From the NCBI RefSeq assembly GCF_032102965.1, contig NZ_CP134880.1, positions 434,001 to 498,000 of the forward strand: 64,000 nt of DNA, written 5' to 3'. This DNA comes from Demequina capsici. GTDB lineage: Bacteria; Actinomycetota; Actinomycetes; Actinomycetales; Demequinaceae. Both the position numbers and the translations under genes were made by a program. A model generated the notes under the pieces. It did not search any database, had not been told where the DNA came from, and saw only the letters and a list, made by a program, of their open reading frames with translations. Every line of letters starts with the position of its first letter. The first letter of the stretch is position 1. This document shows positions 1 through 64,000 of the stretch, one piece after another.

Positions 1-2
1 TC

Positions 3-485
3 TCCAACGTCTGCGCTCCCGACCTGTGCCCCGCCTACTCGGAAGCGATCGACGAGGCCGTCGCCGACGGCGTGCAGCCGGCGATCGTGGTCATCGCCGG
101 CGGTCAGAACGACACGGACGAATGGCTTGCGGGCGTCGACGTCGTCGCGGCCATCCAGGAGACGTATGAGAAGGCGCGGGCAGAGTTCCCGCACGCATGG
201 ATCATCGCGGTCGGGCCGTCCTGGATCGGCGACGTCCAGGACTGGCAGGTCGACTTCGATCAGGCGGTGCAAGACGCTGCGGCAGCGGTGGGGGCGAGCT
301 ACATCAGCCTGCTGGATCCGCAGGTTCTCGACGACCCCTCGTACACGGTGGAGGACGGTGTCCACGTGGACGATGCAGGGCATGCGGCGATCGCTCGCCG
401 GGTGATCGAGTCGCTCACCCTCATGAGGGCCGAGCCCCGCGAGACCCCTGCCGCCGCACCTGCGCTCGCTGCCGCCCGATATTAG
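3..485 (+). CDS. SGNH/GDSL-family hydrolase, C-terminal part
   Basis: The reading frame is open from the left edge, so the gene starts before the window. The visible 160 residues carry two landmarks of SGNH esterases. One is a GGQND motif, matching the conserved GxND of block III. The other is DGVHVDDAGH near the end, matching the DxxH of block V that supplies the catalytic Asp and His. The nucleophile block (GDS) must lie upstream and is not visible. The last ~20 residues are Ala/Pro-rich. The stop overlaps by 4 bp the 3' end of a convergent acyltransferase gene. SGNH hydrolases beside acyltransferase-3 proteins often add or remove O-acetyl groups on surface polysaccharides; that role is inference here. 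Confidence 0.75.
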   Translation, partial: SNVCAPDLCPAYSEAIDEAVADGVQPAIVVIAGGQNDTDEWLAGVDVVAAIQETYEKARAEFPHAWIIAVGPSWIGDVQDWQVDFDQAVQDAAAAVGASYISLLDPQVLDDPSYTVEDGVHVDDAGHAAIARRVIESLTLMRAEPRETPAAAPALAAARY

Positions 486-1630
486 GCGAGCGCGTCCTTC
501 ACGGACTGGTCCACGTCGCGCATCAGACGTGGCAGCAGTCGATCGACGAGCGCCATCAACGGTCGCTGGACCAGGACCGAACGGATGGCCTCCAACAGCG
601 TCGCGGCCACGAACACCACCACGAAGCCGCCGATCAGGGTGGGCACCAGGCCGATCGAGACCACGTGCCCCGGGATGTCGAGCGTGTCCTTCCACAGCCA
701 GGTGCGCATGAGCGGGAGGTCGTGGAAGAGGTACACCCCGAACATGAGCGACGCGATCCAGTTCACGAGCCTCGAGTGCCGCGCCGGCATCCTCCGCACC
801 GCCTGGAAGAGGAGCAGCGCCGCGGCGAAGGACAGCGGAGACGACTCCAGGGTGAGTCCGAACGGGCCGATCTCGAGCTCCGGGTAGTACGTCGCGAGGT
901 ACCACGCCAGCATCGCGGCGAACGGAAGCGCCGCTATCGCACCGATCGCGGCGAGCGTCCAGCCGCGGCCATGGCCACGGACCTCGGGCGCGTGGTGGCG
1001 CAGGTAGCCGCCCACCAGGTAGACGGTGAGGAACCATGAGAACGACCCGAGCCCGAACTTGAACGCAGGGACGAGGGTCTGCATGGTCGCGATCGACATG
1101 AGCACGATGATGAGCGCCCGCAGCTGGTCACGCGAGGCCGCGCGGATGAAGGTGTTGACGAACGGGCTCAGCACCATGAGCAGCAGGTATGCGGTGGCGA
1201 ACCAGTACTGGTAGGTGAGGATCGGCTGGAACGAGTGATAGGTCGACAGGCTGTCGAAGCGTGCCACCCCGACGTGGATGGCGAGACCGCACAGGATCCA
1301 CGCGGTCGTCCATACCTGGATGACGAGCGATGCGAGGGATCGGACCCTGAGGCGGGAGCCCGACATGAAGAACGCGCCGACCAGCAGGAAGAGGTCGACG
1401 CCTGCCTTGCCGAAGCTCGCCGCTGCGGCCGCCACATAGTCGCCGTGGTCGCCGGCGGTGAGGTACGGCTCACCGTGCACGACGACGTGGTGCATCACGA
1501 TCGCCATCATCGAGACGACGCGCAGCAGCTCAAGGTTGGAATTGCGGACCGTCTTCGCCGGCCGGTTGCCGCCGGCGGGCGCGGACGGTGCCGCGGGGAC
1601 GGAGACCACTGGTTCCGTGGTGGTGATCAC
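482..1630 (-). CDS. Acyltransferase family 3 (OafA-like) membrane protein
   Basis: This 382-residue multi-spanning protein has roughly ten hydrophobic segments. After a Pro/Ala-rich cytoplasmic leader it has the family signature RNSNLELLRVVSMMAIVMHH (about residues 31-50), with the Arg and His typical of acyltransferase-3 proteins. These enzymes move acyl groups, usually acetyl, across the membrane to sugars of the envelope or of exported compounds. The start is GTG, preceded by AGGAGG about 8 bases upstream. It converges with the SGNH hydrolase, and the two may act on the same surface polymer. The substrate is unknown. Confidence 0.85.
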   Translation of the reverse strand: MITTTEPVVSVPAAPSAPAGGNRPAKTVRNSNLELLRVVSMMAIVMHHVVVHGEPYLTAGDHGDYVAAAAASFGKAGVDLFLLVGAFFMSGSRLRVRSLASLVIQVWTTAWILCGLAIHVGVARFDSLSTYHSFQPILTYQYWFATAYLLLMVLSPFVNTFIRAASRDQLRALIIVLMSIATMQTLVPAFKFGLGSFSWFLTVYLVGGYLRHHAPEVRGHGRGWTLAAIGAIAALPFAAMLAWYLATYYPELEIGPFGLTLESSPLSFAAALLLFQAVRRMPARHSRLVNWIASLMFGVYLFHDLPLMRTWLWKDTLDIPGHVVSIGLVPTLIGGFVVVFVAATLLEAIRSVLVQRPLMALVDRLLPRLMRDVDQSVKDALA

Positions 1631-1700
1631 TCGGAGTCCTCCTGACGCCGTGAGGAACGGATGGCGCCCCTCAAGCGCTCCCGCATGTGCGTGAGACCGG

Positions 1701-2897
1701 CTACAGCGTCCGCTCGAACTCCTCCATGAAGGCGATCATCTGAGCGGCCTCGACCAGGAATCCGTCGTGGCCGACGGGGGAGTGGACCACCTTGATGCCT
1801 TGCGAGCCTGACAAGGCTGCGTCGATCCGCTGGGAGTTCTGCATGGGGTACAGGCGGTCCGAGTCGATCGCGATGACCAGCGCGGGGTCGGTGTAGCGTG
1901 CGAGCGCGGTCTCGACGCCGCCGCGTCCGCGACCCACGTCGTGCGATTGGATCGCGCGTGCGAGCGCGACGTACGTGTTCGCGTCGAAGCGCCTCGCGAG
2001 CTTGCGGGCATGATGCTCGAGGTAGGACTGCACGGAGAACAGGCCGCCTTTGCCCAGGGGGTCGGAATCCCCCTGGTAGTTACGGTCGAAGCGGTCGTTG
2101 AGCTCGCCTGCGCTGCGGTAGGTCGTGTGCGCGATCATGCGGGCGATCCCGATGCCGATGTGAGGTCCGTCGCCGTCGGCGGCGTCGTAGTAGTCGCCGG
2201 CCCGGTAACGCGGGTCGGCGAGGATCGCGGCGATCTGCGACGTCGACCAGGCGATCTGGTCGGCGGTGGTGGCGGCCGTGGAGCCGACGGGCGCGATCGC
2301 TCCCGTGCGCTCGGGTGCCATGACCGTCCATTCGAGCGCGCGCATGCCACCCATGGACGGCCCTGCGATCAGGCGCCAGCGGTCGATGCCCAGGTGGTCC
2401 GTGACGGCGATCTCGGCGTTCACCATGTCGCGCATCGTGACGTACGGGAATCGCGAGCCCCATGGCTGCCCGTCGTCGGGGTGCGCGGACGCGGGGCCGG
2501 TGCTGCCTTGGCAGCCTCCGATCACGTTCGCGCTGACGATGTAGTGCCTGGCCGGGTCGATCGGCTTGCCGGGGCCGACCATGGCGTTCCACCAGCCGCC
2601 GGTGTGGTGGCCGGGCTCGGACGGGCCGAACACGTGGCTGTCGCCGGTGAGGGCGTGCGCGATGTAGACGGCATTGTCCTTCGCGGCGTTGAGCTCGCCC
2701 CACGTCTCGTACGCCATGACGGCGTCGGGGAGCACGCCCAGCGGGTCCGACTCGAGCGGGAGGTCGCCGATCGTCACGAACTGGCGGCGACCCGGGTGGT
2801 CGCCCACGCGCCACGCGGCGGAGGCGGGGATGGGTGCGCCCGGGCCGGGGCCCTCGTCGGCGGCCCAGGCGTCGGTCTCGATGCCGTCGTCGTCCAT
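1701..2897 (-). CDS. metX: Homoserine O-acetyltransferase
   Basis: A 398-residue alpha/beta hydrolase-fold enzyme that acylates L-homoserine for methionine synthesis. The nucleophile elbow is GPSMGG with Ser181. The Asp lies in the IDSDRLYP segment (probably Asp347) and the His in GHDGFL (His377). The GGCQGSTGP segment near residue 127 is a family hallmark. Whether acetyl-CoA or succinyl-CoA is used cannot be decided by eye; acetyl is usual in actinobacteria. The first ~28 residues are acidic, Pro/Ala-rich and poorly conserved. The start has no strong ribosome site, so a later start is possible. metY, a common partner, is not in the window. I saw no SAM riboswitch in the short upstream region. 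Confidence 0.93.
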   Translation of the reverse strand: MDDDGIETDAWAADEGPGPGAPIPASAAWRVGDHPGRRQFVTIGDLPLESDPLGVLPDAVMAYETWGELNAAKDNAVYIAHALTGDSHVFGPSEPGHHTGGWWNAMVGPGKPIDPARHYIVSANVIGGCQGSTGPASAHPDDGQPWGSRFPYVTMRDMVNAEIAVTDHLGIDRWRLIAGPSMGGMRALEWTVMAPERTGAIAPVGSTAATTADQIAWSTSQIAAILADPRYRAGDYYDAADGDGPHIGIGIARMIAHTTYRSAGELNDRFDRNYQGDSDPLGKGGLFSVQSYLEHHARKLARRFDANTYVALARAIQSHDVGRGRGGVETALARYTDPALVIAIDSDRLYPMQNSQRIDAALSGSQGIKVVHSPVGHDGFLVEAAQMIAFMEEFERTL

Positions 2898-3114
2898 AGC
2901 GGTCTCAGCCTAGGGCACCCTGTGCATCCGCGCGGATCGCGGCTATGATCACATCTGTCACATCAGTCTCAAGAGTTTCAGGCCGATGCCGATGATCGTG
3001 AGAGCAATTGCACACCTGTCAGGGGTGTCGAACCGGGCGAATCGGACCTAGCATCGAGAAGCCCTGCGGCAACCCCTGGCCGCGACGACAGGCGCCTTCG
3101 CGCGCGAGGAGAAC

Positions 3115-4566
3115 GTGGAACCACAGCACCGCATGGCCCGAGTCGTGGCGGCCGGACGCCGGTCGGCCGGCGTGCTCGTGCTCGCGCTCGCCGCCTCGGT
3201 GCTCGCCGTCACCCAGTCGTCCACCGCTCTCGCCTACCCAGGCGCCGACGACATCGCCGCCGCGAAGTCCGCCGCGGAGAACCAGGCGGCGACCGTCGAC
3301 CAGCTCGACGCCGCGATCGCCCAGCTCCAGGCCGCCTCCGACACGGCCAACATCGCGGCGCTGTCCGCCGCAGAGGACTACAACGTCGCGCAGGACGCGA
3401 ACGTGCAGGCCCAGCGGGACCTCTTCTCCGCCAACGCCAAGGCAGACGACGCGGACGCCGCGCTCGAGGACGCCAAGGCGAACCTCGCCGCGGTCGCGCT
3501 CGCGGACTACCGCAACGGCGGGGACCTGGCGCAGGTCGAGGCGATGATGACCGCTGACGGATTCGACGACGTGATCGCACGCACCGAATCGCTCGACCGC
3601 GCGTCGAGCCGTGTGGACGCGGTGCTGCAGCAGGTCAAGGCCGCCGAGCTCGTCGCCACGACCATGCGTGGATACGCCGAGACGGCCGCCAGCACCGCAG
3701 TCGCAGCCGAGCAGACCGCGCTCACCACCCTGCAGACCGCGCAGCAGGCGCAGTCCGACGCGAACGCCGCAGTCGCCGAGGCCGAGCAGGTGCAGGCCCA
3801 GGCCGTCGCACGGCTCGCCGACCTCCAGGGCACCACCGTCGCGCTCGAGCAGCAGCGCCAGGCCGGCCTGGCGGCCGATCGCGCCGCCGCGCAGCAGGCC
3901 GCAGCCGCGAAGGCTGCCGCCGACAAGGCCGCTGCCGACAAGGCCGCTGCCGACAAGGCGGCCGCCGACAAGGCTGCCGCGGACAAGGCTGCCGCTGACA
4001 AGGCCGCTCAGGACGCCGCAAGCTCCGGCTCCAGCGGGTCCTCCGGCGGCTCGACGGGTTCGGACTCGGGCAGCGGCTCCACGGATTCCGGATCCGCGAG
4101 CGGCAACGGGTCCACCGGATCAGGCTCGACCGGGGGATCAGGCTCGACCGGCGGCTCCACCGACACGGGGTCCTCAAGCGACTGGAAGTCCAGCGCCGCG
4201 CAGGGTCAGACCGCTGCGGCGGCTGCGCTCACGCTGACGGGGGCCACGTACGCGTACGGCGGCAGCGGTCCGTCGTACGACTGCTCGGGCCTGACGCAGT
4301 ACGCGTGGGGCAAGGCGGGTCTCTACCTGCCGCACAGCTCGCGGCTGCAGTACAGCTACACGACGCACGTGTCGTTCTCGCAGCTCCGGGTGGGCGACCT
4401 CATCTTCTGGGGCACCGATCAGCAGGCGTCGCTGATCTACCACGTAGCCATCTACATCGGCAACGGCAAGGTCATGGAGGCCAAGGCCCCTGGCACGCTC
4501 GCAGGCACCCGCGTCTACAACAACTGGGCCGTGGGCGACATCATGCCGTACGCCGGCCGTCCGTAG
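3115..4566 (+). CDS. Secreted NlpC/P60 peptidoglycan endopeptidase with coiled-coil N-terminus
   Basis: 483 residues. A Sec signal peptide (hydrophobic ~18-38, probable cleavage after STALA) is followed by an Ala/Gln-rich coiled coil (~45-255). A run of AAADK pentapeptides, a Gly/Ser linker (~300-355) and an NlpC/P60 domain (~365-483) come next. The catalytic Cys390 is in YDCSGL and His443 in the HVAIYIG strand. The layout resembles RipA/CwlO-type DL-endopeptidases, which cut peptidoglycan stem peptides during division or growth and need activation through the coiled coil. The GTG start has GAGGAGA immediately upstream. A strong bidirectional terminator follows about 230 bp later. The exact cleavage specificity is inferred from the family. 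Confidence 0.9.
   Translation: MEPQHRMARVVAAGRRSAGVLVLALAASVLAVTQSSTALAYPGADDIAAAKSAAENQAATVDQLDAAIAQLQAASDTANIAALSAAEDYNVAQDANVQAQRDLFSANAKADDADAALEDAKANLAAVALADYRNGGDLAQVEAMMTADGFDDVIARTESLDRASSRVDAVLQQVKAAELVATTMRGYAETAASTAVAAEQTALTTLQTAQQAQSDANAAVAEAEQVQAQAVARLADLQGTTVALEQQRQAGLAADRAAAQQAAAAKAAADKAAADKAAADKAAADKAAADKAAADKAAQDAASSGSSGSSGGSTGSDSGSGSTDSGSASGNGSTGSGSTGGSGSTGGSTDTGSSSDWKSSAAQGQTAAAAALTLTGATYAYGGSGPSYDCSGLTQYAWGKAGLYLPHSSRLQYSYTTHVSFSQLRVGDLIFWGTDQQASLIYHVAIYIGNGKVMEAKAPGTLAGTRVYNNWAVGDIMPYAGRP
3901..4014 (+). repeat. In-gene tandem repeat coding AAADK pentapeptides
   Basis: About six consecutive 15-bp units code for Ala-Ala-Ala-Asp-Lys inside the first NlpC/P60 gene, between the coiled coil and the Gly/Ser linker. 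Units differ at synonymous positions (gcc/gct/gcg), so the array is not a very recent expansion. In-frame 15-bp changes would alter the reach of the catalytic domain without breaking the protein. Confidence 0.85.
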
Positions 4567-4655
4567 CCTCCGTACGCTGCCCGTTCGCGGCGGAGGAGCC
4601 GCCGCTGTCTCGGGCCCCGCGTCTGGATGGATCGTCAGCGCGACGCCCCTCCCTG

Positions 4656-4749
4656 ACAGTTCGAACCAATCTGGGCGCGGCGCGCCGGTCGGCACATCGT
4701 CCGCCATCCGACGCGCCGGCACGTCTACCGCTGGGATGGTTCAGAGTGT
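4656..4749. repeat. Inverted-end element, copy A (94 bp)
   Basis: The left end reads ACAGTTCGAACCAATCT (4656-4672). The right end, read on the other strand, is ACACTCTGAACCAT, so both ends carry GAACCA pointing inward. It shares 16 of 17 left-end bases with copy C at 9790, and the same GC-rich stretch follows. It lies between the NlpC/P60 gene and ppa, before the shared terminator. No protein is credible here. This is the most degenerate of three copies. Confidence 0.6.
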
Positions 4750-4796
4750 CCGCCACGGAGAGACAACGCCGGGTCAGGCAGCCTCCGTGGACGACG

Positions 4797-4824
4797 AAGG
4801 CCCCTGGCATCTGCCAGGGGCCTT
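4797..4824. terminator. Bidirectional terminator between NlpC/P60 gene and ppa
   Basis: A perfect 13-bp inverted repeat with a 2-base loop (arm AAGGCCCCTGGCA). It lies between two convergent genes, so it can serve both. No long T-run follows, which is usual in high-GC genomes. The rest of the 4567-4878 gap holds repeat copy A and nothing else recognisable. Confidence 0.85.
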
Positions 4825-4878
4825 CCCTCACATCCAGCACGCGGCGGCCACCTTCGGCCGCCCCTGATCCGACCGGGC

Positions 4879-5403
4879 TCAGTGCTCCTGAGGCGGGTAG
4901 AGCGGGTTCATGTGCGCGAACGGCGTGCCCGCGGCGCGGTCGAACGACCGGGTGATCTCGCGCTCGGCATCCGCGCGGCCCACCCACGTGGCGCCCTCGA
5001 CGGACTTGCCTGGCTCGAGGTCCTTGTAGACCTCGAAGAAGTGCTGCACCTCGAGGCGGTGGAAGTCTGACACGTCGGTCAGCTCCTGACGCCACGTCTG
5101 ACGCTGGTCGCCCACGGGCACGCACAGCACCTTGTCGTCGCCGCCGGCCTCGTCGCGCATGCGGAACATGCCGAGCGCACGGCAGCGGATCTGGCAGCCG
5201 GGGAACGTGGGCTCCTCGAGCAGGACCAGGGCGTCCAGCGGGTCGCCGTCCTCACCGAGCGTCCCGTCGATGAATCCGTAGTCGTCCGGGTAGCGGGTGG
5301 AGGTGAACAGCATGCGGTCCAGGCGGATGCGACCGGTGTGGTGGTCCACCTCATACTTGTTTCGCGAGCCCTTGGGGATCTCGATGGTGACGTCGAACTC
5401 CAT
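4879..5403 (-). CDS. ppa: Inorganic pyrophosphatase, family I
   Basis: A 174-residue soluble pyrophosphatase that hydrolyses PPi to phosphate and so pulls biosynthetic reactions forward. It starts [20 protein letters not shown], the classic beginning of the family. The Mg-binding segment [12 protein letters not shown] (~49-60) holds the signature Asp residues, followed by GDDKVLCVP. Length matches the family. A longer in-frame extension upstream exists but would overlap the divergent dacB start; the ATG at 5403 has AAGGACC before it and fits the family start. It reads divergently from dacB across about 90 bp that must contain both promoters. Confidence 0.96.
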
Positions 5404-5492
5404 GACGGTCCTTAAGGTCGGGGAAGCGGCCTTGTCCGGCCGCGCAGGAGATAACTGGATACTAGTGTGACGCATCGACACGGAAGGTGGAT

Positions 5493-6938
5493 ATGAGGAC
5501 AAGGACGGTGATCGCGGTCGCGGTCCCCTCTGCCCTCGTCGTCGCCTACGTCGGCGCGGACATCGCGGACCTGGTTCCCGGGCCTCTCACCGCGGCGGCG
5601 GTGGAGCAGGCTGCTCCGTACCTGACAGCGTCGCCCGCGCCGTCGTCGTCCATGCTCCCCGTCCTGCTGGACGGGATGGGCGAGGACGCACCGGAGCCGT
5701 CCGCAGCGGCGATCCAGACGCTCGCGCAGGGACTTCGCGACGACTCCCGCACAGGCGCGTCCACGAACGTGTCGGTGGTGGACCTCCTCACGGGGGACGT
5801 GCTCGCCGACCTGGGCGCGGACGATCCCCAGACGCCGGCGTCCACGACCAAGGTGCTCACCGTCACGGCCGCGCTCGCCACGCTCGGCCCGGACCACACC
5901 TTCACGACGTCGGTGTCGTGGGACGAGACGACGCGCACACTGACCCTCATCGCGGGCGGCGACATCCTGCTCGCCGCGGGCTACGGCCATGGGGAGGACC
6001 TGGGCGCCGACGTGTCGGCCGACGACGTCGCGACGTTCGGCGGCCCGCATCCTGCGAACGGGTATGCGGGGGTCGCCGACCTCGCAGATCAGATCGTCTC
6101 GTCGCTCGGCACGGGAATCGGCCCGGTGACGGTCGCCGTCGACACGGGCGCCTACCCTGGCCCCGCCTACCCCGACTCGTGGCCGGCCTATGCGCTGCAG
6201 CACGGCTACGCCGGGCGCGTGACCGGAATCGAGATCGACGAGGGACGCCTCACGGACGACGCGTACGCGCAGCGCTCCGAGGATCCGTCCGGCGACGTGG
6301 CGACCACTCTCGCGAGCCTGCTGACCGATCGGGGCATCACCGTGAGCGGGACGGCGTCGCGCGCGTCGTCCTCGTCCGCGGCGATCGTCGCGAGCGTCGA
6401 GTCCGCCCCGCTGTCGGACATCGTCGCCTACACGCTGCGCGATTCGGACAACACGGTCGCGGAGCAGCTGGGGCGCAACATCGCGCTCGCCGCCGGGAAT
6501 CCGGCGACGCCGGCGGGAGCCGCGCAGGCCATCACCGACGCGCTCGCGGGCATGGGCGTCGACACGGCGGGCCTGCAGCTGCACGACAGCGCCGGGTTCT
6601 CAGACCAGAACCTCATCACCCCGAACCAGCTCGTCGGCGCGCTCCGCGCCACGGCGCTGAACCCCGCTACCAGCGGCATCCTCGACTGGCTCCCCATCGT
6701 CGGCGTCGAAGGGACGGTCGCGGACCGTGCCGCGACCGACGAGGTGGTCGGCAGAAGCCTCGCGAAGACCGGCTCGCTCACAGGCGTCACCGCGCTCGCG
6801 GGCCTGGTCGAGACGGCCGACGGGCGCTGGCTGGTGTTCTCCACGCTGCTCGACGGCATGGCCGCGGGCCAGACGCAGCCTCGTGCCGCCATCGACGACT
6901 TCACGGCCGCTTTGGCAGGATGTGGCTGTGAAGGCTGA
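5493..6938 (+). CDS. dacB: D-alanyl-D-alanine carboxypeptidase (PBP4 type, peptidase S13)
   Basis: 481 residues with an N-terminal membrane or signal segment (~5-25). The serine-peptidase motifs are in order: S-x-x-K in PASTTK, S-x-N as SDN in [10 protein letters not shown], and KTG in LAKTGSLTG. It trims or cuts peptidoglycan peptides outside the membrane. The ATG at 5493 is preferred because GGAAGG ends 5 bases before it; a GTG two codons earlier would overlap that site. tilS follows after 6 bp, so the two are co-transcribed, as in many actinobacteria where dacB-tilS-hpt-ftsH run together. Confidence 0.92.
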
Positions 6939-6944
6939 CCGCCC

Positions 6945-7946
6945 ATGAGCGCACCGCACCCGTCCGTGGCCGCGTGCCGTTCGGCTGTCCGCCAGGCGCT
7001 CGACGGCATGCCGATCGGCACCAAGGTGTGGGTGGCGCTCTCGGGCGGACCCGACTCGCTCGCGCTCGCGGCAGCCACCGCCTACGTGGGTCGCAAGGAG
7101 GGGTACCTCACCGGAGCGATCATCGTGGACCACGGCCTCCAGGCAGGATCGGACCGCGTCGCGCAGCACGCGGCCGAGCAGGCGCGCCTCGCGGGCATCT
7201 ACAGCGTGTTCGTCGAGCGGGTGGTGGTGGGTCGTGACGGCGGGCTCGAGGCCGCCGCGCGCAAGGCCCGCTACGACGCCATCAACGCGCGCGTCGACAC
7301 GGAGGGCGGGCATGACCCGCAGATCCTCACGGGCCACACCATGGACGACCAGGCGGAGACGGTCCTGCTCGCGCTGGCTCGCGGATCCGGCGCCCGCGCG
7401 CTGTCCGGCATCCCGCCCCGGCGCGGAAGGATCGCGAGGCCCTTCCTCTCCGTCCGCCGCTCCGACACGGTCGGCGCGTGCTCCGCCCAGGGGCTGACCC
7501 CCTGGCACGATCCGACCAACACGGACCCCGACGGTCCCCGACGGTCCGCGCTCCGCGCCTCGGTGATGCCCGCGCTGGTCGACGTGCTGGGCCCAGGCGT
7601 CGTCTCCGGGCTGGCCCGGTCGGCGGCGCTCCTCCAGGCCGACGCCGACGAGCTCGACCGTCAGGCGAGATCCGCCATGCAGACCTCCACCTCCACGGTC
7701 CGTGCAGACGAGTGGCGCTGCGACATGCTCGCCGCGCTGCCGGACGCGATCCGCTCCCGCATGCTCAAGATGCTCGCCGAGGCGAAGGGCGCGGGTCCGC
7801 TCACCACCGTCCACGTCAACGCGCTCGATGCGCTCGTCACCCAGTACAAGGGGCAGGGCGCCGTCTCGCTTCCAGGCGGGTACGAGGCGCGGCGCGAGTA
7901 TGGCAGGCTTGTGATCAGTCACCCTCTCGAGCGCCCGGCGACCTGA
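6945..7946 (+). CDS. tilS: tRNA(Ile)-lysidine synthetase
   Basis: 333 residues. It attaches lysine to C34 of tRNA-Ile(CAU), changing its decoding from Met to Ile, and is essential in most bacteria. The PP-loop is SGGPDS at 33-38, followed by the VDHGL segment and GHTMDDQAETVLL. The PWHDPTN segment near residue 185 is the lysine/adenylate-site signature. Length fits the short actinobacterial form, which lacks the long C-terminal domain of the E. coli enzyme. It starts 6 bp after dacB, and hpt follows after a 124-bp gap in which I see no clear signal. Confidence 0.94.
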   Translation: MSAPHPSVAACRSAVRQALDGMPIGTKVWVALSGGPDSLALAAATAYVGRKEGYLTGAIIVDHGLQAGSDRVAQHAAEQARLAGIYSVFVERVVVGRDGGLEAAARKARYDAINARVDTEGGHDPQILTGHTMDDQAETVLLALARGSGARALSGIPPRRGRIARPFLSVRRSDTVGACSAQGLTPWHDPTNTDPDGPRRSALRASVMPALVDVLGPGVVSGLARSAALLQADADELDRQARSAMQTSTSTVRADEWRCDMLAALPDAIRSRMLKMLAEAKGAGPLTTVHVNALDALVTQYKGQGAVSLPGGYEARREYGRLVISHPLERPAT

Positions 7947-8070
7947 GCCAGGCCTCACGACGGCCCCGTCAGGACCCCGCTGCCGGTGCCGACCACGGTC
8001 ACGGGCCACCCCCGGGACCACGCCCAGCGTCGGGCACTCACCCCTCCAACCTGACTCACGGGAGCCTCAC

Positions 8071-8625
8071 GTGGACCAGACGTTCGACATGGACGACTTC
8101 ACGAAGATCATCGTCAGCGAGAACGACATCGGCCGGAAGCTCGACCAGCTGTCCGCTGCGATCCGCGAGGACTACAAAGGCAAGGACCTGCTGCTCGTCG
8201 GCGTCCTCAAGGGCGCGGTCATGGTGATGGCAGACCTGGCGCGCCGCATGCCTCCCACGGTGCAGATGGACTGGATGGCGATCTCGTCGTACGGTTCCGG
8301 CACCAAGTCGTCGGGCGTGGTCCGCATCCTCAAGGACCTCGACGCCGACCTCACGGGCAAGCATGTGCTGATCGTCGAGGACATCATCGACTCCGGCCTC
8401 ACGCTGTCGTGGCTGCTCGGGAACCTGCGTTCGCGCGGCGCTGAGTCGGTCGAGATCGCGGCGCTGCTGCGCAAGCCGGACGCCGTGCAGGTGGACGTGC
8501 CCATCAAGTACCTGGGCTTCGACATCCCGAACGAGTTCGTCGTCGGCTACGGCCTCGACTACGCAGAGAAGTACCGGACGCTTCCGTTCGTCGCGATCCT
8601 CAACCCGGCGGTGTACGGGGGCTGA
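8071..8625 (+). CDS. hpt: Hypoxanthine phosphoribosyltransferase
   Basis: A 184-residue purine salvage enzyme that makes IMP or GMP from hypoxanthine or guanine and PRPP. The PRPP-binding motif VLIVEDIIDSGLT lies at 99-111 and the LKGA loop is near 46-49. The GTG start has GGGAG 6 bases upstream; an ATG six codons in is an alternative. The usual next gene in actinobacteria is ftsH, but here a DUF559 gene and two repeat copies intervene. A striking C-rich tract begins on the base after the stop codon. Confidence 0.95.
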   Translation: MDQTFDMDDFTKIIVSENDIGRKLDQLSAAIREDYKGKDLLLVGVLKGAVMVMADLARRMPPTVQMDWMAISSYGSGTKSSGVVRILKDLDADLTGKHVLIVEDIIDSGLTLSWLLGNLRSRGAESVEIAALLRKPDAVQVDVPIKYLGFDIPNEFVVGYGLDYAEKYRTLPFVAILNPAVYGG

Positions 8626-8685
8626 CCCCGCTGCCCCGCAGCCCCTCCAGCCCTCCACCCCGCCGCCCCTCCACCCCTCCGCCCC
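8626..8685. repeat. C4N4 periodic tract (G4-forming on the minus strand, or rut-like)
   Basis: Immediately after the hpt stop there are seven CCCC runs and one CCC run spaced almost exactly 8 bp apart (runs begin at 8626, 8634, 8642, 8651, 8658, 8666, 874 and 8682 in sequence; the 8674 run is the seventh). The 4-5 bp spacers are mostly gccg, tcca or tccg. On the minus strand this is eight G-runs with 4-base loops, a textbook quadruplex pattern. On the hpt transcript it is a C-rich, G-poor stretch, as in Rho-loading sites. It is non-coding on the plus strand. Confidence 0.8.
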
Positions 8686-8692
8686 GCCGCCG

Positions 8693-8784
8693 ACGGTACG
8701 AACCAATCTCGATCCGACACGCTGGCGCTCGTGCCGCCAGGCTCGGGTGGGCCGGGGTGTCGCACGGCGATCTGGTTCGCACCG
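8693..8784. repeat. Inverted-end element, copy B (92 bp)
   Basis: The left end is ACGGTACGAACCAATCT (8693-8709). The right end read inward on the other strand is CGGTGCGAACCAGATCG. A second inner inverted pair (CGACAC near 8715, GTGTCG near 8757) extends the symmetry. It lies just after the C4N4 tract and upstream of the DUF559 gene. The following 8785-8955 stretch holds no recognised gene and should carry the DUF559 promoter. Confidence 0.7.
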
Positions 8785-8955
8785 GGTGAGGTGGCGCCCA
8801 GCGGCACCTGCTGGATCGCCGCAGCGCGCTCGTCCGTCACACTCGCTGGCGGGCCGACACGCCTCGCCGTCCACAGGCGACGCGGATACGCGTCGTGGTC
8901 CACGGCCGACATCGGCGTGCGGAGCGCACCGCATTCGTGCCCCCATCGTCGAAGT

Positions 8956-9867
8956 GTGGATCCTCAGGAAGCGGTGCGAGCGCGTGGCGGCGTCGCCCGC
9001 TGGTCCGACCTCGAGGGGTGCGGGGTGAGTCGCGACATGCTGCGCACGGCGCTCCGCTCGGGCGACCTCATCAGGCCCCACCGAGGCTGCTACGCGCTGC
9101 CCGGAACCGACCGCGCGGCGATCCTTGCCACAGTGTTCCGTGGGGTCGGGACCTGTGTCACATGGTGCGCGGCGCGTGGCCTCCCGCTGCTCCGCGTCCC
9201 TGGCGAGGTGCACCTCGCCGTCCCGCAGAATCGTGCGCTCGGCAACCCGCGGAGGAGGCCCGTCGGTGAGGTCGTTCTGCACCGCCACCTCCCTCGTGAA
9301 GGCGTGTCGGTCCTCGAGAACCTGGACATCGCCGCATTGTGCACGTCGCCTCTCGAGCAGGTCGTGCTGCTGGATGCGGCGCTCAACCGCGGGCTGCTCG
9401 ATCCTGGCGGGCTTCCCTTCCTGAGGCACGGGACGGAGGCGCGGCGGCGGTGGGTGGTGTCGTCGGTCGACGCTCGCGCCCAGTCGCTGCTGGAGAGCAT
9501 CGCGAGGGTCGAGCTGCGCGAGGCAGGGCTCACGGTCATTCCCCAGGCAGAGATCGCGGGCGTCGGCGCCGTCGACCTGCTCGTCGAAGGGCATGTGGTG
9601 GTGGAGACGGATGGGTACGAGTTCCATCGGCGGCGGGACCAGTTCGCGCGGGACAGGGATCGGGATCGTCAGCTGGCGCTCGACGGCTACGCGACGCTGC
9701 GCTACGCGAGCGGAGATGTGCTTCGGGACCCCGGTCGAATCGTCGAGGACGTCGTCGCCGTGCTGTGGCGTCGGGGTTGGTTCTCGCCAACAGTACGAAC
9801 CAATCTCGACCGCGCCGCGCGTGTGTCGGGCCCCCGCTGGTGGTCCCTACCGGCGAGTCGTCACTGA
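8956..9867 (+). CDS. DUF559 endonuclease-like protein with AbiEi-type N-terminal region
   Basis: 303 residues from a GTG at 8956 (weak ribosome site; the open frame goes back to 8731 but that part looks non-coding). Residues ~1-50 resemble the winged-helix start of AbiEi-type antitoxin proteins (GVARWSDLEGCGVS, then a Leu-Ile-Arg-Pro-His-Arg-Gly-Cys-Tyr segment). Residues ~195-285 form a DUF559/Vsr-like domain of the PD-(D/E)xK class: VDLLVEGHVVVETDGYEFH followed by DRDRDRQLALDGY. This family is common as single genes in actinobacteria, and its function is not established. It sits between hpt and ftsH, genes normally adjacent. Its last ~26 codons lie inside repeat copy C, so the C-terminal tail is element-derived. 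Confidence 0.75.
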   Translation: MDPQEAVRARGGVARWSDLEGCGVSRDMLRTALRSGDLIRPHRGCYALPGTDRAAILATVFRGVGTCVTWCAARGLPLLRVPGEVHLAVPQNRALGNPRRRPVGEVVLHRHLPREGVSVLENLDIAALCTSPLEQVVLLDAALNRGLLDPGGLPFLRHGTEARRRWVVSSVDARAQSLLESIARVELREAGLTVIPQAEIAGVGAVDLLVEGHVVVETDGYEFHRRRDQFARDRDRDRQLALDGYATLRYASGDVLRDPGRIVEDVVAVLWRRGWFSPTVRTNLDRAARVSGPRWWSLPASRH

Positions 9868-9883
9868 GATTGGTTCACACCGT
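9790..9883. repeat. Inverted-end element, copy C (94 bp)
   Basis: The left end is ACAGTACGAACCAATCT (9790-9806). The right end read inward is ACGGTGTGAACCAATCTC, giving an 11-bp perfect match GAACCAATCTC between the two ends. It overlaps the 3' end and stop of the DUF559 gene and ends 75 bp before ftsH. It is the best-preserved of the three copies. Confidence 0.75.
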
Positions 9884-9957
9884 CGCGCGGGAGCGACTCT
9901 GCCTGGGGCGAAACCGTGTCCACCCACTAGGACCGCTCGCGTAGAGTCGGAGGCACG

Positions 9958-11979
<2,022 letters not shown>

Positions 11980-12005
11980 CCGGGACAGCGAAGGCAGAGC
12001 TGAGC

Positions 12006-12572
12006 ATGGCAGTCGACCAGCCCCGCATCGAGGCCGCGGTCAAGGAGATCCTCGCCGCCATCGGCGACGATCCTGACCGCGACGGCCTCAAGGACACGCC
12101 GGCCCGGGTCGCCAGGGCGTACGAGGAGTTCTTCTCCGGGCTCGGAGGCGACCCGGCCGAGGTCCTCTCGGCGGTGTTCGAGCTGGGTCACGAGGAGATG
12201 ATCCTCGTCAAGGACATCGAGCTGTACTCCATGTGCGAGCACCACCTGGTGCCGTTCCACGGCGTCGCGCATGTGGGCTACATCCCTGGACCCGACGGGC
12301 GCATCACCGGGCTCAGCAAGCTCGCACGGCTCGTCGAGCTGTACGCCCGCCGTCCCCAGGTGCAGGAGCGTCTCACCACCCAGGTGGCCGACGCGCTCGT
12401 CACCGAGCTGGGGGCGCGCGGCGTCATCGTGATCGTCGAGGCCGAGCACCTGTGCATGTCGATGCGAGGCATCCGCAAGCCGGGCTCGCGCACCGTCACG
12501 TCCGCGGTGCGCGGCGTGATGCGGCACGCGGCCACGCGCGCCGAGGCGATGAGCCTCATCGTCGGACGGTGA
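12006..12572 (+). CDS. folE: GTP cyclohydrolase I
   Basis: A 188-residue enzyme for the first step of folate synthesis, GTP to 7,8-dihydroneopterin triphosphate. Zinc ligands are visible in SMCEHH (Cys77, His80) and in EHLCMSMRG (Cys150). The substrate-binding segment around [10 protein letters not shown] is conserved. The ATG at 12006 gives the usual length. The open frame extends back into ftsH but that part does not match the family. folP begins 4 bp after its stop, so translation is probably coupled. Confidence 0.97.
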
Positions 12573-12576
12573 CGCG

Positions 12577-13404
12577 GTGACAGGCCCCACGCTCGTGATG
12601 GGCATCCTCAACGTCACCCCGGACTCGTTCTCCGACGGCGGCCGCTGGGACACGGTGGACGCCGCCATCGCTCACGGCATCGAGCTGCACGAGCAAGGCG
12701 CCGCCATCGTCGACGTGGGCGGCGAGTCCACGCGACCCGGCGCGGCGCGCGTGGAGCCTGAGCAGGAGCGCGTGCGCGTGGTCCCCGTGATCCAGGCGCT
12801 CGCGGCGCACGGGGTCGCCGTCTCCATCGACACGATGCACGCGACCACCGCTGCCGCGGCCGTCGATGCGGGGGCCCGCATCGTCAACGACGTGTCCGGC
12901 GGGCTCGCCGACCCGCGCATGGCGCCCACGGTCGCCGACCTCGGCTGCGACTACGTGGCCATGCATTGGCGTGCGCACTCGACCGAGATGGACGCCGCCG
13001 ATCGATACGTCGACGTGGTGGCCGAGGTGGCCGACGAGCTCGCGGCCCGCGTCGACGTGCTCACGGCGGCGGGTGTCGCCCCGGAGAGGATCATCCTCGA
13101 CCCTGGCCTCGGGTTCTCCAAGGTCACCGCGTCCAACTGGCCCTTGATCGCGCGCTGGAGCGAGTGGGCGCACGGGCATCGCGTGCTGATCGGGGCCTCG
13201 CGCAAGCGATTCCTCGGTGCGGCCATCGCGCAGGGTGGCGGCGACGGCGCCGACCCGTCCAACCGGGAGGCCGCCACGACGGCCGTCACCACCGTGTGCG
13301 CGCTCGAGGCGATCTGGGGTGTGCGCGTCCACGATGCCGCTGCGGCGCGTGATGCGGTCTCCGTGGTGTCGCAATTGACAACAGCCGGCTACAAGGCACG
13401 ATGA
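12577..13404 (+). CDS. folP: Dihydropteroate synthase
   Basis: A 275-residue TIM-barrel enzyme joining p-aminobenzoate to 6-hydroxymethyl-dihydropterin pyrophosphate; the target of sulfonamides. Signatures are MGILNVTPDSFSDGG at the N-terminus, DVGGESTRPGA near residue 46, and GASRKRF near residue 206 (the Lys and Arg that hold the substrates). It starts with GTG 4 bp after folE and the next gene begins 4 bp after its stop, so the folate genes are one tight operon. Confidence 0.96.
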   Translation: MTGPTLVMGILNVTPDSFSDGGRWDTVDAAIAHGIELHEQGAAIVDVGGESTRPGAARVEPEQERVRVVPVIQALAAHGVAVSIDTMHATTAAAAVDAGARIVNDVSGGLADPRMAPTVADLGCDYVAMHWRAHSTEMDAADRYVDVVAEVADELAARVDVLTAAGVAPERIILDPGLGFSKVTASNWPLIARWSEWAHGHRVLIGASRKRFLGAAIAQGGGDGADPSNREAATTAVTTVCALEAIWGVRVHDAAAARDAVSVVSQLTTAGYKAR

Positions 13405-13408
13405 GGAC

Positions 13409-14536
13409 ATGGCCATGGATGTGACCCCGTACGTCAAGGACGGCATCGAGCTGGATCAGATCGCGGTGAACCGGGTCCGCGTGACCGGCTTCCACGGCGT
13501 CAACCAGAACGAGCGCGAGACAGGGCAGCTGTTCTACGCCGACGTCGTCGCGCACGTGTCCACCCGCGCGGCAGCTGCGCATGATGATCTGACCCGGACC
13601 CTCAACTACTCGGATGTCGCGGACCGAGCCGCAGAGGTCCTCGCGGGCGACCCCGCGAACCTGATCGAGACCGTGGCCGAGCACATCGCGCTCGCGGTGC
13701 TCGACATGGACGGCGTGCACTGCGTCGACGTCCGGGTGCACAAGCCGCAGGCGCCGCTCCACGTGGAGTTCGGCGACGTCACGGTGCGGATCCGCCGCGA
13801 CCTGCGCACCGGCGGGCTGTGGGCCGACAAGCGCATCGGGTCCTCCGCCGGCATGCCCGACGACCCGTTGTCGCCCGGCGGCATGCGACCCTCGACCGAT
13901 CCGTTCGACGCACGGCCCGCGCAGCCTGTCGGGGCCCTGCTCGCGCTCGGCGCGAACCTGGGCGACATGGCGACCACGCTGTCCAACGCCGTGGCGGACC
14001 TGCACCGCATCAGCGGCATCCAGGTCACGGGCGCCTCGCCGCTGGTCCAGTCGACGCCGGTGGGCGGGCCCGCGCAGCCGGACTACCTGAACGCTGTCAT
14101 CCGCGTGCAGACCGCGCTGTCCGCCCGCGAGCTGCTGGCGGCATGCCAGGGCATCGAGATGGTCTACGGCCGCGACCGGACCGTCCCGAACGGACCGCGG
14201 ACCCTGGACATCGACCTGATCGACGTGGACGGCCTCGTGGGCGAGTCCGAGGACCTGGTGCTCCCGCACCCGCGGGCGCACGGGCGGGGCTTCGTGCTGG
14301 TGCCGTGGGCGGCGTTCGAGCCTGACGCCGTGCTGCCCGGACCTGGCGGCGGGCGCGTGGCCGACCTGGTCGCGCAGGTGGACACGTCGGGCGTCCAGAT
14401 CATCGCGCAGCCGCAGCAGGCAGATCCCGTTGTGGAGCCCGAGCCTGTCGACGTGCCTGAGCCTGTCGACGTGCCCGAGGTCGAGGGCGCACCGTCGTCT
14501 GCCACGCCGCAGGAGGGCGGCGCGCCGCTCTACTGA
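13409..14536 (+). CDS. folBK: Fused dihydroneopterin aldolase / HPPK
   Basis: 375 residues carry two consecutive folate enzymes. Residues ~10-130 are dihydroneopterin aldolase (VTGFHGVNQNERETGQ, then NYSDVADRAAEV). Residues ~174-335 are 6-hydroxymethyl-7,8-dihydropterin pyrophosphokinase (ALGANLGD, then GPRTLDIDLI with the metal-binding Asp pair). A Pro-rich linker (~137-172) joins them. The Pro/Glu tail after ~335 holds a duplicated 18-bp unit. An ATG two codons later (13415) has better spacing to a GGA and may be the true start. The order FolB-FolK completes the pathway segment begun by folE and folP. FolB-FolK fusions are known in actinobacteria. Confidence 0.93.
   Translation: MAMDVTPYVKDGIELDQIAVNRVRVTGFHGVNQNERETGQLFYADVVAHVSTRAAAAHDDLTRTLNYSDVADRAAEVLAGDPANLIETVAEHIALAVLDMDGVHCVDVRVHKPQAPLHVEFGDVTVRIRRDLRTGGLWADKRIGSSAGMPDDPLSPGGMRPSTDPFDARPAQPVGALLALGANLGDMATTLSNAVADLHRISGIQVTGASPLVQSTPVGGPAQPDYLNAVIRVQTALSARELLAACQGIEMVYGRDRTVPNGPRTLDIDLIDVDGLVGESEDLVLPHPRAHGRGFVLVPWAAFEPDAVLPGPGGGRVADLVAQVDTSGVQIIAQPQQADPVVEPEPVDVPEPVDVPEVEGAPSSATPQEGGAPLY
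14441..14476 (+). repeat. 18-bp direct duplication in the folBK tail
   Basis: Two adjacent copies of an 18-bp unit coding Glu-Pro-Val-Asp-Val-Pro in the disordered C-terminal tail of the FolB-FolK fusion. The copies are identical except at the end of the second. This suggests recent in-frame slippage with little structural effect. Confidence 0.75.
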
Positions 14537-14537
14537 C

Positions 14538-15026
14538 GTGACTCCGCTGACCTGGCGTCGGCTCGCCCTGTGGGTGGGCGTCTCGGTGCTGCTCGCCTGG
14601 GGCGCGGCCGCCCTGCTGCTCGCGCGGGGCCAGGCGCCCGTGGCGGTACCGCTGTCGCTTCCGATCGGCTGCCTGATCGCGGGCGGCATCGCGATCGCGT
14701 GGGGTTGGACCGTGCGTGCGTACCAGCGCGGTCATCGTCACCACGTGGATCCCATGAAGGCGCTGCGGACCGTGGCGTTCGCACAGGCGTGCGCCTACAG
14801 CGGCGCGGTGCTGGGCGGCGGCCTCGGCGGATATGCGCTTGCTCTGACCGCGTACTGGGACCACGCGCCCAGGCGGTCGATCGCGATCGAGGCGCTGATC
14901 GCGGCGGCGGCCGCTGTCGCGATGCTCGTCGCGGGGGTGATCGCGGAGCGCTGGTGCCGGATCGACGACGACGGCGATCAGCACGATGCCGGGCCTGGCG
15001 CGGGCGCGGGCGCGGCACCCGCCTGA
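14538..15026 (+). CDS. DUF3180 membrane protein
   Basis: 162 residues with four predicted membrane segments (~8-28, 35-55, 78-100, 113-135) and a short polar Gly/Ala/Pro-rich tail. It matches the actinobacterial DUF3180 family, which regularly follows folK; the function is unknown. The GTG at 14538 is one base after the folBK stop, so it is translated with the folate genes. An open frame extends upstream into folBK but lacks the family pattern. Confidence 0.8.
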   Translation: MTPLTWRRLALWVGVSVLLAWGAAALLLARGQAPVAVPLSLPIGCLIAGGIAIAWGWTVRAYQRGHRHHVDPMKALRTVAFAQACAYSGAVLGGGLGGYALALTAYWDHAPRRSIAIEALIAAAAAVAMLVAGVIAERWCRIDDDGDQHDAGPGAGAGAAPA

Positions 15027-15070
15027 TCCTTGGGGCACATGGCGTGCCCGGCCTTTGGCAGACTGGACCC

Positions 15071-15550
15071 ATGACCTGGTTCGAGCCCGACGGCGCCTCG
15101 TGGAACTACGTGGACAGGCGGCTCATCCCCGCTCGTCTGCTGAGCCTGCTGCTTCCCGCGCTGCTGCTCCTGCCTGTCGCTCTTGTGCCCGCCGTGCTCT
15201 TCGGCGGCGCCGTCTGGATCGCGGTCGCCATCGTCCTGGTGGCCCTCGCGTGGATCTCCTGGGTGGTGGTGCGGCAGGTGGGTGCGCATGCGTGGGCGGA
15301 GCGTGAGGATGACCTGCTGGTGAAGCGTGGCCGCATGTTCCGGCGGGTGACGGTGGTGCCGTACGGCCGCATGCAGTTCGTGGAGGTCGAGGCGGGGCCG
15401 CTCGCTCGAGCCTTCGGGATCGCCCGCGTCCAGCTCCACACTGCGTCGCCCGGCACCGACGCGTCGATCTCGGGCGTGCCGACGGACGAGGCGGCGCGGC
15501 TGAGGGATCGTCTCACCGCACGCGGCGAGGCGACCCTGGCGGGGCTGTGA
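15071..15550 (+). CDS. PH-domain membrane protein (YdbS-like)
   Basis: 159 residues. Two membrane segments (~22-45 and 47-68) are followed by a bacterial PH domain (bPH_2/DUF304, ~72-150; WAEREDDLLVKRGRMFRR and VPYGRMQFVEVEAGPLAR). B. subtilis YdbS/YdbT proteins of this type affect resistance to some antimicrobial peptides; the biochemical role is unclear. The next, larger PH protein overlaps by 4 bp (GTGA), so the pair is made together and probably forms a complex. Confidence 0.82.
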   Translation: MTWFEPDGASWNYVDRRLIPARLLSLLLPALLLLPVALVPAVLFGGAVWIAVAIVLVALAWISWVVVRQVGAHAWAEREDDLLVKRGRMFRRVTVVPYGRMQFVEVEAGPLARAFGIARVQLHTASPGTDASISGVPTDEAARLRDRLTARGEATLAGL

Positions 15551-17136
15551 CCACCGCGATCCATGCCGCGCCACGCGAGTGGACGCGGCTCCACCCTGTC
15601 TCACCGTTCCTCGGCGCATGGTCGGTCTTCGGTGCGATCGGCGCGTACTGGTTCTTCCAGAACGCGCCGGAGTGGCTCGGCGGCGGGGGCGAGGAGTTCG
15701 GCGGCGGGTGGCATCCTGCGATCATCACGCTGGCCCTGCTGGGGCTCCTGATCGCGGCGCTCGTCGTCGCGGGCGGCTATGTGTCGTGGCGCATGACCAC
15801 TTTCCGGATCACGGACGACTCCGTGGAGCTGCGCAAGGGCGTCCTGTACCGCCAGAGCAAGCAGGCGCGTCTGGATCGCCTGCAGGCGGTGGACGTGGTG
15901 CAGCCGCTGCTCGCGCGAGTGTTCGGCTTCGCGGCAGTGAAGGTGGAGGTCGCAGGCGGCGAGGGCTCGACTGTGGCGCTCGAGTACCTGCGTTTGGCAG
16001 ATGCGGATGCCCTGCGCAACGAGATCCTTGCGCTGGCCGCAGGGGTGAAGGCGGTGCGCAAGGGTGACGCTGCCGCCGTGGCGACGGGTGCGTCGGCGCC
16101 GCCTCCGAGCCTCCGTGGCGTCATCCTGGGCGAGCCGCAGGGCGTGCCCGCGGTCGCCGCGGCTGCGGAGCGCGACGTGCTGGTGGTGCCGCTGGGACGC
16201 CTCCTCGGGTCGATCGCGCTGTCGGGCGCGTTCCTGTGGCTGGCGGCCATCCCGCTGATCGCCGTGGTCGTGGTGCTGGTGGTGAGCTCGGACGTGGAGC
16301 ACATGCTGCTCGCCGTCATCGGCGGTTCGCTGGCGAGCGTGATCCCGGTGCTGTTCGGTGTGGTCGGCTTCACGTGGAGCCGCCTCGCCGCCGGCTTCGG
16401 GTTCGTGGCGGGGATCTCCGCGGATGGTGTGCGGCTGCGGCACGGGATGCTCGAGACGCGGCGTCAGACCGTCCCGCCCGGACGGGTGCAGGCGGTCGAG
16501 CTCCGTCAGCCGTTGCTCTGGCGGCGTCGCGACTGGTGGCGCATCTCGGTGAACGTGGCCGGCTACCAGGCCGACGAGGCCAACGTCTCCACGCTTCTGC
16601 CGGTGGGCACGAGGGCCGACGCGCTCGCGGCACTGTGGTTGGTGCTTCCGGACCTGGGCGACCCGGATCCTGAGGGCACCATCTCGTTGGCGATGTCCGG
16701 GACGGGGGCGGACGGGGGCTTCACCGCCTCGCCGCGCAGCGCCCGGTGGTTCGATCCGATGCAGTGGCGGCATCGTGGGGTGCGCGCCACCGACACCGCG
16801 CTGCTGATCCGCAGGGGCCTCCTGGTGCGCGAGCTGGTGGTGGTGCCGCACGAGCGGATCCAGTCGATGGGCCTCGCCCAGGGTCCGCTCCAGCGTGCCG
16901 CCGACGTCGCGACGGTGGTCGTCCACTCCACCCCTGGCCCGGTGAGCCCTGTCGCTCAGCACCTGGCGGTCGCGGACGCGTTCGCGCTGATCGAGCAGCA
17001 GGCGGTCAGGGCACGCGAGTCGCGTCGCAGGCAGACCCCGGAGCAGTGGCTGGCGACGGTCGTGCCAGCATTGGACGATGTGCTGGCGGGAGACGACGTG
17101 ACGGTGGCGCCCGCGTCGGGGGGTCGCGATGAGTGA
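15547..17136 (+). CDS. Large PH-domain membrane protein (YdbT-like)
   Basis: 529 residues with three bPH_2 repeats. Each has a membrane hairpin followed by a segment of the type 'ELRKGVLYRQSKQARLDRLQAVDVVQPLL' (seen shortened near 95, again near 300 as LRHGMLETRRQTVPPGRVQA, and near 420 as LIRRGLLVRELVVVPHERIQ). These are the hallmarks of YdbT-type proteins. It is translationally coupled to the smaller PH protein and overlaps the next gene by 8 bp. The function is not established; a membrane or envelope role is inferred. Confidence 0.83.
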   Translation: MTTAIHAAPREWTRLHPVSPFLGAWSVFGAIGAYWFFQNAPEWLGGGGEEFGGGWHPAIITLALLGLLIAALVVAGGYVSWRMTTFRITDDSVELRKGVLYRQSKQARLDRLQAVDVVQPLLARVFGFAAVKVEVAGGEGSTVALEYLRLADADALRNEILALAAGVKAVRKGDAAAVATGASAPPPSLRGVILGEPQGVPAVAAAAERDVLVVPLGRLLGSIALSGAFLWLAAIPLIAVVVVLVVSSDVEHMLLAVIGGSLASVIPVLFGVVGFTWSRLAAGFGFVAGISADGVRLRHGMLETRRQTVPPGRVQAVELRQPLLWRRRDWWRISVNVAGYQADEANVSTLLPVGTRADALAALWLVLPDLGDPDPEGTISLAMSGTGADGGFTASPRSARWFDPMQWRHRGVRATDTALLIRRGLLVRELVVVPHERIQSMGLAQGPLQRAADVATVVVHSTPGPVSPVAQHLAVADAFALIEQQAVRARESRRRQTPEQWLATVVPALDDVLAGDDVTVAPASGGRDE

Positions 17137-18073
17137 GCCGTCGCGGAGGCCCGGCCGGCTGGCCATCGGTGTGGTGGGTGCCGGGCGAGTCGGAGCGGTG
17201 CTGGGTGCGCTGCTGCGCGAGGCTGGCCACGAGGTGGTCGGCGCGTCGGGCGCGTCGGAGGCGTCGATCGACCGCATCGACACGCTCCTGCCCGGTGTGC
17301 CCAGGATGGATCCCGACCAGGTGGTGCGTGCGAGCGACCTGGTGCTCCTCACGGTGCCCGACGACGCGCTGCAGCCGCTGGTGGCAGGCCTGGCGACGCT
17401 CGGCGCGTGGCGCGAGGGGCAGCTGGTGGTGCATTGCGCGGGACGATTCGGCACGTCGGTCCTCGCGGAGGCGAGGAGGGCAGGCGCGATCCCGCTTGCC
17501 ATCCATCCGGCGATGACGTTCACCGGCACGAGCATGGACCGCGCTCGGCTGCGTGACTCGGTGTTCGCGGTGACGGCGCCGGCCCCTGTGCTGCCCATCG
17601 CGCAGGCGCTGGTGGTGGAGATGGGCGCCGAGCCGATCGTGGTCGCGGAGGCCGACCGTCCCGCATATCACGCGGCGCTCGTGCATGGCGCGAACCACGT
17701 CGTGACCGCGGTGTCCCAGGCGAGCGCCGTCCTCGCGCGCCTGGGGATCGACGAGCCGGGGCGCGTGCTCGGACCGCTCACGCAGGCGTCCGTCGAGGGT
17801 GCCCTGCGTGACGCCCCCGGGTCGGTCGCGACCCTCACCGGTCCAGTCGTGCGCGGCGACTCAGGTACCGTGGCTGCGCATCTGGCGGCGCTCGTGGGCT
17901 CTCCTGAGACCCTTGCCGCCTACAAGGCGATGGCTCGCGCGACGGCGGATCTCGCCTTCGCCGGCGGGAGGCTTGGCGCCGACGGCTATGCGGCCGTGAT
18001 CGCGGCGCTCGGACTCGCCCCCGAGGACCTTGAAGGCCCCCCGCGCGGGGGCACCGACCTGGAGGACCGATGA
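17129..18073 (+). CDS. Rossmann-like/DUF2520 dehydrogenase-like protein
   Basis: 314 residues. An N-terminal Rossmann fold with GVVGAGRVGAVLG (~13-25) binds a dinucleotide. A C-terminal helical DUF2520 region (~150-285; HPAMTFTGT and YHAALVHGANHVV) follows. The family resembles NADP-dependent ketopantoate reductases and often sits directly before panC, as here with a 4-bp ATGA overlap. A ketopantoate-reductase role in pantothenate synthesis is therefore plausible but unproven; no panE or panB is in the window. Confidence 0.82.
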   Translation: MSEPSRRPGRLAIGVVGAGRVGAVLGALLREAGHEVVGASGASEASIDRIDTLLPGVPRMDPDQVVRASDLVLLTVPDDALQPLVAGLATLGAWREGQLVVHCAGRFGTSVLAEARRAGAIPLAIHPAMTFTGTSMDRARLRDSVFAVTAPAPVLPIAQALVVEMGAEPIVVAEADRPAYHAALVHGANHVVTAVSQASAVLARLGIDEPGRVLGPLTQASVEGALRDAPGSVATLTGPVVRGDSGTVAAHLAALVGSPETLAAYKAMARATADLAFAGGRLGADGYAAVIAALGLAPEDLEGPPRGGTDLEDR

Positions 18074-18924
18074 GGATCGTCACCACGCTCGCGGAGCTGA
18101 GGGAGCTCGAGCCGCCCCGCCGCGGCGACGCGCCCGGGCGACGTGCGGTCGTCATGACCATGGGCGCGCTTCATGCCGGTCACCTGGCGCTCGTGCGCAC
18201 GGCGCGTGTGTCGGCGGATCAGGTGGTCGTGTCGGTCTTCGTGAACCCGTTGCAGTTCAACGACGCGGGGGACCTCGCGAGCTATCCGCGCACGCTCGAG
18301 GCCGACGCGGCGCTGCTCGAGTCCGCCGGGGTGGACGTGCTGTTCGCGCCCGAGGCCTCGGCCATGTATCCCCACGGGGATCCGACCGTCACCGTCAGCG
18401 CAGGCGCGATCGGCGAGGTGCTCGAAGGTGCGCATCGACCAGGGCACTTCGACGGCGTGCTCACGGTGGTGCTCAAGCTGATGCACCTGGTGAGGCCCGA
18501 CGTCGCGTTCTTCGGCCAGAAGGACGCGCAGCAGCTCATCGCGATCCGTGCGATGGTGCGCGATCTGGATCTGCCGGTGCAGATCCAGGCGGTGCCGACC
18601 GTGCGCGACACGGATGGGCTGGCGCTCAGCTCGCGCAACGTGCACCTGAGCTCCGAGGAGCGGGAGCGGGCCCTGTCCCTGTCGCGCGCTCTCAACGCGG
18701 CGCGGCAGGCGGCTGAGGCGGGAGCCTCCGTCGTCGACACGCTGGCGGCAGGTCGCGCGGTGCTCGCCCACGCGGCCGACGTCGTCGTCGACTACCTGGC
18801 CGCGCTTGACCCGTCGGACTCGCATCCCGTCGCGGGCGACCACCGGGGAGACGTCGTCATCGCCGTGGCGGCCACCGTCGGCGCCACCCGGCTGATCGAC
18901 AACGTCGTCACCCGCATCCGCTGA
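18070..18924 (+). CDS. panC: Pantothenate synthetase
   Basis: A 284-residue enzyme joining pantoate and beta-alanine with [11 protein letters not shown] (31-38) is the HIGH-like nucleotide site, FGQKDAQQL binds pantoate and ATP, and LSSRN is the KMSKS-like loop. Length matches the family. It overlaps the upstream DUF2520 gene by 4 bp and is followed 28 bp later by panD, which supplies beta-alanine, so substrate supply and use are co-expressed. Confidence 0.96.
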
Positions 18925-18952
18925 CAGTCCCCAGCATCACGGAAGGACCAGC

Positions 18953-19435
18953 ATGAACACCACCTCGCTCCAGCGGCCGATGATGATCTCCAAGATCCAT
19001 CGCGCCACCGTCACCCAGGCGGATCTCCACTACGTCGGCTCCATCACCATCGACGCGACCCTCATGGAGGCGGCCGACGTGCTGCCGGGCCAGCAGGTGG
19101 ACGTCGTGGACGTCACGAACGGCGCGCGGCTCACGACCTACGCGATCCCTGGCAAGGCCGGATCGGGCCAGATCTGCATCAACGGCGCGGCAGCGCACCT
19201 GGTGCACCCGGGGGATGTGGTGATCATCATCGGCTACGGCATGCTCTCCGATGCCGATGCGCGGACCTTCGAGCCTCACGTCGTCTTCGTGGATCCCGGC
19301 AACCGGATCCTGGAGCTGTCGGACGAGCCTGGGCTGGTGCCTGCAGACAGCGGACTCGAGCCGTCTGGCCTGGCGACGCACGGTTTCCACACCGACGGCT
19401 GGGAGACCTATCACCGCGGTCCTGAGCAGGGGTAG
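18953..19435 (+). CDS. panD: Aspartate 1-decarboxylase
   Basis: A 160-residue pyruvoyl enzyme making beta-alanine. Self-cleavage is expected at Gly29-Ser30 in HYVGSITID, giving the pyruvoyl group on the new alpha-chain. The NGAAAHL and YGMLSDADA segments are typical. The core normally ends near residue 125-130; about 30 extra C-terminal residues (rich in Gly, His, Pro and Asp) lie beyond it. A GGAAGGA site precedes the ATG. It follows panC and precedes nadB, which also uses aspartate. Confidence 0.95.
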
Positions 19436-19456
19436 CGCGGGCATAGTCTGAGCGTC

Positions 19457-21145
19457 ATGACCCGTTTCGTGCAGCGCCTGCGCGCTCCTGAGCCAGGGTG
19501 GACCACCCACGCGGACGTCGTGGTGGTGGGGTCCGGGATCGCGGGCCTCACCGCGGCGCTGGAGCTTCGCCAGAAGGTGGATCGCGTCCTGCTCGTCACC
19601 AAGGGGCTGCTGAGCTCCGGCTCCACCGTGTGGGCGCAGGGAGGGATCGCCGCCGCGCTCGATCCGGAGGACACGCCGGAGGAGCACCTGCAGGACACCC
19701 TCGTGGCCGGCGTCGGCACCTGCTCGGAGCAGGCCGTGCGCACGCTCGTCACGGAGGGGCCCGACAGGGTGCGCGAGCTCGTCAAGCGGGGAGCGCACTT
19801 CGACACCCAGGCCGACGGGTCGATCACGCTGACCCGTGAGGGCGGCCACCACCGCGACAGGATCGCCCATGCCGGCGGTGACGCGACGGGCGCGGAGATC
19901 TCGCGTGCGCTGATCGCGCAGCTCGAGGCGGTGCGGAACGATCCCGGCATCGAGGTCATCGAGCATGCGATGGTGGTGGACCTGCTCACCGCCGCCCCGG
20001 ACGCGGAGGGTCGCCCTGGTGCGATCTGCGGCGTGACCTTGCACGTCATCGGCGAAGGTTCCCGCGACGGCGTCGGCGCCGCGCTCGCGAAGGCCGTCAT
20101 CCTCGCTACCGGCGGCATCGGCCAGCTGTTCCGCTCGTCGACGAACCCGTCGTCGGCCACGGCGGACGGTCTCGCGGCGGCATTCCGTGCGGGCGCTGCG
20201 ATCGCGGACCTGGAGTTCGTGCAGTTCCATCCGACGGTGCTGTGGGAGGGTTCGTCGGCGCTCGGGCAGCTGCCGCTCATCTCGGAGGCGGTGCGGGGCG
20301 AGGGCGCCTACCTGCTGAACGCCGAGGGTCAGCGCTTCATGGTGGGGCAGCATGAGCTCGCCGAGCTCGCGCCGCGTGATGTCGTGTCCCGTGCGATCGT
20401 GCGGATGATGGCGCAGGAGGAGTCCGACAACGTCTTCCTCGACTGCAGACACCTGGGCGGCGAGTTCCTCAAGAAGCGGTTCCCGACGATCCATGCGCGG
20501 CTCGCCGAGCGCGGCATCGACATGGGGACCGACCTGATCCCCATCGCTCCGGCGCAACACTTCCACTCAGGTGGGGTGCTGACCGACCTGCGCGGGCGTT
20601 CCACGCGTCCGGGCCTGTACGCCGTCGGCGAGGCGGCGTGCTCGGGCGTGCACGGAGCGAACCGGCTCGCCTCGAACTCCCTGCTCGAGGGGCTGGTCTT
20701 CGCCACCCGAGCCGCGAAGGACGCCGCCGCGGTCGTGGCGGACGGAGTGGTCACGCAGCACGAGCCGGTGAACCGTCTGGGGCCCAGCGCGCTCGTGCCT
20801 GCGACCCAGCGCCCGCGGATCCAGTCCATCACGCACGGGGGAGCGGGTCCTGTGCGTGAGGCCGTCGGCCTGCAGCGTGCGGACATCAAGCTGGAGCGGC
20901 TTCGCGAGCAGTTCCACACCGACGATGCGGGGCCTATGCCGCAGGTCGCGGAGTGGGAGACCACCAATGTGCTTCAGGCGTCCTCGGTGCTGGTGCGCAC
21001 TGCGCTCGCCCGCGAGGAGACACGCGGCGGCCATCTGCGCATCGACTTCCCCAAGCAGGACACGCGCTGGGAGGTGCGCCAGGCCGCGACGATGGACGCG
21101 GACGGCCAGCTGTCGCTCATGCGAGTGCCGCTCGACATCGGCTGA
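19457..21145 (+). CDS. nadB: L-aspartate oxidase
   Basis: A 562-residue flavoenzyme oxidising aspartate to iminoaspartate, the first step of de novo NAD synthesis. The FAD-binding start is VVVVGSGIAGLTAALE (~24-39). The STVWAQGGIAAAL segment and the active-site region around HFHSGGVLTD and GEAACSGVHGANRLASNSL are typical of NadB and the succinate dehydrogenase flavoproteins. It starts 21 bp after panD. nadC lies 2.3 kb downstream, separated by a reverse-strand module. No nadA is visible, so quinolinate synthase must be elsewhere or upstream in another locus. Confidence 0.95.
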   Translation: MTRFVQRLRAPEPGWTTHADVVVVGSGIAGLTAALELRQKVDRVLLVTKGLLSSGSTVWAQGGIAAALDPEDTPEEHLQDTLVAGVGTCSEQAVRTLVTEGPDRVRELVKRGAHFDTQADGSITLTREGGHHRDRIAHAGGDATGAEISRALIAQLEAVRNDPGIEVIEHAMVVDLLTAAPDAEGRPGAICGVTLHVIGEGSRDGVGAALAKAVILATGGIGQLFRSSTNPSSATADGLAAAFRAGAAIADLEFVQFHPTVLWEGSSALGQLPLISEAVRGEGAYLLNAEGQRFMVGQHELAELAPRDVVSRAIVRMMAQEESDNVFLDCRHLGGEFLKKRFPTIHARLAERGIDMGTDLIPIAPAQHFHSGGVLTDLRGRSTRPGLYAVGEAACSGVHGANRLASNSLLEGLVFATRAAKDAAAVVADGVVTQHEPVNRLGPSALVPATQRPRIQSITHGGAGPVREAVGLQRADIKLERLREQFHTDDAGPMPQVAEWETTNVLQASSVLVRTALAREETRGGHLRIDFPKQDTRWEVRQAATMDADGQLSLMRVPLDIG

Positions 21146-21166
21146 CGTTCGCTACCGGTGGCCGGA

Positions 21167-21194
21167 GGGGCGGCGTCCTTAGGAACGCCGCCCC
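21167..21194. terminator. Terminator between nadB and the CoADR-rhodanese gene
   Basis: A 10-bp GC-rich stem (GGGGCGGCGT with ACGCCGCCCC) with a partly paired CCTTAGGA-type loop, between convergent genes. It can act in both directions. Confidence 0.75.
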
Positions 21195-21226
21195 CGCCCG
21201 GATGGTGCGGCGCTGACGCGCCGAGG

Positions 21227-22909
21227 TCAGGCGTTCGCGTGCTGGGCGACGCCGGTGACCAGATCGAGCTCCGGGAGCGCGGTCTGCATGGTGAGCATGC
21301 CGCCGTCGAAGTTCGCGGAGTCGAAGCCCTCCTGGTCGAGGATGCGGTGCGCGAGGTAGGAGCGGAAGCCGGAGGCGCAGTGCACGCGCACCGGGCGACC
21401 GGCGGCGAGCTCGCGGATGAGCTCCAGGTTCTCGCGGATCTCATCGTGCGGGATGTTGACGGCCTCGGGGAGGTGCCCGCGGGTGAACTCGCCTGCGGAG
21501 CGCACGTCCAGGATGAACGCGTTCTCGCGGGCCCACTCGACATCCTCGGCGTGCCACAGCTTGAGCGTGCCGAGGAGCGTGTTCTGCATCATGAAGCCGA
21601 GCATGTTGACCGGGTCCTTGGCGGAGCCGAACGGCGGCGCGTAGGCGAGCTCGAGCTCGGCCAGGTCGTCGGCGCCGAAGCCTGCCCGCAGCGAGGTGGC
21701 GAGCACGTCGATGCGCTTGTCGACTCCGGCGCGACCGACGCCCTGGGCGCCGAGGAGCGTGCCGTCGGGTGCGAAGGCGGCCATGAGGTGCACCTGGTCC
21801 GCGCCGGGGTAGTAGCCGGCGTGGTTGAGGTGGTGCGTGTGGTGCACGACATGCTCGATGCCTGCCTGGTCGAGCATGCGGGGTGACGCGCCGGTCATGG
21901 CGGCGGTGAGGCCGAAGACCTTGACGATCGCGGTGCCGAGCACGGGCTTGGCGGGCTTGGCGACGCCCATGATGGACTCGGCGGCGCGTCGTCCCTGACG
22001 GTTGGCGGGGCCGGCGAGGGGCACGGGTCCGGTGACTCCGGTGATCTGGTTGCGCACGGCGATCGCGTCGCCGACTGCCCAGATGCTCGGGTCGTCGGTG
22101 CGCTGCTCGTCGTCGACGAGGATCGCGCCGCGCTCGTCGACGGCGAGGCCGGCGTCGGAGGCGAGCGACGAGTTGGGGCGGACTCCTACGGAGACCACCA
22201 CGATGTCGACGTCGGCGGAGGCGCCGTTGGACAGCGTGACGGTCACGCCCTTGCCGGACGCGGCGGGGGCCACCGCGGACGCGGCGAGGCCGGTGACGAC
22301 ATCCACGCCGTTGGCGCGGAGCTCGAGCTCCACGAGCCGGGCCATCTCGGGTGCCAGCGGGGGCAGCACCTGCGGCGCCATCTCGATGAGAGCGACGTCG
22401 AGCCCGCGCTCGCGGAGCGCCTCGGCGGTCTCGAGCCCGATGAAGCCGGCGCCGAGCACGGCGGCGGTCTGTGCTCCCTCGACGCGCGCGGCGAGCGCGG
22501 TCGCGTCGTCCACGGTGCGCAGGTGCGTGACCTGGGGCAGGTCCATGCCGGGGATGGGGGGCGTGAAGGCGGTGGCGCCGGGCGAGAGGACCAGGGCGTC
22601 GTAGGAGACGACGTCGGTGCCCTGCGGTCCGGTGACCTTGACGGTCTTCGCGGCGCGGTCGATCGCGGTGACCTCGGTGTTGACGCGGACGTCCAGGCCG
22701 AGCGAGGCGCCGAGCGTCTGGGGGGTGTGGAGCAGGAGGGCCTCGCGGGACTGGATGTCCCCACCGACGTGGTACGGAAGTCCGCAGTTGGCGAACGAGA
22801 CGTCGGGGCCCTTCTCGAAGACGATGATCTCCGCGGATTCGTTGAGGCGGCGGGCGCGCGCGGCGGCACTCATGCCTCCGGCGACACCTCCGACGACGAC
22901 GATGCGCAT
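21227..22909 (-). CDS. CoA-disulfide/persulfide reductase with C-terminal rhodanese domain
   Basis: 560 residues. Residues ~1-450 form a pyridine nucleotide-disulfide reductase: FAD site GGVAGGMSAAARARR (7-21), redox Cys42 in SFANCGLPY as in CoA-disulfide reductases, and an NADH-binding GAGFIGLETAEAL segment. Residues ~465-550 form a rhodanese domain with active Cys511 in VHCASGFRS. Such CoADR-RHD proteins reduce CoA-persulfide or polysulfide and are linked to sulfide stress. The ATG at 22909 has GGAAGGAG 5 bases upstream; a start five codons earlier would bury that site. A perfect CsoR/CstR-type operator lies 40 bp upstream and a CsoR-family gene is next on the same strand. Confidence 0.9.
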   Translation of the reverse strand: MRIVVVGGVAGGMSAAARARRLNESAEIIVFEKGPDVSFANCGLPYHVGGDIQSREALLLHTPQTLGASLGLDVRVNTEVTAIDRAAKTVKVTGPQGTDVVSYDALVLSPGATAFTPPIPGMDLPQVTHLRTVDDATALAARVEGAQTAAVLGAGFIGLETAEALRERGLDVALIEMAPQVLPPLAPEMARLVELELRANGVDVVTGLAASAVAPAASGKGVTVTLSNGASADVDIVVVSVGVRPNSSLASDAGLAVDERGAILVDDEQRTDDPSIWAVGDAIAVRNQITGVTGPVPLAGPANRQGRRAAESIMGVAKPAKPVLGTAIVKVFGLTAAMTGASPRMLDQAGIEHVVHHTHHLNHAGYYPGADQVHLMAAFAPDGTLLGAQGVGRAGVDKRIDVLATSLRAGFGADDLAELELAYAPPFGSAKDPVNMLGFMMQNTLLGTLKLWHAEDVEWARENAFILDVRSAGEFTRGHLPEAVNIPHDEIRENLELIRELAAGRPVRVHCASGFRSYLAHRILDQEGFDSANFDGGMLTMQTALPELDLVTGVAQHANA

Positions 22910-22948
22910 GGGTACTCCTTCCAAGGGTTGACGGCACTACCGTACCAG

Positions 22949-22964
22949 ATACCCCCGGGGGTAT
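22949..22964. promoter_or_regulatory. CsoR/CstR-type operator
   Basis: ATACCCCCGGGGGTAT, a perfect 16-bp palindrome 40 bp upstream of the CoADR-rhodanese start. It matches the known ATACCCC-GGGGTAT pattern bound by CsoR-family repressors, especially CstR. The rest of the 22965-23070 gap shows nothing else clear. Confidence 0.85.
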
Positions 22965-23070
22965 GCCAGACCTAGGTCCCGCACCTCATCCGGAGCGTGG
23001 CAGGCACGCCTCCGGCCAGGCTACGACCAGGGACGATGCCCTGTGAGGTGGGTGAGCCGTCAACCGTGGC

Positions 23071-23340
23071 TCAGGACAGCGCCATAAACATCTTCTCGAG
23101 GCGGACCTTGGCATCGGCCGCGTCCTCGCCCTCGCGCACGCACTGCTCCAGGCCCGACGCGATCATCGTGAAGCCCGCGCGGTCGATCGCCTTGGAGACG
23201 GCGGCGAGCTGGGTGACGATGTCGCCGCACTCGCGGCCTTCCTCCACCATGCGCAGGACGCCGGCCAGCTGGCCGTGTGCACGACGCAGCCGCTTGACGA
23301 CGGGCTCAAGCTCCGCCTCGCTGAGGTGAACCTCGGACAT
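23071..23340 (-). CDS. CsoR-family repressor, CstR-like (persulfide sensor type)
   Basis: An 89-residue all-helical repressor. RRAHGQLAGVLRMVEEGREC is the family core. Cys38 and Cys67 sit 29 residues apart, as in CsoR (C36/C65) and CstR (C31/C60), but the position of the copper-binding His of CsoR is Gly63. Loss of that His with both Cys kept is the CstR pattern, which senses persulfides rather than Cu(I). The next gene is a CoADR-rhodanese, a known CstR-type target. The start is taken at the ATG at 23340; 18 extra in-frame codons upstream are not family-like. Confidence 0.87.
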   Translation of the reverse strand: MSEVHLSEAELEPVVKRLRRAHGQLAGVLRMVEEGRECGDIVTQLAAVSKAIDRAGFTMIASGLEQCVREGEDAADAKVRLEKMFMALS

Positions 23341-23372
23341 GCTGGCCTCCAAAGCACTAGGTGACAAGACAG

Positions 23373-23389
23373 GATACCCCTCCCCGTAC
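23373..23389. promoter_or_regulatory. Degenerate second CsoR/CstR-type operator
   Basis: On the minus strand it reads GTACGGGGAGGGGTATC, with one good GGGGTAT half-site and a poor second half. It is 33 bp upstream of the repressor gene, where an autoregulatory site would be expected. It also lies 45 bp before nadC on the other strand. Confidence 0.5.
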
Positions 23390-23433
23390 CACATGGACAG
23401 GGCGGTGTGACCGATTCATGCCACGATGTGCCT

Positions 23434-24381
23434 ATGACCGACCTCGTGGACACCGCCGCCGACGCCGCGGCCGGCTCTCTGCACCCCGAGCAGCAGCCTC
23501 AGGATCTCCCCCTCTCCCGCACGTGGCTGGCCGATGCCGTGCGGCGCACGCTCAGCGAGGACCTGGGGGGCTACCCGGGGCGCGACGTCACCACCCTGGC
23601 CACGATCGCGGCCGAAGCGCAGGTGTCGGGCACGGTCATGATGCGTCAGGACGGCGTCGTCGCGGGCCTGGACGTGATCGCCGAGGTGCTGGCCCAGGTC
23701 TCCGTCCGCCTGGGGCTGCCGCATCCCGTCGTCGAGCTGCTCGTCGCGGACGGCGACCAGGTCGGTGCCGGCACCGCGCTCGCGACGATCTCGGGCCCCG
23801 GGCACGTGGTCCTCATCGCCGAGCGCACCATGCTCAACCTCCTGTCCCGCGCGTCCGGCGTGGCCACCCACACCCGCCGCTGGGCCACCGCGCTCAAGGG
23901 CACTGGAGCGCAGGTGCTCGACACGCGCAAGACCACGCCCATGATGCGCGAGCTCGAGAAGTACGCGGTGCGTTGCGGCGGTGGCGTCAACAAGCGCGTG
24001 GGGCTGTACGACTGCGCGATGGTCAAGGACAACCACGTCGTCGCGGCAGGTTCCGTCACCGCAGCCATCGAGGCCGTCCGCGAGGCGTTCCCCGACGTCC
24101 CGATCCAGGTGGAGGTCGAGTCCGCGGCTCAGGCCGCAGAGGCGCTGAAGGCGGGAGCCCGCTTCCTCATGCTGGACAACATGGCGCCCGATGCGATGAC
24201 GGAGCTGGTCGCCGACATCCGCTCGCGCGAGAAGAAGCTGGGCAAGGTGCTGCTCGAGGCCACCGGCGGCCTCACGCTGGACAACGCCGTGGACGTGGCC
24301 GCCACGGGCGTCGACTTCCTCTCCGTGGGGGCGCTCACGCACAGCTCGCCGATCGTGGACATCGCGCTCGACCTGGCATAG
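23434..24381 (+). CDS. nadC: Quinolinate phosphoribosyltransferase
   Basis: 315 residues; converts quinolinate and PRPP to nicotinate mononucleotide in NAD synthesis. Signatures are ERTMLNLLSRASGVAT, LDTRKTTPMMRELEKYAV (with the Arg and Lys that bind substrate), CGGGVNKRVGL and KDNHV. The ATG at 23434 is preferred to a GTG nine codons earlier because the protein otherwise has an unusually long polar leader. It probably forms one functional set with nadB upstream although the CstR module lies between. Confidence 0.95.
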   Translation: MTDLVDTAADAAAGSLHPEQQPQDLPLSRTWLADAVRRTLSEDLGGYPGRDVTTLATIAAEAQVSGTVMMRQDGVVAGLDVIAEVLAQVSVRLGLPHPVVELLVADGDQVGAGTALATISGPGHVVLIAERTMLNLLSRASGVATHTRRWATALKGTGAQVLDTRKTTPMMRELEKYAVRCGGGVNKRVGLYDCAMVKDNHVVAAGSVTAAIEAVREAFPDVPIQVEVESAAQAAEALKAGARFLMLDNMAPDAMTELVADIRSREKKLGKVLLEATGGLTLDNAVDVAATGVDFLSVGALTHSSPIVDIALDLA

Positions 24382-24429
24382 GCGACGACGGACACAGGCA
24401 TCCCGCGACACGCCGGTACCCTAGAGGGC

Positions 24430-25941
<1,512 letters not shown>

Positions 25942-25942
25942 C

Positions 25943-26158
25943 ATGAACCTGGGTCCCATCCTCATGAGCGTCGTCCCCAGCGTCGGGGTGGGGCTGCTGT
26001 TCTGGTACGTCATGCGGGCCGTGATCCGCGCCGATCGCAACGAGCGGGCGGCGATCGCGGCGCAGGAGGCGGCGCTCGATCGCGCGGAGGCTCCAGACCG
26101 CGCTGAGGCTCCGGGCCGCGTTACCGGACACGAATCTCCGGAATCTTCGGCGGAATAA
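25943..26158 (+). CDS. Small single-pass membrane protein
   Basis: 71 residues: one hydrophobic segment (~5-26, ending WYVMRAVIRAD) and a charged Ala/Glu tail with a duplicated RAEAP unit. It starts one base after lysS and is probably translated with it. Similar small proteins follow lysS in related actinobacteria; the function is unknown. The coding signal is fair, since codon use and GC at third positions match the neighbours. Confidence 0.65.
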   Translation: MNLGPILMSVVPSVGVGLLFWYVMRAVIRADRNERAAIAAQEAALDRAEAPDRAEAPGRVTGHESPESSAE

Positions 26159-26229
26159 CCCACCCGGGCATATTCGAACGCTTCCTCAAGAAAGTCGCCC
26201 GCCGATAATCCACAGATATCCACGAGAAT

Positions 26230-26259
26230 TTGTCGATTTGGCGTTCCCTGCGCTTATCC
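26230..26259 (+). promoter_or_regulatory. Candidate lsr2 promoter in an AT-rich island
   Basis: TTGTCG and TTATCC spaced 18 bp apart, in the 26160-26338 gap that is clearly richer in A and T than the surrounding genes. A 12-bp palindrome ATCCTCGAGGAT (26309-26320) lies in the leader. AT-rich DNA is the preferred target of Lsr2 itself, so autoregulation is plausible. Confidence 0.4.
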
Positions 26260-26338
26260 TGGTGCCGCGAGGGGATCACATCAGAGGTATTCCTAAACAA
26301 GTGAAGGAATCCTCGAGGATCCGGTGAAAGGAACCAGG

Positions 26339-26665
26339 ATGGCTCAGAAGGTCCAGGTAGTCCTGATCGACGACATCGACGGTGGTGCCGCTACGGAGAC
26401 CGTGTCGTTCGCGGTGGACGGCACGCGGTACGAGATCGACCTGAATTCAGAGAATGCCGCCCTGCTGCGTGACGATCTCGCGAAGTGGACCAAGAAGGCT
26501 CGCAAGGTGACCGCCGCTCGCGGGCGTCGGGCGACCACGCCGGCCAAGAAGTCTCGCACGGACGCGCACGCGGTGCGCGAGTGGGCGCGCGCGGAGGGCA
26601 TGGAGGTCTCCGAGCGTGGTCGTGTCTCGCAGGATCTGCGTGACGCCTACGACGCGGCCCACTGA
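26339..26665 (+). CDS. lsr2: Lsr2 nucleoid-associated protein
   Basis: A 108-residue H-NS-like protein that binds AT-rich DNA, bridges it and silences acquired genes. The N-terminal dimerisation part starts MAQKVQVVLIDDIDGG. A basic linker follows (~57-75), then the DNA-binding domain with EWARAEGMEVSERGRVSQDL, whose Arg-Gly-Arg inserts in the minor groove. The ATG at 26339 with AAAGGA upstream is preferred to a GTG five codons earlier. The following lactonase-like gene overlaps by one base. Confidence 0.95.
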   Translation: MAQKVQVVLIDDIDGGAATETVSFAVDGTRYEIDLNSENAALLRDDLAKWTKKARKVTAARGRRATTPAKKSRTDAHAVREWARAEGMEVSERGRVSQDLRDAYDAAH

Positions 26666-27717
26666 TGACCTCACTCTGGTGGGGCACCTACCCCGCCGAG
26701 GGGCTGGGTGCCCCCGTGGGGATGGGCGAGGGCATGTGGCTCCAGGACTCGGACGGCGTGACGCAGGTGCTGGAGCTCCCGGCGCCGTCGTTCCTGGTGG
26801 CCCATCCGTCGGCACCGCTCGTCTATGCGATCTCCGAGGCCCCCGCGTCCGTGCTGCACGTCATCGACGTGAGCGAGCCGTCGGCTCCGGTGGTCAGGGC
26901 GTCGGTGCCTACCCGTGGCACCGACGGCTGTCACCTGCTGCTCTCCCGTGAGGCCGATGCGCTGTACGTGAGCCACTACGGCAGCGGCGATCTCGCGGTG
27001 GTGCCGCTCCTGCCGGACGGCCTGCCCGGGCTGGACGAGCCGATCCAGAGCCACGGCAACAAGGGGCACGGGCCCCGTGCCGACCGCCAGGAGGCCTCGC
27101 ACGCGCACTCCGCGGCGTACGCGCCGGACGGCAGGCACGTGCTGGTCGCCGACCTGGGCACGGACCAGCTGCGGCGCTACCGCGTGGACCCTGGCGGCGT
27201 GCTCGAGGCCGACGGCGTCGCGGCCACGCTGCCGGGAGGCTCCGGCCCGCGCCACATGGCGACGCGGGGGGAGATGCTGTACGTCGCGTGCGAGCTCGAC
27301 GGCGCGCTGAGGACCTTCCGCTGGGACGCGCAGGCGAGGGAGGCCGTGCTGATCGACGAGCAGTCCATCACCCCGGTCGCGTCGCGCTCGGCGGACGAGA
27401 GCCTCGCGTCCCACGTCGTCGTCCTGGACGATGTGCTGCTGGTCGGGATGCGTGGCGCTGACGTGATCGCGGTCTTCGACCTCAGTCCCGAGGGTTGGCC
27501 GCGCTACCGGGCCAGCTTCGATGTCGGACACTGGCCGCGCTACTTCGCGGCCATCGGGGACCATCTGCACGTCGCCTGCGAGCGGGGTCATCGGGTGCGC
27601 GCCTACGCGCTGGCGGACGTGCTCGCCCTGGCTCCCGAGCAGGAGGTCGGCGCGATCGCCGAGCTCCCGTACGGCGAGGCGGTGATCGTCAGCCCTGCGT
27701 GCGTCGTGGAGCGCTGA
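26665..27717 (+). CDS. Lactonase-family beta-propeller protein
   Basis: 350 residues with repeating strand patterns of a seven-bladed propeller (PF10282 type, related to 6-phosphogluconolactonase YbhE). Landmarks are DGCHLLLSREADALYVSHYGSG, RQEASHAHSAAYAPDGRHVLVADLGTD and GSGPRHMA. The family includes lactonases and proteins of unknown activity; a true phosphogluconolactonase role is not certain. It overlaps lsr2 by one base (TGATG), an unusual coupling of a metabolic gene to a nucleoid protein. Confidence 0.8.
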   Translation: MTSLWWGTYPAEGLGAPVGMGEGMWLQDSDGVTQVLELPAPSFLVAHPSAPLVYAISEAPASVLHVIDVSEPSAPVVRASVPTRGTDGCHLLLSREADALYVSHYGSGDLAVVPLLPDGLPGLDEPIQSHGNKGHGPRADRQEASHAHSAAYAPDGRHVLVADLGTDQLRRYRVDPGGVLEADGVAATLPGGSGPRHMATRGEMLYVACELDGALRTFRWDAQAREAVLIDEQSITPVASRSADESLASHVVVLDDVLLVGMRGADVIAVFDLSPEGWPRYRASFDVGHWPRYFAAIGDHLHVACERGHRVRAYALADVLALAPEQEVGAIAELPYGEAVIVSPACVVER

Positions 27718-27805
27718 CCCTGGCAGGCGACGCGCCGGCGGGGCGGCACGACGGCGGGCATTCCGTCCCGGTCGCGTCCCACCGACGCCCCGCTAGGCTG
27801 ACCCC

Positions 27806-28549
27806 ATGACGTACACACTGATCCTGCTCCGTCACGGCGAGAGCGACTGGAACTCGAAGAACCTGTTCACCGGCTGGGTGGACGTCCCCCTCAACGAGAA
27901 GGGCTGGGGAGAGGCCGTACGTGGCGGCGAGCTGCTCAAGGACGAGGGCATCCTGCCCGACGTCGTCCACACCTCGCTGCTGCGTCGCGCGATCATGACC
28001 GCGAACCTCGCGCTCGACTCGGCCGACCGCCACTGGATCCCCGTGAAGCGCAGCTGGCGCCTCAACGAGCGCCACTACGGCGACCTCCAGGGCAAGAACA
28101 AGGCCGAGACCCTCGAGCAGTTCGGCGAGGAGCAGTTCATGATCTGGCGCCGCTCGTACGACGTGCCGCCGCCCGCGATCTCCGAGGGCAACACCTACAC
28201 CCAGGAGGGCGACCCCCGCTACGCAGGCGAGCCCGTCCCGCAGACCGAGTGCCTCAAGGACGTGCTCGAGCGCGCGCTGCCGTACTGGGAGTCGGACGTG
28301 GTCCCGGACCTCAAGGCCGGCAAGACCGTCCTCGTGGCCGCGCACGGCAACTCGCTGCGCGCGATCGTCAAGCACCTCGATGGCATCGCGGACGACGCGA
28401 TCGTGGGCGTCAACATCCCCACGGGCATCCCGCTCGTCTACCACCTGGACGAGGAGACGCTGAAGCCCACCAACCCGGGCGGCACGTACCTCGACGCCGA
28501 TGCTGCGGCCGCCGCGATCCAGGCTGTGGCGAACCAGGGCAAGAAGTAG
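27806..28549 (+). CDS. gpmA: 2,3-bisphosphoglycerate-dependent phosphoglycerate mutase
   Basis: A 247-residue glycolytic enzyme interconverting 3- and 2-phosphoglycerate. The phosphohistidine motif [10 protein letters not shown] has His10. [13 protein letters not shown] and the [12 protein letters not shown] segment with the second catalytic His are typical of the cofactor-dependent class. Length matches. The gene is transcribed alone, with an 88-bp upstream gap and a strong terminator after it. Confidence 0.96.
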
Positions 28550-28594
28550 TCTTGTAGCAACGTCCGGTCAGCCTCTCATCGTCTGGCCAGGCAC

Positions 28595-28630
28595 ACGAAG
28601 GGCCCCCACCGCACGGTGGGGGCCCTTCGT
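28595..28630. terminator. Bidirectional terminator between gpmA and phoU
   Basis: A perfect 17-bp inverted repeat with a 2-base loop (arm ACGAAGGGCCCCCACCG) between convergent genes. Confidence 0.9.
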
Positions 28631-28716
28631 CGTCGTCACGGGCGACCTCGACCGCGACGACGGACCGGGTGACCCTGAGACCGCGCGGGAGAGTGCGCGG
28701 CCCCGGGAGTCGGACG

Positions 28717-29376
28717 TCAGATGCGGGCGCGGTCGCCCTTGTGGTCGCCGGTCACCAGGTAGACGATCCGCCGCGAGATGCCGACGGCGTGGTCGCCGAT
28801 GCGCTCGTAGAAGCGAGCCATGAGCGCGATGTCGAGCGTCTCCTGGGTGGTGCCGTTGAACGCCGGGTCGAGCAGCGACTGGTAGGCCTGCGAGTGCAGG
28901 TCGTCCAGCTTGTCGTCGTCGGACACGATCGCGGCGGCGGCGTTCAGGTCTCGGGTCTCGAGCAGGCCCACGACGGCGGTCGCAGTCTCGGCCGCCGCGG
29001 CGGCGAGGCCCTCGAAGATCGCGTGATGCGACTCGGGGATCGCCGATTCGGGATAGGCGCGCCGCGCGGCCTCGGCGATGTGCTGGGCGAGGTCGCCCAT
29101 GCGCTCCAGCGCGGCTGAGATCCGCAGCGCCGAGATGATGGTGCGCAGGTCCAGGCCGACGGGCTGCTGCTGAGCGATCAGCAGCACGCAGCGTTCGTCG
29201 ACCGTCTCCTCGATGTCGTCGAGCCTCGCGTCGTCGGCGATGACGGACTGCGCGAGCTCCACGTTGGCGGTGAGCAGCGCCTCGTTGGCACGGTTGATGG
29301 CCGTCTCGACGTGGCGGCCCATGGCGATGAGATCGTCCGCGAGCTCGGACATCTCAGCGGTGAACAGCGTTCGCAT
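28717..29376 (-). CDS. phoU: Phosphate transport system regulator PhoU
   Basis: A 219-residue all-helical protein with two PhoU repeats. Metal-binding patterns of the E/D-x-x-x-D type are visible (ERMGDLAQHIAE, then ERIGDHAVGI). It links PstB activity to the SenX3 kinase and damps the response when phosphate is ample. The start MRTLFTAEM at 29376 has AAGGAGA upstream; the open frame runs on to 29511 but would overlap senX3. It is divergent from senX3-regX3, sharing a control region with PHO-box-like repeats. Confidence 0.94.
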   Translation of the reverse strand: MRTLFTAEMSELADDLIAMGRHVETAINRANEALLTANVELAQSVIADDARLDDIEETVDERCVLLIAQQQPVGLDLRTIISALRISAALERMGDLAQHIAEAARRAYPESAIPESHHAIFEGLAAAAAETATAVVGLLETRDLNAAAAIVSDDDKLDDLHSQAYQSLLDPAFNGTTQETLDIALMARFYERIGDHAVGISRRIVYLVTGDHKGDRARI

Positions 29377-29444
29377 GGTTCTCCTTGTGGCGACAGGGGT
29401 CGGACCCAGTCTCCCATCACTTGCAGGCCCGATGCATGCCGGGC

Positions 29445-29482
29445 GGTGAACAAGAGATGACGTCCGTGAACATTGGGTGAAC
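29445..29482. promoter_or_regulatory. PHO-box-like repeats between phoU and senX3
   Basis: GGTGAAC at 29445-29451, CGTGAAC at 29465-29471 and GGTGAAC at 29476-29482. The last two start exactly 11 bp apart, and the first is 20 bp from the second. On the minus strand they read GTTCACC, the same unit as before pstS. The site is in the divergent phoU/senX3 control region. Confidence 0.65.
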
Positions 29483-29509
29483 TCCGTCCGCGCTGGGTAC
29501 GGTGTGCGC

Positions 29510-30628
29510 ATGGACGGGGTCGAGGTGCTGTGGATCGTGCTTGCCTTCGCGGCGGGCTCCGGCGTCGGCGCGCTCCTGCTGCGGCGGCGTCACCGGCGCG
29601 AGGTGATCGCCAGGACGCTGGTGCCGCACCGGACGCGTGAGGTGCTCGCGGCCATGCAGTCGGGGGCGGTGATCGTGCGCCGTGATCGTCGCGCCGCGTT
29701 CGCCAACGGCCCCGCGGCCGCGCTCGCGGTCGCTCGGCTCGATGGCAAGCTGCAGCCGGAGGTCGCGGATCTTGCCGAGGAGGCGTGGGACAGGGACGAG
29801 CCCGTCGAGCGCGAGGTGGAGATCCGCAGGGGTGTCCTGGGGGCGGTGACCCACGTGCACGTGCGTGTCACGCCTCTCGGCGACGAGCTCGCGTTCGCGG
29901 TGGCCAACGACAACACCGAGATGCGGGCCGTGGAGCAGGCGCGTCGTGAGTTCGCCACCAACGTGTCGCACGAGCTCAAGACTCCGGTGGGCGCCCTCTC
30001 GCTGCTGGCCGAGACGATCGAGGAGGGAGCTGACGACCCGGAGATGGTCCGTCAGTTCGCCCGGAAGATCCGCAAGGAGTCCAGGCGCCTCACCAAGCTG
30101 ATCCAGGAGATCATCGAGATCTCGCGGCTCCAGGGCGACGACACCGTCCGCGACCACCAGCCGGTGCATCTCACCGAGGTCGTGGCGGAGGCGATCGATG
30201 GTGCGCGTCTGGGTGCGGAGCAGCGCCGCATCGAGGTGAGCAGCTCCGTCTCCGCGGAACCGGTCACGATGGGCGACCGCGACCTTCTGGTCATGGCGGT
30301 GCGCAACCTCGTCGACAACGCGGTGGCGTACTCGGAGGAGGGCGGCAAGGTCACGGTCGCCCTCGCGGAGGACGACGGGGTGGCGGCGATCTCCGTGATC
30401 GACCACGGCATCGGCATCGACCAGAAGGACCAGGAGCGGATCTTCGAGCGCTTCTACAGGACTGATCCCGCGCGGTCCCGGCAGACGGGCGGCACGGGGC
30501 TGGGCCTCAGCATCGTCAAGCACGTCGCTCTGCAGCATGCGGGCACCGTGGAGGTGTGGTCGCAGCCGAACGTCGGCTCGACGTTCACGCTGCGCCTCCA
30601 GGCGCAGGAGGAGGGCATGACCGAATGA
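29510..30628 (+). CDS. senX3: Phosphate-sensing histidine kinase SenX3
   Basis: 372 residues: one N-terminal membrane helix (~6-25), a PAS-like region (~40-140) and a HisKA domain with His154 in ATNVSHELKTP. The ATPase domain has NLVDNAVAYS, DHGIGID and GTGLGLSIVKHV. It phosphorylates RegX3 under phosphate limitation. The ATG at 29510 is used; an upstream in-frame GTG at 29477 would start inside the PHO-box repeats. regX3 overlaps by 4 bp (ATGA). Confidence 0.94.
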   Translation: MDGVEVLWIVLAFAAGSGVGALLLRRRHRREVIARTLVPHRTREVLAAMQSGAVIVRRDRRAAFANGPAAALAVARLDGKLQPEVADLAEEAWDRDEPVEREVEIRRGVLGAVTHVHVRVTPLGDELAFAVANDNTEMRAVEQARREFATNVSHELKTPVGALSLLAETIEEGADDPEMVRQFARKIRKESRRLTKLIQEIIEISRLQGDDTVRDHQPVHLTEVVAEAIDGARLGAEQRRIEVSSSVSAEPVTMGDRDLLVMAVRNLVDNAVAYSEEGGKVTVALAEDDGVAAISVIDHGIGIDQKDQERIFERFYRTDPARSRQTGGTGLGLSIVKHVALQHAGTVEVWSQPNVGSTFTLRLQAQEEGMTE

Positions 30629-31326
30629 GCGAGGCGCACATCCTCATAGTCGAGGACGAGGAGTCGTACAGGGACTCCCTGAAGTACCTGCTCACCCGCG
30701 AGGGGTTCACCGTGTCGACCGCGGACACAGGCACGCGCGGTGTGGAGCTGTTCCAGCGTGAGGGCGCGGACCTCGTGCTGCTCGACCTCATGCTTCCAGG
30801 GCTCAGCGGCACGGAGGTGTTCCGCGTCATCAAGGACCGCTCGGACGTGCCCGTCATCATGGTCACCGCCAAGGACGACCAGGTGGACAAGATCATCGGT
30901 CTCGAGCTGGGCGCCGACGACTACGTCACGAAGCCCTACAGCGGGCGTGAGCTCGTGGCGAGGGTCCGGTCGGTGCTCAAGCGGACCGCCGCGGTCTACG
31001 ACGCGATCGGCGACGAGCCGACCCGTGTGACGGTCGCGGGTCTCACGATCGACCCCGAGCGGCTGACCATGCAGCGGGACGGACAGACCACATCGCTGCC
31101 GCCCAAGGAGTTCGGGCTGCTGCTCCTGCTCGCCCAGAACGCAGGTCGGGTGCTCCCGCGCCAGGTGATCATCGACCGCGTCTGGGGAGCCGACTACTAC
31201 GGGGACACCAAGACTCTCGACGTGCACATCAAGCGTCTTCGCGCGAGGATCGAGGCGGATCCGCATCACCCGATGCTGATCCAGACAGTCCGTGGCGTCG
31301 GGTACACGCTCGAGCCACCCGTCTGA
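30625..31326 (+). CDS. regX3: Response regulator RegX3 (OmpR/PhoB family)
   Basis: 233 residues. The receiver domain has acidic pocket Glu10/Asp11, phospho-acceptor Asp54 in LLDLMLPG and Lys in DYVTKPY. The C-terminal winged helix (~130-230) ends in the typical DVHIKRLRARIE and VRGVGYTLEP segments. It activates phosphate genes, and its likely binding repeats stand before pstS and between phoU and senX3. Translationally coupled to senX3. Confidence 0.95.
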   Translation: MSEAHILIVEDEESYRDSLKYLLTREGFTVSTADTGTRGVELFQREGADLVLLDLMLPGLSGTEVFRVIKDRSDVPVIMVTAKDDQVDKIIGLELGADDYVTKPYSGRELVARVRSVLKRTAAVYDAIGDEPTRVTVAGLTIDPERLTMQRDGQTTSLPPKEFGLLLLLAQNAGRVLPRQVIIDRVWGADYYGDTKTLDVHIKRLRARIEADPHHPMLIQTVRGVGYTLEPPV

Positions 31327-31382
31327 CGCCGTTCACGCGGTCGTCACCTTCGCGTGATCGCATCGTGACCGCCCTGGGCGCA

Positions 31383-31411
31383 GTTCACCCGATGTTCACC
31401 CAGAGTTCAGG
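31383..31411 (+). promoter_or_regulatory. PHO box upstream of pstS
   Basis: GTTCACC (31383), GTTCACC (31394) and GTTCAGG (31405): three direct repeats at exact 11-bp spacing, about one helix turn. This is the pattern expected for a PhoB/RegX3-type activator, 88 bp before the pstS start. Confidence 0.85.
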
Positions 31412-31498
31412 TTGCCCCCTTCGGCTCGTCATCTTGCGCTCCTAGCGTGTCTGTCATCCGGCAGGAAGCCGGGTCATCCGCATGTGAGGAAAACGAAC

Positions 31499-32632
31499 GT
31501 GAAGATTGCCAAGCGCACCGGTGCCGTCACTGCGGCCGCCGTGCTGTCTCTCGCACTTGCCGCCTGCTCGGCCTCCAACGAGACGACCGACACCACGACG
31601 TCGGCCGCTTCGTCCGACACGACGTCCGAGGCGGCCATGAGCCTGTCCGGCGAGCTCAACGGCGCCGGCGCCTCCACGCAGCAGGTCGCCATGGAGGCCT
31701 GGCGTGCCGCGTTCCAGAACGCGAACCCCGACCTGACGATCAACTACGACCCGGTCGGCTCCGGCGGCGGTCGCACGCAGTTCCTCGACGGCTCGATCTC
31801 GTGGGCCGGCTCGGATGCCGCCCTCTCGACCGACGAGTACGCGCAGGCTGTCACCCGCTGCGCGGGCGACACCGGTGCGATCAACCTGCCCGTCTACGTC
31901 TCTCCCATCGCGGTGGCCTTCAACCTGAGCGGCGTCGACTCGCTCAACCTGGACGCCGCCACGATCGCCAAGATCTTCAACGGTGACATCACCAACTGGA
32001 GCGACGACGCGATCGCGTCCCAGAACGCCGGCGTGACCCTTCCCGACGAGGCCATCACCATCGTCCACCGCTCGGACGAGTCGGGCACCACCAAGAACTT
32101 CACCGACTACCTGGCCAAGGCCTCGGACGGCGCCTGGCCGTACGACGCGTCGGGTGACTGGGCGAACGACCTGGGCGAGTCCGCGCAGGGCACCTCCGGT
32201 GTGGTTCAGATCCTCACCAGCACCGAGGGCACCATCGGCTACGCCGACGAGTCGCAGACCTCCGGCCTCGGCATCGTCTCCGTCAAGGTGGGCGACACCT
32301 ACAACGCCCCGTCCGCCGAGGGCGCCGCGATCACGCTCGACAACTCGACCCTGGCCGGTGAGAACGGCGCGAACGACCTCGCGTACGACCTGGACCGGAC
32401 CACCACGGTCGCGGGTGCCTACCCGATCATGCTGTCGTCCTACGCCATCGTCTGCCAGCAGTACGCCGACGCGACCGAGGCCGCGAACGTGACGAGCTTC
32501 CTCGAGTACGTCGCCTCCGCCGAGGGCCAGCAGGCCGCCGCCGACGCTGCGGGCTCGGCCCCGATCTCGTCCGAGCTCTCGGCGAAGATCGTCTCGATCC
32601 TCCAGGGCATCGCCACCGCGAGCGGCGTCTAG
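31499..32632 (+). CDS. pstS: Phosphate ABC transporter substrate-binding lipoprotein
   Basis: 377 residues. The signal peptide ends in lipobox LAAC with Cys23, so it is a membrane-anchored lipoprotein. A Thr/Ser linker follows. The phosphate-binding segments are GAGASTQQV, GSGGGRTQF and HRSDESGTTKNF, typical of PstS. The GTG start has GAGGA 8 bases upstream. It leads the pstSCAB operon behind the PHO box; pstC follows after 95 bp. Confidence 0.95.
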   Translation: MKIAKRTGAVTAAAVLSLALAACSASNETTDTTTSAASSDTTSEAAMSLSGELNGAGASTQQVAMEAWRAAFQNANPDLTINYDPVGSGGGRTQFLDGSISWAGSDAALSTDEYAQAVTRCAGDTGAINLPVYVSPIAVAFNLSGVDSLNLDAATIAKIFNGDITNWSDDAIASQNAGVTLPDEAITIVHRSDESGTTKNFTDYLAKASDGAWPYDASGDWANDLGESAQGTSGVVQILTSTEGTIGYADESQTSGLGIVSVKVGDTYNAPSAEGAAITLDNSTLAGENGANDLAYDLDRTTTVAGAYPIMLSSYAIVCQQYADATEAANVTSFLEYVASAEGQQAAADAAGSAPISSELSAKIVSILQGIATASGV

Positions 32633-32727
32633 GATCAACCCGACTGGACGGTGGTGAGCTCGTCCGCAAGGATGAGTTCACCACCGTTCTTCCTCGCCCA
32701 GACCCTTCTTCGACGGAGTGAAACCAC

Positions 32728-33726
32728 GTGACGACCACGGAAGCCCCTGAGGTCGACAAGGCATCGCTGCACACCCACCGGAAGTCTGCGGCGAACGTCG
32801 CGTTCACGGGGCTGTCGACCTTCGCGGCCAGCCTGATCCTCATCCTCCTCGCCGCAGTGGCGGCATTCCTGCTCACCAACGCCTGGCCGGCGTTGTCGAT
32901 GGGCAGCGCGGCGCTCGCCGAGAAGGTCTCCTGGATCAAGCCCGACCAGGGTCAGAGCCTGTTCCAGGTCACCGGATACCTGATCTTCGGCACGGTGCTG
33001 ATCTCCGTGATCGCACTGCTGATCGCCACGCCGCTGTCGATCGGGATCGCGCTCTTCATCTCGCACTACGCGCCCCGGCGGCTCGCGGCAGGGCTCGGGT
33101 ACATCATCGACCTGCTCGCGGCGGTCCCGTCGGTCGTCTACGGACTGTGGGGCTCGATGGTGCTGCTTCCCGTGGTCCAGCCCTTCTACCAGTGGCTCGG
33201 CTCCACGCTCGGGTGGATCCCGCTGTTCGCGCCCGACCCGACGACCGGCGACGTCTCGCCCACAGGACGCGTGGCGCTGTCCGCGGGCATCGTGCTCGCC
33301 ATCATGATCATCCCGATCATCACCGCGGTGACCCGCGAGGTGTTCCTGCAGACGCCGAAGCTCCACGAGGAGGCGGCGCTGGCCATGGGCGCGACCCGTT
33401 GGGAGATGATCCGCATGGCCGTGTTCCCCTTCGGGCGCTCGGGCATCATCGGCGCCACGATGCTGGGCCTCGGACGCGCCCTCGGCGAGACCATGGCGAT
33501 CTACATGATCCTGTCCTCCGGACTGAGCTTCTCCTGGAACATCCTGCAGTCGGGCAAGCACAACACGATCGCGTCGTACATCGCGGGACAGTTCCCTGAG
33601 GCCAACCAGACCGGCGTGAGCGCGCTCATCGCCATGGGCCTCGCGCTGTTCGTCATCACCTTGCTCGTCAACATGGCGGCACGCTGGGTCGTGTCACGCC
33701 GTTCCGAGTTCTCGGGAGCCAACTGA
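32728..33726 (+). CDS. pstC: Phosphate ABC transporter permease PstC
   Basis: 332 residues with about six membrane helices. The long N-terminal cytoplasmic segment is followed by the permease signature region EEAALAMGATRWEMIRMAVFP (trimmed here), the loop that contacts the ATPase PstB. GTG start with GGAGTGA upstream. The stop overlaps the pstA start by one base. Confidence 0.93.
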   Translation: MTTTEAPEVDKASLHTHRKSAANVAFTGLSTFAASLILILLAAVAAFLLTNAWPALSMGSAALAEKVSWIKPDQGQSLFQVTGYLIFGTVLISVIALLIATPLSIGIALFISHYAPRRLAAGLGYIIDLLAAVPSVVYGLWGSMVLLPVVQPFYQWLGSTLGWIPLFAPDPTTGDVSPTGRVALSAGIVLAIMIIPIITAVTREVFLQTPKLHEEAALAMGATRWEMIRMAVFPFGRSGIIGATMLGLGRALGETMAIYMILSSGLSFSWNILQSGKHNTIASYIAGQFPEANQTGVSALIAMGLALFVITLLVNMAARWVVSRRSEFSGAN

Positions 33727-34694
33727 TGTCCACCACTCCGGTCCGCGACGGCTCCGTGCTGGGCCAGCTGAGCACGCGCCGCAAGCTCACCAACGGGGCC
33801 ATGGGTGCTCTGGTCTACGTGGCCTTCGGCATCGCGCTGATCCCTCTGATCTGGCTCGCCGTGACCGTGGTCAGCCGTGGCATCGACCGCTTCATGATCA
33901 ACTCGGCGGGCGAGCACGTCTTCAACCTCGAGTTCCTGCAGCAGTCGATGCGTGGGATCTTCGGCGGAGCGCCGGAGGGCGGCATCCTCCACGCGATCTG
34001 GGGCACGCTCATCATCACCGGGGTCGCCACCGTGATCTCGGTGCCGATCGGGCTCCTCACCTCGATCTACCTGGTCGAGTACGGCAAGGGGCGCCTCAAG
34101 CGGGCCGTGACGTTCTTCGTGGACGTCATGACGGGCATCCCGTCGATCGTCGCCGGCCTGTTCGCCTACGCCCTCTTCTCGATCCTTGTGGGTCCGGGAA
34201 CGAAGAACGGCTTCACCGGTGCGGTCGCGCTCTCGCTGCTGATGATCCCCGTGGTGGTGCGCGCGTCCGAGGAGATGCTGCGCCTGGTCCCCAACGAGCT
34301 CCGCGAGGCGTCGTACGCGCTCGGCGTCCCCAAGTACCTGACCGTGATCAAGGTGGTGCTGCGGACGGCCTTCGCGGGCATCACCACCGGCGTGACCCTC
34401 GCGATCGCCAGAGTGATCGGTGAGACGGCGCCGCTGCTCATCGCAGTCGGCGTGGCCGACTCGCTGAACTTCAACCCGTTCGACGGACGCATGATGACCC
34501 TGCCCGTCTACATCGTGACCGAATGGCACAAGGGTCAGGCCGTCTGCACCGGCGGCAGCGACACGCTCTGCATCCCTGAGATCACGGAGTACCGCGCGTG
34601 GGGTGCGGCGCTCGTGCTCATCCTCATCGTCATGGCGCTGAACCTTCTGGCGCGCCTCATCTCCCGCTACTTCAGCCCCAAGACCGGCCGGTAA
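33726..34694 (+). CDS. pstA: Phosphate ABC transporter permease PstA
   Basis: 322 residues with about six membrane helices. The ATPase-contact loop is [20 protein letters not shown] and the segment ending [14 protein letters not shown] is conserved in PstA. It pairs with PstC to form the phosphate channel. A soluble insert near residues 255-285 contains two Cys residues ([10 protein letters not shown]), which could form a disulfide on the outer face. Confidence 0.93.
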
Positions 34695-34708
34695 AGGACC
34701 CCTCCTTC

Positions 34709-35488
34709 ATGTCCAAGCGCATCGACGTCAACAACCTCAACGTCTTCTACGGCAGCTTCCTGGCCGTCGAGGACGTCTCGCTGTCCATCGAGGCGAAGTC
34801 CGTGACCGCGTTCATCGGTCCGTCAGGCTGTGGCAAGTCCACGTTCCTCCGCACGCTCAACCGTATGCACGAGGTCATCCCCGGGGCCCGTGTCGAGGGC
34901 GAGGTCCTCATGGACGGCCTCGACCTCTACGGCTCCGACATCGACCCTGTCGCCGTGCGCAAGCACGTCGGCATGGTGTTCCAGCGCCCGAACCCGTTCC
35001 CCACGATGACGATCGCCGAGAACGTGCTCGCGGGCGTGAAGCTGAACAACAAGCGCATCTCCAAGTCCGACGGTGAGGACCTGGTCGAGTCCTCCTTGCG
35101 TGGTGCGAACCTGTGGGACGAGGTCAAGGACCGTCTGGACAAGCCGGGATCCTCGCTCTCCGGCGGCCAGCAGCAGCGCCTGTGCATCGCGCGCGCGATC
35201 GCGATCAAGCCCGACGTGCTCCTCATGGACGAGCCCTGCTCGGCGCTCGACCCGATCTCGACCCTCGCGATCGAGGACCTCATCCAGGAGCTGAAGTCCG
35301 AGTACACGATCGTGATCGTGACGCACAACATGCAGCAGGCGGCACGCGTGTCGGAGAAGACGGCGTTCTTCAACATCGCGGGCACGGGCAAGCCCGGCAA
35401 GCTCATCGAGATGGACGACACCACGACGATCTTCTCGGCGCCTGCGGAGAAGGCCACCGAGGACTACATCTCGGGCCGGTTCGGTTGA
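34709..35488 (+). CDS. pstB: Phosphate ABC transporter ATPase PstB
   Basis: 259 residues, the standard length. Walker A is GPSGCGKST (37-45), the Q-loop is VFQRPNPFP, the ABC signature LSGGQQQRL, and Walker [27 protein letters not shown] is characteristic of PstB. The ATG at 34709 is 14 bp after pstA. It ends the operon, and a strong terminator follows. Confidence 0.96.
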
Positions 35489-35506
35489 TCGTCGGCTGAG
35501 CATGCA

Positions 35507-35538
35507 AGAGGGCCCCGGGGAGATCCCCGGGGCCCTCT
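35507..35538. terminator. Terminator after pstB
   Basis: A perfect 14-bp inverted repeat (arm AGAGGGCCCCGGGG) with a 4-base loop, shared by the convergent lipoprotein gene. Confidence 0.9.
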
Positions 35539-35556
35539 CGCGTCCGAGCGGTACGG

Positions 35557-36036
35557 TCAGCCCGTGTACGACTGCAGCTTGTCCAGGGTGTCGGCGTACT
35601 CCGCGAGGGTGCCGTCCAGGACGGGCACGTCGACCGACTCGGTGCCGGAGCGGGGCGTCTCCACCGTGATCTGGCCGATCATGCCGGGGTTCGCGGGGCT
35701 CGCGCCGACGACGGCGGTCTCCCCGTCGCCCAGACCGAGCGCGACGACGCCGCCCGCAGGCACGGTCACGGTGTCGCTCGTCGCGCCGAGGCCGAGCGTG
35801 ATCGCGACGTCCTCGGTGCCGGAGTTCTCGAAGGTGCCGGTGAGCGCCGCGGGGTCACCCTCGGCGGTCGCGACGAGCAGGAGGTTGAGGCCCGTCACAT
35901 CCTCGAGCTCGACTCGCACGCCGTCTGACGCGGAGTACTGCTTCGAGGTGGTGATGTTCGCTGCGAACGAGCAGCCAGCGAGGGAGACGACGACGAGCGC
36001 TACCGCAGCGATGCGGGCGGGGGCATGCAGCTTCAC
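35557..36036 (-). CDS. Putative lipoprotein (LpqE-like)
   Basis: 159 residues from a GTG at 36036. The short signal peptide ends in lipobox LAGC, then a beta-rich domain of ~125 residues with Gly/Thr/Val strands and no catalytic motif that I recognise. Position (divergent from carD) and shape resemble mycobacterial LpqE and PCu(A)C-like lipoproteins, but the Met/His copper ligands of PCu(A)C proteins are not evident. Function unknown. An extended open frame to 36132 is unlikely because it has no signal-like start. Confidence 0.72.
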
Positions 36037-36194
36037 GGAGGGGACCTTTCCAGGGAGACGTGCAGGACCACGATAGCGGGTCAGCGCGCACGCGTCCTCC
36101 GGCGTGTCGCAGCGGCGGGTCCTGGAGGGCACCTGTTATTGCGTGGGTGGCGAATGATAGACTGGGGCTCCGCGACGAAGGGGCTATCTCCACA

Positions 36195-36677
36195 ATGAAC
36201 TTTGCAGTCGGCGAGACCGTCGTCTATCCGCACCACGGTGCGGCCACGATCCAGGACATCTTCAAGAGAACCATCAAGGGTGAGGAGAAGACGTATCTGG
36301 AGCTCCGCGTCGCACAGGGCGACCTGACCATCAAGGTCCCCGCGGAGAACGTCGACCTCGTGGGCGTCCGCGACGTCGTCGACGAGGCAGGGCTCGAGAA
36401 GGTGTTCGCCGTGCTGCGCGAGCCCTATGTCGAGGAGCCCACCAACTGGTCCCGCCGCTTCAAGGCCAACGGGGAGAAGCTCGCCTCCGGAGATGTGATC
36501 CGGGTGGCCGAGGTCGTCCGCGACCTGAGCCGTCGTGACACCGACAAGGGCCTGTCGGCCGGCGAGAAGCGGATGCTCCACAAGGCGCGTCAGATCCTCG
36601 TCAGCGAGCTCGCGCTTGCCGAGAAGTGCGACGAGGCCTCCGCTGAGGCCCGGCTCGACGAGGTCCTCGCGTCGTGA
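36195..36677 (+). CDS. carD: CarD-family transcription regulator
   Basis: 160 residues. The N-terminal RNA-polymerase-interacting domain begins [20 protein letters not shown]. The C-terminal helical domain (~60-160) contains the conserved Trp in [14 protein letters not shown] that wedges into the upstream edge of the transcription bubble. It stabilises open complexes at rRNA and other promoters and is essential in mycobacteria. A candidate promoter (TTATTG at 36137, 16-bp gap, TAGACT at 36159) lies just upstream. ispD overlaps by 4 bp (GTGA). Confidence 0.95.
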
Positions 36678-37339
36678 CCGTCGCGGCCGTCGTGACGGCC
36701 GCTGGGTCCGGGACCCGACTGGGCCGGGACCTTCCCAAGGCGCTCGTGACGATCGCCGGCACACCGCTCGTGGCGTGGGCCGCATCCAGCCTCGCTGCCG
36801 TGTGCGAGCAGGTGGTGGTGACGGCACCTGCGGAGCATCTCGAGGAGTTTCGCCGCGCCGTGTCGCATGTGGCTGCGCGGGTGACGGTGGTCGCCGGTGG
36901 CGCCACCAGGCAGCAGTCGGTCGCGCTGGGCCTGGCGGCCGTCTCGCCCGAGGCGGACGAGATCCTCGTGCATGACGCGGCCAGGGCCTTCATGCCTGTC
37001 GCCGTGAGCGGCCGAGCGCTCGCCGCTCTCGACGCGGCGGACGGTGTGATCCCTGTGCTTCCCGTCGTCGACACGATCGTCGCGACCTCGGGAGGCGAGG
37101 TCCGCTACCTCGATCGCTCGTCGCTCGGCGGCGTCCAGACGCCTCAGGCGTTCAGGGCCTCAGCTCTGCGTGACGCGCATGCACGCGCGGCCGCCGGCGG
37201 CTTCGAGGGCACCGACGACGGCTCACTGCTCGCGGCGTACGGCTATCGCGTCGTCACCTGCGAAGGCGACCCCGAGGGCCGCAAGATCACGTACGCCGAG
37301 GACCTCGACCACTTCGAACGCCGGTGGGCTCGCGCATGA
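36674..37339 (+). CDS. ispD: 2-C-methyl-D-erythritol 4-phosphate cytidylyltransferase
   Basis: A 221-residue enzyme of the MEP isoprenoid pathway. The CTP-binding start is [21 protein letters not shown] with the conserved Gly, Arg and Lys. [18 protein letters not shown] and the final [15 protein letters not shown] segment are all family hallmarks. GTG start overlapping carD; ispF overlaps its stop by 4 bp, so carD-ispD-ispF are one transcript. Confidence 0.95.
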
Positions 37340-37809
37340 TCCGCACCGGCATCGGCACGGACACGCACGCGTACGGCGAGGGTACGGGCCTCTCGCTCGC
37401 GGGCCTGACCTGGCCTGACGAGCGCGCGCTGTCGGGGCACAGCGACGGCGATGTCGCCGCGCACGCGGTGTGCGATGCGCTGCTGTCCGCAGCGGGCCTA
37501 GGCGACCTCGGCTCCAACTACGGCACGGATCGTCCCGAGTGGAAGGGCGCGTCCGGTGCCGCGCTGCTGGCCGAGACCGCGCGGCGCGTGCGCGCAGCGG
37601 GATTCGAGATCGGCAACGCCGCAGTCCAGGTGATCGGCAACCGTCCGAAGATCGGCCCTCGGCGTGCCGATGCCGAGGCCGCGATGTCCGCGGCGATCGG
37701 CGCGCGGGTCACAGTGTCCGCCACCACGACGGACGGGCTGGGTCTCACCGGGCGCGGAGAGGGCGTCGCCGCGATCGCGACGGCGCTCGTCCTCGTGGCC
37801 GACGCCTGA
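37336..37809 (+). CDS. ispF: 2-C-methyl-D-erythritol 2,4-cyclodiphosphate synthase
   Basis: 157 residues, standard length. Metal ligands Asp9 and His11 are in [10 protein letters not shown] and His43 is in [13 protein letters not shown], matching the E. coli D8/H10/H42 site. The C-terminal [17 protein letters not shown] loop is typical. It acts two steps after IspD in the MEP pathway; ispE is not here. Confidence 0.96.
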
Positions 37810-37882
37810 GCCGCTCTCGCCCGCGCGCTGCCCCGGCATCCGCGCAGACGCGACGCAGCATCCCGCCAGGTAGCCTTGGGGC

Positions 37883-39304
37883 GTGACTCTGCGCCTGTTC
37901 GACACCGCCACCCGCGAGGAGCGTCCGTTGACGCCCCTGAACCCCGGCAAGGTCGGCATCTACCTGTGCGGCCCCACGGTGCAGTCGAGCCCCCACATCG
38001 GTCACCTGCGGTCAGCGGTCGCGTTCGACGTGCTCCAGCGCTGGTTGCAGCGCCAGGGCCTCGAGGTGACCATGGTGCGCAACGTCACGGACATCGATGA
38101 CAAGACCCTGACCAAGGCGGCAGACGCGGGCGTCGAGTGGTGGGCGTGGGCGCTTCGATACGAGCGCGAGTTCCAGGCCGCGTACGCCGCCGTCGGCGTG
38201 CTGCCGCCCGACGCCGAGCCGCGCGCGACCGGCCACATCCCCGAGATCCTCGCGCTCGTGGCGCGGCTGGTCGACGCGGAGCACGCCTACGTGCTCGACG
38301 GTTCCGTGTACTTCGACGTCCGTTCCTTCGCCGAGTACGGCTCGCTCACCCGCCAGGCGCTCGACGACCTGGCCCCAGCACCCGATGCGCCGGCCGACGA
38401 CAAGCGCGACCCGCGCGACTTCGCGTTGTGGAAGGCGTCGAAGCCGGGGGAGCCGGACACGGCTTCCTGGGACTCGCCCTGGGGCCCTGGGCGGCCGGGC
38501 TGGCACATCGAGTGCTCGGCGATGGCTCGCCGCTACCTCGGCGACTCCTTCGACATCCACGGAGGCGGTCTCGATCTGCGCTTCCCGCATCACGAGAACG
38601 AGCAGGCGCAGTCGCGCGCCGCGGGGTACGGCTTCGCGCAGCTCTGGCTGCACTCTGCATGGGTGACGCAGTCCGGCGCGAAGATGTCGAAGTCCCTGGG
38701 CAACGGACTGCTCGTGTCCGAGGTCCTGGAGCATCACAGCGCTGCCGCGCTGCGGCTCGCGCTGGCGCAGGTGCACTACCGCTCGATGCTCGAGTACTCG
38801 GAGCAGACCATGGACGACGCCGAGGCGACCTGGGCGCGCCTGTCCGGCTTCGTGTCGCGTGCCTCCGAGCGCGTGGGTGCGCCCAGCGCGCAGGCCGTCG
38901 CGCAGGCCGTGCTGCCCCGACCTTTCGTCGAGGCGATGGACGACGACCTCTCGGTGCCACGCGCCATGGCGCACGTGCACGAGGTCGTGCGGGCAGGCAA
39001 TGCGGCCGTCACCGCGGGGGACGACGCGACGGTGGCCGAAGCGCTGCTGGCCGTGCGTGCCATGCTCGACACGCTGGGCCTGGACCCGGGATCTCCGCGC
39101 TGGGCGGAGGCGTCCCGAGCCTCCGAGCCGGCGCTCAAGGCGCTCGAGGTGCTGGTGGGCGCGGACCTGGTCGCACGCGCGGAGGCTCGCGCCGGGAAGG
39201 ACTGGGCTGCGGCGGACGAGATCCGAGACAGGCTCCAGTCCGCAGGAATCATCATCGAGGACGCCGCCGATGGCGCCCGCTGGTCGCTGGCCGAGGAGGG
39301 CTGA
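37883..39304 (+). CDS. cysS: Cysteinyl-tRNA synthetase
   Basis: A 473-residue class I synthetase. Zinc ligand Cys29 is in YLCGPTV, the HIGH motif is His38-Ile-Gly-His41, and KMSKSLGN lies near residue 266. Other zinc ligands are in WHIECSAM and FPHHENE. The GTG start is used. The gene order ispD-ispF-cysS-rlmB is typical of actinobacteria. It is not the mycothiol enzyme MshC, which is shorter and lacks the C-terminal anticodon domain. Confidence 0.95.
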
Positions 39305-39305
39305 C

Positions 39306-40265
39306 ATGGCAGGGAACTCTCAGCGTCGGGGCGCCACGCGTCGCGCCGGCAGCAAGAAGGGCGCCACCGTCGGCACCGGCGGCCACGGCCGCAAGGCGCT
39401 GGAGGGCAAGGGCCCCACGCCGAAGGCGGAGGAACGCTCGTATCACAAGGCGTACAAGGCCAAGCAACGTGCCGAGAAGGAGGCGGCGAAGGCTCCGGCG
39501 CCTCGCGGCAAGGCAGCGCCCCGCAACCGCACGTCGGGCTCAGATGAGCTGGCGATCGGACGCAACAGCGTGCTCGAGGCGCTGCGCATGCGCATCCCCG
39601 CGACCGCGCTGTTCGTGTTCAACCGCATCGACGCCGACGACCGTGTCACCGAGATCGTCTCGCTCGCGGTGGAGCAGGGCATCGAGGTGCGCGAGGTTCC
39701 CAAGTCCGTGCTCGACACCCTCGCGGGCGGCAGCCCGCACCAGGGCGTCGCGCTCGAGGTGCCGCCGTACGTCTACGCCGATCCCCGCGACCTGCTCGAG
39801 GCGCCGTCGCCGGTGCGGATCATGGTGCTCGACCACATCCAGGACCCGCGCAACCTCGGGGCCATCCTCCGGTCCGCCGGCGCTTTCGGCGCTTCGGGCG
39901 TCGTGATCCCGGAGCGTCGCGCCGCGGGCGTGACCGTCGCGGCCTGGAAGGTGTCGGCTGGCGCCGCCGCGCGCGTGCCGGTCGCACGCGCCACCAATAT
40001 CGCGCGCACCCTCGAGGACTACAAGAAGGCCGGGGTCTTCGCGATCGGCCTGGACGCCGGGGGAGAGGTGGACCTGCACCAGTCCAACCTCCTGGACGGT
40101 CCGCTCGCGATCGTGATCGGTTCCGAGGGCGAGGGCCTCTCGCGGCTCGTGTCGGAGACGTGCGATCAGATCGTGTCGATCCCCATCACCGCCACCACAG
40201 AGAGCCTCAACGCCTCGGTGGCCGCGTCGATCGCTCTGTACGAGGCATCCCGGCACGTCTCCTGA
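39306..40265 (+). CDS. rlmB: 23S rRNA (guanosine-2'-O-)-methyltransferase, RlmB/TrmH family
   Basis: 319 residues. A basic, disordered N-terminus (~1-78, Lys/Arg/Gly-rich) is followed by a substrate-binding domain (SDELAIGRNSVLEALRM). The SPOUT knot has NLGAILRSA, IGSEGEGLSRLV and SLNASVAASIALYE. It methylates a 23S rRNA guanosine near the peptidyl transferase centre; the exact site is from the family. It starts one base after cysS. The long basic leader is common in actinobacterial members. Confidence 0.92.
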   Translation: MAGNSQRRGATRRAGSKKGATVGTGGHGRKALEGKGPTPKAEERSYHKAYKAKQRAEKEAAKAPAPRGKAAPRNRTSGSDELAIGRNSVLEALRMRIPATALFVFNRIDADDRVTEIVSLAVEQGIEVREVPKSVLDTLAGGSPHQGVALEVPPYVYADPRDLLEAPSPVRIMVLDHIQDPRNLGAILRSAGAFGASGVVIPERRAAGVTVAAWKVSAGAAARVPVARATNIARTLEDYKKAGVFAIGLDAGGEVDLHQSNLLDGPLAIVIGSEGEGLSRLVSETCDQIVSIPITATTESLNASVAASIALYEASRHVS

Positions 40266-40299
40266 CGGCGCTGGCGCCTCGGGGCGCACGACCGCCGTC
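40264..40299. terminator. Possible terminator between rlmB and the DUF4032 gene
   Basis: A two-level stem-loop: outer arms GACGGCG and CGCCGTC, inner arms GCGCC and GGCGC. It begins inside the rlmB stop codon, between convergent genes. Confidence 0.45.
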
Positions 40300-40319
40300 G
40301 CGGGCCCCGGACGAGCGGG

Positions 40320-41831
40320 TCACGCGCCTTCGGCCTCGGCCCGCTCCGGCTCATCGTCGGCAGAGCCGGCGTCGAGCGTGCCTCGCTCCTCCTCAGCGGA
40401 TCGAGCCGACCGTTCCGCAGCGGTGCGCGCCTTCCGCTGGGGTGCGGCCACCTTGGTGGAGACCCGGGTGACCGTCGGGATCTCCCCGGTCGCCTCCTCA
40501 GGTTCCGGCACGCCGCCCCAGCCGTGCGTGTTGTCGTTCGCGTACGGGTCGCTCACGGCGTAGCTCGTGCCCACCTCCGCGGTCAGCGCGGGGAGCTCCG
40601 CGGTCATCTCGGCAAGCGACAGCCCCAGCACCGCCTGCTCGTCGGCCTTGGTGGGCAGGATGTTCTTCACGTACGACGCGGTCGCGACCGGCATCGGCAC
40701 GTCGTGCCCGGCGGACTGCGCCAGGTACCAGCGGTGGTCCAGGACCTCGTGGAACACCTGGGCGGGCTCGAGCTTCCCGCGCAGCTTGCGCGGGACGGCG
40801 CGCACCGTCGGCTCGAAGATGTGGGTGAGCCACTCGTGCGCGACGAACGTCTCGTCGGCGCTGACGCCCTGCCGGTCCTCGCGGACCACGCGGTACTCAT
40901 CGATGTCGTTGAGGAGGCGTCGGGCCTGGTTCTCCTGCACGTCCAGACCCGTGAGGCGCATCAGGCGGCGCGAGTGGAAGCCTGCGTCCACCACCTTGGG
41001 GCGGAGGGTGAGCGCTGTGCCGTCGGCCGTCTGCTGCATGTCGATCTCGCCCAGGTCGAAGCCGAGCGCGTTGAGCGCCCGCACCCGCTCTGCGACGTAG
41101 AACGGCACGTTCGACGTGATGGTCTCCGCCGAGGTGAGGGTGGTCCACAGCTCGCGGTACCGGCCCTCGAGCCGGGTGCCGATGTCGAACGGGTCCACGC
41201 TCTCGTCCAGGTCCTCCGACTCCTGGAGGTCCAGCAGCTCGCCCACGATGTTCGTGGTCGCGGTGTCGAGGTCGTACTCGCGCTGCCCGTCCGTGAGGCG
41301 CGGGTGCAGGTCGCCGGTCTCCGCATCCACCAGGTAGGCCGAGAACTCGGAGGCGTCCCGTCGGAACAGCGCGTTCGAGAGCGACACGTCGCCCCAGTAG
41401 AAGCCGGCGAGGTGCAGCCTGACCACGAGCACCGACAGCGCGTCGATCAGGCGCGTGAGCGTGCCTCTGCGCAGCGCTGTCGAGAACAGCGCGCGGTACG
41501 GGAGGGAGAACGCCAGGTGCTCGGTGACGAGCGCAGCGGACAGCTCCTCACCGTACGAGGTGCGCCGTCCCGTGACCACGGCCACCGGCTTCACGCAGGG
41601 CGCCTCCATGCGCTCCAGCTCGCGCAGCATGTGGAACTCGCGGTGCGCGATCTCCGGATTCGTCTCCTTCACCGCGAGCACGCCATCGCCGTGGCGCACG
41701 AAGCGGACGACGTGGCGCGACAGCCCGCGGGGCAGCGCTGCGATGCGCTCCTCCGGCCACGCGCTCAGGGGCAGGTCCCAGGGAAGCTCCATGAGGCCCG
41801 CGTCGGCGGCCCCTGTGATCAGCAGCGGCAT
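40320..41831 (-). CDS. DUF4032 protein with kinase-like N-terminal domain
   Basis: 503 residues. Residues ~30-190 resemble a small kinase fold: GVLAVKETN (a candidate ATP-site Lys), GFYWGDVSLSNALF (catalytic-loop-like, with Asp and Asn) and LVDAETGD (metal-loop-like). The DUF4032 region (~200-420) has conserved WLTHIFEP and EPAQVFHEVLDHRWYLAQ. The tail is Glu/Ala/Arg-rich. The family is related to lipopolysaccharide kinases; the substrate is unknown. It lies downstream of the MsiK-like ATPase on the same strand, separated by a terminator. Confidence 0.8.
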   Translation of the reverse strand: MPLLITGAADAGLMELPWDLPLSAWPEERIAALPRGLSRHVVRFVRHGDGVLAVKETNPEIAHREFHMLRELERMEAPCVKPVAVVTGRRTSYGEELSAALVTEHLAFSLPYRALFSTALRRGTLTRLIDALSVLVVRLHLAGFYWGDVSLSNALFRRDASEFSAYLVDAETGDLHPRLTDGQREYDLDTATTNIVGELLDLQESEDLDESVDPFDIGTRLEGRYRELWTTLTSAETITSNVPFYVAERVRALNALGFDLGEIDMQQTADGTALTLRPKVVDAGFHSRRLMRLTGLDVQENQARRLLNDIDEYRVVREDRQGVSADETFVAHEWLTHIFEPTVRAVPRKLRGKLEPAQVFHEVLDHRWYLAQSAGHDVPMPVATASYVKNILPTKADEQAVLGLSLAEMTAELPALTAEVGTSYAVSDPYANDNTHGWGGVPEPEEATGEIPTVTRVSTKVAAPQRKARTAAERSARSAEEERGTLDAGSADDEPERAEAEGA

Positions 41832-41875
41832 GCGCCCAGCCTACGTGGTGCCGGGGCTGCCGAACCGGGACATGC

Positions 41876-41911
41876 GGAAGGGCGGCCCCGGTGTGCCGGG
41901 ACCGCCCTTCC
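41876..41911 (-). terminator. Terminator after the MsiK-like ATPase gene
   Basis: A 16-bp stem with one mismatch (GGAAGGGCGG arms) and a TGTG loop, 34 bp past the ATPase gene stop on the minus strand. Confidence 0.75.
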
Positions 41912-41944
41912 TTCGATCACATGCGCCTCATGGCGCCGCGCTGC

Positions 41945-43102
41945 CTACGCCTTGGGCGTGGCGGCAGTCGACGCGGCCGAGGGGCTGATGCGCTTGCCGG
42001 TCGCGGCGGAGAACACGTGCTGCTCGCCCTCGCGGATCTTGACCCAGATCGACTCGCCCTTCTTGGGGACGTCGCGCGGGTCGACACGGACGATGACCTC
42101 GCCCGAGCCTCCGAACTTGACGTCCGAGGTGGTGGCGGCGGGACGCGGCAGCTGGCCGTAGACGAACGCGTCGGAGCCGAGCTCCTCGACGACGACCACC
42201 TCGACGGGCATGGCGCCCTCGGTGTTCGGCGCCACGCGGTCGAGCGACTCGGGACGGAAGCCGACCACGGCGTCGCCCTTGTCGTCAGCGGTCATGTTGG
42301 CGACCGTCTCGCGCTGAAGCTGGATCTTCGAGTTGCCGACGAGCGCGTAGCCGTCGTCCACGCGGAACGTGGAGATGTTCATGGCCGGCGAGCCGATGAA
42401 CCCTGCGACGAACACGTTCGCCGGAGTGTCGTACATCTCGCGCGGGGTGCCGACCTGCTGCAGCACGCCGTCCTTGAGGACCGCGATGCGGTCGCCCATC
42501 GTGAGGGCCTCGACCTGGTCGTGGGTCACGTAGACGGTGGTGGTGCCCAGACGACGCTGGAGGGCGGCGATCTGGGTGCGGGTCTGGACGCGGAGCTTGG
42601 CGTCCAGGTTCGACAGCGGCTCGTCCATGAGGAACACCTGGGGCTGACGCACGATGGCGCGGCCCATGGCGACGCGCTGGCGCTGGCCACCGGAGAGCGC
42701 CTTCGGCTTGCGGTCCAGGTACTCGGTGAGGTCGAGGATCTTCGCGGCCTCCTCGACGCGCTTGCGGATCTCCGCCTTGTCGACCTTGGCGATCTTGAGC
42801 GCGAAGCCCATGTTGTCCGCGACGGTCATGTGCGGGTAGAGCGCGTAGGACTGGAACACCATCGCGATGTCGCGGTCCTTGGGCTGGACGTGGGTGACGT
42901 CGCGGTCTCCCACCCAGATGGATCCCTTGTCGACGTCCTCGAGGCCCGCGAGCATGCGGAGCGACGTGGACTTTCCGCAACCCGAGGGTCCGACGAGGAC
43001 GAGGAACTCGCCATCGGCGATATCCAGCTCGAGCTGGTCGACCGCCGGGCGCTCGGTGCCCGGGTAGATGCGGCTGGCCTTGTCATAGGTCACAGTTGCC
43101 AT
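41945..43102 (-). CDS. Sugar ABC transporter ATPase (MsiK/UgpC/MalK type)
   Basis: 385 residues. Walker A is GPSGCGKST (38-46), signature LSGGQRQRVAMGRAIVR, Walker B VFLMDEPLSNLDAKLR and the H-loop YVTHDQVEA. The C-terminal ~140 residues form the OB-fold regulatory domain of the MalK/UgpC class. No sugar permease or binding protein is nearby, so it is probably a shared ATPase that energises several sugar importers encoded elsewhere, like MsiK of Streptomyces. A near-palindrome lies 18 bp upstream of its start. Confidence 0.9.
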   Translation of the reverse strand: MATVTYDKASRIYPGTERPAVDQLELDIADGEFLVLVGPSGCGKSTSLRMLAGLEDVDKGSIWVGDRDVTHVQPKDRDIAMVFQSYALYPHMTVADNMGFALKIAKVDKAEIRKRVEEAAKILDLTEYLDRKPKALSGGQRQRVAMGRAIVRQPQVFLMDEPLSNLDAKLRVQTRTQIAALQRRLGTTTVYVTHDQVEALTMGDRIAVLKDGVLQQVGTPREMYDTPANVFVAGFIGSPAMNISTFRVDDGYALVGNSKIQLQRETVANMTADDKGDAVVGFRPESLDRVAPNTEGAMPVEVVVVEELGSDAFVYGQLPRPAATTSDVKFGGSGEVIVRVDPRDVPKKGESIWVKIREGEQHVFSAATGKRISPSAASTAATPKA

Positions 43103-43119
43103 GAGTCATGGTCCCTTCA

Positions 43120-43137
43120 CCGGCAGGTACGTGCCGG
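43120..43137. promoter_or_regulatory. Palindrome in the leader of the MsiK-like gene
   Basis: CCGGCAGGTACGTGCCGG: arms CCGGCA and TGCCGG around a GTAC centre. It is 18 bp upstream of the ATPase start in the 212-bp divergent gap with the Ser/Thr kinase gene. It could be an operator or an mRNA hairpin. I see no other clear signal in that gap. Confidence 0.4.
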
Positions 43138-43314
43138 ACGATCCGTAGTGAAGAGTGCCTTGTGGTGTCCACATTGACACTTGCCTCCGCAGAATCACGG
43201 GGGCGTGGTCCATCCTGCCATAGGGGCTCGACCATGCCTAGGCAGGACCTTGGCCCCATTCGTCCCCGCGCGGGCTCTGCCCAGGCGCGACGCCGCCCGG
43301 TAGCGTGGGTGCAC

Positions 43315-44967
43315 ATGGCTGGACTGCGGCGTGAGATCGGCGACGAGATCGGCGGTTACGTCGTGCGCGGGATCCTCGGGCGCGGGGGCTCCGGCACGGT
43401 CTACCTGGTCGAGGACGGCGCAGGATCGCAGGCGGCGCTCAAGCTCGTCGACGCCGCCGCGGATCCCGTGGCCGCCGAGAGGCTCACCCGCGAGGTGCAC
43501 GCCCTCCAGTCGCTGCGCCATCCCGCCGTGCCGCGCGTGCTCGACGCCGAGCTCGAGGGCGACGAGACGTTCGTCGTGTCCGAGTACATCCCCGGCCTGT
43601 CCCTCTACGACCACGTGCAGCGGCACGGGCCGATGCGCGGAGCGGCCCTCGCCGACCTCGCCGATCGCATCGGCTCCGCGCTGCAGGAGGCCCACGCCGC
43701 AGGCGTCGTCCACCGGGACGTGACCCCCTCGAACGTGATGATGGGACCGCACGGGCCGGTGCTCATCGACTTCGGGCTCGCGCATCGGACGGAGGACTCG
43801 CGGCTCACGCGCGACGGCCTCGTCAGCGGTACCGCAGGCTACGTGGCGCCCGAGGTCATCGACGGGGCCGAACCTGGCCGGATCGGCGACGACTGGGCCT
43901 GGGCCGCGACGGTCGCGTACGCCATGAAGGGTGAAGGGCCGTTCGGATCGGGCTCCGGGGCCATCTCACGCACGCTCGACGGTCGTGTCGACCTGCCCGA
44001 CGTGCCGGGTGCCTCGCTCGTCGCGGCCGCACTCAGCCGGGATATCGGCGCGCGTCCTGCACCCGCGGAGGTGGTCGCCGCGCTGCGCGGCGCCACCGAG
44101 GTGCTCCCCTCCCGCGGTGCGGCGCCCACCCTCGTCGCCCCCGCTGCCGGAACGGCGGTGCTGCCGGCCGGGTCGCTGCCGTGGGAGACCGCAGGAGGCC
44201 CGACAGCTCTGCTCGACGCCGCGTCGTACCCGGCGGTCGACATCGGCGAACCGGGCGCGGACGTCGATGACGACGACCTCGAGGACGACGACCTCGACGG
44301 CGAGATCGATGACGACGATGCAGCGGAGGACGAGGGCCCGTGGGACGCGCTCGACGCAGGCCTGGTGCCTGCCCCTGCGTCCGGTCGGCCGGTGATGCTT
44401 GCCGCCTGGGCTATCGCGGCGTCCGCGACGGCGGCGCTCGCGCCCGTGGTGGTGGTGCTCTCCATGGTGGGCGCCGCGGTCGTCGCGCGAGGGGTGCATC
44501 GCAGGGCCGCGTCGCTCGCGGCGGCGCGGGCTCGTCGCGGCGCCCGCCGAGGCGACGCGGTGGTCCACACCATCGGGATGCCATGGCATCTGGCGCGAGG
44601 CGCGGTGGAGCTGCTGCCGTCCGTGCTGCTCGGACTCGCGGTGGGGCTGGGGACCGGTGCGTTCGCGTGGTGGCTCGTCTCCGCGTCGCTCCTCGCGTCC
44701 CCGACCACCGCGGGTCAGGCATGGGGGCACGCGGCCGCCGTGGCGCTCGGGGCGCTGGCTGCCTGCGCGACCCTGTGGGTCGGGCCGTGGTCCGAGGGCA
44801 CCAGGGACGGGGCGCGTCGCGTGGCGTTCGGGCTCGCGCCCACCCGCGGCGTGGCCGTCGCCTGGGTGATCGTCGCGATCGCCGCCGTGGGAGTCGTCGC
44901 CGTCGCGGTCTACGCCCTTGCGGAGCCCTGGTGGTGGCCCTTGAGAGAAGCGCCTGGCACAGGCTGA
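43315..44967 (+). CDS. Membrane Ser/Thr protein kinase
   Basis: 550 residues. The N-terminal kinase domain (~10-270) has a Gly-rich loop LGRGGSGTVYLV, Lys43, catalytic HRD at 133-135 (VVHRDVTPSNVMM), DFG with Asp152 and GTAGYVAPE, so it looks active. A ~60-residue linker carries a long acidic run (~319-342, nearly all Asp and Glu). The C-terminal region (~360-545) has four or five membrane helices instead of PASTA repeats. The ATG at 43315 is chosen because the kinase domain starts just after it. The signal it reads is unknown. Confidence 0.88.
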   Translation: MAGLRREIGDEIGGYVVRGILGRGGSGTVYLVEDGAGSQAALKLVDAAADPVAAERLTREVHALQSLRHPAVPRVLDAELEGDETFVVSEYIPGLSLYDHVQRHGPMRGAALADLADRIGSALQEAHAAGVVHRDVTPSNVMMGPHGPVLIDFGLAHRTEDSRLTRDGLVSGTAGYVAPEVIDGAEPGRIGDDWAWAATVAYAMKGEGPFGSGSGAISRTLDGRVDLPDVPGASLVAAALSRDIGARPAPAEVVAALRGATEVLPSRGAAPTLVAPAAGTAVLPAGSLPWETAGGPTALLDAASYPAVDIGEPGADVDDDDLEDDDLDGEIDDDDAAEDEGPWDALDAGLVPAPASGRPVMLAAWAIAASATAALAPVVVVLSMVGAAVVARGVHRRAASLAAARARRGARRGDAVVHTIGMPWHLARGAVELLPSVLLGLAVGLGTGAFAWWLVSASLLASPTTAGQAWGHAAAVALGALAACATLWVGPWSEGTRDGARRVAFGLAPTRGVAVAWVIVAIAAVGVVAVAVYALAEPWWWPLREAPGTG

Positions 44968-45129
44968 TATGCAGGTCCCGGTCCGCGGGAACACGCCGCC
45001 ACGGCGAGGCGTTCTTCGCACGACGGAACGAGCCGTCCAGGGATCTGTGCCTCTGCGCGGTGTACCGTCGCATCGGTCCCCTGTGTTCCCGCGCGTCGCG
45101 CGGCCCATGCGCGTCCACCAGGAGGGGTG

Positions 45130-45627
45130 ATGGCATTCCGAGACCGATTCGACGTGGTGCAGCCATGGATCAGCCTTGTCGTGAGGCTGGCGATGGCCGG
45201 CATCCTGATCGCTGCGGCGATCCCCAAGCTGATGGATGTCCCTGGGTCGATCCGTGCGGTGAGGGCCTACCGGCTGCTGCCGGAGGCGATCGTGCCGCTG
45301 TTCGGCACCATGCTGCCGATCTTCGAGCTGCTGCTTGCGCTCGTGCTGCTGCTAGGGCTCTTCACGCGCCTCGCCTCGATCGTCTGGCTCGTGATGATCG
45401 TCGGGTTCATGATCGGCATCATCTGGGCGTGGGCCAAGGGCTACAGCATCGACTGCGGCTGCTTCGGCGGCGGCGGCGACGTCGCACCCGGCACCACCAA
45501 CTATCCGGTGCACATGCTCGAACGAACAGGGTTCCTGCTGCTGGGGATCTGGCTGGTCGCGTTCCCTCGCACCCCGTTCTCGCTCGACCGCTGGATGGCC
45601 GGCAAGCCCGAGCCGACCGCCGCCTAG
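45130..45627 (+). CDS. MauE/DoxX-family redox membrane protein
   Basis: 165 residues with four membrane helices (~15-33, 53-72, 76-103, 135-150). A DCGCFGGGG motif gives a Cys109-x-Cys111 pair near the membrane face, as in MauE-type proteins that pass electrons to secreted thiol proteins. The ATG at 45130 follows AGGAGG; a GTG one codon earlier would sit on top of that site. The next gene, 35 bp on, is a DsbA-like protein, so the two are probably a redox pair. Confidence 0.85.
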   Translation: MAFRDRFDVVQPWISLVVRLAMAGILIAAAIPKLMDVPGSIRAVRAYRLLPEAIVPLFGTMLPIFELLLALVLLLGLFTRLASIVWLVMIVGFMIGIIWAWAKGYSIDCGCFGGGGDVAPGTTNYPVHMLERTGFLLLGIWLVAFPRTPFSLDRWMAGKPEPTAA

Positions 45628-45662
45628 ACTGAACCCGGAACCACCGAGAGGAATCGACACCG

Positions 45663-46445
45663 ATGGCATCAAGCGACAAGGCCGCCGAGGCTCGCGCGAA
45701 GGCGAAGGCGAACATGAAGGCGCAGGAGCGCCGCACCACCATGATGATCGTGAGCGGCATCGTGGTCGCGCTCGTCGTCTTCGGCGGGCTCGTGTTCTTC
45801 ATCATGAATCAGAACAAGGGCCTCGACCAGCTGGGCGACGCCGCGACCGGCTCACCGGCGGGCTCGCTGGCGAACGGTGCGATCCCGGTGGGCTCCAGCG
45901 GCACCGCAGGCGTCACCGACGACAACCCGCCCGTCACCGTCGACGTCTACTACGACTACATGTGCCCCTACTGCCAGGCGTTCGAGCAGATCAACAGCAG
46001 CGACCTCGACCAGCTCCGCCAGGCGGGCACGATCCAGGTGAACTACCACCCGATCGCGATCCTCGACGGTGCCTCCAACGGCACCAAGTACTCGACGCGC
46101 GCCGCGAACGCCGCGGCGACCGTCGCCGATGCCGACCCGACCCACTTCCTGGACTTCACCGTCGCGCTCTTCGCGAACCAGCCGTCCGAGGGAAGCGACG
46201 GTCTCAGCGACGACGACCTGGCCGCGCTCGCAGTGAGTGTCGGCGTCCCCGCCGACGTCGCGAAGACCTTCGCCGACTACAAGTTCCGGTCCTGGGTCAC
46301 GAGCGCGACCGAGCAGTCCTCCGTGGACGGCGTGAGCGGCACTCCGACCGTCATGGTCAACGGCGAGGCGCTCGACCCGAACACGGTGAACTACTTCACC
46401 GAGGGCACGCTCGCCGCCTACCTCACGCAGGTGGCCGGCCAGTAG
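45663..46445 (+). CDS. Membrane-anchored DsbA-like thioredoxin-fold protein
   Basis: 260 residues. A basic cytoplasmic leader and one helix (~27-48) anchor a thioredoxin-fold domain of the DsbA type. CPYC at 101-104 is the redox motif, and GTPTVMVNG supplies the cis-Pro loop. It should form or shuffle disulfides in exported proteins. The neighbouring MauE-like protein is the likely electron partner. No vkor or dsbB gene is nearby. Confidence 0.9.
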   Translation: MASSDKAAEARAKAKANMKAQERRTTMMIVSGIVVALVVFGGLVFFIMNQNKGLDQLGDAATGSPAGSLANGAIPVGSSGTAGVTDDNPPVTVDVYYDYMCPYCQAFEQINSSDLDQLRQAGTIQVNYHPIAILDGASNGTKYSTRAANAAATVADADPTHFLDFTVALFANQPSEGSDGLSDDDLAALAVSVGVPADVAKTFADYKFRSWVTSATEQSSVDGVSGTPTVMVNGEALDPNTVNYFTEGTLAAYLTQVAGQ

Positions 46446-46464
46446 CCGTCCGCATCGACGCGAT

Positions 46465-46496
46465 GACGCCGCGCCTCCTTCCGGGGGCGCGGCGTC
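46465..46496 (+). terminator. Terminator after the DsbA-like gene
   Basis: An 11-bp stem (GACGCCGCGCC with GGCGCGGCGTC) and a 10-base loop, 20 bp past the stop. No T-run follows. Confidence 0.6.
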
Positions 46497-46585
46497 GTCG
46501 CGTCCGGGCGTCGTCGGCGCTCTCCGCGTGCAGGCTTCATCACGGTCGTCCATCCCGGTATCCTTGAGCGTCCCCTGCGGGACGT

Positions 46586-46658
46586 GCTGGCATGGCGCAA
46601 TTGGTAGCGCACCCGACTTGTAATCGGGCGGTTGCGGGTTCAAGTCCCGCTGCCAGCT
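46586..46658 (+). tRNA. tRNA-Thr (anticodon TGT)
   Basis: 73 nt including the discriminator base. The acceptor stem GCTGGCA pairs with TGCCAGC. The anticodon stem CCCGA/TCGGG closes the loop CTTGTAA, with anticodon TGT at 46619-46621. The T arm GCGGG-TTCAAGT-CCCGC is intact. CCA is not encoded. It reads ACA codons, which are rare in this GC-rich genome. Confidence 0.97.
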
Positions 46659-46708
46659 CTACGAACGGCGCCCCAGCGCGGGTGCGCGCGCGACGCAGAA
46701 CGTGAGCG

Positions 46709-47383
46709 TCAGACGCGGGGCGTGCCCCAGCGGATCGGATCCGCGCCCTGCTCGCCCAGGAGCTCGTTCACGCGGGAGAACGGGCGGGACCCGAAGAAGC
46801 CGCGGCTGGCGCTCAGCGGGCTCGGGTGCGCGGACTGGACACGAGGCGTCGTCCCCAGCAGCGAGCCGGCCGCCTGGGCGTCGCGACCCCACAGGATCGC
46901 GACGAGCGGACCGCCTCGTGTGGCCAGGGCGCGCAGCGCCGCCTCGGTGACCTCCTCCCAGCCCTTGCCCCGGTGCGATCCGGGCAGGCCGGGACGCACG
47001 GTGAGGACCCTGTTGAGGAGCATCACGCCCTGGTCCTGCCAGTGGCTGAGGTCCCCGCCCGCGAGCTCCTCGCCCGTGTCGTCCCTCAGCTCCGCCGCGA
47101 TGTTGCGCAGGCTGCGCGGCTGCGGATGCCCCGGAGGCACCGAGAACGACAGCCCCACCGGGTCTCCGGGGGTCGGATAGGGGTCCTGGCCGACGATCAC
47201 CACCCGCACGTCCGCGAGCGGGGTCTCGAACGCGCGCAGGATGGCCGTCGACGCCGGCAGGTAGCCGTGGCCCTCGGCGATCTCCTCGCGAAGGAACGCT
47301 CCCAGCCGGGTGAGGGTGGGCTCGACCGACGCGAGCACGTCCGTCCAGTCAGGGGCCACCTGGTCGCGCCACATCGTCGGCAT
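46709..47383 (-). CDS. ung: Uracil-DNA glycosylase, family 1
   Basis: 224 residues. The water-activating motif is GQDPYPTPG with Asp67. [16 protein letters not shown] follows, and the HPSPLSA motif has His186. It removes uracil from DNA in base-excision repair. Pro in place of the usual His of GQDPYH is normal in actinobacteria. It reads divergently from the DUF3263 gene. Confidence 0.96.
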
Positions 47384-47469
47384 GACGACAGGCTAGCGGG
47401 GCTCGCGGCATCGGGTGAATGACATCGGTGCCATTCGCCGATAACCTGGGCACGATGAAGGAGGGGAAT

Positions 47470-47757
47470 GTGAGCCGAGCCGTCGTGCGCCTCGAGCGCG
47501 AGGAGCTGCCGCCTTCGGGCCTGTCCGAACGCGCCATCGCCATCCTCGACTTCGAGCGTCAGTGGTGGCGGTATGCCGGCGCGAAGGAGGACGCGGTCCG
47601 TGAGCTGTTCGCGCTGTCGGGCACCGAGTACTACCAGCTCCTCAACGCCCTGATCGACGACGAGCGCGCGCTCGCCCACGACCCGATGCTCGTCAAGCGG
47701 CTTCGTCGCATGCGTTCCGCGCGGCAACGGGGCCGAGGCCGCGCCGCAGGCGCCTGA
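47470..47757 (+). CDS. DUF3263 protein
   Basis: 95 residues. The conserved core is AILDFERQWWRYAGAKEDAVRELFALSGTEYYQ (cited in part), followed by a basic Arg-rich tail. This is the actinobacterial DUF3263 family, with a likely helix-turn-helix-like fold and no known function. The GTG at 47470 is chosen because AAGGAGGGG ends 3-4 bases before it; an ATG five codons earlier would overlap that site. Its usual neighbour, a LytR C-terminal-domain protein, follows 20 bp later. Confidence 0.83.
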   Translation: MSRAVVRLEREELPPSGLSERAIAILDFERQWWRYAGAKEDAVRELFALSGTEYYQLLNALIDDERALAHDPMLVKRLRRMRSARQRGRGRAAGA

Positions 47758-47777
47758 CCCCGGGGTAGCATCGGCGC

Positions 47778-48377
47778 GTGGCAGAGTACGAGAAGGACGA
47801 GTTCGACGAGCTCGCGCGCCAGGCTGGCCCTGTGGGCGTGCACCGCGCGCCGCGCGCATGGTGGACCCGTGTCCTGACCCCGTTGGTCGTGTTCCTTGTC
47901 GCGGGTCTGGCCGCCTATGGGCTGGTCGTGTGGAACTGGAACACCGACATCTCGAGCCCCGAAGCGACGACGTCCGTGACCGCCAGCCCGACAGCCGAGA
48001 CCTCCAGCAGCGCCACGGCGACGCCGAGCGCCACCGCCTCCGCCAGTCCCGCGGCCTCGCCGTCGGTGACGGCCACGCCTGAGCCTGTAATCCAGTACGA
48101 CGCCGGCGTCGTCGTCCGCAACGGCGCAGGCATCGCCGGTATCGCTGCAGCCCAGCAGACGCTGCTCGAGGGTGACGGCTTCACGAACGTGAGTGCGAAC
48201 AACATCAAGGCGTCCCTCATCCCGGACGGCGTCAACGTCGTGATGTACTCCGACGAAGCGCTCGCAGACACCGCCGCGCGGGTCGCCGAGGTGCTCGGGA
48301 TCGCGTCCGTGCAGCTCGGGACCACGCCCGGAGGCGGCGCGATCGAGGTGCTGCTCGCGACCGACCCCGCGGCGTAG
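47778..48377 (+). CDS. LytR C-terminal-domain membrane protein
   Basis: 199 residues: a short cytoplasmic part, one helix (~33-53), an extended Ser/Thr/Ala/Pro stretch (~58-100) and a LytR_C domain (~105-195; VVRNGAGIAGIAAAQQTLLEGDGF). The domain occurs at the end of LytR-CpsA-Psr enzymes but stands alone here. It probably binds the cell wall; the role is not established. GTG start. Co-transcribed with the DUF3263 gene. Confidence 0.82.
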   Translation: MAEYEKDEFDELARQAGPVGVHRAPRAWWTRVLTPLVVFLVAGLAAYGLVVWNWNTDISSPEATTSVTASPTAETSSSATATPSATASASPAASPSVTATPEPVIQYDAGVVVRNGAGIAGIAAAQQTLLEGDGFTNVSANNIKASLIPDGVNVVMYSDEALADTAARVAEVLGIASVQLGTTPGGGAIEVLLATDPAA

Positions 48378-48427
48378 GCGCGCGCAGGCACCGCGCTAAG
48401 CGGCGTGCGAACAGGTGTCCGTCGTCA

Positions 48428-48454
48428 TTTGCACTCGAGGGGTGAGAGTGCCAG
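48428..48454. promoter_or_regulatory. CIRCE element, upstream copy (imperfect)
   Basis: TTTGCACTC-N9-GAGTGCCAG, close to the HrcA operator consensus TTAGCACTC-N9-GAGTGCTAA. It overlaps the groL promoter: TTGCAC at 48429-48434, a 17-bp spacer and CAGAAT at 48452-48457. Confidence 0.8.
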
Positions 48455-48457
48455 AAT
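48429..48457 (+). promoter_or_regulatory. groL promoter
   Basis: -35 TTGCAC and -10 CAGAAT with 17-bp spacing, about 150 bp before groL. The first CIRCE covers it and the second begins 6 bp after the -10, where transcription should start. Confidence 0.65.
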
Positions 48458-48462
48458 CGGCG

Positions 48463-48489
48463 TTAGCACTCGCCTGGTTCGAGTGCTAA
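48463..48489. promoter_or_regulatory. CIRCE element, downstream copy (perfect)
   Basis: TTAGCACTC-N9-GAGTGCTAA, an exact match to the HrcA operator consensus, at the expected start of the groL transcript. Confidence 0.97.
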
Positions 48490-48530
48490 CGAGACCTCGG
48501 CTTCCGATCGAGGCCCTGCCTGCGGGGTGA

Positions 48531-50231
<1,701 letters not shown>

Positions 50232-50248
50232 GGAGTCCTCTGCAGTCA

Positions 50249-50312
50249 GGCGGCCCGGTGCCGCCGCTCGGGGCGATCAGGCTTGATCCCCTCGCAGCGG
50301 CACCGGGCCGCC
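50249..50312 (+). terminator. Terminator after groL
   Basis: A 16-bp perfect outer stem (GGCGGCCCGGTGCCGC with its complement) around a 32-base, partly paired loop, followed by TTCTGCTTCTCC. It begins 18 bp after the groL stop. Confidence 0.85.
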
Positions 50313-50428
50313 TTCTGCTTCTCCTGGCCGGGCGTAGCGGGGCTGGGGCTGGACTGGGTTCGTGCCAGGCCCGTGCCGCATCGTCCGTGAGCCACACCCT
50401 TCGCCCTGCGCGCGCCCTCCACGCATGA

Positions 50429-50480
50429 AGTGGCACACCAGTGCACGCAGTGGAGTGGATCTGTGCGCTGGTGTGCCACT
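50429..50480. repeat. 52-bp inverted repeat between groL and the DUF4031 gene
   Basis: 18-bp arms matching at 17 of 18 positions (AGTGGCACACCAGTGCAC and its complement with C for T), separated by 16 bp. It lies in the 50313-50549 gap between convergent genes, well past the groL terminator. It does not look like an intrinsic terminator. No protein is credible in the gap. Confidence 0.75.
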
Positions 50481-50549
50481 CAGCGATGCCGGCCACGGAT
50501 GGTCCGTGGCGCACGCTTCAGGGCGCAGGGCAGGCGTAAGGACGATGCG

Positions 50550-50825
50550 TCAGGCGCGGCCATGCCGCGCTGCTGCGGTCACGCGAAGGCCCGACGCGCG
50601 CAGCCGCGTGACGAGGTCGCGTGTGGACACGAGCGTGGCACCGAGCTCGAGGAGCTGATGCTGCCGCTCGATCGGGTAGTCGTAGTGGTCACGATCGAAC
50701 CCGCGCTCGGGGATGCCGGCCTGGCGTGCGAACGCGTGGAGCTCATCGAGCGACTCGTCCGAGACCAGGTGTCCCCACACGGTGCCGTGGTTCGGCCAGA
50801 GCGGGGGATCGATGAGGACGGTCAC
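50550..50825 (-). CDS. DUF4031 protein
   Basis: 91 residues. MTVLIDPPLWPNHGTVWGHL and the GIPERGFDRDHYDYP segment match the DUF4031 family of small proteins, function unknown. Conserved Asp, His and Arg residues hint at a metal-binding or hydrolytic site, but this is not shown. It is divergent from the cold-shock gene across about 100 bp. Confidence 0.83.
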   Translation of the reverse strand: MTVLIDPPLWPNHGTVWGHLVSDESLDELHAFARQAGIPERGFDRDHYDYPIERQHQLLELGATLVSTRDLVTRLRASGLRVTAAARHGRA

Positions 50826-50928
50826 GTTCCGAGCCTAGGCGCGTCGCCGCCTGCATCCCCACCGGCCGGGACCGTTAGACTGTTGCCCGCGCCGCGTCCG
50901 CGACGCAACTGAGACCAGCGAGGTAGAT

Positions 50929-51312
50929 GTGCCCACCGGGAAAGTGAAGTGGTTCGACTCCGACAAGGGGTTCGGCTTCATCGCGAGCGAGGACGGCAGC
51001 GAGGTGTTCCTTCACGCTTCGGCCCTCCCCGCCGGCACCGGGAGCCCCAAGCCTGGAACCAAGGTGGACTTCTCCGTGGCCGACGGACGTCGCGGACCGT
51101 CCGCCCTCTCGGTGACCATCCTCGAGCCTGTCAGCTCGGTCGCGCAGAACCTGCGCAAGAAGCCTGAGGAGATGACGGTCATCGTCGAGGACCTCATCAA
51201 GATGCTCGACGGCGTCTCGAACACCTTGCGTCGGGGCCGCTACCCCGAGGGCGCGAAGGGCGCCCAGGTCGCCGCGGTGCTGCGCGCCGTCGCGGAGCAG
51301 CTGGACGCCTGA
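50929..51312 (+). CDS. Cold-shock-domain protein with C-terminal extension
   Basis: 127 residues. Residues 1-66 are a cold-shock domain: GKVKWFDSDKGFGFIASEDG contains RNP1 and EVFLH is RNP2, both binding single-stranded RNA or DNA. About 60 further residues form a helical extension (KKPEEMTVIVEDLIKMLDGV), typical of a larger actinobacterial Csp type. GTG start with GAGGT upstream. The DUF3027 gene overlaps its stop by one base. Confidence 0.92.
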   Translation: MPTGKVKWFDSDKGFGFIASEDGSEVFLHASALPAGTGSPKPGTKVDFSVADGRRGPSALSVTILEPVSSVAQNLRKKPEEMTVIVEDLIKMLDGVSNTLRRGRYPEGAKGAQVAAVLRAVAEQLDA

Positions 51313-52379
51313 TGGCGGTCGACGCAGTGCTGGCCGCCGCGGTCGACGTGGCGTGGGAGGCTGCCGTCGAGGCGGCCGGCGATGCGAACGCTGTGGGGGA
51401 TCACCTCTCCGCCCACGACGAGGGTGACAAGCTCGTCACCCATCTCTTCGCCTGCAGGCTGCCTGGGTACCGTGGCTGGGTCTGGTCCGTCACGCTCTCG
51501 CGGACGCCGCGGCTCAAGACCGCGAACGTCTGCGAGGCCCACCTGGTGCCGGCGGACGATGCCCTGCTCGCGCCGCAGTGGATCCCGTGGGCCGACCGCG
51601 TCCAGCCCGGCGACCTCGAGCCGTCGATGGTGCTGCCTCGCAACGACGAGGACGCGCGCCTGATGCCCGGCTACGAGCAGACGGGTGACGTCGACGCCGA
51701 TGCCTTGGCAATCTGGGAGCTCGGCTTGGGCCGAGAGCGCGTGCTCGCACCCCGCGGTCGCGAGGAGGCCGCCGACCGGTGGTATCGAGGATCCCGAGGA
51801 CCGACGGCGCCGTCCGCGATCGCCTCGTCCGCGCCCTGCTCCACGTGTGCGTTCTTCATCCCGCTCACCGGCTCGCTGCGCACCACGTTCGGGGCCTGCT
51901 CCAACGAGTGGTCGCCCTCCGACGGCTCGGTCGTCTCGGTCGATCACGGATGCGGTGCGCACTCGCAGACTGATGTCGAGCGGCCGGGGACGCAGTGGCC
52001 CGCCGACGACCCGGTGTACATCGACGACGCCACTGAGCCCTTCGACCTGAGCGAGCCGGAGCCGGAGGGCACCCAGCAGTCGGAGCCCGCACCGGAGCAC
52101 GCACCGGAGCCCGAGCGCGCGGCTGAGCCGGAGCCTCTTGCCGAGGCCGCGACGGAAGCGGCCGCCGAGCCGGATCCGGAGCCGGCCGCCGACGCGGAGC
52201 CCGCTCCCGGGTCCGGTGAGGACGTGGCTGCCGACGACGGCGCCGATCCTGCCGAGGTGAGCCTTCCTACCGACGAAGCCGCGCTGGCGGAGGACGACTC
52301 CGCAGACAGTGACAGGGGCGAAGGCGCCACGACCGCGGTCGACCCTGAGCCGACCGAGCAGGGGAACGTCGCAGGCTGA
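51312..52379 (+). CDS. DUF3027 protein with acidic tail
   Basis: 355 residues. Residues ~1-235 match the actinobacterial DUF3027 family: GRERVLAPRGREEAADRWYRG, then CSTCAFF, FGACSNEWSP and DHGCGAHSQ. The four or five Cys in these segments look like a zinc site. The last ~115 residues are a Glu/Pro/Ala acidic disordered tail. Function unknown. It regularly follows a cold-shock gene, here with a one-base overlap (TGATG), so the two are probably used together. Confidence 0.83.
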   Translation: MAVDAVLAAAVDVAWEAAVEAAGDANAVGDHLSAHDEGDKLVTHLFACRLPGYRGWVWSVTLSRTPRLKTANVCEAHLVPADDALLAPQWIPWADRVQPGDLEPSMVLPRNDEDARLMPGYEQTGDVDADALAIWELGLGRERVLAPRGREEAADRWYRGSRGPTAPSAIASSAPCSTCAFFIPLTGSLRTTFGACSNEWSPSDGSVVSVDHGCGAHSQTDVERPGTQWPADDPVYIDDATEPFDLSEPEPEGTQQSEPAPEHAPEPERAAEPEPLAEAATEAAAEPDPEPAADAEPAPGSGEDVAADDGADPAEVSLPTDEAALAEDDSADSDRGEGATTAVDPEPTEQGNVAG

Positions 52380-52450
52380 CGCCTCCGTGCGCGCGCGGTG
52401 CGCTCACCCCGTGCGGTCCCTCCGCGCGGCATCCACGGCATCTGGTGCGG

Positions 52451-52491
52451 ATGTGAGAAGGGCCCGGGCATCGCCCGGGCCCTTCTCACAT
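52451..52491. terminator. Bidirectional terminator between DUF3027 and CAP genes
   Basis: A perfect 19-bp inverted repeat (arm ATGTGAGAAGGGCCCGGGC) with a 3-base loop between convergent genes. Confidence 0.9.
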
Positions 52492-52499
52492 GTCCAGTC

Positions 52500-53297
52500 T
52501 CAGCCGAAGTTCTCCGTGGCGTACACGGTGGTGCCGTCCCCGGACTGCACCGCGCCCGCACCCATGACCGAGTAGCCGGGGTACATGATGTTGGTGCAGT
52601 GGCCGTAGGAGTGCATCCATGCCTGGTGGATGATCGTGATGCCTGATGCGAGGCTCAGACCGAGGCTGTTGTATGTGTAGCCCACGTTCTCCTGGCCGCG
52701 ACCGCTGTGCGAGAGAGTGTCCGTGTCGAGCATGGTCTGCGACCAGCTCTGCGCGGCGTTCGCAAGCGAGCCCGACCAGCCGAGCGAGTTGAGGCCCAGG
52801 CGAGCGCGCTCCTTGTTCGCGGCCGTGAGCAGCGACTTGGCTGAGGACCCAGCCGAGTAGGGCGACGCCGGGTTCGAGCAGTAGTCCGTGTAGGACTGAG
52901 CGGAGGCGGCACCCGAGGAGGATGTCGACGAGGACGTGGAGCCGCTGGACTTGGAGGTCGACTTCTTGGTCGACTTCTTGGTGGTCGTCACCGGGGCCAC
53001 GGGCTCGGGCACCGGCTCGGGCGACCTGCTCACCTCGATCGCGGGGATGGACGAGCTGATGTCGGCGTTCTCGACGCTGCCCTCGGCCTTGACGGAGGCA
53101 GTCGCGACCGACGAGGGCGCCGACTGCGCGGTGTCTGGAGCGGCGCTCACGTCGGCGGGGATCCACGAGGCCGCGGCGCTCACGGAGGTGCCCACGACGG
53201 CGAGCGGGAGCAGTCCCGCGAGCACCGCCCAGTACCAGCGTCGGCGCGGTTCGCGGCGAACCTTGACCTCGGTCTCTTCCATGTCTTCCTCACGCAT
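52500..53297 (-). CDS. Secreted or membrane-anchored CAP-domain protein
   Basis: 265 residues. One helix (~22-42) is followed by a Ser/Lys/Thr-rich linker and a CAP/SCP-PR1 domain (~140-265). Family residues are visible in AANKERARLGLNSLGWSGSL, LSHSGRGQENVGY and AWMHSYGHCTNIMYP, including the conserved His and Glu. Bacterial CAP proteins are secreted and of mostly unknown function. A start five codons later (53282) has GAGGA in front and may be the real one. A CRP-like palindrome lies about 190 bp upstream. Confidence 0.85.
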   Translation of the reverse strand: MREEDMEETEVKVRREPRRRWYWAVLAGLLPLAVVGTSVSAAASWIPADVSAAPDTAQSAPSSVATASVKAEGSVENADISSSIPAIEVSRSPEPVPEPVAPVTTTKKSTKKSTSKSSGSTSSSTSSSGAASAQSYTDYCSNPASPYSAGSSAKSLLTAANKERARLGLNSLGWSGSLANAAQSWSQTMLDTDTLSHSGRGQENVGYTYNSLGLSLASGITIIHQAWMHSYGHCTNIMYPGYSVMGAGAVQSGDGTTVYATENFG

Positions 53298-53465
53298 CGG
53301 GAACTGTCGGGATGCAGAGGGGTGGTGGTGCTCTGGTCGCCTCTGGGGCGGCTCCGGCGTTCCTTCGCATCGCTGTCGAGGTTGATGCTAGGAACGGCTC
53401 AGAGGCCCGTGGAAGCGTTTGTGAGAAAGTCCTCAGAAGGGTGAAACTTCACATGCTTCTGCCGA

Positions 53466-53481
53466 GGTACATCCATGTACC
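53466..53481. promoter_or_regulatory. Palindrome upstream of the CAP gene
   Basis: GGTACATCCATGTACC: 7-bp arms with a 2-bp centre, immediately beside the CRP-like site. The binding protein is unknown. Confidence 0.45.
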
Positions 53482-53483
53482 AG

Positions 53484-53501
53484 GTGTGACGTAGGTCACA
53501 C
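53484..53501. promoter_or_regulatory. CRP/GlxR-like binding site
   Basis: GTGTGACGTAGGTCACAC contains TGTGA-N6-TCACA, the exact consensus for cAMP-receptor-type regulators. The only gene reading away from it is the CAP gene on the minus strand. The remainder of the 53298-53636 gap has a second small palindrome (GTGAAACTTCAC, 53441) and the heptamer array. Confidence 0.65.
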
Positions 53502-53611
53502 TGCGCGTGGACGTGTCAGCGACCGTCCGGCGGTCAGCCGCGATGTGCTGGCGCTCGTCGGCGTCATCGAAGCACGGAACGAGCCCGCAGGAGCGGTCCC
53601 GTCGCAAGGTC

Positions 53612-53645
53612 GGGCTCAGGGCTCAGGGCTCAGGGCTCAGGGCTC
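53612..53645. repeat. Heptanucleotide tandem repeat at the serC stop
   Basis: Four full GGGCTCA units plus a six-base fifth. It runs across the serC stop codon (53637-53639), mostly in non-coding DNA beyond it. Seven-base steps would not change the protein because the stop lies in the first unit read. Confidence 0.85.
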
Positions 53646-54761
53646 GAGGTGCGCGAGGACCCAGTCGACGGAGGCGGTCAGACGCGACACGTCCTCGGGG
53701 TCCACCGCAGGGAACATGCCCACGCGGATCTGGTTGCGCCCGAGCTTGCGGTACGGGTCGACGTCGACGACGCCGTTGTCCCTCAGGATGGAGCGAAGCG
53801 CCGCCGTGTCGACGCCCGCATCGAAGTCGACCGTGCCGACGACGGGTGAGCGGTACGCCACCTGGGACACGAACGGGCGCGCCACGGGTGAGCTCTCCGC
53901 CCACGAGTACAGGCGCGAGGCCGAATCGGCGGTCCGCGATGCGGCGAACGCCATCCCGCCCTGGTCGAGCAGCCACTGCAGCTGCGCGCGCATCATGACG
54001 AGAGTCGCCACCGCGGGTGTGTTCAAGGTCTGGTTCTGCCGGGAGTTCGCCACGGCGTCCTCGAGCGAGAGGATCGCAGGGATGTAGCGACCGCTCGCGG
54101 CGATCCTCTCGATCCGCGCGATCGCCGCAGGAGACATCAGCGCGAACCAGAGGCCGCCGTCGGAGGCGAAGCTCTTCTGCGGCGCGAAGTAGTAGAGGTC
54201 GGTCTGGCTCACGTCGAGCTCGGTGCCGCCGGCGGCAGAGGTGCCGTCCACGACCATGAGCGCGTCGTCGGCGCCGCGAACCCGCGACACCGGTGAGATC
54301 ACGCCGGTGGACGTCTCGTTGTGCGCCCACGCGTACACGTCCACGCCGTCCTCGAGCTCGGGAAGCGTGAGCGAGCCGGCATCGGCCTGACGCACGCTCG
54401 ACGGGTCCAGGTGCGGCGCCCCGAGCGTCGCGGCGGCGAACTTGGAACCGAACTCCCCCTGCACGCAGTGCTGGGCGCGTCGCTCGACGAGCGAGTACGC
54501 GGCGGCGTCCCACATCAGGGAGGACCCGCCGTTGCCGAGCACGACCTCGTAGCCGTCCGGCAGCGAGAAGAACGACGCCAGCATCTCCTGCACGTCGCGC
54601 ACGACCCCTCGCACGGGCGCCTGCCGGTGGGAGGTGCCGAGCAGGGTGCGCTCAGCCGCTCGCAGCGCCTCGATCTGGAAGCTCGAGACCTTGGAGGGGC
54701 CAGAGCCGAACCTGCCATCGTGAGGGAGCAGGTCGGCAGGGATCGTCATCTGGTCTGACAT
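53637..54761 (-). CDS. serC: Phosphoserine aminotransferase
   Basis: 374 residues, of the actinobacterial SerC type; a PLP enzyme converting 3-phosphohydroxypyruvate to phosphoserine. The start region RFGSGPSKVSSFQIEAL and LGTSHRQAPV are typical, and the PLP Lys is in YYFAPQKSFASDGG. GRNQIRVGMFPAV near the C-terminus binds substrate. The frame is open far upstream (to 56012) but the family begins at 54761; the ribosome site is weak. Divergent from manA across 66 bp. Confidence 0.94.
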   Translation of the reverse strand: MSDQMTIPADLLPHDGRFGSGPSKVSSFQIEALRAAERTLLGTSHRQAPVRGVVRDVQEMLASFFSLPDGYEVVLGNGGSSLMWDAAAYSLVERRAQHCVQGEFGSKFAAATLGAPHLDPSSVRQADAGSLTLPELEDGVDVYAWAHNETSTGVISPVSRVRGADDALMVVDGTSAAGGTELDVSQTDLYYFAPQKSFASDGGLWFALMSPAAIARIERIAASGRYIPAILSLEDAVANSRQNQTLNTPAVATLVMMRAQLQWLLDQGGMAFAASRTADSASRLYSWAESSPVARPFVSQVAYRSPVVGTVDFDAGVDTAALRSILRDNGVVDVDPYRKLGRNQIRVGMFPAVDPEDVSRLTASVDWVLAHLEP

Positions 54762-54827
54762 GCCGCACAGCCTAGTGGGAGCGGCCGCCTGCGTGGCGCG
54801 TCCGGTGCGACATGGCAAGATAGCCGC

Positions 54828-55997
54828 GTGTACGCCCTGACTCCGGCACTGCAGCCCTACGACTGGGGCGACGCTGAGACGATCCCGCACATGCTGGGGA
54901 CGCCGGTCACCGGTGAGCCGGTCGCGGAGGCATGGTGGGGCGCCCACACGAGCGCTCCCGCGATAGCGACGGGCTCGGAGGGCGTCAGCCGCGGGCTCGA
55001 CGAGGTCATCGCCGCGGACCCGGTCTGGGCGCTCGGGCCGGAGCTCGCGCAGGCGTACGGGGGCGTGCTGCCGTTCCTGCTGAAGGTCCTCGCCATCCGC
55101 AAGCCGCTGTCGTTGCAGGTCCACCCGCACGCCGACCAGGCCGCCGCAGGGTTCGCGCGGGAGCAGGAGCTGGGAGTCCCGCTCGACGCCGCCGCTCGGC
55201 TGTTCAAGGATCCTCGGCCCAAGCCGGAGCTGGTGGTCGCGCTCACGCCGCTCGTCGTCCTGACGGGCTTCCGACCCGTGGCGGAGCTGCGCGCCGACCT
55301 CGCGTTCATGGACGCCGACGGCGCTCGCGTGCTGGAAGGCGTGCTGGACGACGCCGACGACGATGACGATGCGATCTCCGAGTACATCGACACCTGCCTG
55401 CGCGGCATCCAGCCGATGCCTGTGCTGGTGTCGATGAAGGCAGCGGTCGCGGCGGGCCACGGCTCGGCGTCGATGCATATCGCGGCCGACGCGCTGGATG
55501 CTCACCCGGGCGACGCCGGCGCGCTCGTCGCGCTCGCCATGAACGCTGTGACGCTGGCGCCTGGCGAGGCGGCGTACACCGGCGCCGGCATCGTGCACTC
55601 CTACCAGCGCGGCGTCGGGCTGGAGATCATGGCGAACTCTGACAACGTGATCCGCGCAGGGCTGACGCACAAGCCCATGGACCTCGGCCAGCTGCTGTAC
55701 CTGGCGCACACCGGTCCGAGCAATCCTGTGCTGCCTGCGGTGGATGTCGAGGGTGCGGTCACCCGCTTCTCGACGCTCGCGCCCGAGTTCGCGCTCTCGC
55801 TGCTGCGCAGGGGCGCGATCGTCGCCCCGCCAGGCCCGCGCATCGTCCTGGCCGTCGAGGGCACCACGACCGTCGTGGCCGGTGGTCGGACCGCGGTGCT
55901 CGCGGCCGGCGAGGCCGTCTTCATCGCGCACGCCGAAGGCTCCGCCGCGATCGAGACCGGCGGGATGACCGCCGTCGCGTCCACGCCGGCTCGGTGA
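54828..55997 (+). CDS. manA: Mannose-6-phosphate isomerase
   Basis: A 389-residue zinc enzyme linking fructose-6-P and mannose-6-P. Zinc ligands are seen in SLQVHPH (Gln, His), in PKPELVVAL (Glu) and in GAGIVHSYQ (His). It supplies mannose for GDP-mannose and cell-envelope glycans. GTG start. ugd follows after 59 bp on the same strand, so both may serve surface-sugar synthesis. Confidence 0.94.
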   Translation: MYALTPALQPYDWGDAETIPHMLGTPVTGEPVAEAWWGAHTSAPAIATGSEGVSRGLDEVIAADPVWALGPELAQAYGGVLPFLLKVLAIRKPLSLQVHPHADQAAAGFAREQELGVPLDAAARLFKDPRPKPELVVALTPLVVLTGFRPVAELRADLAFMDADGARVLEGVLDDADDDDDAISEYIDTCLRGIQPMPVLVSMKAAVAAGHGSASMHIAADALDAHPGDAGALVALAMNAVTLAPGEAAYTGAGIVHSYQRGVGLEIMANSDNVIRAGLTHKPMDLGQLLYLAHTGPSNPVLPAVDVEGAVTRFSTLAPEFALSLLRRGAIVAPPGPRIVLAVEGTTTVVAGGRTAVLAAGEAVFIAHAEGSAAIETGGMTAVASTPAR

Positions 55998-56056
55998 CGT
56001 CTGGTCCCGCATCGGCGGCGTCGTGCCAGGACCCTTGTTCGACTAGCCTGAGAGGC

Positions 56057-57388
56057 ATGTCGCTTACCGTTTCTGTCTTCGGCACCGGGTATCTGGGTGC
56101 CACTCACGCCGCCGGCATGGCGGAGCTGGGCCACACCGTCATCGGCGTCGATGTGGACGCCGCGAAGATCGAGAGGCTCGCGCGCGGCGAGGTGCCCTTC
56201 TTCGAGCCGGGGCTGCCCGAGCTGCTCCGCAAGCACGTCGAGTCCGGCCGCCTGCGTTTCACCACCGACGCGAGGCTTGCCGCCGCCGAGGCCGACGTCC
56301 ACTTCATCGGCGTGGGCACGCCTCAGAAGAAGGGCGAGCAGGCCGCCGACATGCGCTTCGTCGACGCGGTGATCGAGACGCTGGCGCCTCTCCTCACGCG
56401 GCCCTCGGTGATCCTGGGCAAGTCGACCGTGCCTGTCGGTACCGCGGCGCGCCTCGCCGAGAGGGTGCGTGAGCTCGCGCCGGTGGGCGATGCGGCGGAG
56501 CTCGCCTGGAATCCCGAGTTCCTGCGCGAAGGGTTCGCCGTCGAGGACACGCTGCGTCCGGATCGACTCGTGATCGGCGTCGATCGTGATCGTCCGGGGC
56601 GGGTCGAGCAGGTCGCTCGCGCGGTCTATGCCGAGATCATCGAGCGCGGGACGCCGTTCCTGGTCACTGACCTGGCCACGGCGGAGCTCGTGAAGGTGTC
56701 CGCGAACGCCTTCCTTGCGACGAAGATCTCCTTCATCAACGCGATCGCGGAGATCTGCGAGGTCACCGGCGCGGACGTGACGCAGCTGGCGGACGCGATC
56801 GGCTACGACGAGCGCATCGGGCGCAAGTTCCTCGGTGCGGGCCTCGGCTTCGGCGGCGGCTGCCTTCCCAAGGACATCAGGGCCTTCCAAGCACGCGCAG
56901 GCGAGCTGGGAGTGGGGCCCGCGCTCGGCTTCCTGCGCGAGGTCGATGAGATCAACCTGCGCAGGCGCGAGCGCGTCGTGGAGCTCGTCACGGAGTGCGC
57001 AGGCGGTGCGCTCAACGGTGCGAAGGTCGCGGTGCTGGGTGCGGCCTTCAAGCCGAACAGCGATGACGTCCGCGACTCGCCGGCGCTGGACGCCGCAGGG
57101 CGGCTGCATCTTGCGGGCGCGCAGGTGCGCGTGTACGACCCTGAGGCCGCCGCGAACGCCGCCGCGATCTGGCCCACGCTGACGTACGCGTCGTCGATGG
57201 TCGAGGCATGCGAGGGTGCGGACGTCGTCCTGGTGGCCACGGAGTGGAAGGAGTTCCGCGAGGCAGATCCGGTGGCGCTCGCAGCGCTCGTCTCCGAGGC
57301 GAAGGTGATCGATGGGCGCAACTGCCTGCCTGTGGAGAGGTGGCTCGCGGCTGGCTGGGAGTATCACGGGCTGGGCAGGTTCGCGTGA
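56057..57388 (+). CDS. ugd: UDP-glucose 6-dehydrogenase
   Basis: A 443-residue enzyme making UDP-glucuronate with 2 NAD. The Rossmann start is SVFGTGYLGATHAAGMAELG. Then GKSTVPVGT and the active-site Cys269 in GFGGGCLPKD follow. FKPNSDDVRDSPALD marks the C-terminal domain. UDP-glucuronate would feed an acidic surface polysaccharide. The dtxR gene overlaps its stop by 4 bp (GTGA), an unexpected pairing of a sugar enzyme and a metal regulator. Confidence 0.95.
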   Translation: MSLTVSVFGTGYLGATHAAGMAELGHTVIGVDVDAAKIERLARGEVPFFEPGLPELLRKHVESGRLRFTTDARLAAAEADVHFIGVGTPQKKGEQAADMRFVDAVIETLAPLLTRPSVILGKSTVPVGTAARLAERVRELAPVGDAAELAWNPEFLREGFAVEDTLRPDRLVIGVDRDRPGRVEQVARAVYAEIIERGTPFLVTDLATAELVKVSANAFLATKISFINAIAEICEVTGADVTQLADAIGYDERIGRKFLGAGLGFGGGCLPKDIRAFQARAGELGVGPALGFLREVDEINLRRRERVVELVTECAGGALNGAKVAVLGAAFKPNSDDVRDSPALDAAGRLHLAGAQVRVYDPEAAANAAAIWPTLTYASSMVEACEGADVVLVATEWKEFREADPVALAALVSEAKVIDGRNCLPVERWLAAGWEYHGLGRFA

Positions 57389-58062
57389 GCGACCTCATCG
57401 ACACCACGGAGATGTACCTGCGGACCATCTATGAGCTGGTCGAGGACGGCGTGGTGCCGATGCGGGCACGGATCGTGGAGCAGCTGGGCCATTCAGGGCC
57501 GACCGTGTCGCAGACCGTGGCCCGCATGGAACGCGACGGCCTGGTGGTCGTCACCGAGGACCGGCACCTGGAGCTGACACCGGAGGGGGAGCGCCTGGCG
57601 ATGCGTGTCATGCGCAAGCATCGGCTCGCGGAGCGCCTGCTGACGGATGTCCTGGGGCTCGACCTGGCGCACGCGCACGACGAAGCGTGCCGCTGGGAGC
57701 ACGTGATGAGCGAGCGCGTCGAGCGTCGAGTGCTGGCGCTGATCGGAGAGGCGAAGGTGTCGCCCTACGGCAATCCGGTGCCCGGCCTGGAGGAGCTCGG
57801 TGAGCTTCCGGGCGACACGCCGGTGGGGATGTCGCTCGTCGACGCGGCTGCGCAGGGTGTGACCGAGGTCACCGTGATCCGCATCGGAGAGAACCCGCAG
57901 GCGCACCCTGACGCGTTGGAGCCGATGCTTGAGGCGGGCGTGCTAGCAGGGGCTTCTGTGCGTCTGTCGCCGGCGGGTGACGGGGTCGACGTGGTCGGTC
58001 GAGGTGGTGAGGTGCACCTCGCGAACGTGGTGGCGCGGCACGTGTTCGTTACCTTTTCGTGA
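57385..58062 (+). CDS. ideR: Metal-dependent repressor, DtxR/IdeR family
   Basis: 225 residues. A winged helix (~1-70; GPTVSQTVARMERDGL is the recognition region), a dimerisation domain (~75-140) and a C-terminal SH3-like domain (~150-225). All known metal ligands fall at DtxR numbering: Met10, Cys102, Glu105, His106 and His79, Glu83, His98. With Cys102 it is expected to be an Fe(II) sensor rather than an Mn-type MntR. It probably controls iron uptake and storage genes elsewhere. I saw no clear DtxR box upstream. Confidence 0.93.
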   Translation: MSDLIDTTEMYLRTIYELVEDGVVPMRARIVEQLGHSGPTVSQTVARMERDGLVVVTEDRHLELTPEGERLAMRVMRKHRLAERLLTDVLGLDLAHAHDEACRWEHVMSERVERRVLALIGEAKVSPYGNPVPGLEELGELPGDTPVGMSLVDAAAQGVTEVTVIRIGENPQAHPDALEPMLEAGVLAGASVRLSPAGDGVDVVGRGGEVHLANVVARHVFVTFS

Positions 58063-58222
58063 TCTGAAACGTGCATTCCGGCATGCTGGCGGTTACAGTG
58101 GTCGCAGTTCATGGATCGCACCGCAGACGTGTGAGGCCCCCTTCAAGAGGGAACGGACGGCAAGGGCCGGTCGCTGGGGTCACGTCGCCGACGCGCCACA
58201 GGGTGCGGAAGGAAACGGGAAT

Positions 58223-58918
58223 TTGAGGTACGGATACAAGCGCGCACGAGCGCGTGCCATCGCGGTCTCCGCGGGTGGCGCCCTCGTGATCGTGCCGCTC
58301 GCAGGAGTCGCCGCCATGGCGCTCGTCACCCCCGGCGAGCAGACGGCCACCACACCCGACGCCGCTGTCGTCGCCGAGGTGAATGCGAGCCTCGCTCAGG
58401 ACATCGCCGAGGCGTCGACCGTGGTGGTCGCCTCGGGCAACGCCGCCTACGACTTCCAGGAGCCCTCGATCGAGGTCTCCGCGGATCCCAAGCCGGTCAC
58501 GGTCAAGAAGACGACGACCGCCACGACCACGACGGGATCATCGGCCAGGACGGTGGCCAACTCGAACGCCGTCGCAGCAGCCATCTCCGGCTCGGCAATC
58601 GTCGCCGAGGCCGCGAAGTACGTCGGAACCCCGTACCGCTCGGGTGGCTCGTCACCGTCGACGGGCTTCGACTGCTCGGGCTTCGTCTCCTACGTCTACG
58701 CCCAGTTCGGCATCTCGCTGCCGCACTACTCCGGCGCGTACTACAGCATCGGCACCCGGGTGTCCTCGCCCCAGCCCGGCGACATCATCGTGAGCCCCGG
58801 TCACGTGGCGATCTATGCGGGCCCCAACCTTCAGATCGACGCACCGACCACGGGCAAGACCGTCCAGTTCCGGTCCATCTGGCAGACCAACCCCGTGTAC
58901 ATCCGCATCACGGGCTGA
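58223..58918 (+). CDS. Second secreted NlpC/P60 endopeptidase
   Basis: 231 residues from a TTG at 58223 (GGGAA and an earlier AAGGA upstream); the next ATG falls inside the signal peptide, so TTG is the most likely start. After a hydrophobic segment (~11-35) and a Thr/Lys-rich linker there is an NlpC/P60 domain (~125-231). Catalytic Cys151 is in FDCSGFVSY and His194 in GHVAIYAG. It is smaller than the first such protein and has no coiled coil. The 160-bp leader upstream (58063-58222) contains a small CCCT/AGGG hairpin and a candidate -10 TACAGT at 58094, but no recognised riboswitch. Confidence 0.85.
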   Translation: MRYGYKRARARAIAVSAGGALVIVPLAGVAAMALVTPGEQTATTPDAAVVAEVNASLAQDIAEASTVVVASGNAAYDFQEPSIEVSADPKPVTVKKTTTATTTTGSSARTVANSNAVAAAISGSAIVAEAAKYVGTPYRSGGSSPSTGFDCSGFVSYVYAQFGISLPHYSGAYYSIGTRVSSPQPGDIIVSPGHVAIYAGPNLQIDAPTTGKTVQFRSIWQTNPVYIRITG

Positions 58919-58932
58919 CTGCTCCACGCTTC

Positions 58933-58964
58933 ACGAAGGCCGCTCCCTTGGGGGCGGCCTTCGT
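58933..58964 (+). terminator. Terminator after the second NlpC/P60 gene
   Basis: A stem of 11 plus 3 bp with one bulged T (arm ACGAAGGCCGC), loop TTG, starting 15 bp past the stop. Confidence 0.8.
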
Positions 58965-59007
58965 CGTGTGCGGGGCGCCGGTCATCGTGCGGCACCCGGT
59001 GATGGGT

Positions 59008-59021
59008 TATTGTCAACAATA
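59008..59021. promoter_or_regulatory. GntR operator before the regulator gene
   Basis: TATTGTCAACAATA, a palindrome with a further ATTGTC half-site at 59021-59026. The 12-bp core ATTGTCAACAAT is identical to that before the transporter. It lies about 80 bp before the GntR gene, suggesting autoregulation. Confidence 0.8.
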
Positions 59022-59101
59022 TTGTCGGTGGCTTCGCCGCGGGGCACGGCGGCCGAGCCGCCTCGTGCAGAGGTGCCGTGACGTCGGGTGAGGAGCGCTG
59101 G

Positions 59102-59728
59102 ATGGCTGCAGAGGGCAAGGTCTACGAGCAGCTCAAGGCCGCGATCCTGCGTGGCGACTACGTTCCCCGGCAGCGGCTCGTGGAGGCCGAGCTGTGCGAG
59201 GACCTGGGCGCGAGCCGGTTCCAGGTGCGCCGCGCGCTTCTCACGCTTGAGGCCGACGGCATCGTGGAGCACCTGCCCAACAAGGGCGCTCGCATCCGGG
59301 AGATCGGGGTCGACGAGGCGGTCGAGATCACCGAGGTGCGGATGGTCGTCGAGGGGCTCGTGGCCGCGCGCGCGGCGGAGCGGGTGGATGATGCGCAGGC
59401 GGAGGCGCTCCTGGAGATCGGGCGGCGCATGCGGGCGGCCGTCGCGGAGGGTGACGTCGCCACCTACTCCGAGATGAACGGCGTGCTGCACCAGACCCTC
59501 CGTGAGATCGCCCATCACGAGAAGGCGAACGGGATCATCGCGCGACTGCACGGGCAGATGGTGCGGCACCAGTACGCGCTCTCGCGAGTGCCCGGCCGTC
59601 CGTCGGTCTCCGTGGTGCAGCATGAGGACATCATCAAGGCCGTCGTGGCGCGGGATCCGTCCGCTGCCGAGGCCGCGATGCGCCTCCACATCTCCTCCGT
59701 CATCGATGCGTTGAGGGCGAATTCCTGA
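59102..59728 (+). CDS. GntR-family regulator, FadR/FCD subfamily
   Basis: 208 residues. An N-terminal winged helix (~5-70; LVEAELCEDLGASRFQVRRAL) binds DNA. The C-terminal all-helical FCD domain (~80-200) binds an effector, with conserved Asp/His positions around EVRMVVEG, FHxxL-like MNGVLHQTL and VQHEDIIKAV. FCD regulators usually answer to organic acids. The ATG at 59102 follows GAGGAG 6 bases upstream; the GTG at 59078 is less likely. It is followed by the ABC operon behind a second copy of its likely operator. Confidence 0.9.
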   Translation: MAAEGKVYEQLKAAILRGDYVPRQRLVEAELCEDLGASRFQVRRALLTLEADGIVEHLPNKGARIREIGVDEAVEITEVRMVVEGLVAARAAERVDDAQAEALLEIGRRMRAAVAEGDVATYSEMNGVLHQTLREIAHHEKANGIIARLHGQMVRHQYALSRVPGRPSVSVVQHEDIIKAVVARDPSAAEAAMRLHISSVIDALRANS

Positions 59729-59780
59729 TACCTCCAGGGGTACAGAAGTCCTGGTTGCCGCATGAATGTCAGCAAAGTCG

Positions 59781-59810
59781 CTGACAAGATTGTCAACAAT
59801 CTGTTACGGT
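59781..59810 (+). promoter_or_regulatory. ABC operon promoter with embedded GntR operator
   Basis: Candidate -35 CTGACA (59781) and -10 TACGGT (59805), 18 bp apart. The palindrome AGATTGTCAACAATCT (59787-59802) fills the spacer almost exactly, so a bound GntR protein would block polymerase. The core is shared with the site at 59008. Confidence 0.75.
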
Positions 59811-59863
59811 GGCGATGCACAGCCTCTCAATGGGGAGGGGTCGAAGGTCTCAAGGAGGAGCCC

Positions 59864-60886
59864 GTGCGTCACACACGAACCATCAGAAACGCAAGGACCA
59901 AGGCCGCGATGCTCGCGGTCGCCGCGATCGGAGCGCTCACGCTGGCCGCGTGCAGCTCCGGAACCACCGAACCGACCTCGTCAGCAAGCGAGACGAGCAC
60001 CGGCACCGCCACGACCGGCACGATGGAGATGACCCCCATCACCGTCGGCGTCATCCCGATCCTCGACGTCGCCCCGCTGTACCTGGGAATCTCCCAGGGC
60101 TTCTTCGCGGACGCCGGTCTCGAGGTCACCACCGAGCTCGCCCAGGGCGGCGCGGCGATCGTGCCCGGCGTCACGAGCGGCCAGTTCCAGTTCGGATTCA
60201 GCAACACCACGTCGCTGATCCTTGCTACCGCCAACGGCATCTCCATCCAGGCCGTCGCCCCCGGCGTCTCCAGCACCGGCGTCGACGGCGCCGACTTCGG
60301 CTCCGTGCTCGCCACGGCCGACAGCGGCATCACCTCGGCCGCGGACCTCGCCGGCAAGAAGATCGCCGTCAACACGCTCAACAACATCAACACGTCCACC
60401 ATCAACAAGATGGTCAGCGATGCCGGCGGCGACCCGTCGACGATCACGTACGTCGAGCTCGCGTTCCCGGACATCGTCCCGGCGATCGTGTCAGGCGACG
60501 TGGACGCAGGCCAGGTCGTCGAGCCCTTCCAGACCGTCGGCGAGGGCCAGGGTCTGGTGCAGGTGGGCTCGAACTACGCGCTCACCGACCCGAACCTGAT
60601 GATCGCCGAGTACTTCACGTCCACGGACTACGCGGACGCCAACCCTGACATCGTCGCCGCCTTCCAGGAGGCGATGACCAAGTCGTTCGAGTACGCGACC
60701 GCCAACCCGGACGCCGTCCGCGCGGCGCTCGCCGACTACACGAGCATGGACGAGGCCACCCAGCAGGCCGTCACCCTGCCCGCGTGGAACACGACGATCG
60801 ACGACAACACCGTCGACCTGCTCGCGCAGCTCGCCGTCCAGGACGGCTTCCTCACCGAGGTCCCCGACCTCACCGGCCTGAAGTGA
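59864..60886 (+). CDS. ABC transporter substrate-binding lipoprotein (NMT1/SsuA type)
   Basis: 340 residues. The signal peptide ends in lipobox LAAC followed by a Ser/Thr linker. The mature part begins TPITVGVIPILDVAPLYLGI and continues QGFFADAGLEV, the standard opening of nitrate/sulfonate/taurine/thiamine-precursor binding proteins. The ligand cannot be named from sequence. The GTG at 59864 follows AAGGAGGAG. A longer open frame starting at 59762 would run through the operator and is rejected. Two permeases and an ATPase follow. Confidence 0.88.
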   Translation: MRHTRTIRNARTKAAMLAVAAIGALTLAACSSGTTEPTSSASETSTGTATTGTMEMTPITVGVIPILDVAPLYLGISQGFFADAGLEVTTELAQGGAAIVPGVTSGQFQFGFSNTTSLILATANGISIQAVAPGVSSTGVDGADFGSVLATADSGITSAADLAGKKIAVNTLNNINTSTINKMVSDAGGDPSTITYVELAFPDIVPAIVSGDVDAGQVVEPFQTVGEGQGLVQVGSNYALTDPNLMIAEYFTSTDYADANPDIVAAFQEAMTKSFEYATANPDAVRAALADYTSMDEATQQAVTLPAWNTTIDDNTVDLLAQLAVQDGFLTEVPDLTGLK

Positions 60887-60998
60887 TCCCCGCCGGGGTC
60901 GCGGCGCCGTCCGCGACCCCGGCACCCGGGACACCGTGCCCTCCCGTGCCTCGCGCGGACGCCGGGCCTCAGCCCCCACGATCCCCTGGAGGATCCGC

Positions 60999-61835
60999 AT
61001 GACCTCGACTTCCTTCGCGGCACCCCCGCGGGCCGTCGCCGCAGCGGCGCCACGGCGACGTCGCAACCCTCGCCGCTACGACGCGCTGCTCGGCGTGATC
61101 GGCGTGCTGGGCGTGCTGGCGCTGTCGGAGACGCTCTCCCGCACCGGCATCGTCAACCCGGCGTTCCTGCCGCCCGTCACCGAGATGTACTCGACGCTGT
61201 TCTCGCTGCTCGGCGAGCACTCCTTCTGGGTCTCGCTCGGCGAGACCCTGCGCGGCTGGGCTGTGGGCCTCGCCGTCGCCATGATCATCGGGATCGTCGC
61301 AGGCGTCATCATCGGCTCGCTGCCATGGCTCAAGGCCGCCACGCACTCGACGATCGAGTTCCTGCGCCCCATCCCGTCCGTCGCGCTGATCCCGCTCGTC
61401 GTCCTGCTGTACGGCACCAAGCCGCAGTCGGCGCTGATCCTCGTGGTGTACGCGTCCGTCTGGCAGATCCTCGTCCAGGTGCTCTACGGGGTCGCCGACG
61501 TGGACCCCGTGGCGCGCGACACCGCACGGTCGTTCCACTTCGGCCGTCTGCGCATCTTCCGCTCGGTGCTCTGGCCCACCTCGCTCCCGTACATCCTTAC
61601 CGGCTTCAGGCTGGCTGCCGCGGTCGCGCTGATCCTCGAGATCACGGCAGAGCTCGTGATCGGCGTCCCTGGCCTCGGCCGTGACATCGGCATCGCGCAG
61701 AGCTCGGGCGCGGTCGCCGAGACCTATGCGCTGGTCATCGTCGTGGGCCTCGTGGGCGTGGCCGTGAACCTGCTGTCCCGTTTCGCGGAGCGCCGGCTCC
61801 TGTGGTGGCACCCGTCCGTCAGGAGCGAGTCATGA
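60999..61835 (+). CDS. ABC transporter permease (SsuC/TauC type), first
   Basis: 278 residues with about six membrane helices. The BPD-1 inner-membrane domain has the EAA-type loop ARDTARSFHFGRLRIFRSVL. A basic N-terminal region precedes helix 1. The ATG at 60999 follows GGAGG. The second permease overlaps by 4 bp. Confidence 0.9.
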   Translation: MTSTSFAAPPRAVAAAAPRRRRNPRRYDALLGVIGVLGVLALSETLSRTGIVNPAFLPPVTEMYSTLFSLLGEHSFWVSLGETLRGWAVGLAVAMIIGIVAGVIIGSLPWLKAATHSTIEFLRPIPSVALIPLVVLLYGTKPQSALILVVYASVWQILVQVLYGVADVDPVARDTARSFHFGRLRIFRSVLWPTSLPYILTGFRLAAAVALILEITAELVIGVPGLGRDIGIAQSSGAVAETYALVIVVGLVGVAVNLLSRFAERRLLWWHPSVRSES

Positions 61836-62617
61836 GCCTCACCCGCATCGGCCGTCGAGCCGTCCTCACCTTCGGCCTGCCGATCGTGCTGCTCGCGATC
61901 TGGTGGGTGGCCTCAGCCGGCTCCACGAACCCGTTCTGGCCGTCCCTGCAGACGATCCTGCAGGCGTTCCCTCAGACGTGGACCTGGGACAAGGTGGTCC
62001 AGGACGTCGTGCCGAGCCTCAGCCGCCTCGGCATCGGGTTCGCGCTCGCCGTGCTGCTCGGCATCATCGGAGGCACCGCGATCGGCCTGTCGCCCCGCCT
62101 GCGAGCGCTGTCGGAGCCGGTGCTCGAATTCTTCCGCGCCGTCCCGCCACCCGTCCTGGTGCCGATCATCGCGCTGTTCGCCGGGTACACCGGGTCGCTG
62201 GGGAAGATCGTCACCATCACGCTCGGGTGCCTGTGGCCCATCCTGCTCAACACCGTCGAAGGCGTCCGGGGCCTCGACCCGACGCTCACCGACACAGCGC
62301 GCAGCTACCGGCTCAGCGCGTGGCGACGCTTCGCCTTCGTGATCCTCCCGGGCGCCAGCCCGCGCATCTTCACAGGTGCGCGCCAGGCGCTCTCGATCGG
62401 CGTGATCCTCATGGTGATCTCCGAGCTGTTCGGGGCCAACCGCGGCCTCGGCGCTGCGATCGTCCAGTTCCAGAGGAGCTTCGCGATCCCCCAGATGTGG
62501 ACCGGCATCATCCTGCTCGGCCTCATCGGCGTGACCCTCTCCGCGATCTTCAAGGCCGTGGAGAACCGGACCCTGGCCTGGTACGTCGGCCAGCGTCAGA
62601 TGGAACGAGGAGAGTAG
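61832..62617 (+). CDS. ABC transporter permease (SsuC/TauC type), second
   Basis: 261 residues with about six helices. The ATPase-contact loop is TDTARSYRLSAWRRFAFVI. It resembles the first permease, so the channel is probably a heterodimer rather than the homodimer usual for SsuC/TauC systems. ATGA overlap with the first permease gene. Confidence 0.9.
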   Translation: MSLTRIGRRAVLTFGLPIVLLAIWWVASAGSTNPFWPSLQTILQAFPQTWTWDKVVQDVVPSLSRLGIGFALAVLLGIIGGTAIGLSPRLRALSEPVLEFFRAVPPPVLVPIIALFAGYTGSLGKIVTITLGCLWPILLNTVEGVRGLDPTLTDTARSYRLSAWRRFAFVILPGASPRIFTGARQALSIGVILMVISELFGANRGLGAAIVQFQRSFAIPQMWTGIILLGLIGVTLSAIFKAVENRTLAWYVGQRQMERGE

Positions 62618-62619
62618 AG

Positions 62620-63501
62620 ATGTCCCTGACCGATGCCCGTTTCGTGATGACCGAGGAGCCTGCCGCGAGCGTCGCGCCCGAGCCGGGCAGCGGCACGCCC
62701 GTCGCGCTCGACCTCCAAGGCGTCAAGAAGACGTACGACACCCCCGGGCGCCCGCACGTCGAGGCGATCCGCCAGCTCGATTTCCAGGTGGGCAGGGGAG
62801 AGCTGGTGTGCGTCGTGGGCCCGTCCGGCGCGGGCAAGACCACCCTGCTGCGCTCCATCGCGGGTCTGCTGGACGTGACCGAGGGCGCCGTCGTGCTCGA
62901 CGGCCAGGTGGTCACCGGGCCGCCGGCCGGGATGGCGGTCGTGTTCCAGGAGTACGGCCGGAGCCTCTTCCCGTGGATGACGGTCCGCCAGAACATCGAG
63001 CTGCCGCTCAAGGAGCACGGCATCCCCAAGGCGGTGCGCCGGGAGAAGGTGGACAAGGCGCTCGCCGAGGTCAGCCTGACCGAGGCCGCCGAGCAGCACC
63101 CCTGGCAGCTCTCCGGCGGCATGCAGCAGCGGGTCGCGATCGCCCGCGCGATCGCGTACGAGCCGTCGGTGCTTCTCATGGACGAGCCGTTCGCCGCCGT
63201 GGACGCGCAGACCCGTGCCGAGCTCGAGGACCTGGTCCGCGCGCTGTGGAAGCGGCTGGGCGTGACCGTGCTGTTCGTCACCCACGACATCGACGAGGCG
63301 GTGTACCTGGGCGAGCGCGTCATCGTCCTGTCCAACCGACCCACCGTGCTCATGGAGGACGTCAACGTGGACCTGCCGCGCGACCGTGACCAGCTCACGA
63401 CCCGCTCCGACCCGCACTTCGGGGAGCTGCGCGGTCACATCTATGCGCTGATCCAGAAGGCGAAGGCGGGGCACCGTCCGGACTCCGAGACGGAGGCGTG
63501 A
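62620..63501 (+). CDS. ABC transporter ATPase (SsuB/TauB type)
   Basis: 293 residues. Walker A is GPSGAGKTT (67-75), Q-loop FQEYGRSLFPW, signature LSGGMQQRVAIARAI, Walker B LLMDEPFAAVD and H-loop VTHDIDEA, typical of the nitrate/sulfonate/taurine group. About 28 Ala/Pro residues precede the domain. It starts 2 bp after the second permease. Confidence 0.93.
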   Translation: MSLTDARFVMTEEPAASVAPEPGSGTPVALDLQGVKKTYDTPGRPHVEAIRQLDFQVGRGELVCVVGPSGAGKTTLLRSIAGLLDVTEGAVVLDGQVVTGPPAGMAVVFQEYGRSLFPWMTVRQNIELPLKEHGIPKAVRREKVDKALAEVSLTEAAEQHPWQLSGGMQQRVAIARAIAYEPSVLLMDEPFAAVDAQTRAELEDLVRALWKRLGVTVLFVTHDIDEAVYLGERVIVLSNRPTVLMEDVNVDLPRDRDQLTTRSDPHFGELRGHIYALIQKAKAGHRPDSETEA

Positions 63502-63502
63502 C

Positions 63503-64000
63503 GTGGAGACCGTGATCCTCACCGACGTCCCGCGCCCGGCCCGCGAGACAGTCGAGGCGTTCTCGACCATCGGCGTCGCCACCGTGGGCGAGGCGCTGGG
63601 CCGAACCGGCGACCTGGGCTCCGATCTTCGCCCCATCCAGCAGGGCACGCGCATCGCCGGCACCGCCGTCACCGTGCTGAGCTGGCCGGGCGACAACCTC
63701 ATGATCCACGCGGCGATCGAGCAGTGCGGACCTGGAGACATCCTGGTGGTCACCACGCGCTCGCCGTCGCAGCACGGGATGTTCGGCGAGCTGTTCGCGA
63801 CGGGCCTTCAGAGGCGCGGCGTCGTGGGCGCGATCATCGACGCGGGAGTGCGCGACACGCAGGAGCTGCGGGACATGGGCTTCCCGGTGTGGTCCCGGCA
63901 CGTCAACGTCATGGGGACCGTGAAGAACACGCCCGGTGCCGTCAACGTGCCGATCGTGGTGGCCGGCCAGGTGATCGACGCGGGTGACATCCTCGTGTGC
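63503..64000 (+). CDS. RraA-like/HMG-CHA aldolase-family protein, N-terminal part
   Basis: The 166 visible residues run off the right edge. TVGEALGRTG, GTRIAGTAVTVLSWPGDN, and above all AIIDAGVRDTQELRDMGFPVW match the RraA-like fold shared by RNase E inhibitor-like proteins and 4-carboxy-4-hydroxy-2-oxoadipate (CHA/HMG) aldolases. The Arg-Asp in GVRD is the substrate/metal site of the aldolases. GTG start one base after the ATPase gene, so it is part of the operon. An aldolase role in aromatic or tricarboxylic acid breakdown is inferred from context. Confidence 0.8.
   Translation, partial: METVILTDVPRPARETVEAFSTIGVATVGEALGRTGDLGSDLRPIQQGTRIAGTAVTVLSWPGDNLMIHAAIEQCGPGDILVVTTRSPSQHGMFGELFATGLQRRGVVGAIIDAGVRDTQELRDMGFPVWSRHVNVMGTVKNTPGAVNVPIVVAGQVIDAGDILVC

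Follow-up and report, generated by a model that had tools for sequence, protein, structure and literature searches.

Genes and features between nadB and nadC

The window analyzed here, a stretch of 64,000 nt, comprises bases 434001–498000 of the single-contig genome of Demequina capsici (3,083,245 bases). It carries two adjacent reverse-strand genes between nadB and nadC, together with the following features.

19457–21145, forward: nadB, L-aspartate oxidase, flanking gene (Pfam and NCBIfam)
21167–21194: hairpin, a possible shared terminator between the convergent 3′ ends of nadB and the fusion gene
21227–22909, reverse: CoA-disulfide reductase/rhodanese fusion of the CoA-persulfide-reductase type, 560 aa, with Cys42 and Cys511; best solved relative 8a56
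22949–22964: putative operator ATACCCCCGGGGGTAT, an exact 16-bp palindrome ending 39 nt ahead of the fusion ATG
23071–23340, reverse: CstR-type repressor, 89 aa, with Cys38, Gly63 and Cys67; PF02583
23374–23389: degenerate operator ATACCCCTCCCCGTAC, three mismatches, between the repressor gene and nadC
23434–24381, forward: nadC, quinolinate phosphoribosyltransferase, flanking gene; ATG at 23434, alternative start GTG at 23407

The repressor scored 80.8 bits with PF02583 (Pfam), a family that includes copper sensors, and was the only gene of this CsoR family found genome-wide. Its two cysteines, Cys38 and Cys67, occupy the CsoR sensing positions, and the position of the Cu(I) ligand is held by Gly63, which in pairwise alignments lies opposite the His of copper CsoR 4m1p and of InrS 5fmn, and opposite an Asn of 7mq1; the C-H-C ligand set of a CsoR copper sensor is thus lacking. 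Both cysteines were kept in all 120 loci chosen for their similarity to the query repressor (21 + 11 + 8 + 80 best matches, certain genomes being counted twice), where the three positions read CGC in 115, CSC in 2, and CAC, CTC and CNC in 1 each. None of the 120 had C-H-C, although His-bearing paralogues would be absent from a set chosen in this way. The best solved relative was 7mq1/7mq2, which bears the PDB label CsoR; 7MQ2 is called CstR in the available text of PMC9774590.

The fusion contains the Pfam domains Pyr_redox_2, Pyr_redox_dim and Rhodanese, and Cys42 and Cys511 are its sole cysteines. As in the CoA-persulfide reductases (CoAPRs), a CoA-disulfide reductase domain with Cys42 is joined to a C-terminal rhodanese domain with a cysteine in the active loop. 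The best solved relative, 8a56, is the Enterococcus faecalis CoAPR (E 2.2e-146), whose rhodanese loop CHSGLRS aligns to CASGFRS of the fusion. The score with 8a56 (491.8 bits) exceeded those with 3nta and 3icr (458.9 and 438.7), which we take to be the NADH-dependent persulfide reductase Npsr and the Bacillus anthracis CoADR-RHD, two proteins of the same domain architecture as the fusion. These two identities also appear in the available text of PMC9405070. With the NCBIfam model for CoA-disulfide reductase, TIGR03385, the fusion scored 399.4 bits, below the 578.8 cut-off, and thus falls outside that model; its substrate may be a persulfide other than CoA-persulfide. Folding of the hairpin beyond its 3′ end, in a 66-nt stretch, was weak (z −1.92), with 7 of 200 shuffles folding equally well.

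The palindrome ahead of the fusion was the single operator match in the window at up to one mismatch, where 0.01 would be expected. A two-mismatch site at 59728–59743, between what appear by eye to be a GntR-like regulator gene and a solute-binding-protein gene, was not counted as an operator. The initial annotation had placed the module at 21227–23340, had read in the repressor the two CsoR-family cysteines with Gly at the copper-binding His position, had described its partner as a CoA-disulfide reductase (Cys42) coupled to a rhodanese domain (Cys511), and had marked a palindrome at 22949; genes, residues, domains and palindrome were all recovered in our analysis, and our alignments put no His at the ligand position.

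Two further elements were seen in reductase promoters. A second palindrome, GGGACCWWGGTC, lies upstream of the operator in the window and in L040, L041 and L044–L054. By eye, the promoters of L044–L054 also carry GGAAT about 18 bases ahead of GTT, across the operator, an arrangement resembling the sigma-R promoter consensus.

Operators and their putative targets

Operators were scanned for as ATACCC-N4-GGGTAT, with the reversed pattern as control; an earlier pattern with a wrong spacer, which gave 27 and 34 matches as compared to 77 and 59 for its control, was dropped. The whole genome contains six exact sites, and 40 sites at up to two mismatches as compared to three for the reversed pattern. 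Exact operators were found in 42 of 44 Demequina genomes (one to seven each, 181 in total, 175 of them in relatives of this genome), and the reversed pattern had no exact site in any of the 44. Three members of the genus lacked a detected repressor: G008 and G031, both well assembled, had no exact operator, and G004, whose assembly is 85% complete, had two. All 31 Demequina fusion or reductase genes examined, including that of the window, had an exact operator (N3–N6 spacing) within 150 nt upstream.

In this genome, exact sites precede the fusion, a rhodanese lipoprotein (assigned with a lipobox read by eye), a thioredoxin gene that is divergent from a DUF4916 gene across the operator, a membrane protein with a CPVC motif and a weak likeness to MerT, a small Cys-rich protein, and a GNAT-AAA gene. 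One-mismatch sites precede adhE, a sulfide:quinone reductase (matching 3hyv, E 9.9e-39), a second reductase fusion, a DoxX-like gene and, by eye, an FmdB-like gene; no convincing target was found for the one-mismatch sites at 350025, 2427460 and 2631748. The second reductase fusion (L178; 835 aa, G000:C1:2998642-3001149) joins a CoA-disulfide reductase to rhodanese, TusA and DsrE2 domains, and its gene start has a one-mismatch and a two-mismatch operator.

We examined 76 of the 175 sites in relatives, distinct by flanking sequence, and 74 of the 76 could be placed −30 to 170 nt from a gene start belonging to one of ten recurring families; two of the ten (a 73-residue membrane protein and a DUF4395 protein) were added post hoc, and without them the figure is 70 of 76. 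The counts by family, which overlap because certain sites serve two or three families, were as follows.

Small Cys-rich protein: 22 of 76 sites
Fusion: 16 of 76
Rhodanese lipoprotein: 14 of 76
CPVC membrane protein: 11 of 76
Sulfide:quinone reductase: 7 of 76
Thioredoxin: 6 of 76
DUF4916 gene, on the other side of the thioredoxin site: 6 of 76
adhE: 5 of 76
73-residue membrane protein: 3 of 76
DUF4395 protein: 3 of 76
Repressor: 1 of 76

The two sites outside the ten families have similar genes behind them. In two genomes an exact operator (L235:2001 and L243:2001) covers part of the start codon of a gene for a protein of about 100 residues; the L235 protein had no Pfam match. None of the GNAT-AAA, DoxX-like, FmdB-like and second-fusion genes had a counterpart behind an exact site in the relatives sampled, and their membership of the regulon is unconfirmed.

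The repressor thus appears, from the distribution of sites, to be the hub of a dispersed regulon. The suggestion that the pair forms a self-contained response was not borne out, as the only CsoR-family gene detected in the genome seems to serve sites across the chromosome. A genome-wide putative persulfide regulon can now be tested, with the genomes seemingly lacking the repressor as natural controls. Literature searches limited to titles and the openings of abstracts returned no comparable study of Demequina.

The most frequent target in relatives was the small Cys-rich protein, which in this genome has 58 residues (L278; G000:C1:1957018-1957191) and an exact operator 40 nt upstream. The family has the motif MCxPxxCxxCGKTTWxGCGxHxxxVxxxVPxxxxC in about 55 residues; 24 sequences ranged from 38 to 64 residues, with M1, C2, C7, C10, K12, G17, C18, G19, H21 and C35 invariant. 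The Demequina protein had no Pfam or NCBIfam match at E ≤ 0.001, three members had weak Pfam matches (E above 0.07), and a PDB search found no relative, its one match having E 0.11. The predicted fold, a beta hairpin and a helix (mean pLDDT 72.3, pTM 0.40), likewise had no PDB match at E ≤ 0.001, and its weak matches include zinc fingers. A text search of the literature, in which papers are not searchable by sequence, found no description of the protein.

One to three copies of the small protein were present in 42 of 44 Demequina genomes, and G031 keeps a copy although no repressor and no exact operator were detected in that genome. Among the best-scoring 30 of 59 matches, 29 loci had an exact operator 36–96 nt upstream. 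In the 11 Demequina loci where the repressor has another arrangement, the small protein always adjoins it, and in 10 of them it lies between the repressor and a divergent fusion gene, beside a shared operator. Beyond the genus, the best 80 of 291 matches yielded 63 repressor loci in other named Actinomycetota, which are not independent, many being from Nocardia or Gordonia; the small protein was near a repressor in 22, of which 9 had an operator (up to one mismatch) within 250 nt upstream of it and 13 did not. Over the 683 kb of these 63 loci we counted 142 operators (four spacings) as compared to 1 in one shuffled copy. In a phylum sample, where at most 33 candidates per genome were scored and the count is therefore a lower bound, at least 19 of 198 genomes had the protein; a CstR homologue was also present at 6 of the 21 loci outside this genome, and 3 of the 13 scanned for the motif had an operator within 250 nt upstream. 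Plasmids contained it in 68 of 72,556 records (E ≤ 0.01), all named genera being Actinomycetota; in a gene table described as incomplete, 30 of these 68 comprised 25 with no gene listed at that place, 4 with a hypothetical protein and 1 without annotation.

These observations raise the possibility, which we put at somewhat below even odds, that the small protein serves the persulfide response specifically and is widespread in Actinomycetota, acting under CstR control as a carrier or buffer of sulfane sulfur, or as a zinc/persulfide switch, together with the CoA-persulfide reductase and the rhodaneses. If it does handle sulfane sulfur, it would fill a gap between the sensor and the enzymes.

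Probable inducer, proposed mechanism and known systems

Our preferred reading, to which we assign a probability of roughly 85%, is that the pair consists of a CstR-type persulfide sensor and a CoA-persulfide-reductase fusion, with the repressor as the hub of a dispersed regulon. The proposal that a CstR-like sensor is paired with an enzyme of this type is well supported by the C-G-C pattern (115 of 120 loci), the best solved relatives and the sulfur-gene targets, and GC-rich palindromic operators ahead of putative sulfide and persulfide genes are likewise in keeping with a CstR. We infer from sequence the inducer, the chemistry, the repression itself and the identity of this repressor as the protein that binds the sites.

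In the known CstRs, the two sensing cysteines are on neighbouring subunits. The unmodified repressor would occupy the ATACCC-N4-GGGTAT operators and block transcription until sulfide is oxidized to persulfides or polysulfides, which would persulfidate or bridge Cys38 and Cys67. The modified repressor would then leave the DNA, allowing the adjacent fusion enzyme to be made; Cys511 of its rhodanese domain would accept the sulfane sulfur of CoA-persulfide or of a related compound, and the NAD(P)H-FAD-Cys42 center would reduce that sulfur to sulfide and a free thiol. The same repressor would also govern the sulfide:quinone reductase, thioredoxin, rhodanese lipoprotein, adhE, membrane proteins and small Cys-rich protein.

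The residue pattern and targets point to sulfur species, and not copper, as the probable inducer. That the repressor is instead a CsoR-type copper sensor lying by chance beside a redox enzyme is very improbable, even though its family includes such sensors, its nearest NCBIfam model is the copper-sensing RicR (with a score far below the cut-off), and one recurring target, the CPVC protein with its weak MerT likeness, is a possible hint of metal. The operator also resembles those of copper CsoR and RicR in the available text of PMC7533328, and because these have the same GC-rich form, the operator alone cannot name the inducer. However, His was absent from the ligand position in all 120 loci, several targets are sulfur or thiol genes, and the locus with a copper-type HMA domain (L319, where the neighboring ATPase was named by eye) contains a gene for a MerR regulator, and no operator was found there at up to three mismatches in the stretches examined.

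General thiol oxidation is a more serious competitor, but we consider it unlikely, at perhaps one chance in four. Here the repressor would sense mainly disulfide stress, with persulfide as one of several inputs, and the main activity of the fusion would be that of a CoA-disulfide reductase. The putative targets include thioredoxin and adhE, and the repressor dithiol could form a plain disulfide; in the available text of PMC10318464, Thermus TTHA1953 bound DNA less when disulfide-linked and was unresponsive to NaHS. However, the fusion retains a rhodanese domain with its cysteine, and the recurring targets include the sulfide:quinone reductase and rhodanese lipoprotein, which argues against it.

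Besides Npsr and CoADR-RHD, three known systems are closest to this one. E. faecalis CstR controls CoAPR, whose catalytic C42 and C508 are both needed (PMC9405070), and the two share with the window a CstR-type repressor and a reductase–rhodanese fusion with Cys42 and a rhodanese cysteine. Because the best solved relatives of the window pair are CstR and the Enterococcus CoAPR, a known regulator and its target, the pair itself is already known in kind; what our analysis adds is the small Cys-rich protein and a putative regulon dispersed over the genome. In E. faecalis, the cst-like operon also encodes two sulfurtransferases, whereas the putative Demequina targets are scattered and include the sulfide:quinone reductase, thioredoxin, adhE and small Cys-rich protein. 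Staphylococcus aureus CstR is similarly a dithiol repressor of sulfur genes (PMC9774590), but its targets form a clustered operon, unlike the dispersed Demequina sites, and a persulfide dioxygenase is absent from the targets assigned in the Demequina genome. The third, S. coelicolor SCO0620, is an actinobacterial CsoR-like sulfane-sulfur sensor with a dithiol (Cys37, Cys66) that binds ATACC-n6-GGTAT (PMC7533328), and the palindrome in the window is an exact instance of this site. SCO0620 regulates its own gene together with those for a persulfide dioxygenase, a rhodanese and a sulfite transporter, and a CoA-persulfide reductase is not mentioned in the available part of that source.

Gene order and the repressor–nadC interval

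The initial annotation had the pair splitting the NAD genes and facing against nadB, and proposed comparing gene order in relatives. The ends of the fusion (reverse) and nadB (forward) are indeed convergent, and among 21 Demequina relatives with a close repressor, this gene adjoins nadC in 20 (in L059 the contig stops before nadC could be reached), and 19 have the fusion between the repressor gene and nadB. In L056 and L057 no fusion was found in the 10 kb examined; in L095, from the same stretch as L056, a fusion starts about 5 kb beyond the repressor. The split holds for this genome but for only part of the genus. A further 16 Demequina genomes gave an unbroken nadC match; in 15 of them nadB and nadC are together without the pair, with gaps up to about 0.6 kb, and in the sixteenth (L334) nadB was not seen within the 1.5 kb examined. 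A single insertion of the pair between the two was not demonstrated, as the nadC tree needs three changes, and the arrangement formed one side of a branch in 0 of 200 bootstrap trees. Well-supported branches force only one change, however, and are thus compatible with one origin. Several loci of this arrangement have other genes inserted; L042, L055 and L058 have a PrsW-family protease gene (a Pfam match in L042, by likeness in L055 and L058) and a further gene between the repressor and reductase genes.

A site between the repressor and nadC, where the two promoters share a region, could mean that CstR also controls nadC and so ties NAD synthesis to sulfur stress. Of the 22 loci of this arrangement, 13 had an operator with at most one mismatch there, and in 12 of these it was exact with N5 spacing. 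Such a site was absent from the window, L040–L042 and L056–L060; a degenerate version was seen at loci without the full site (L059 being outside the comparison), including the window and L040–L042. In the window, its left half overlaps a possible repressor-gene −10, TATCCT, and it ends 44 nt ahead of the nadC ATG, upstream of a −10-like CACGAT (both by eye). The placement is that expected for autoregulation of cstR, and nadC starts much further away in certain relatives, so control of nadC seems improbable. Because the repressor's own promoter lacks a full site, classical autoregulation is itself doubtful in this genome. Many of these genomes have, by eye, a CACAAT- or CACGAT-like hexamer a few bases ahead of the nadC ATG, a leaderless-like arrangement.
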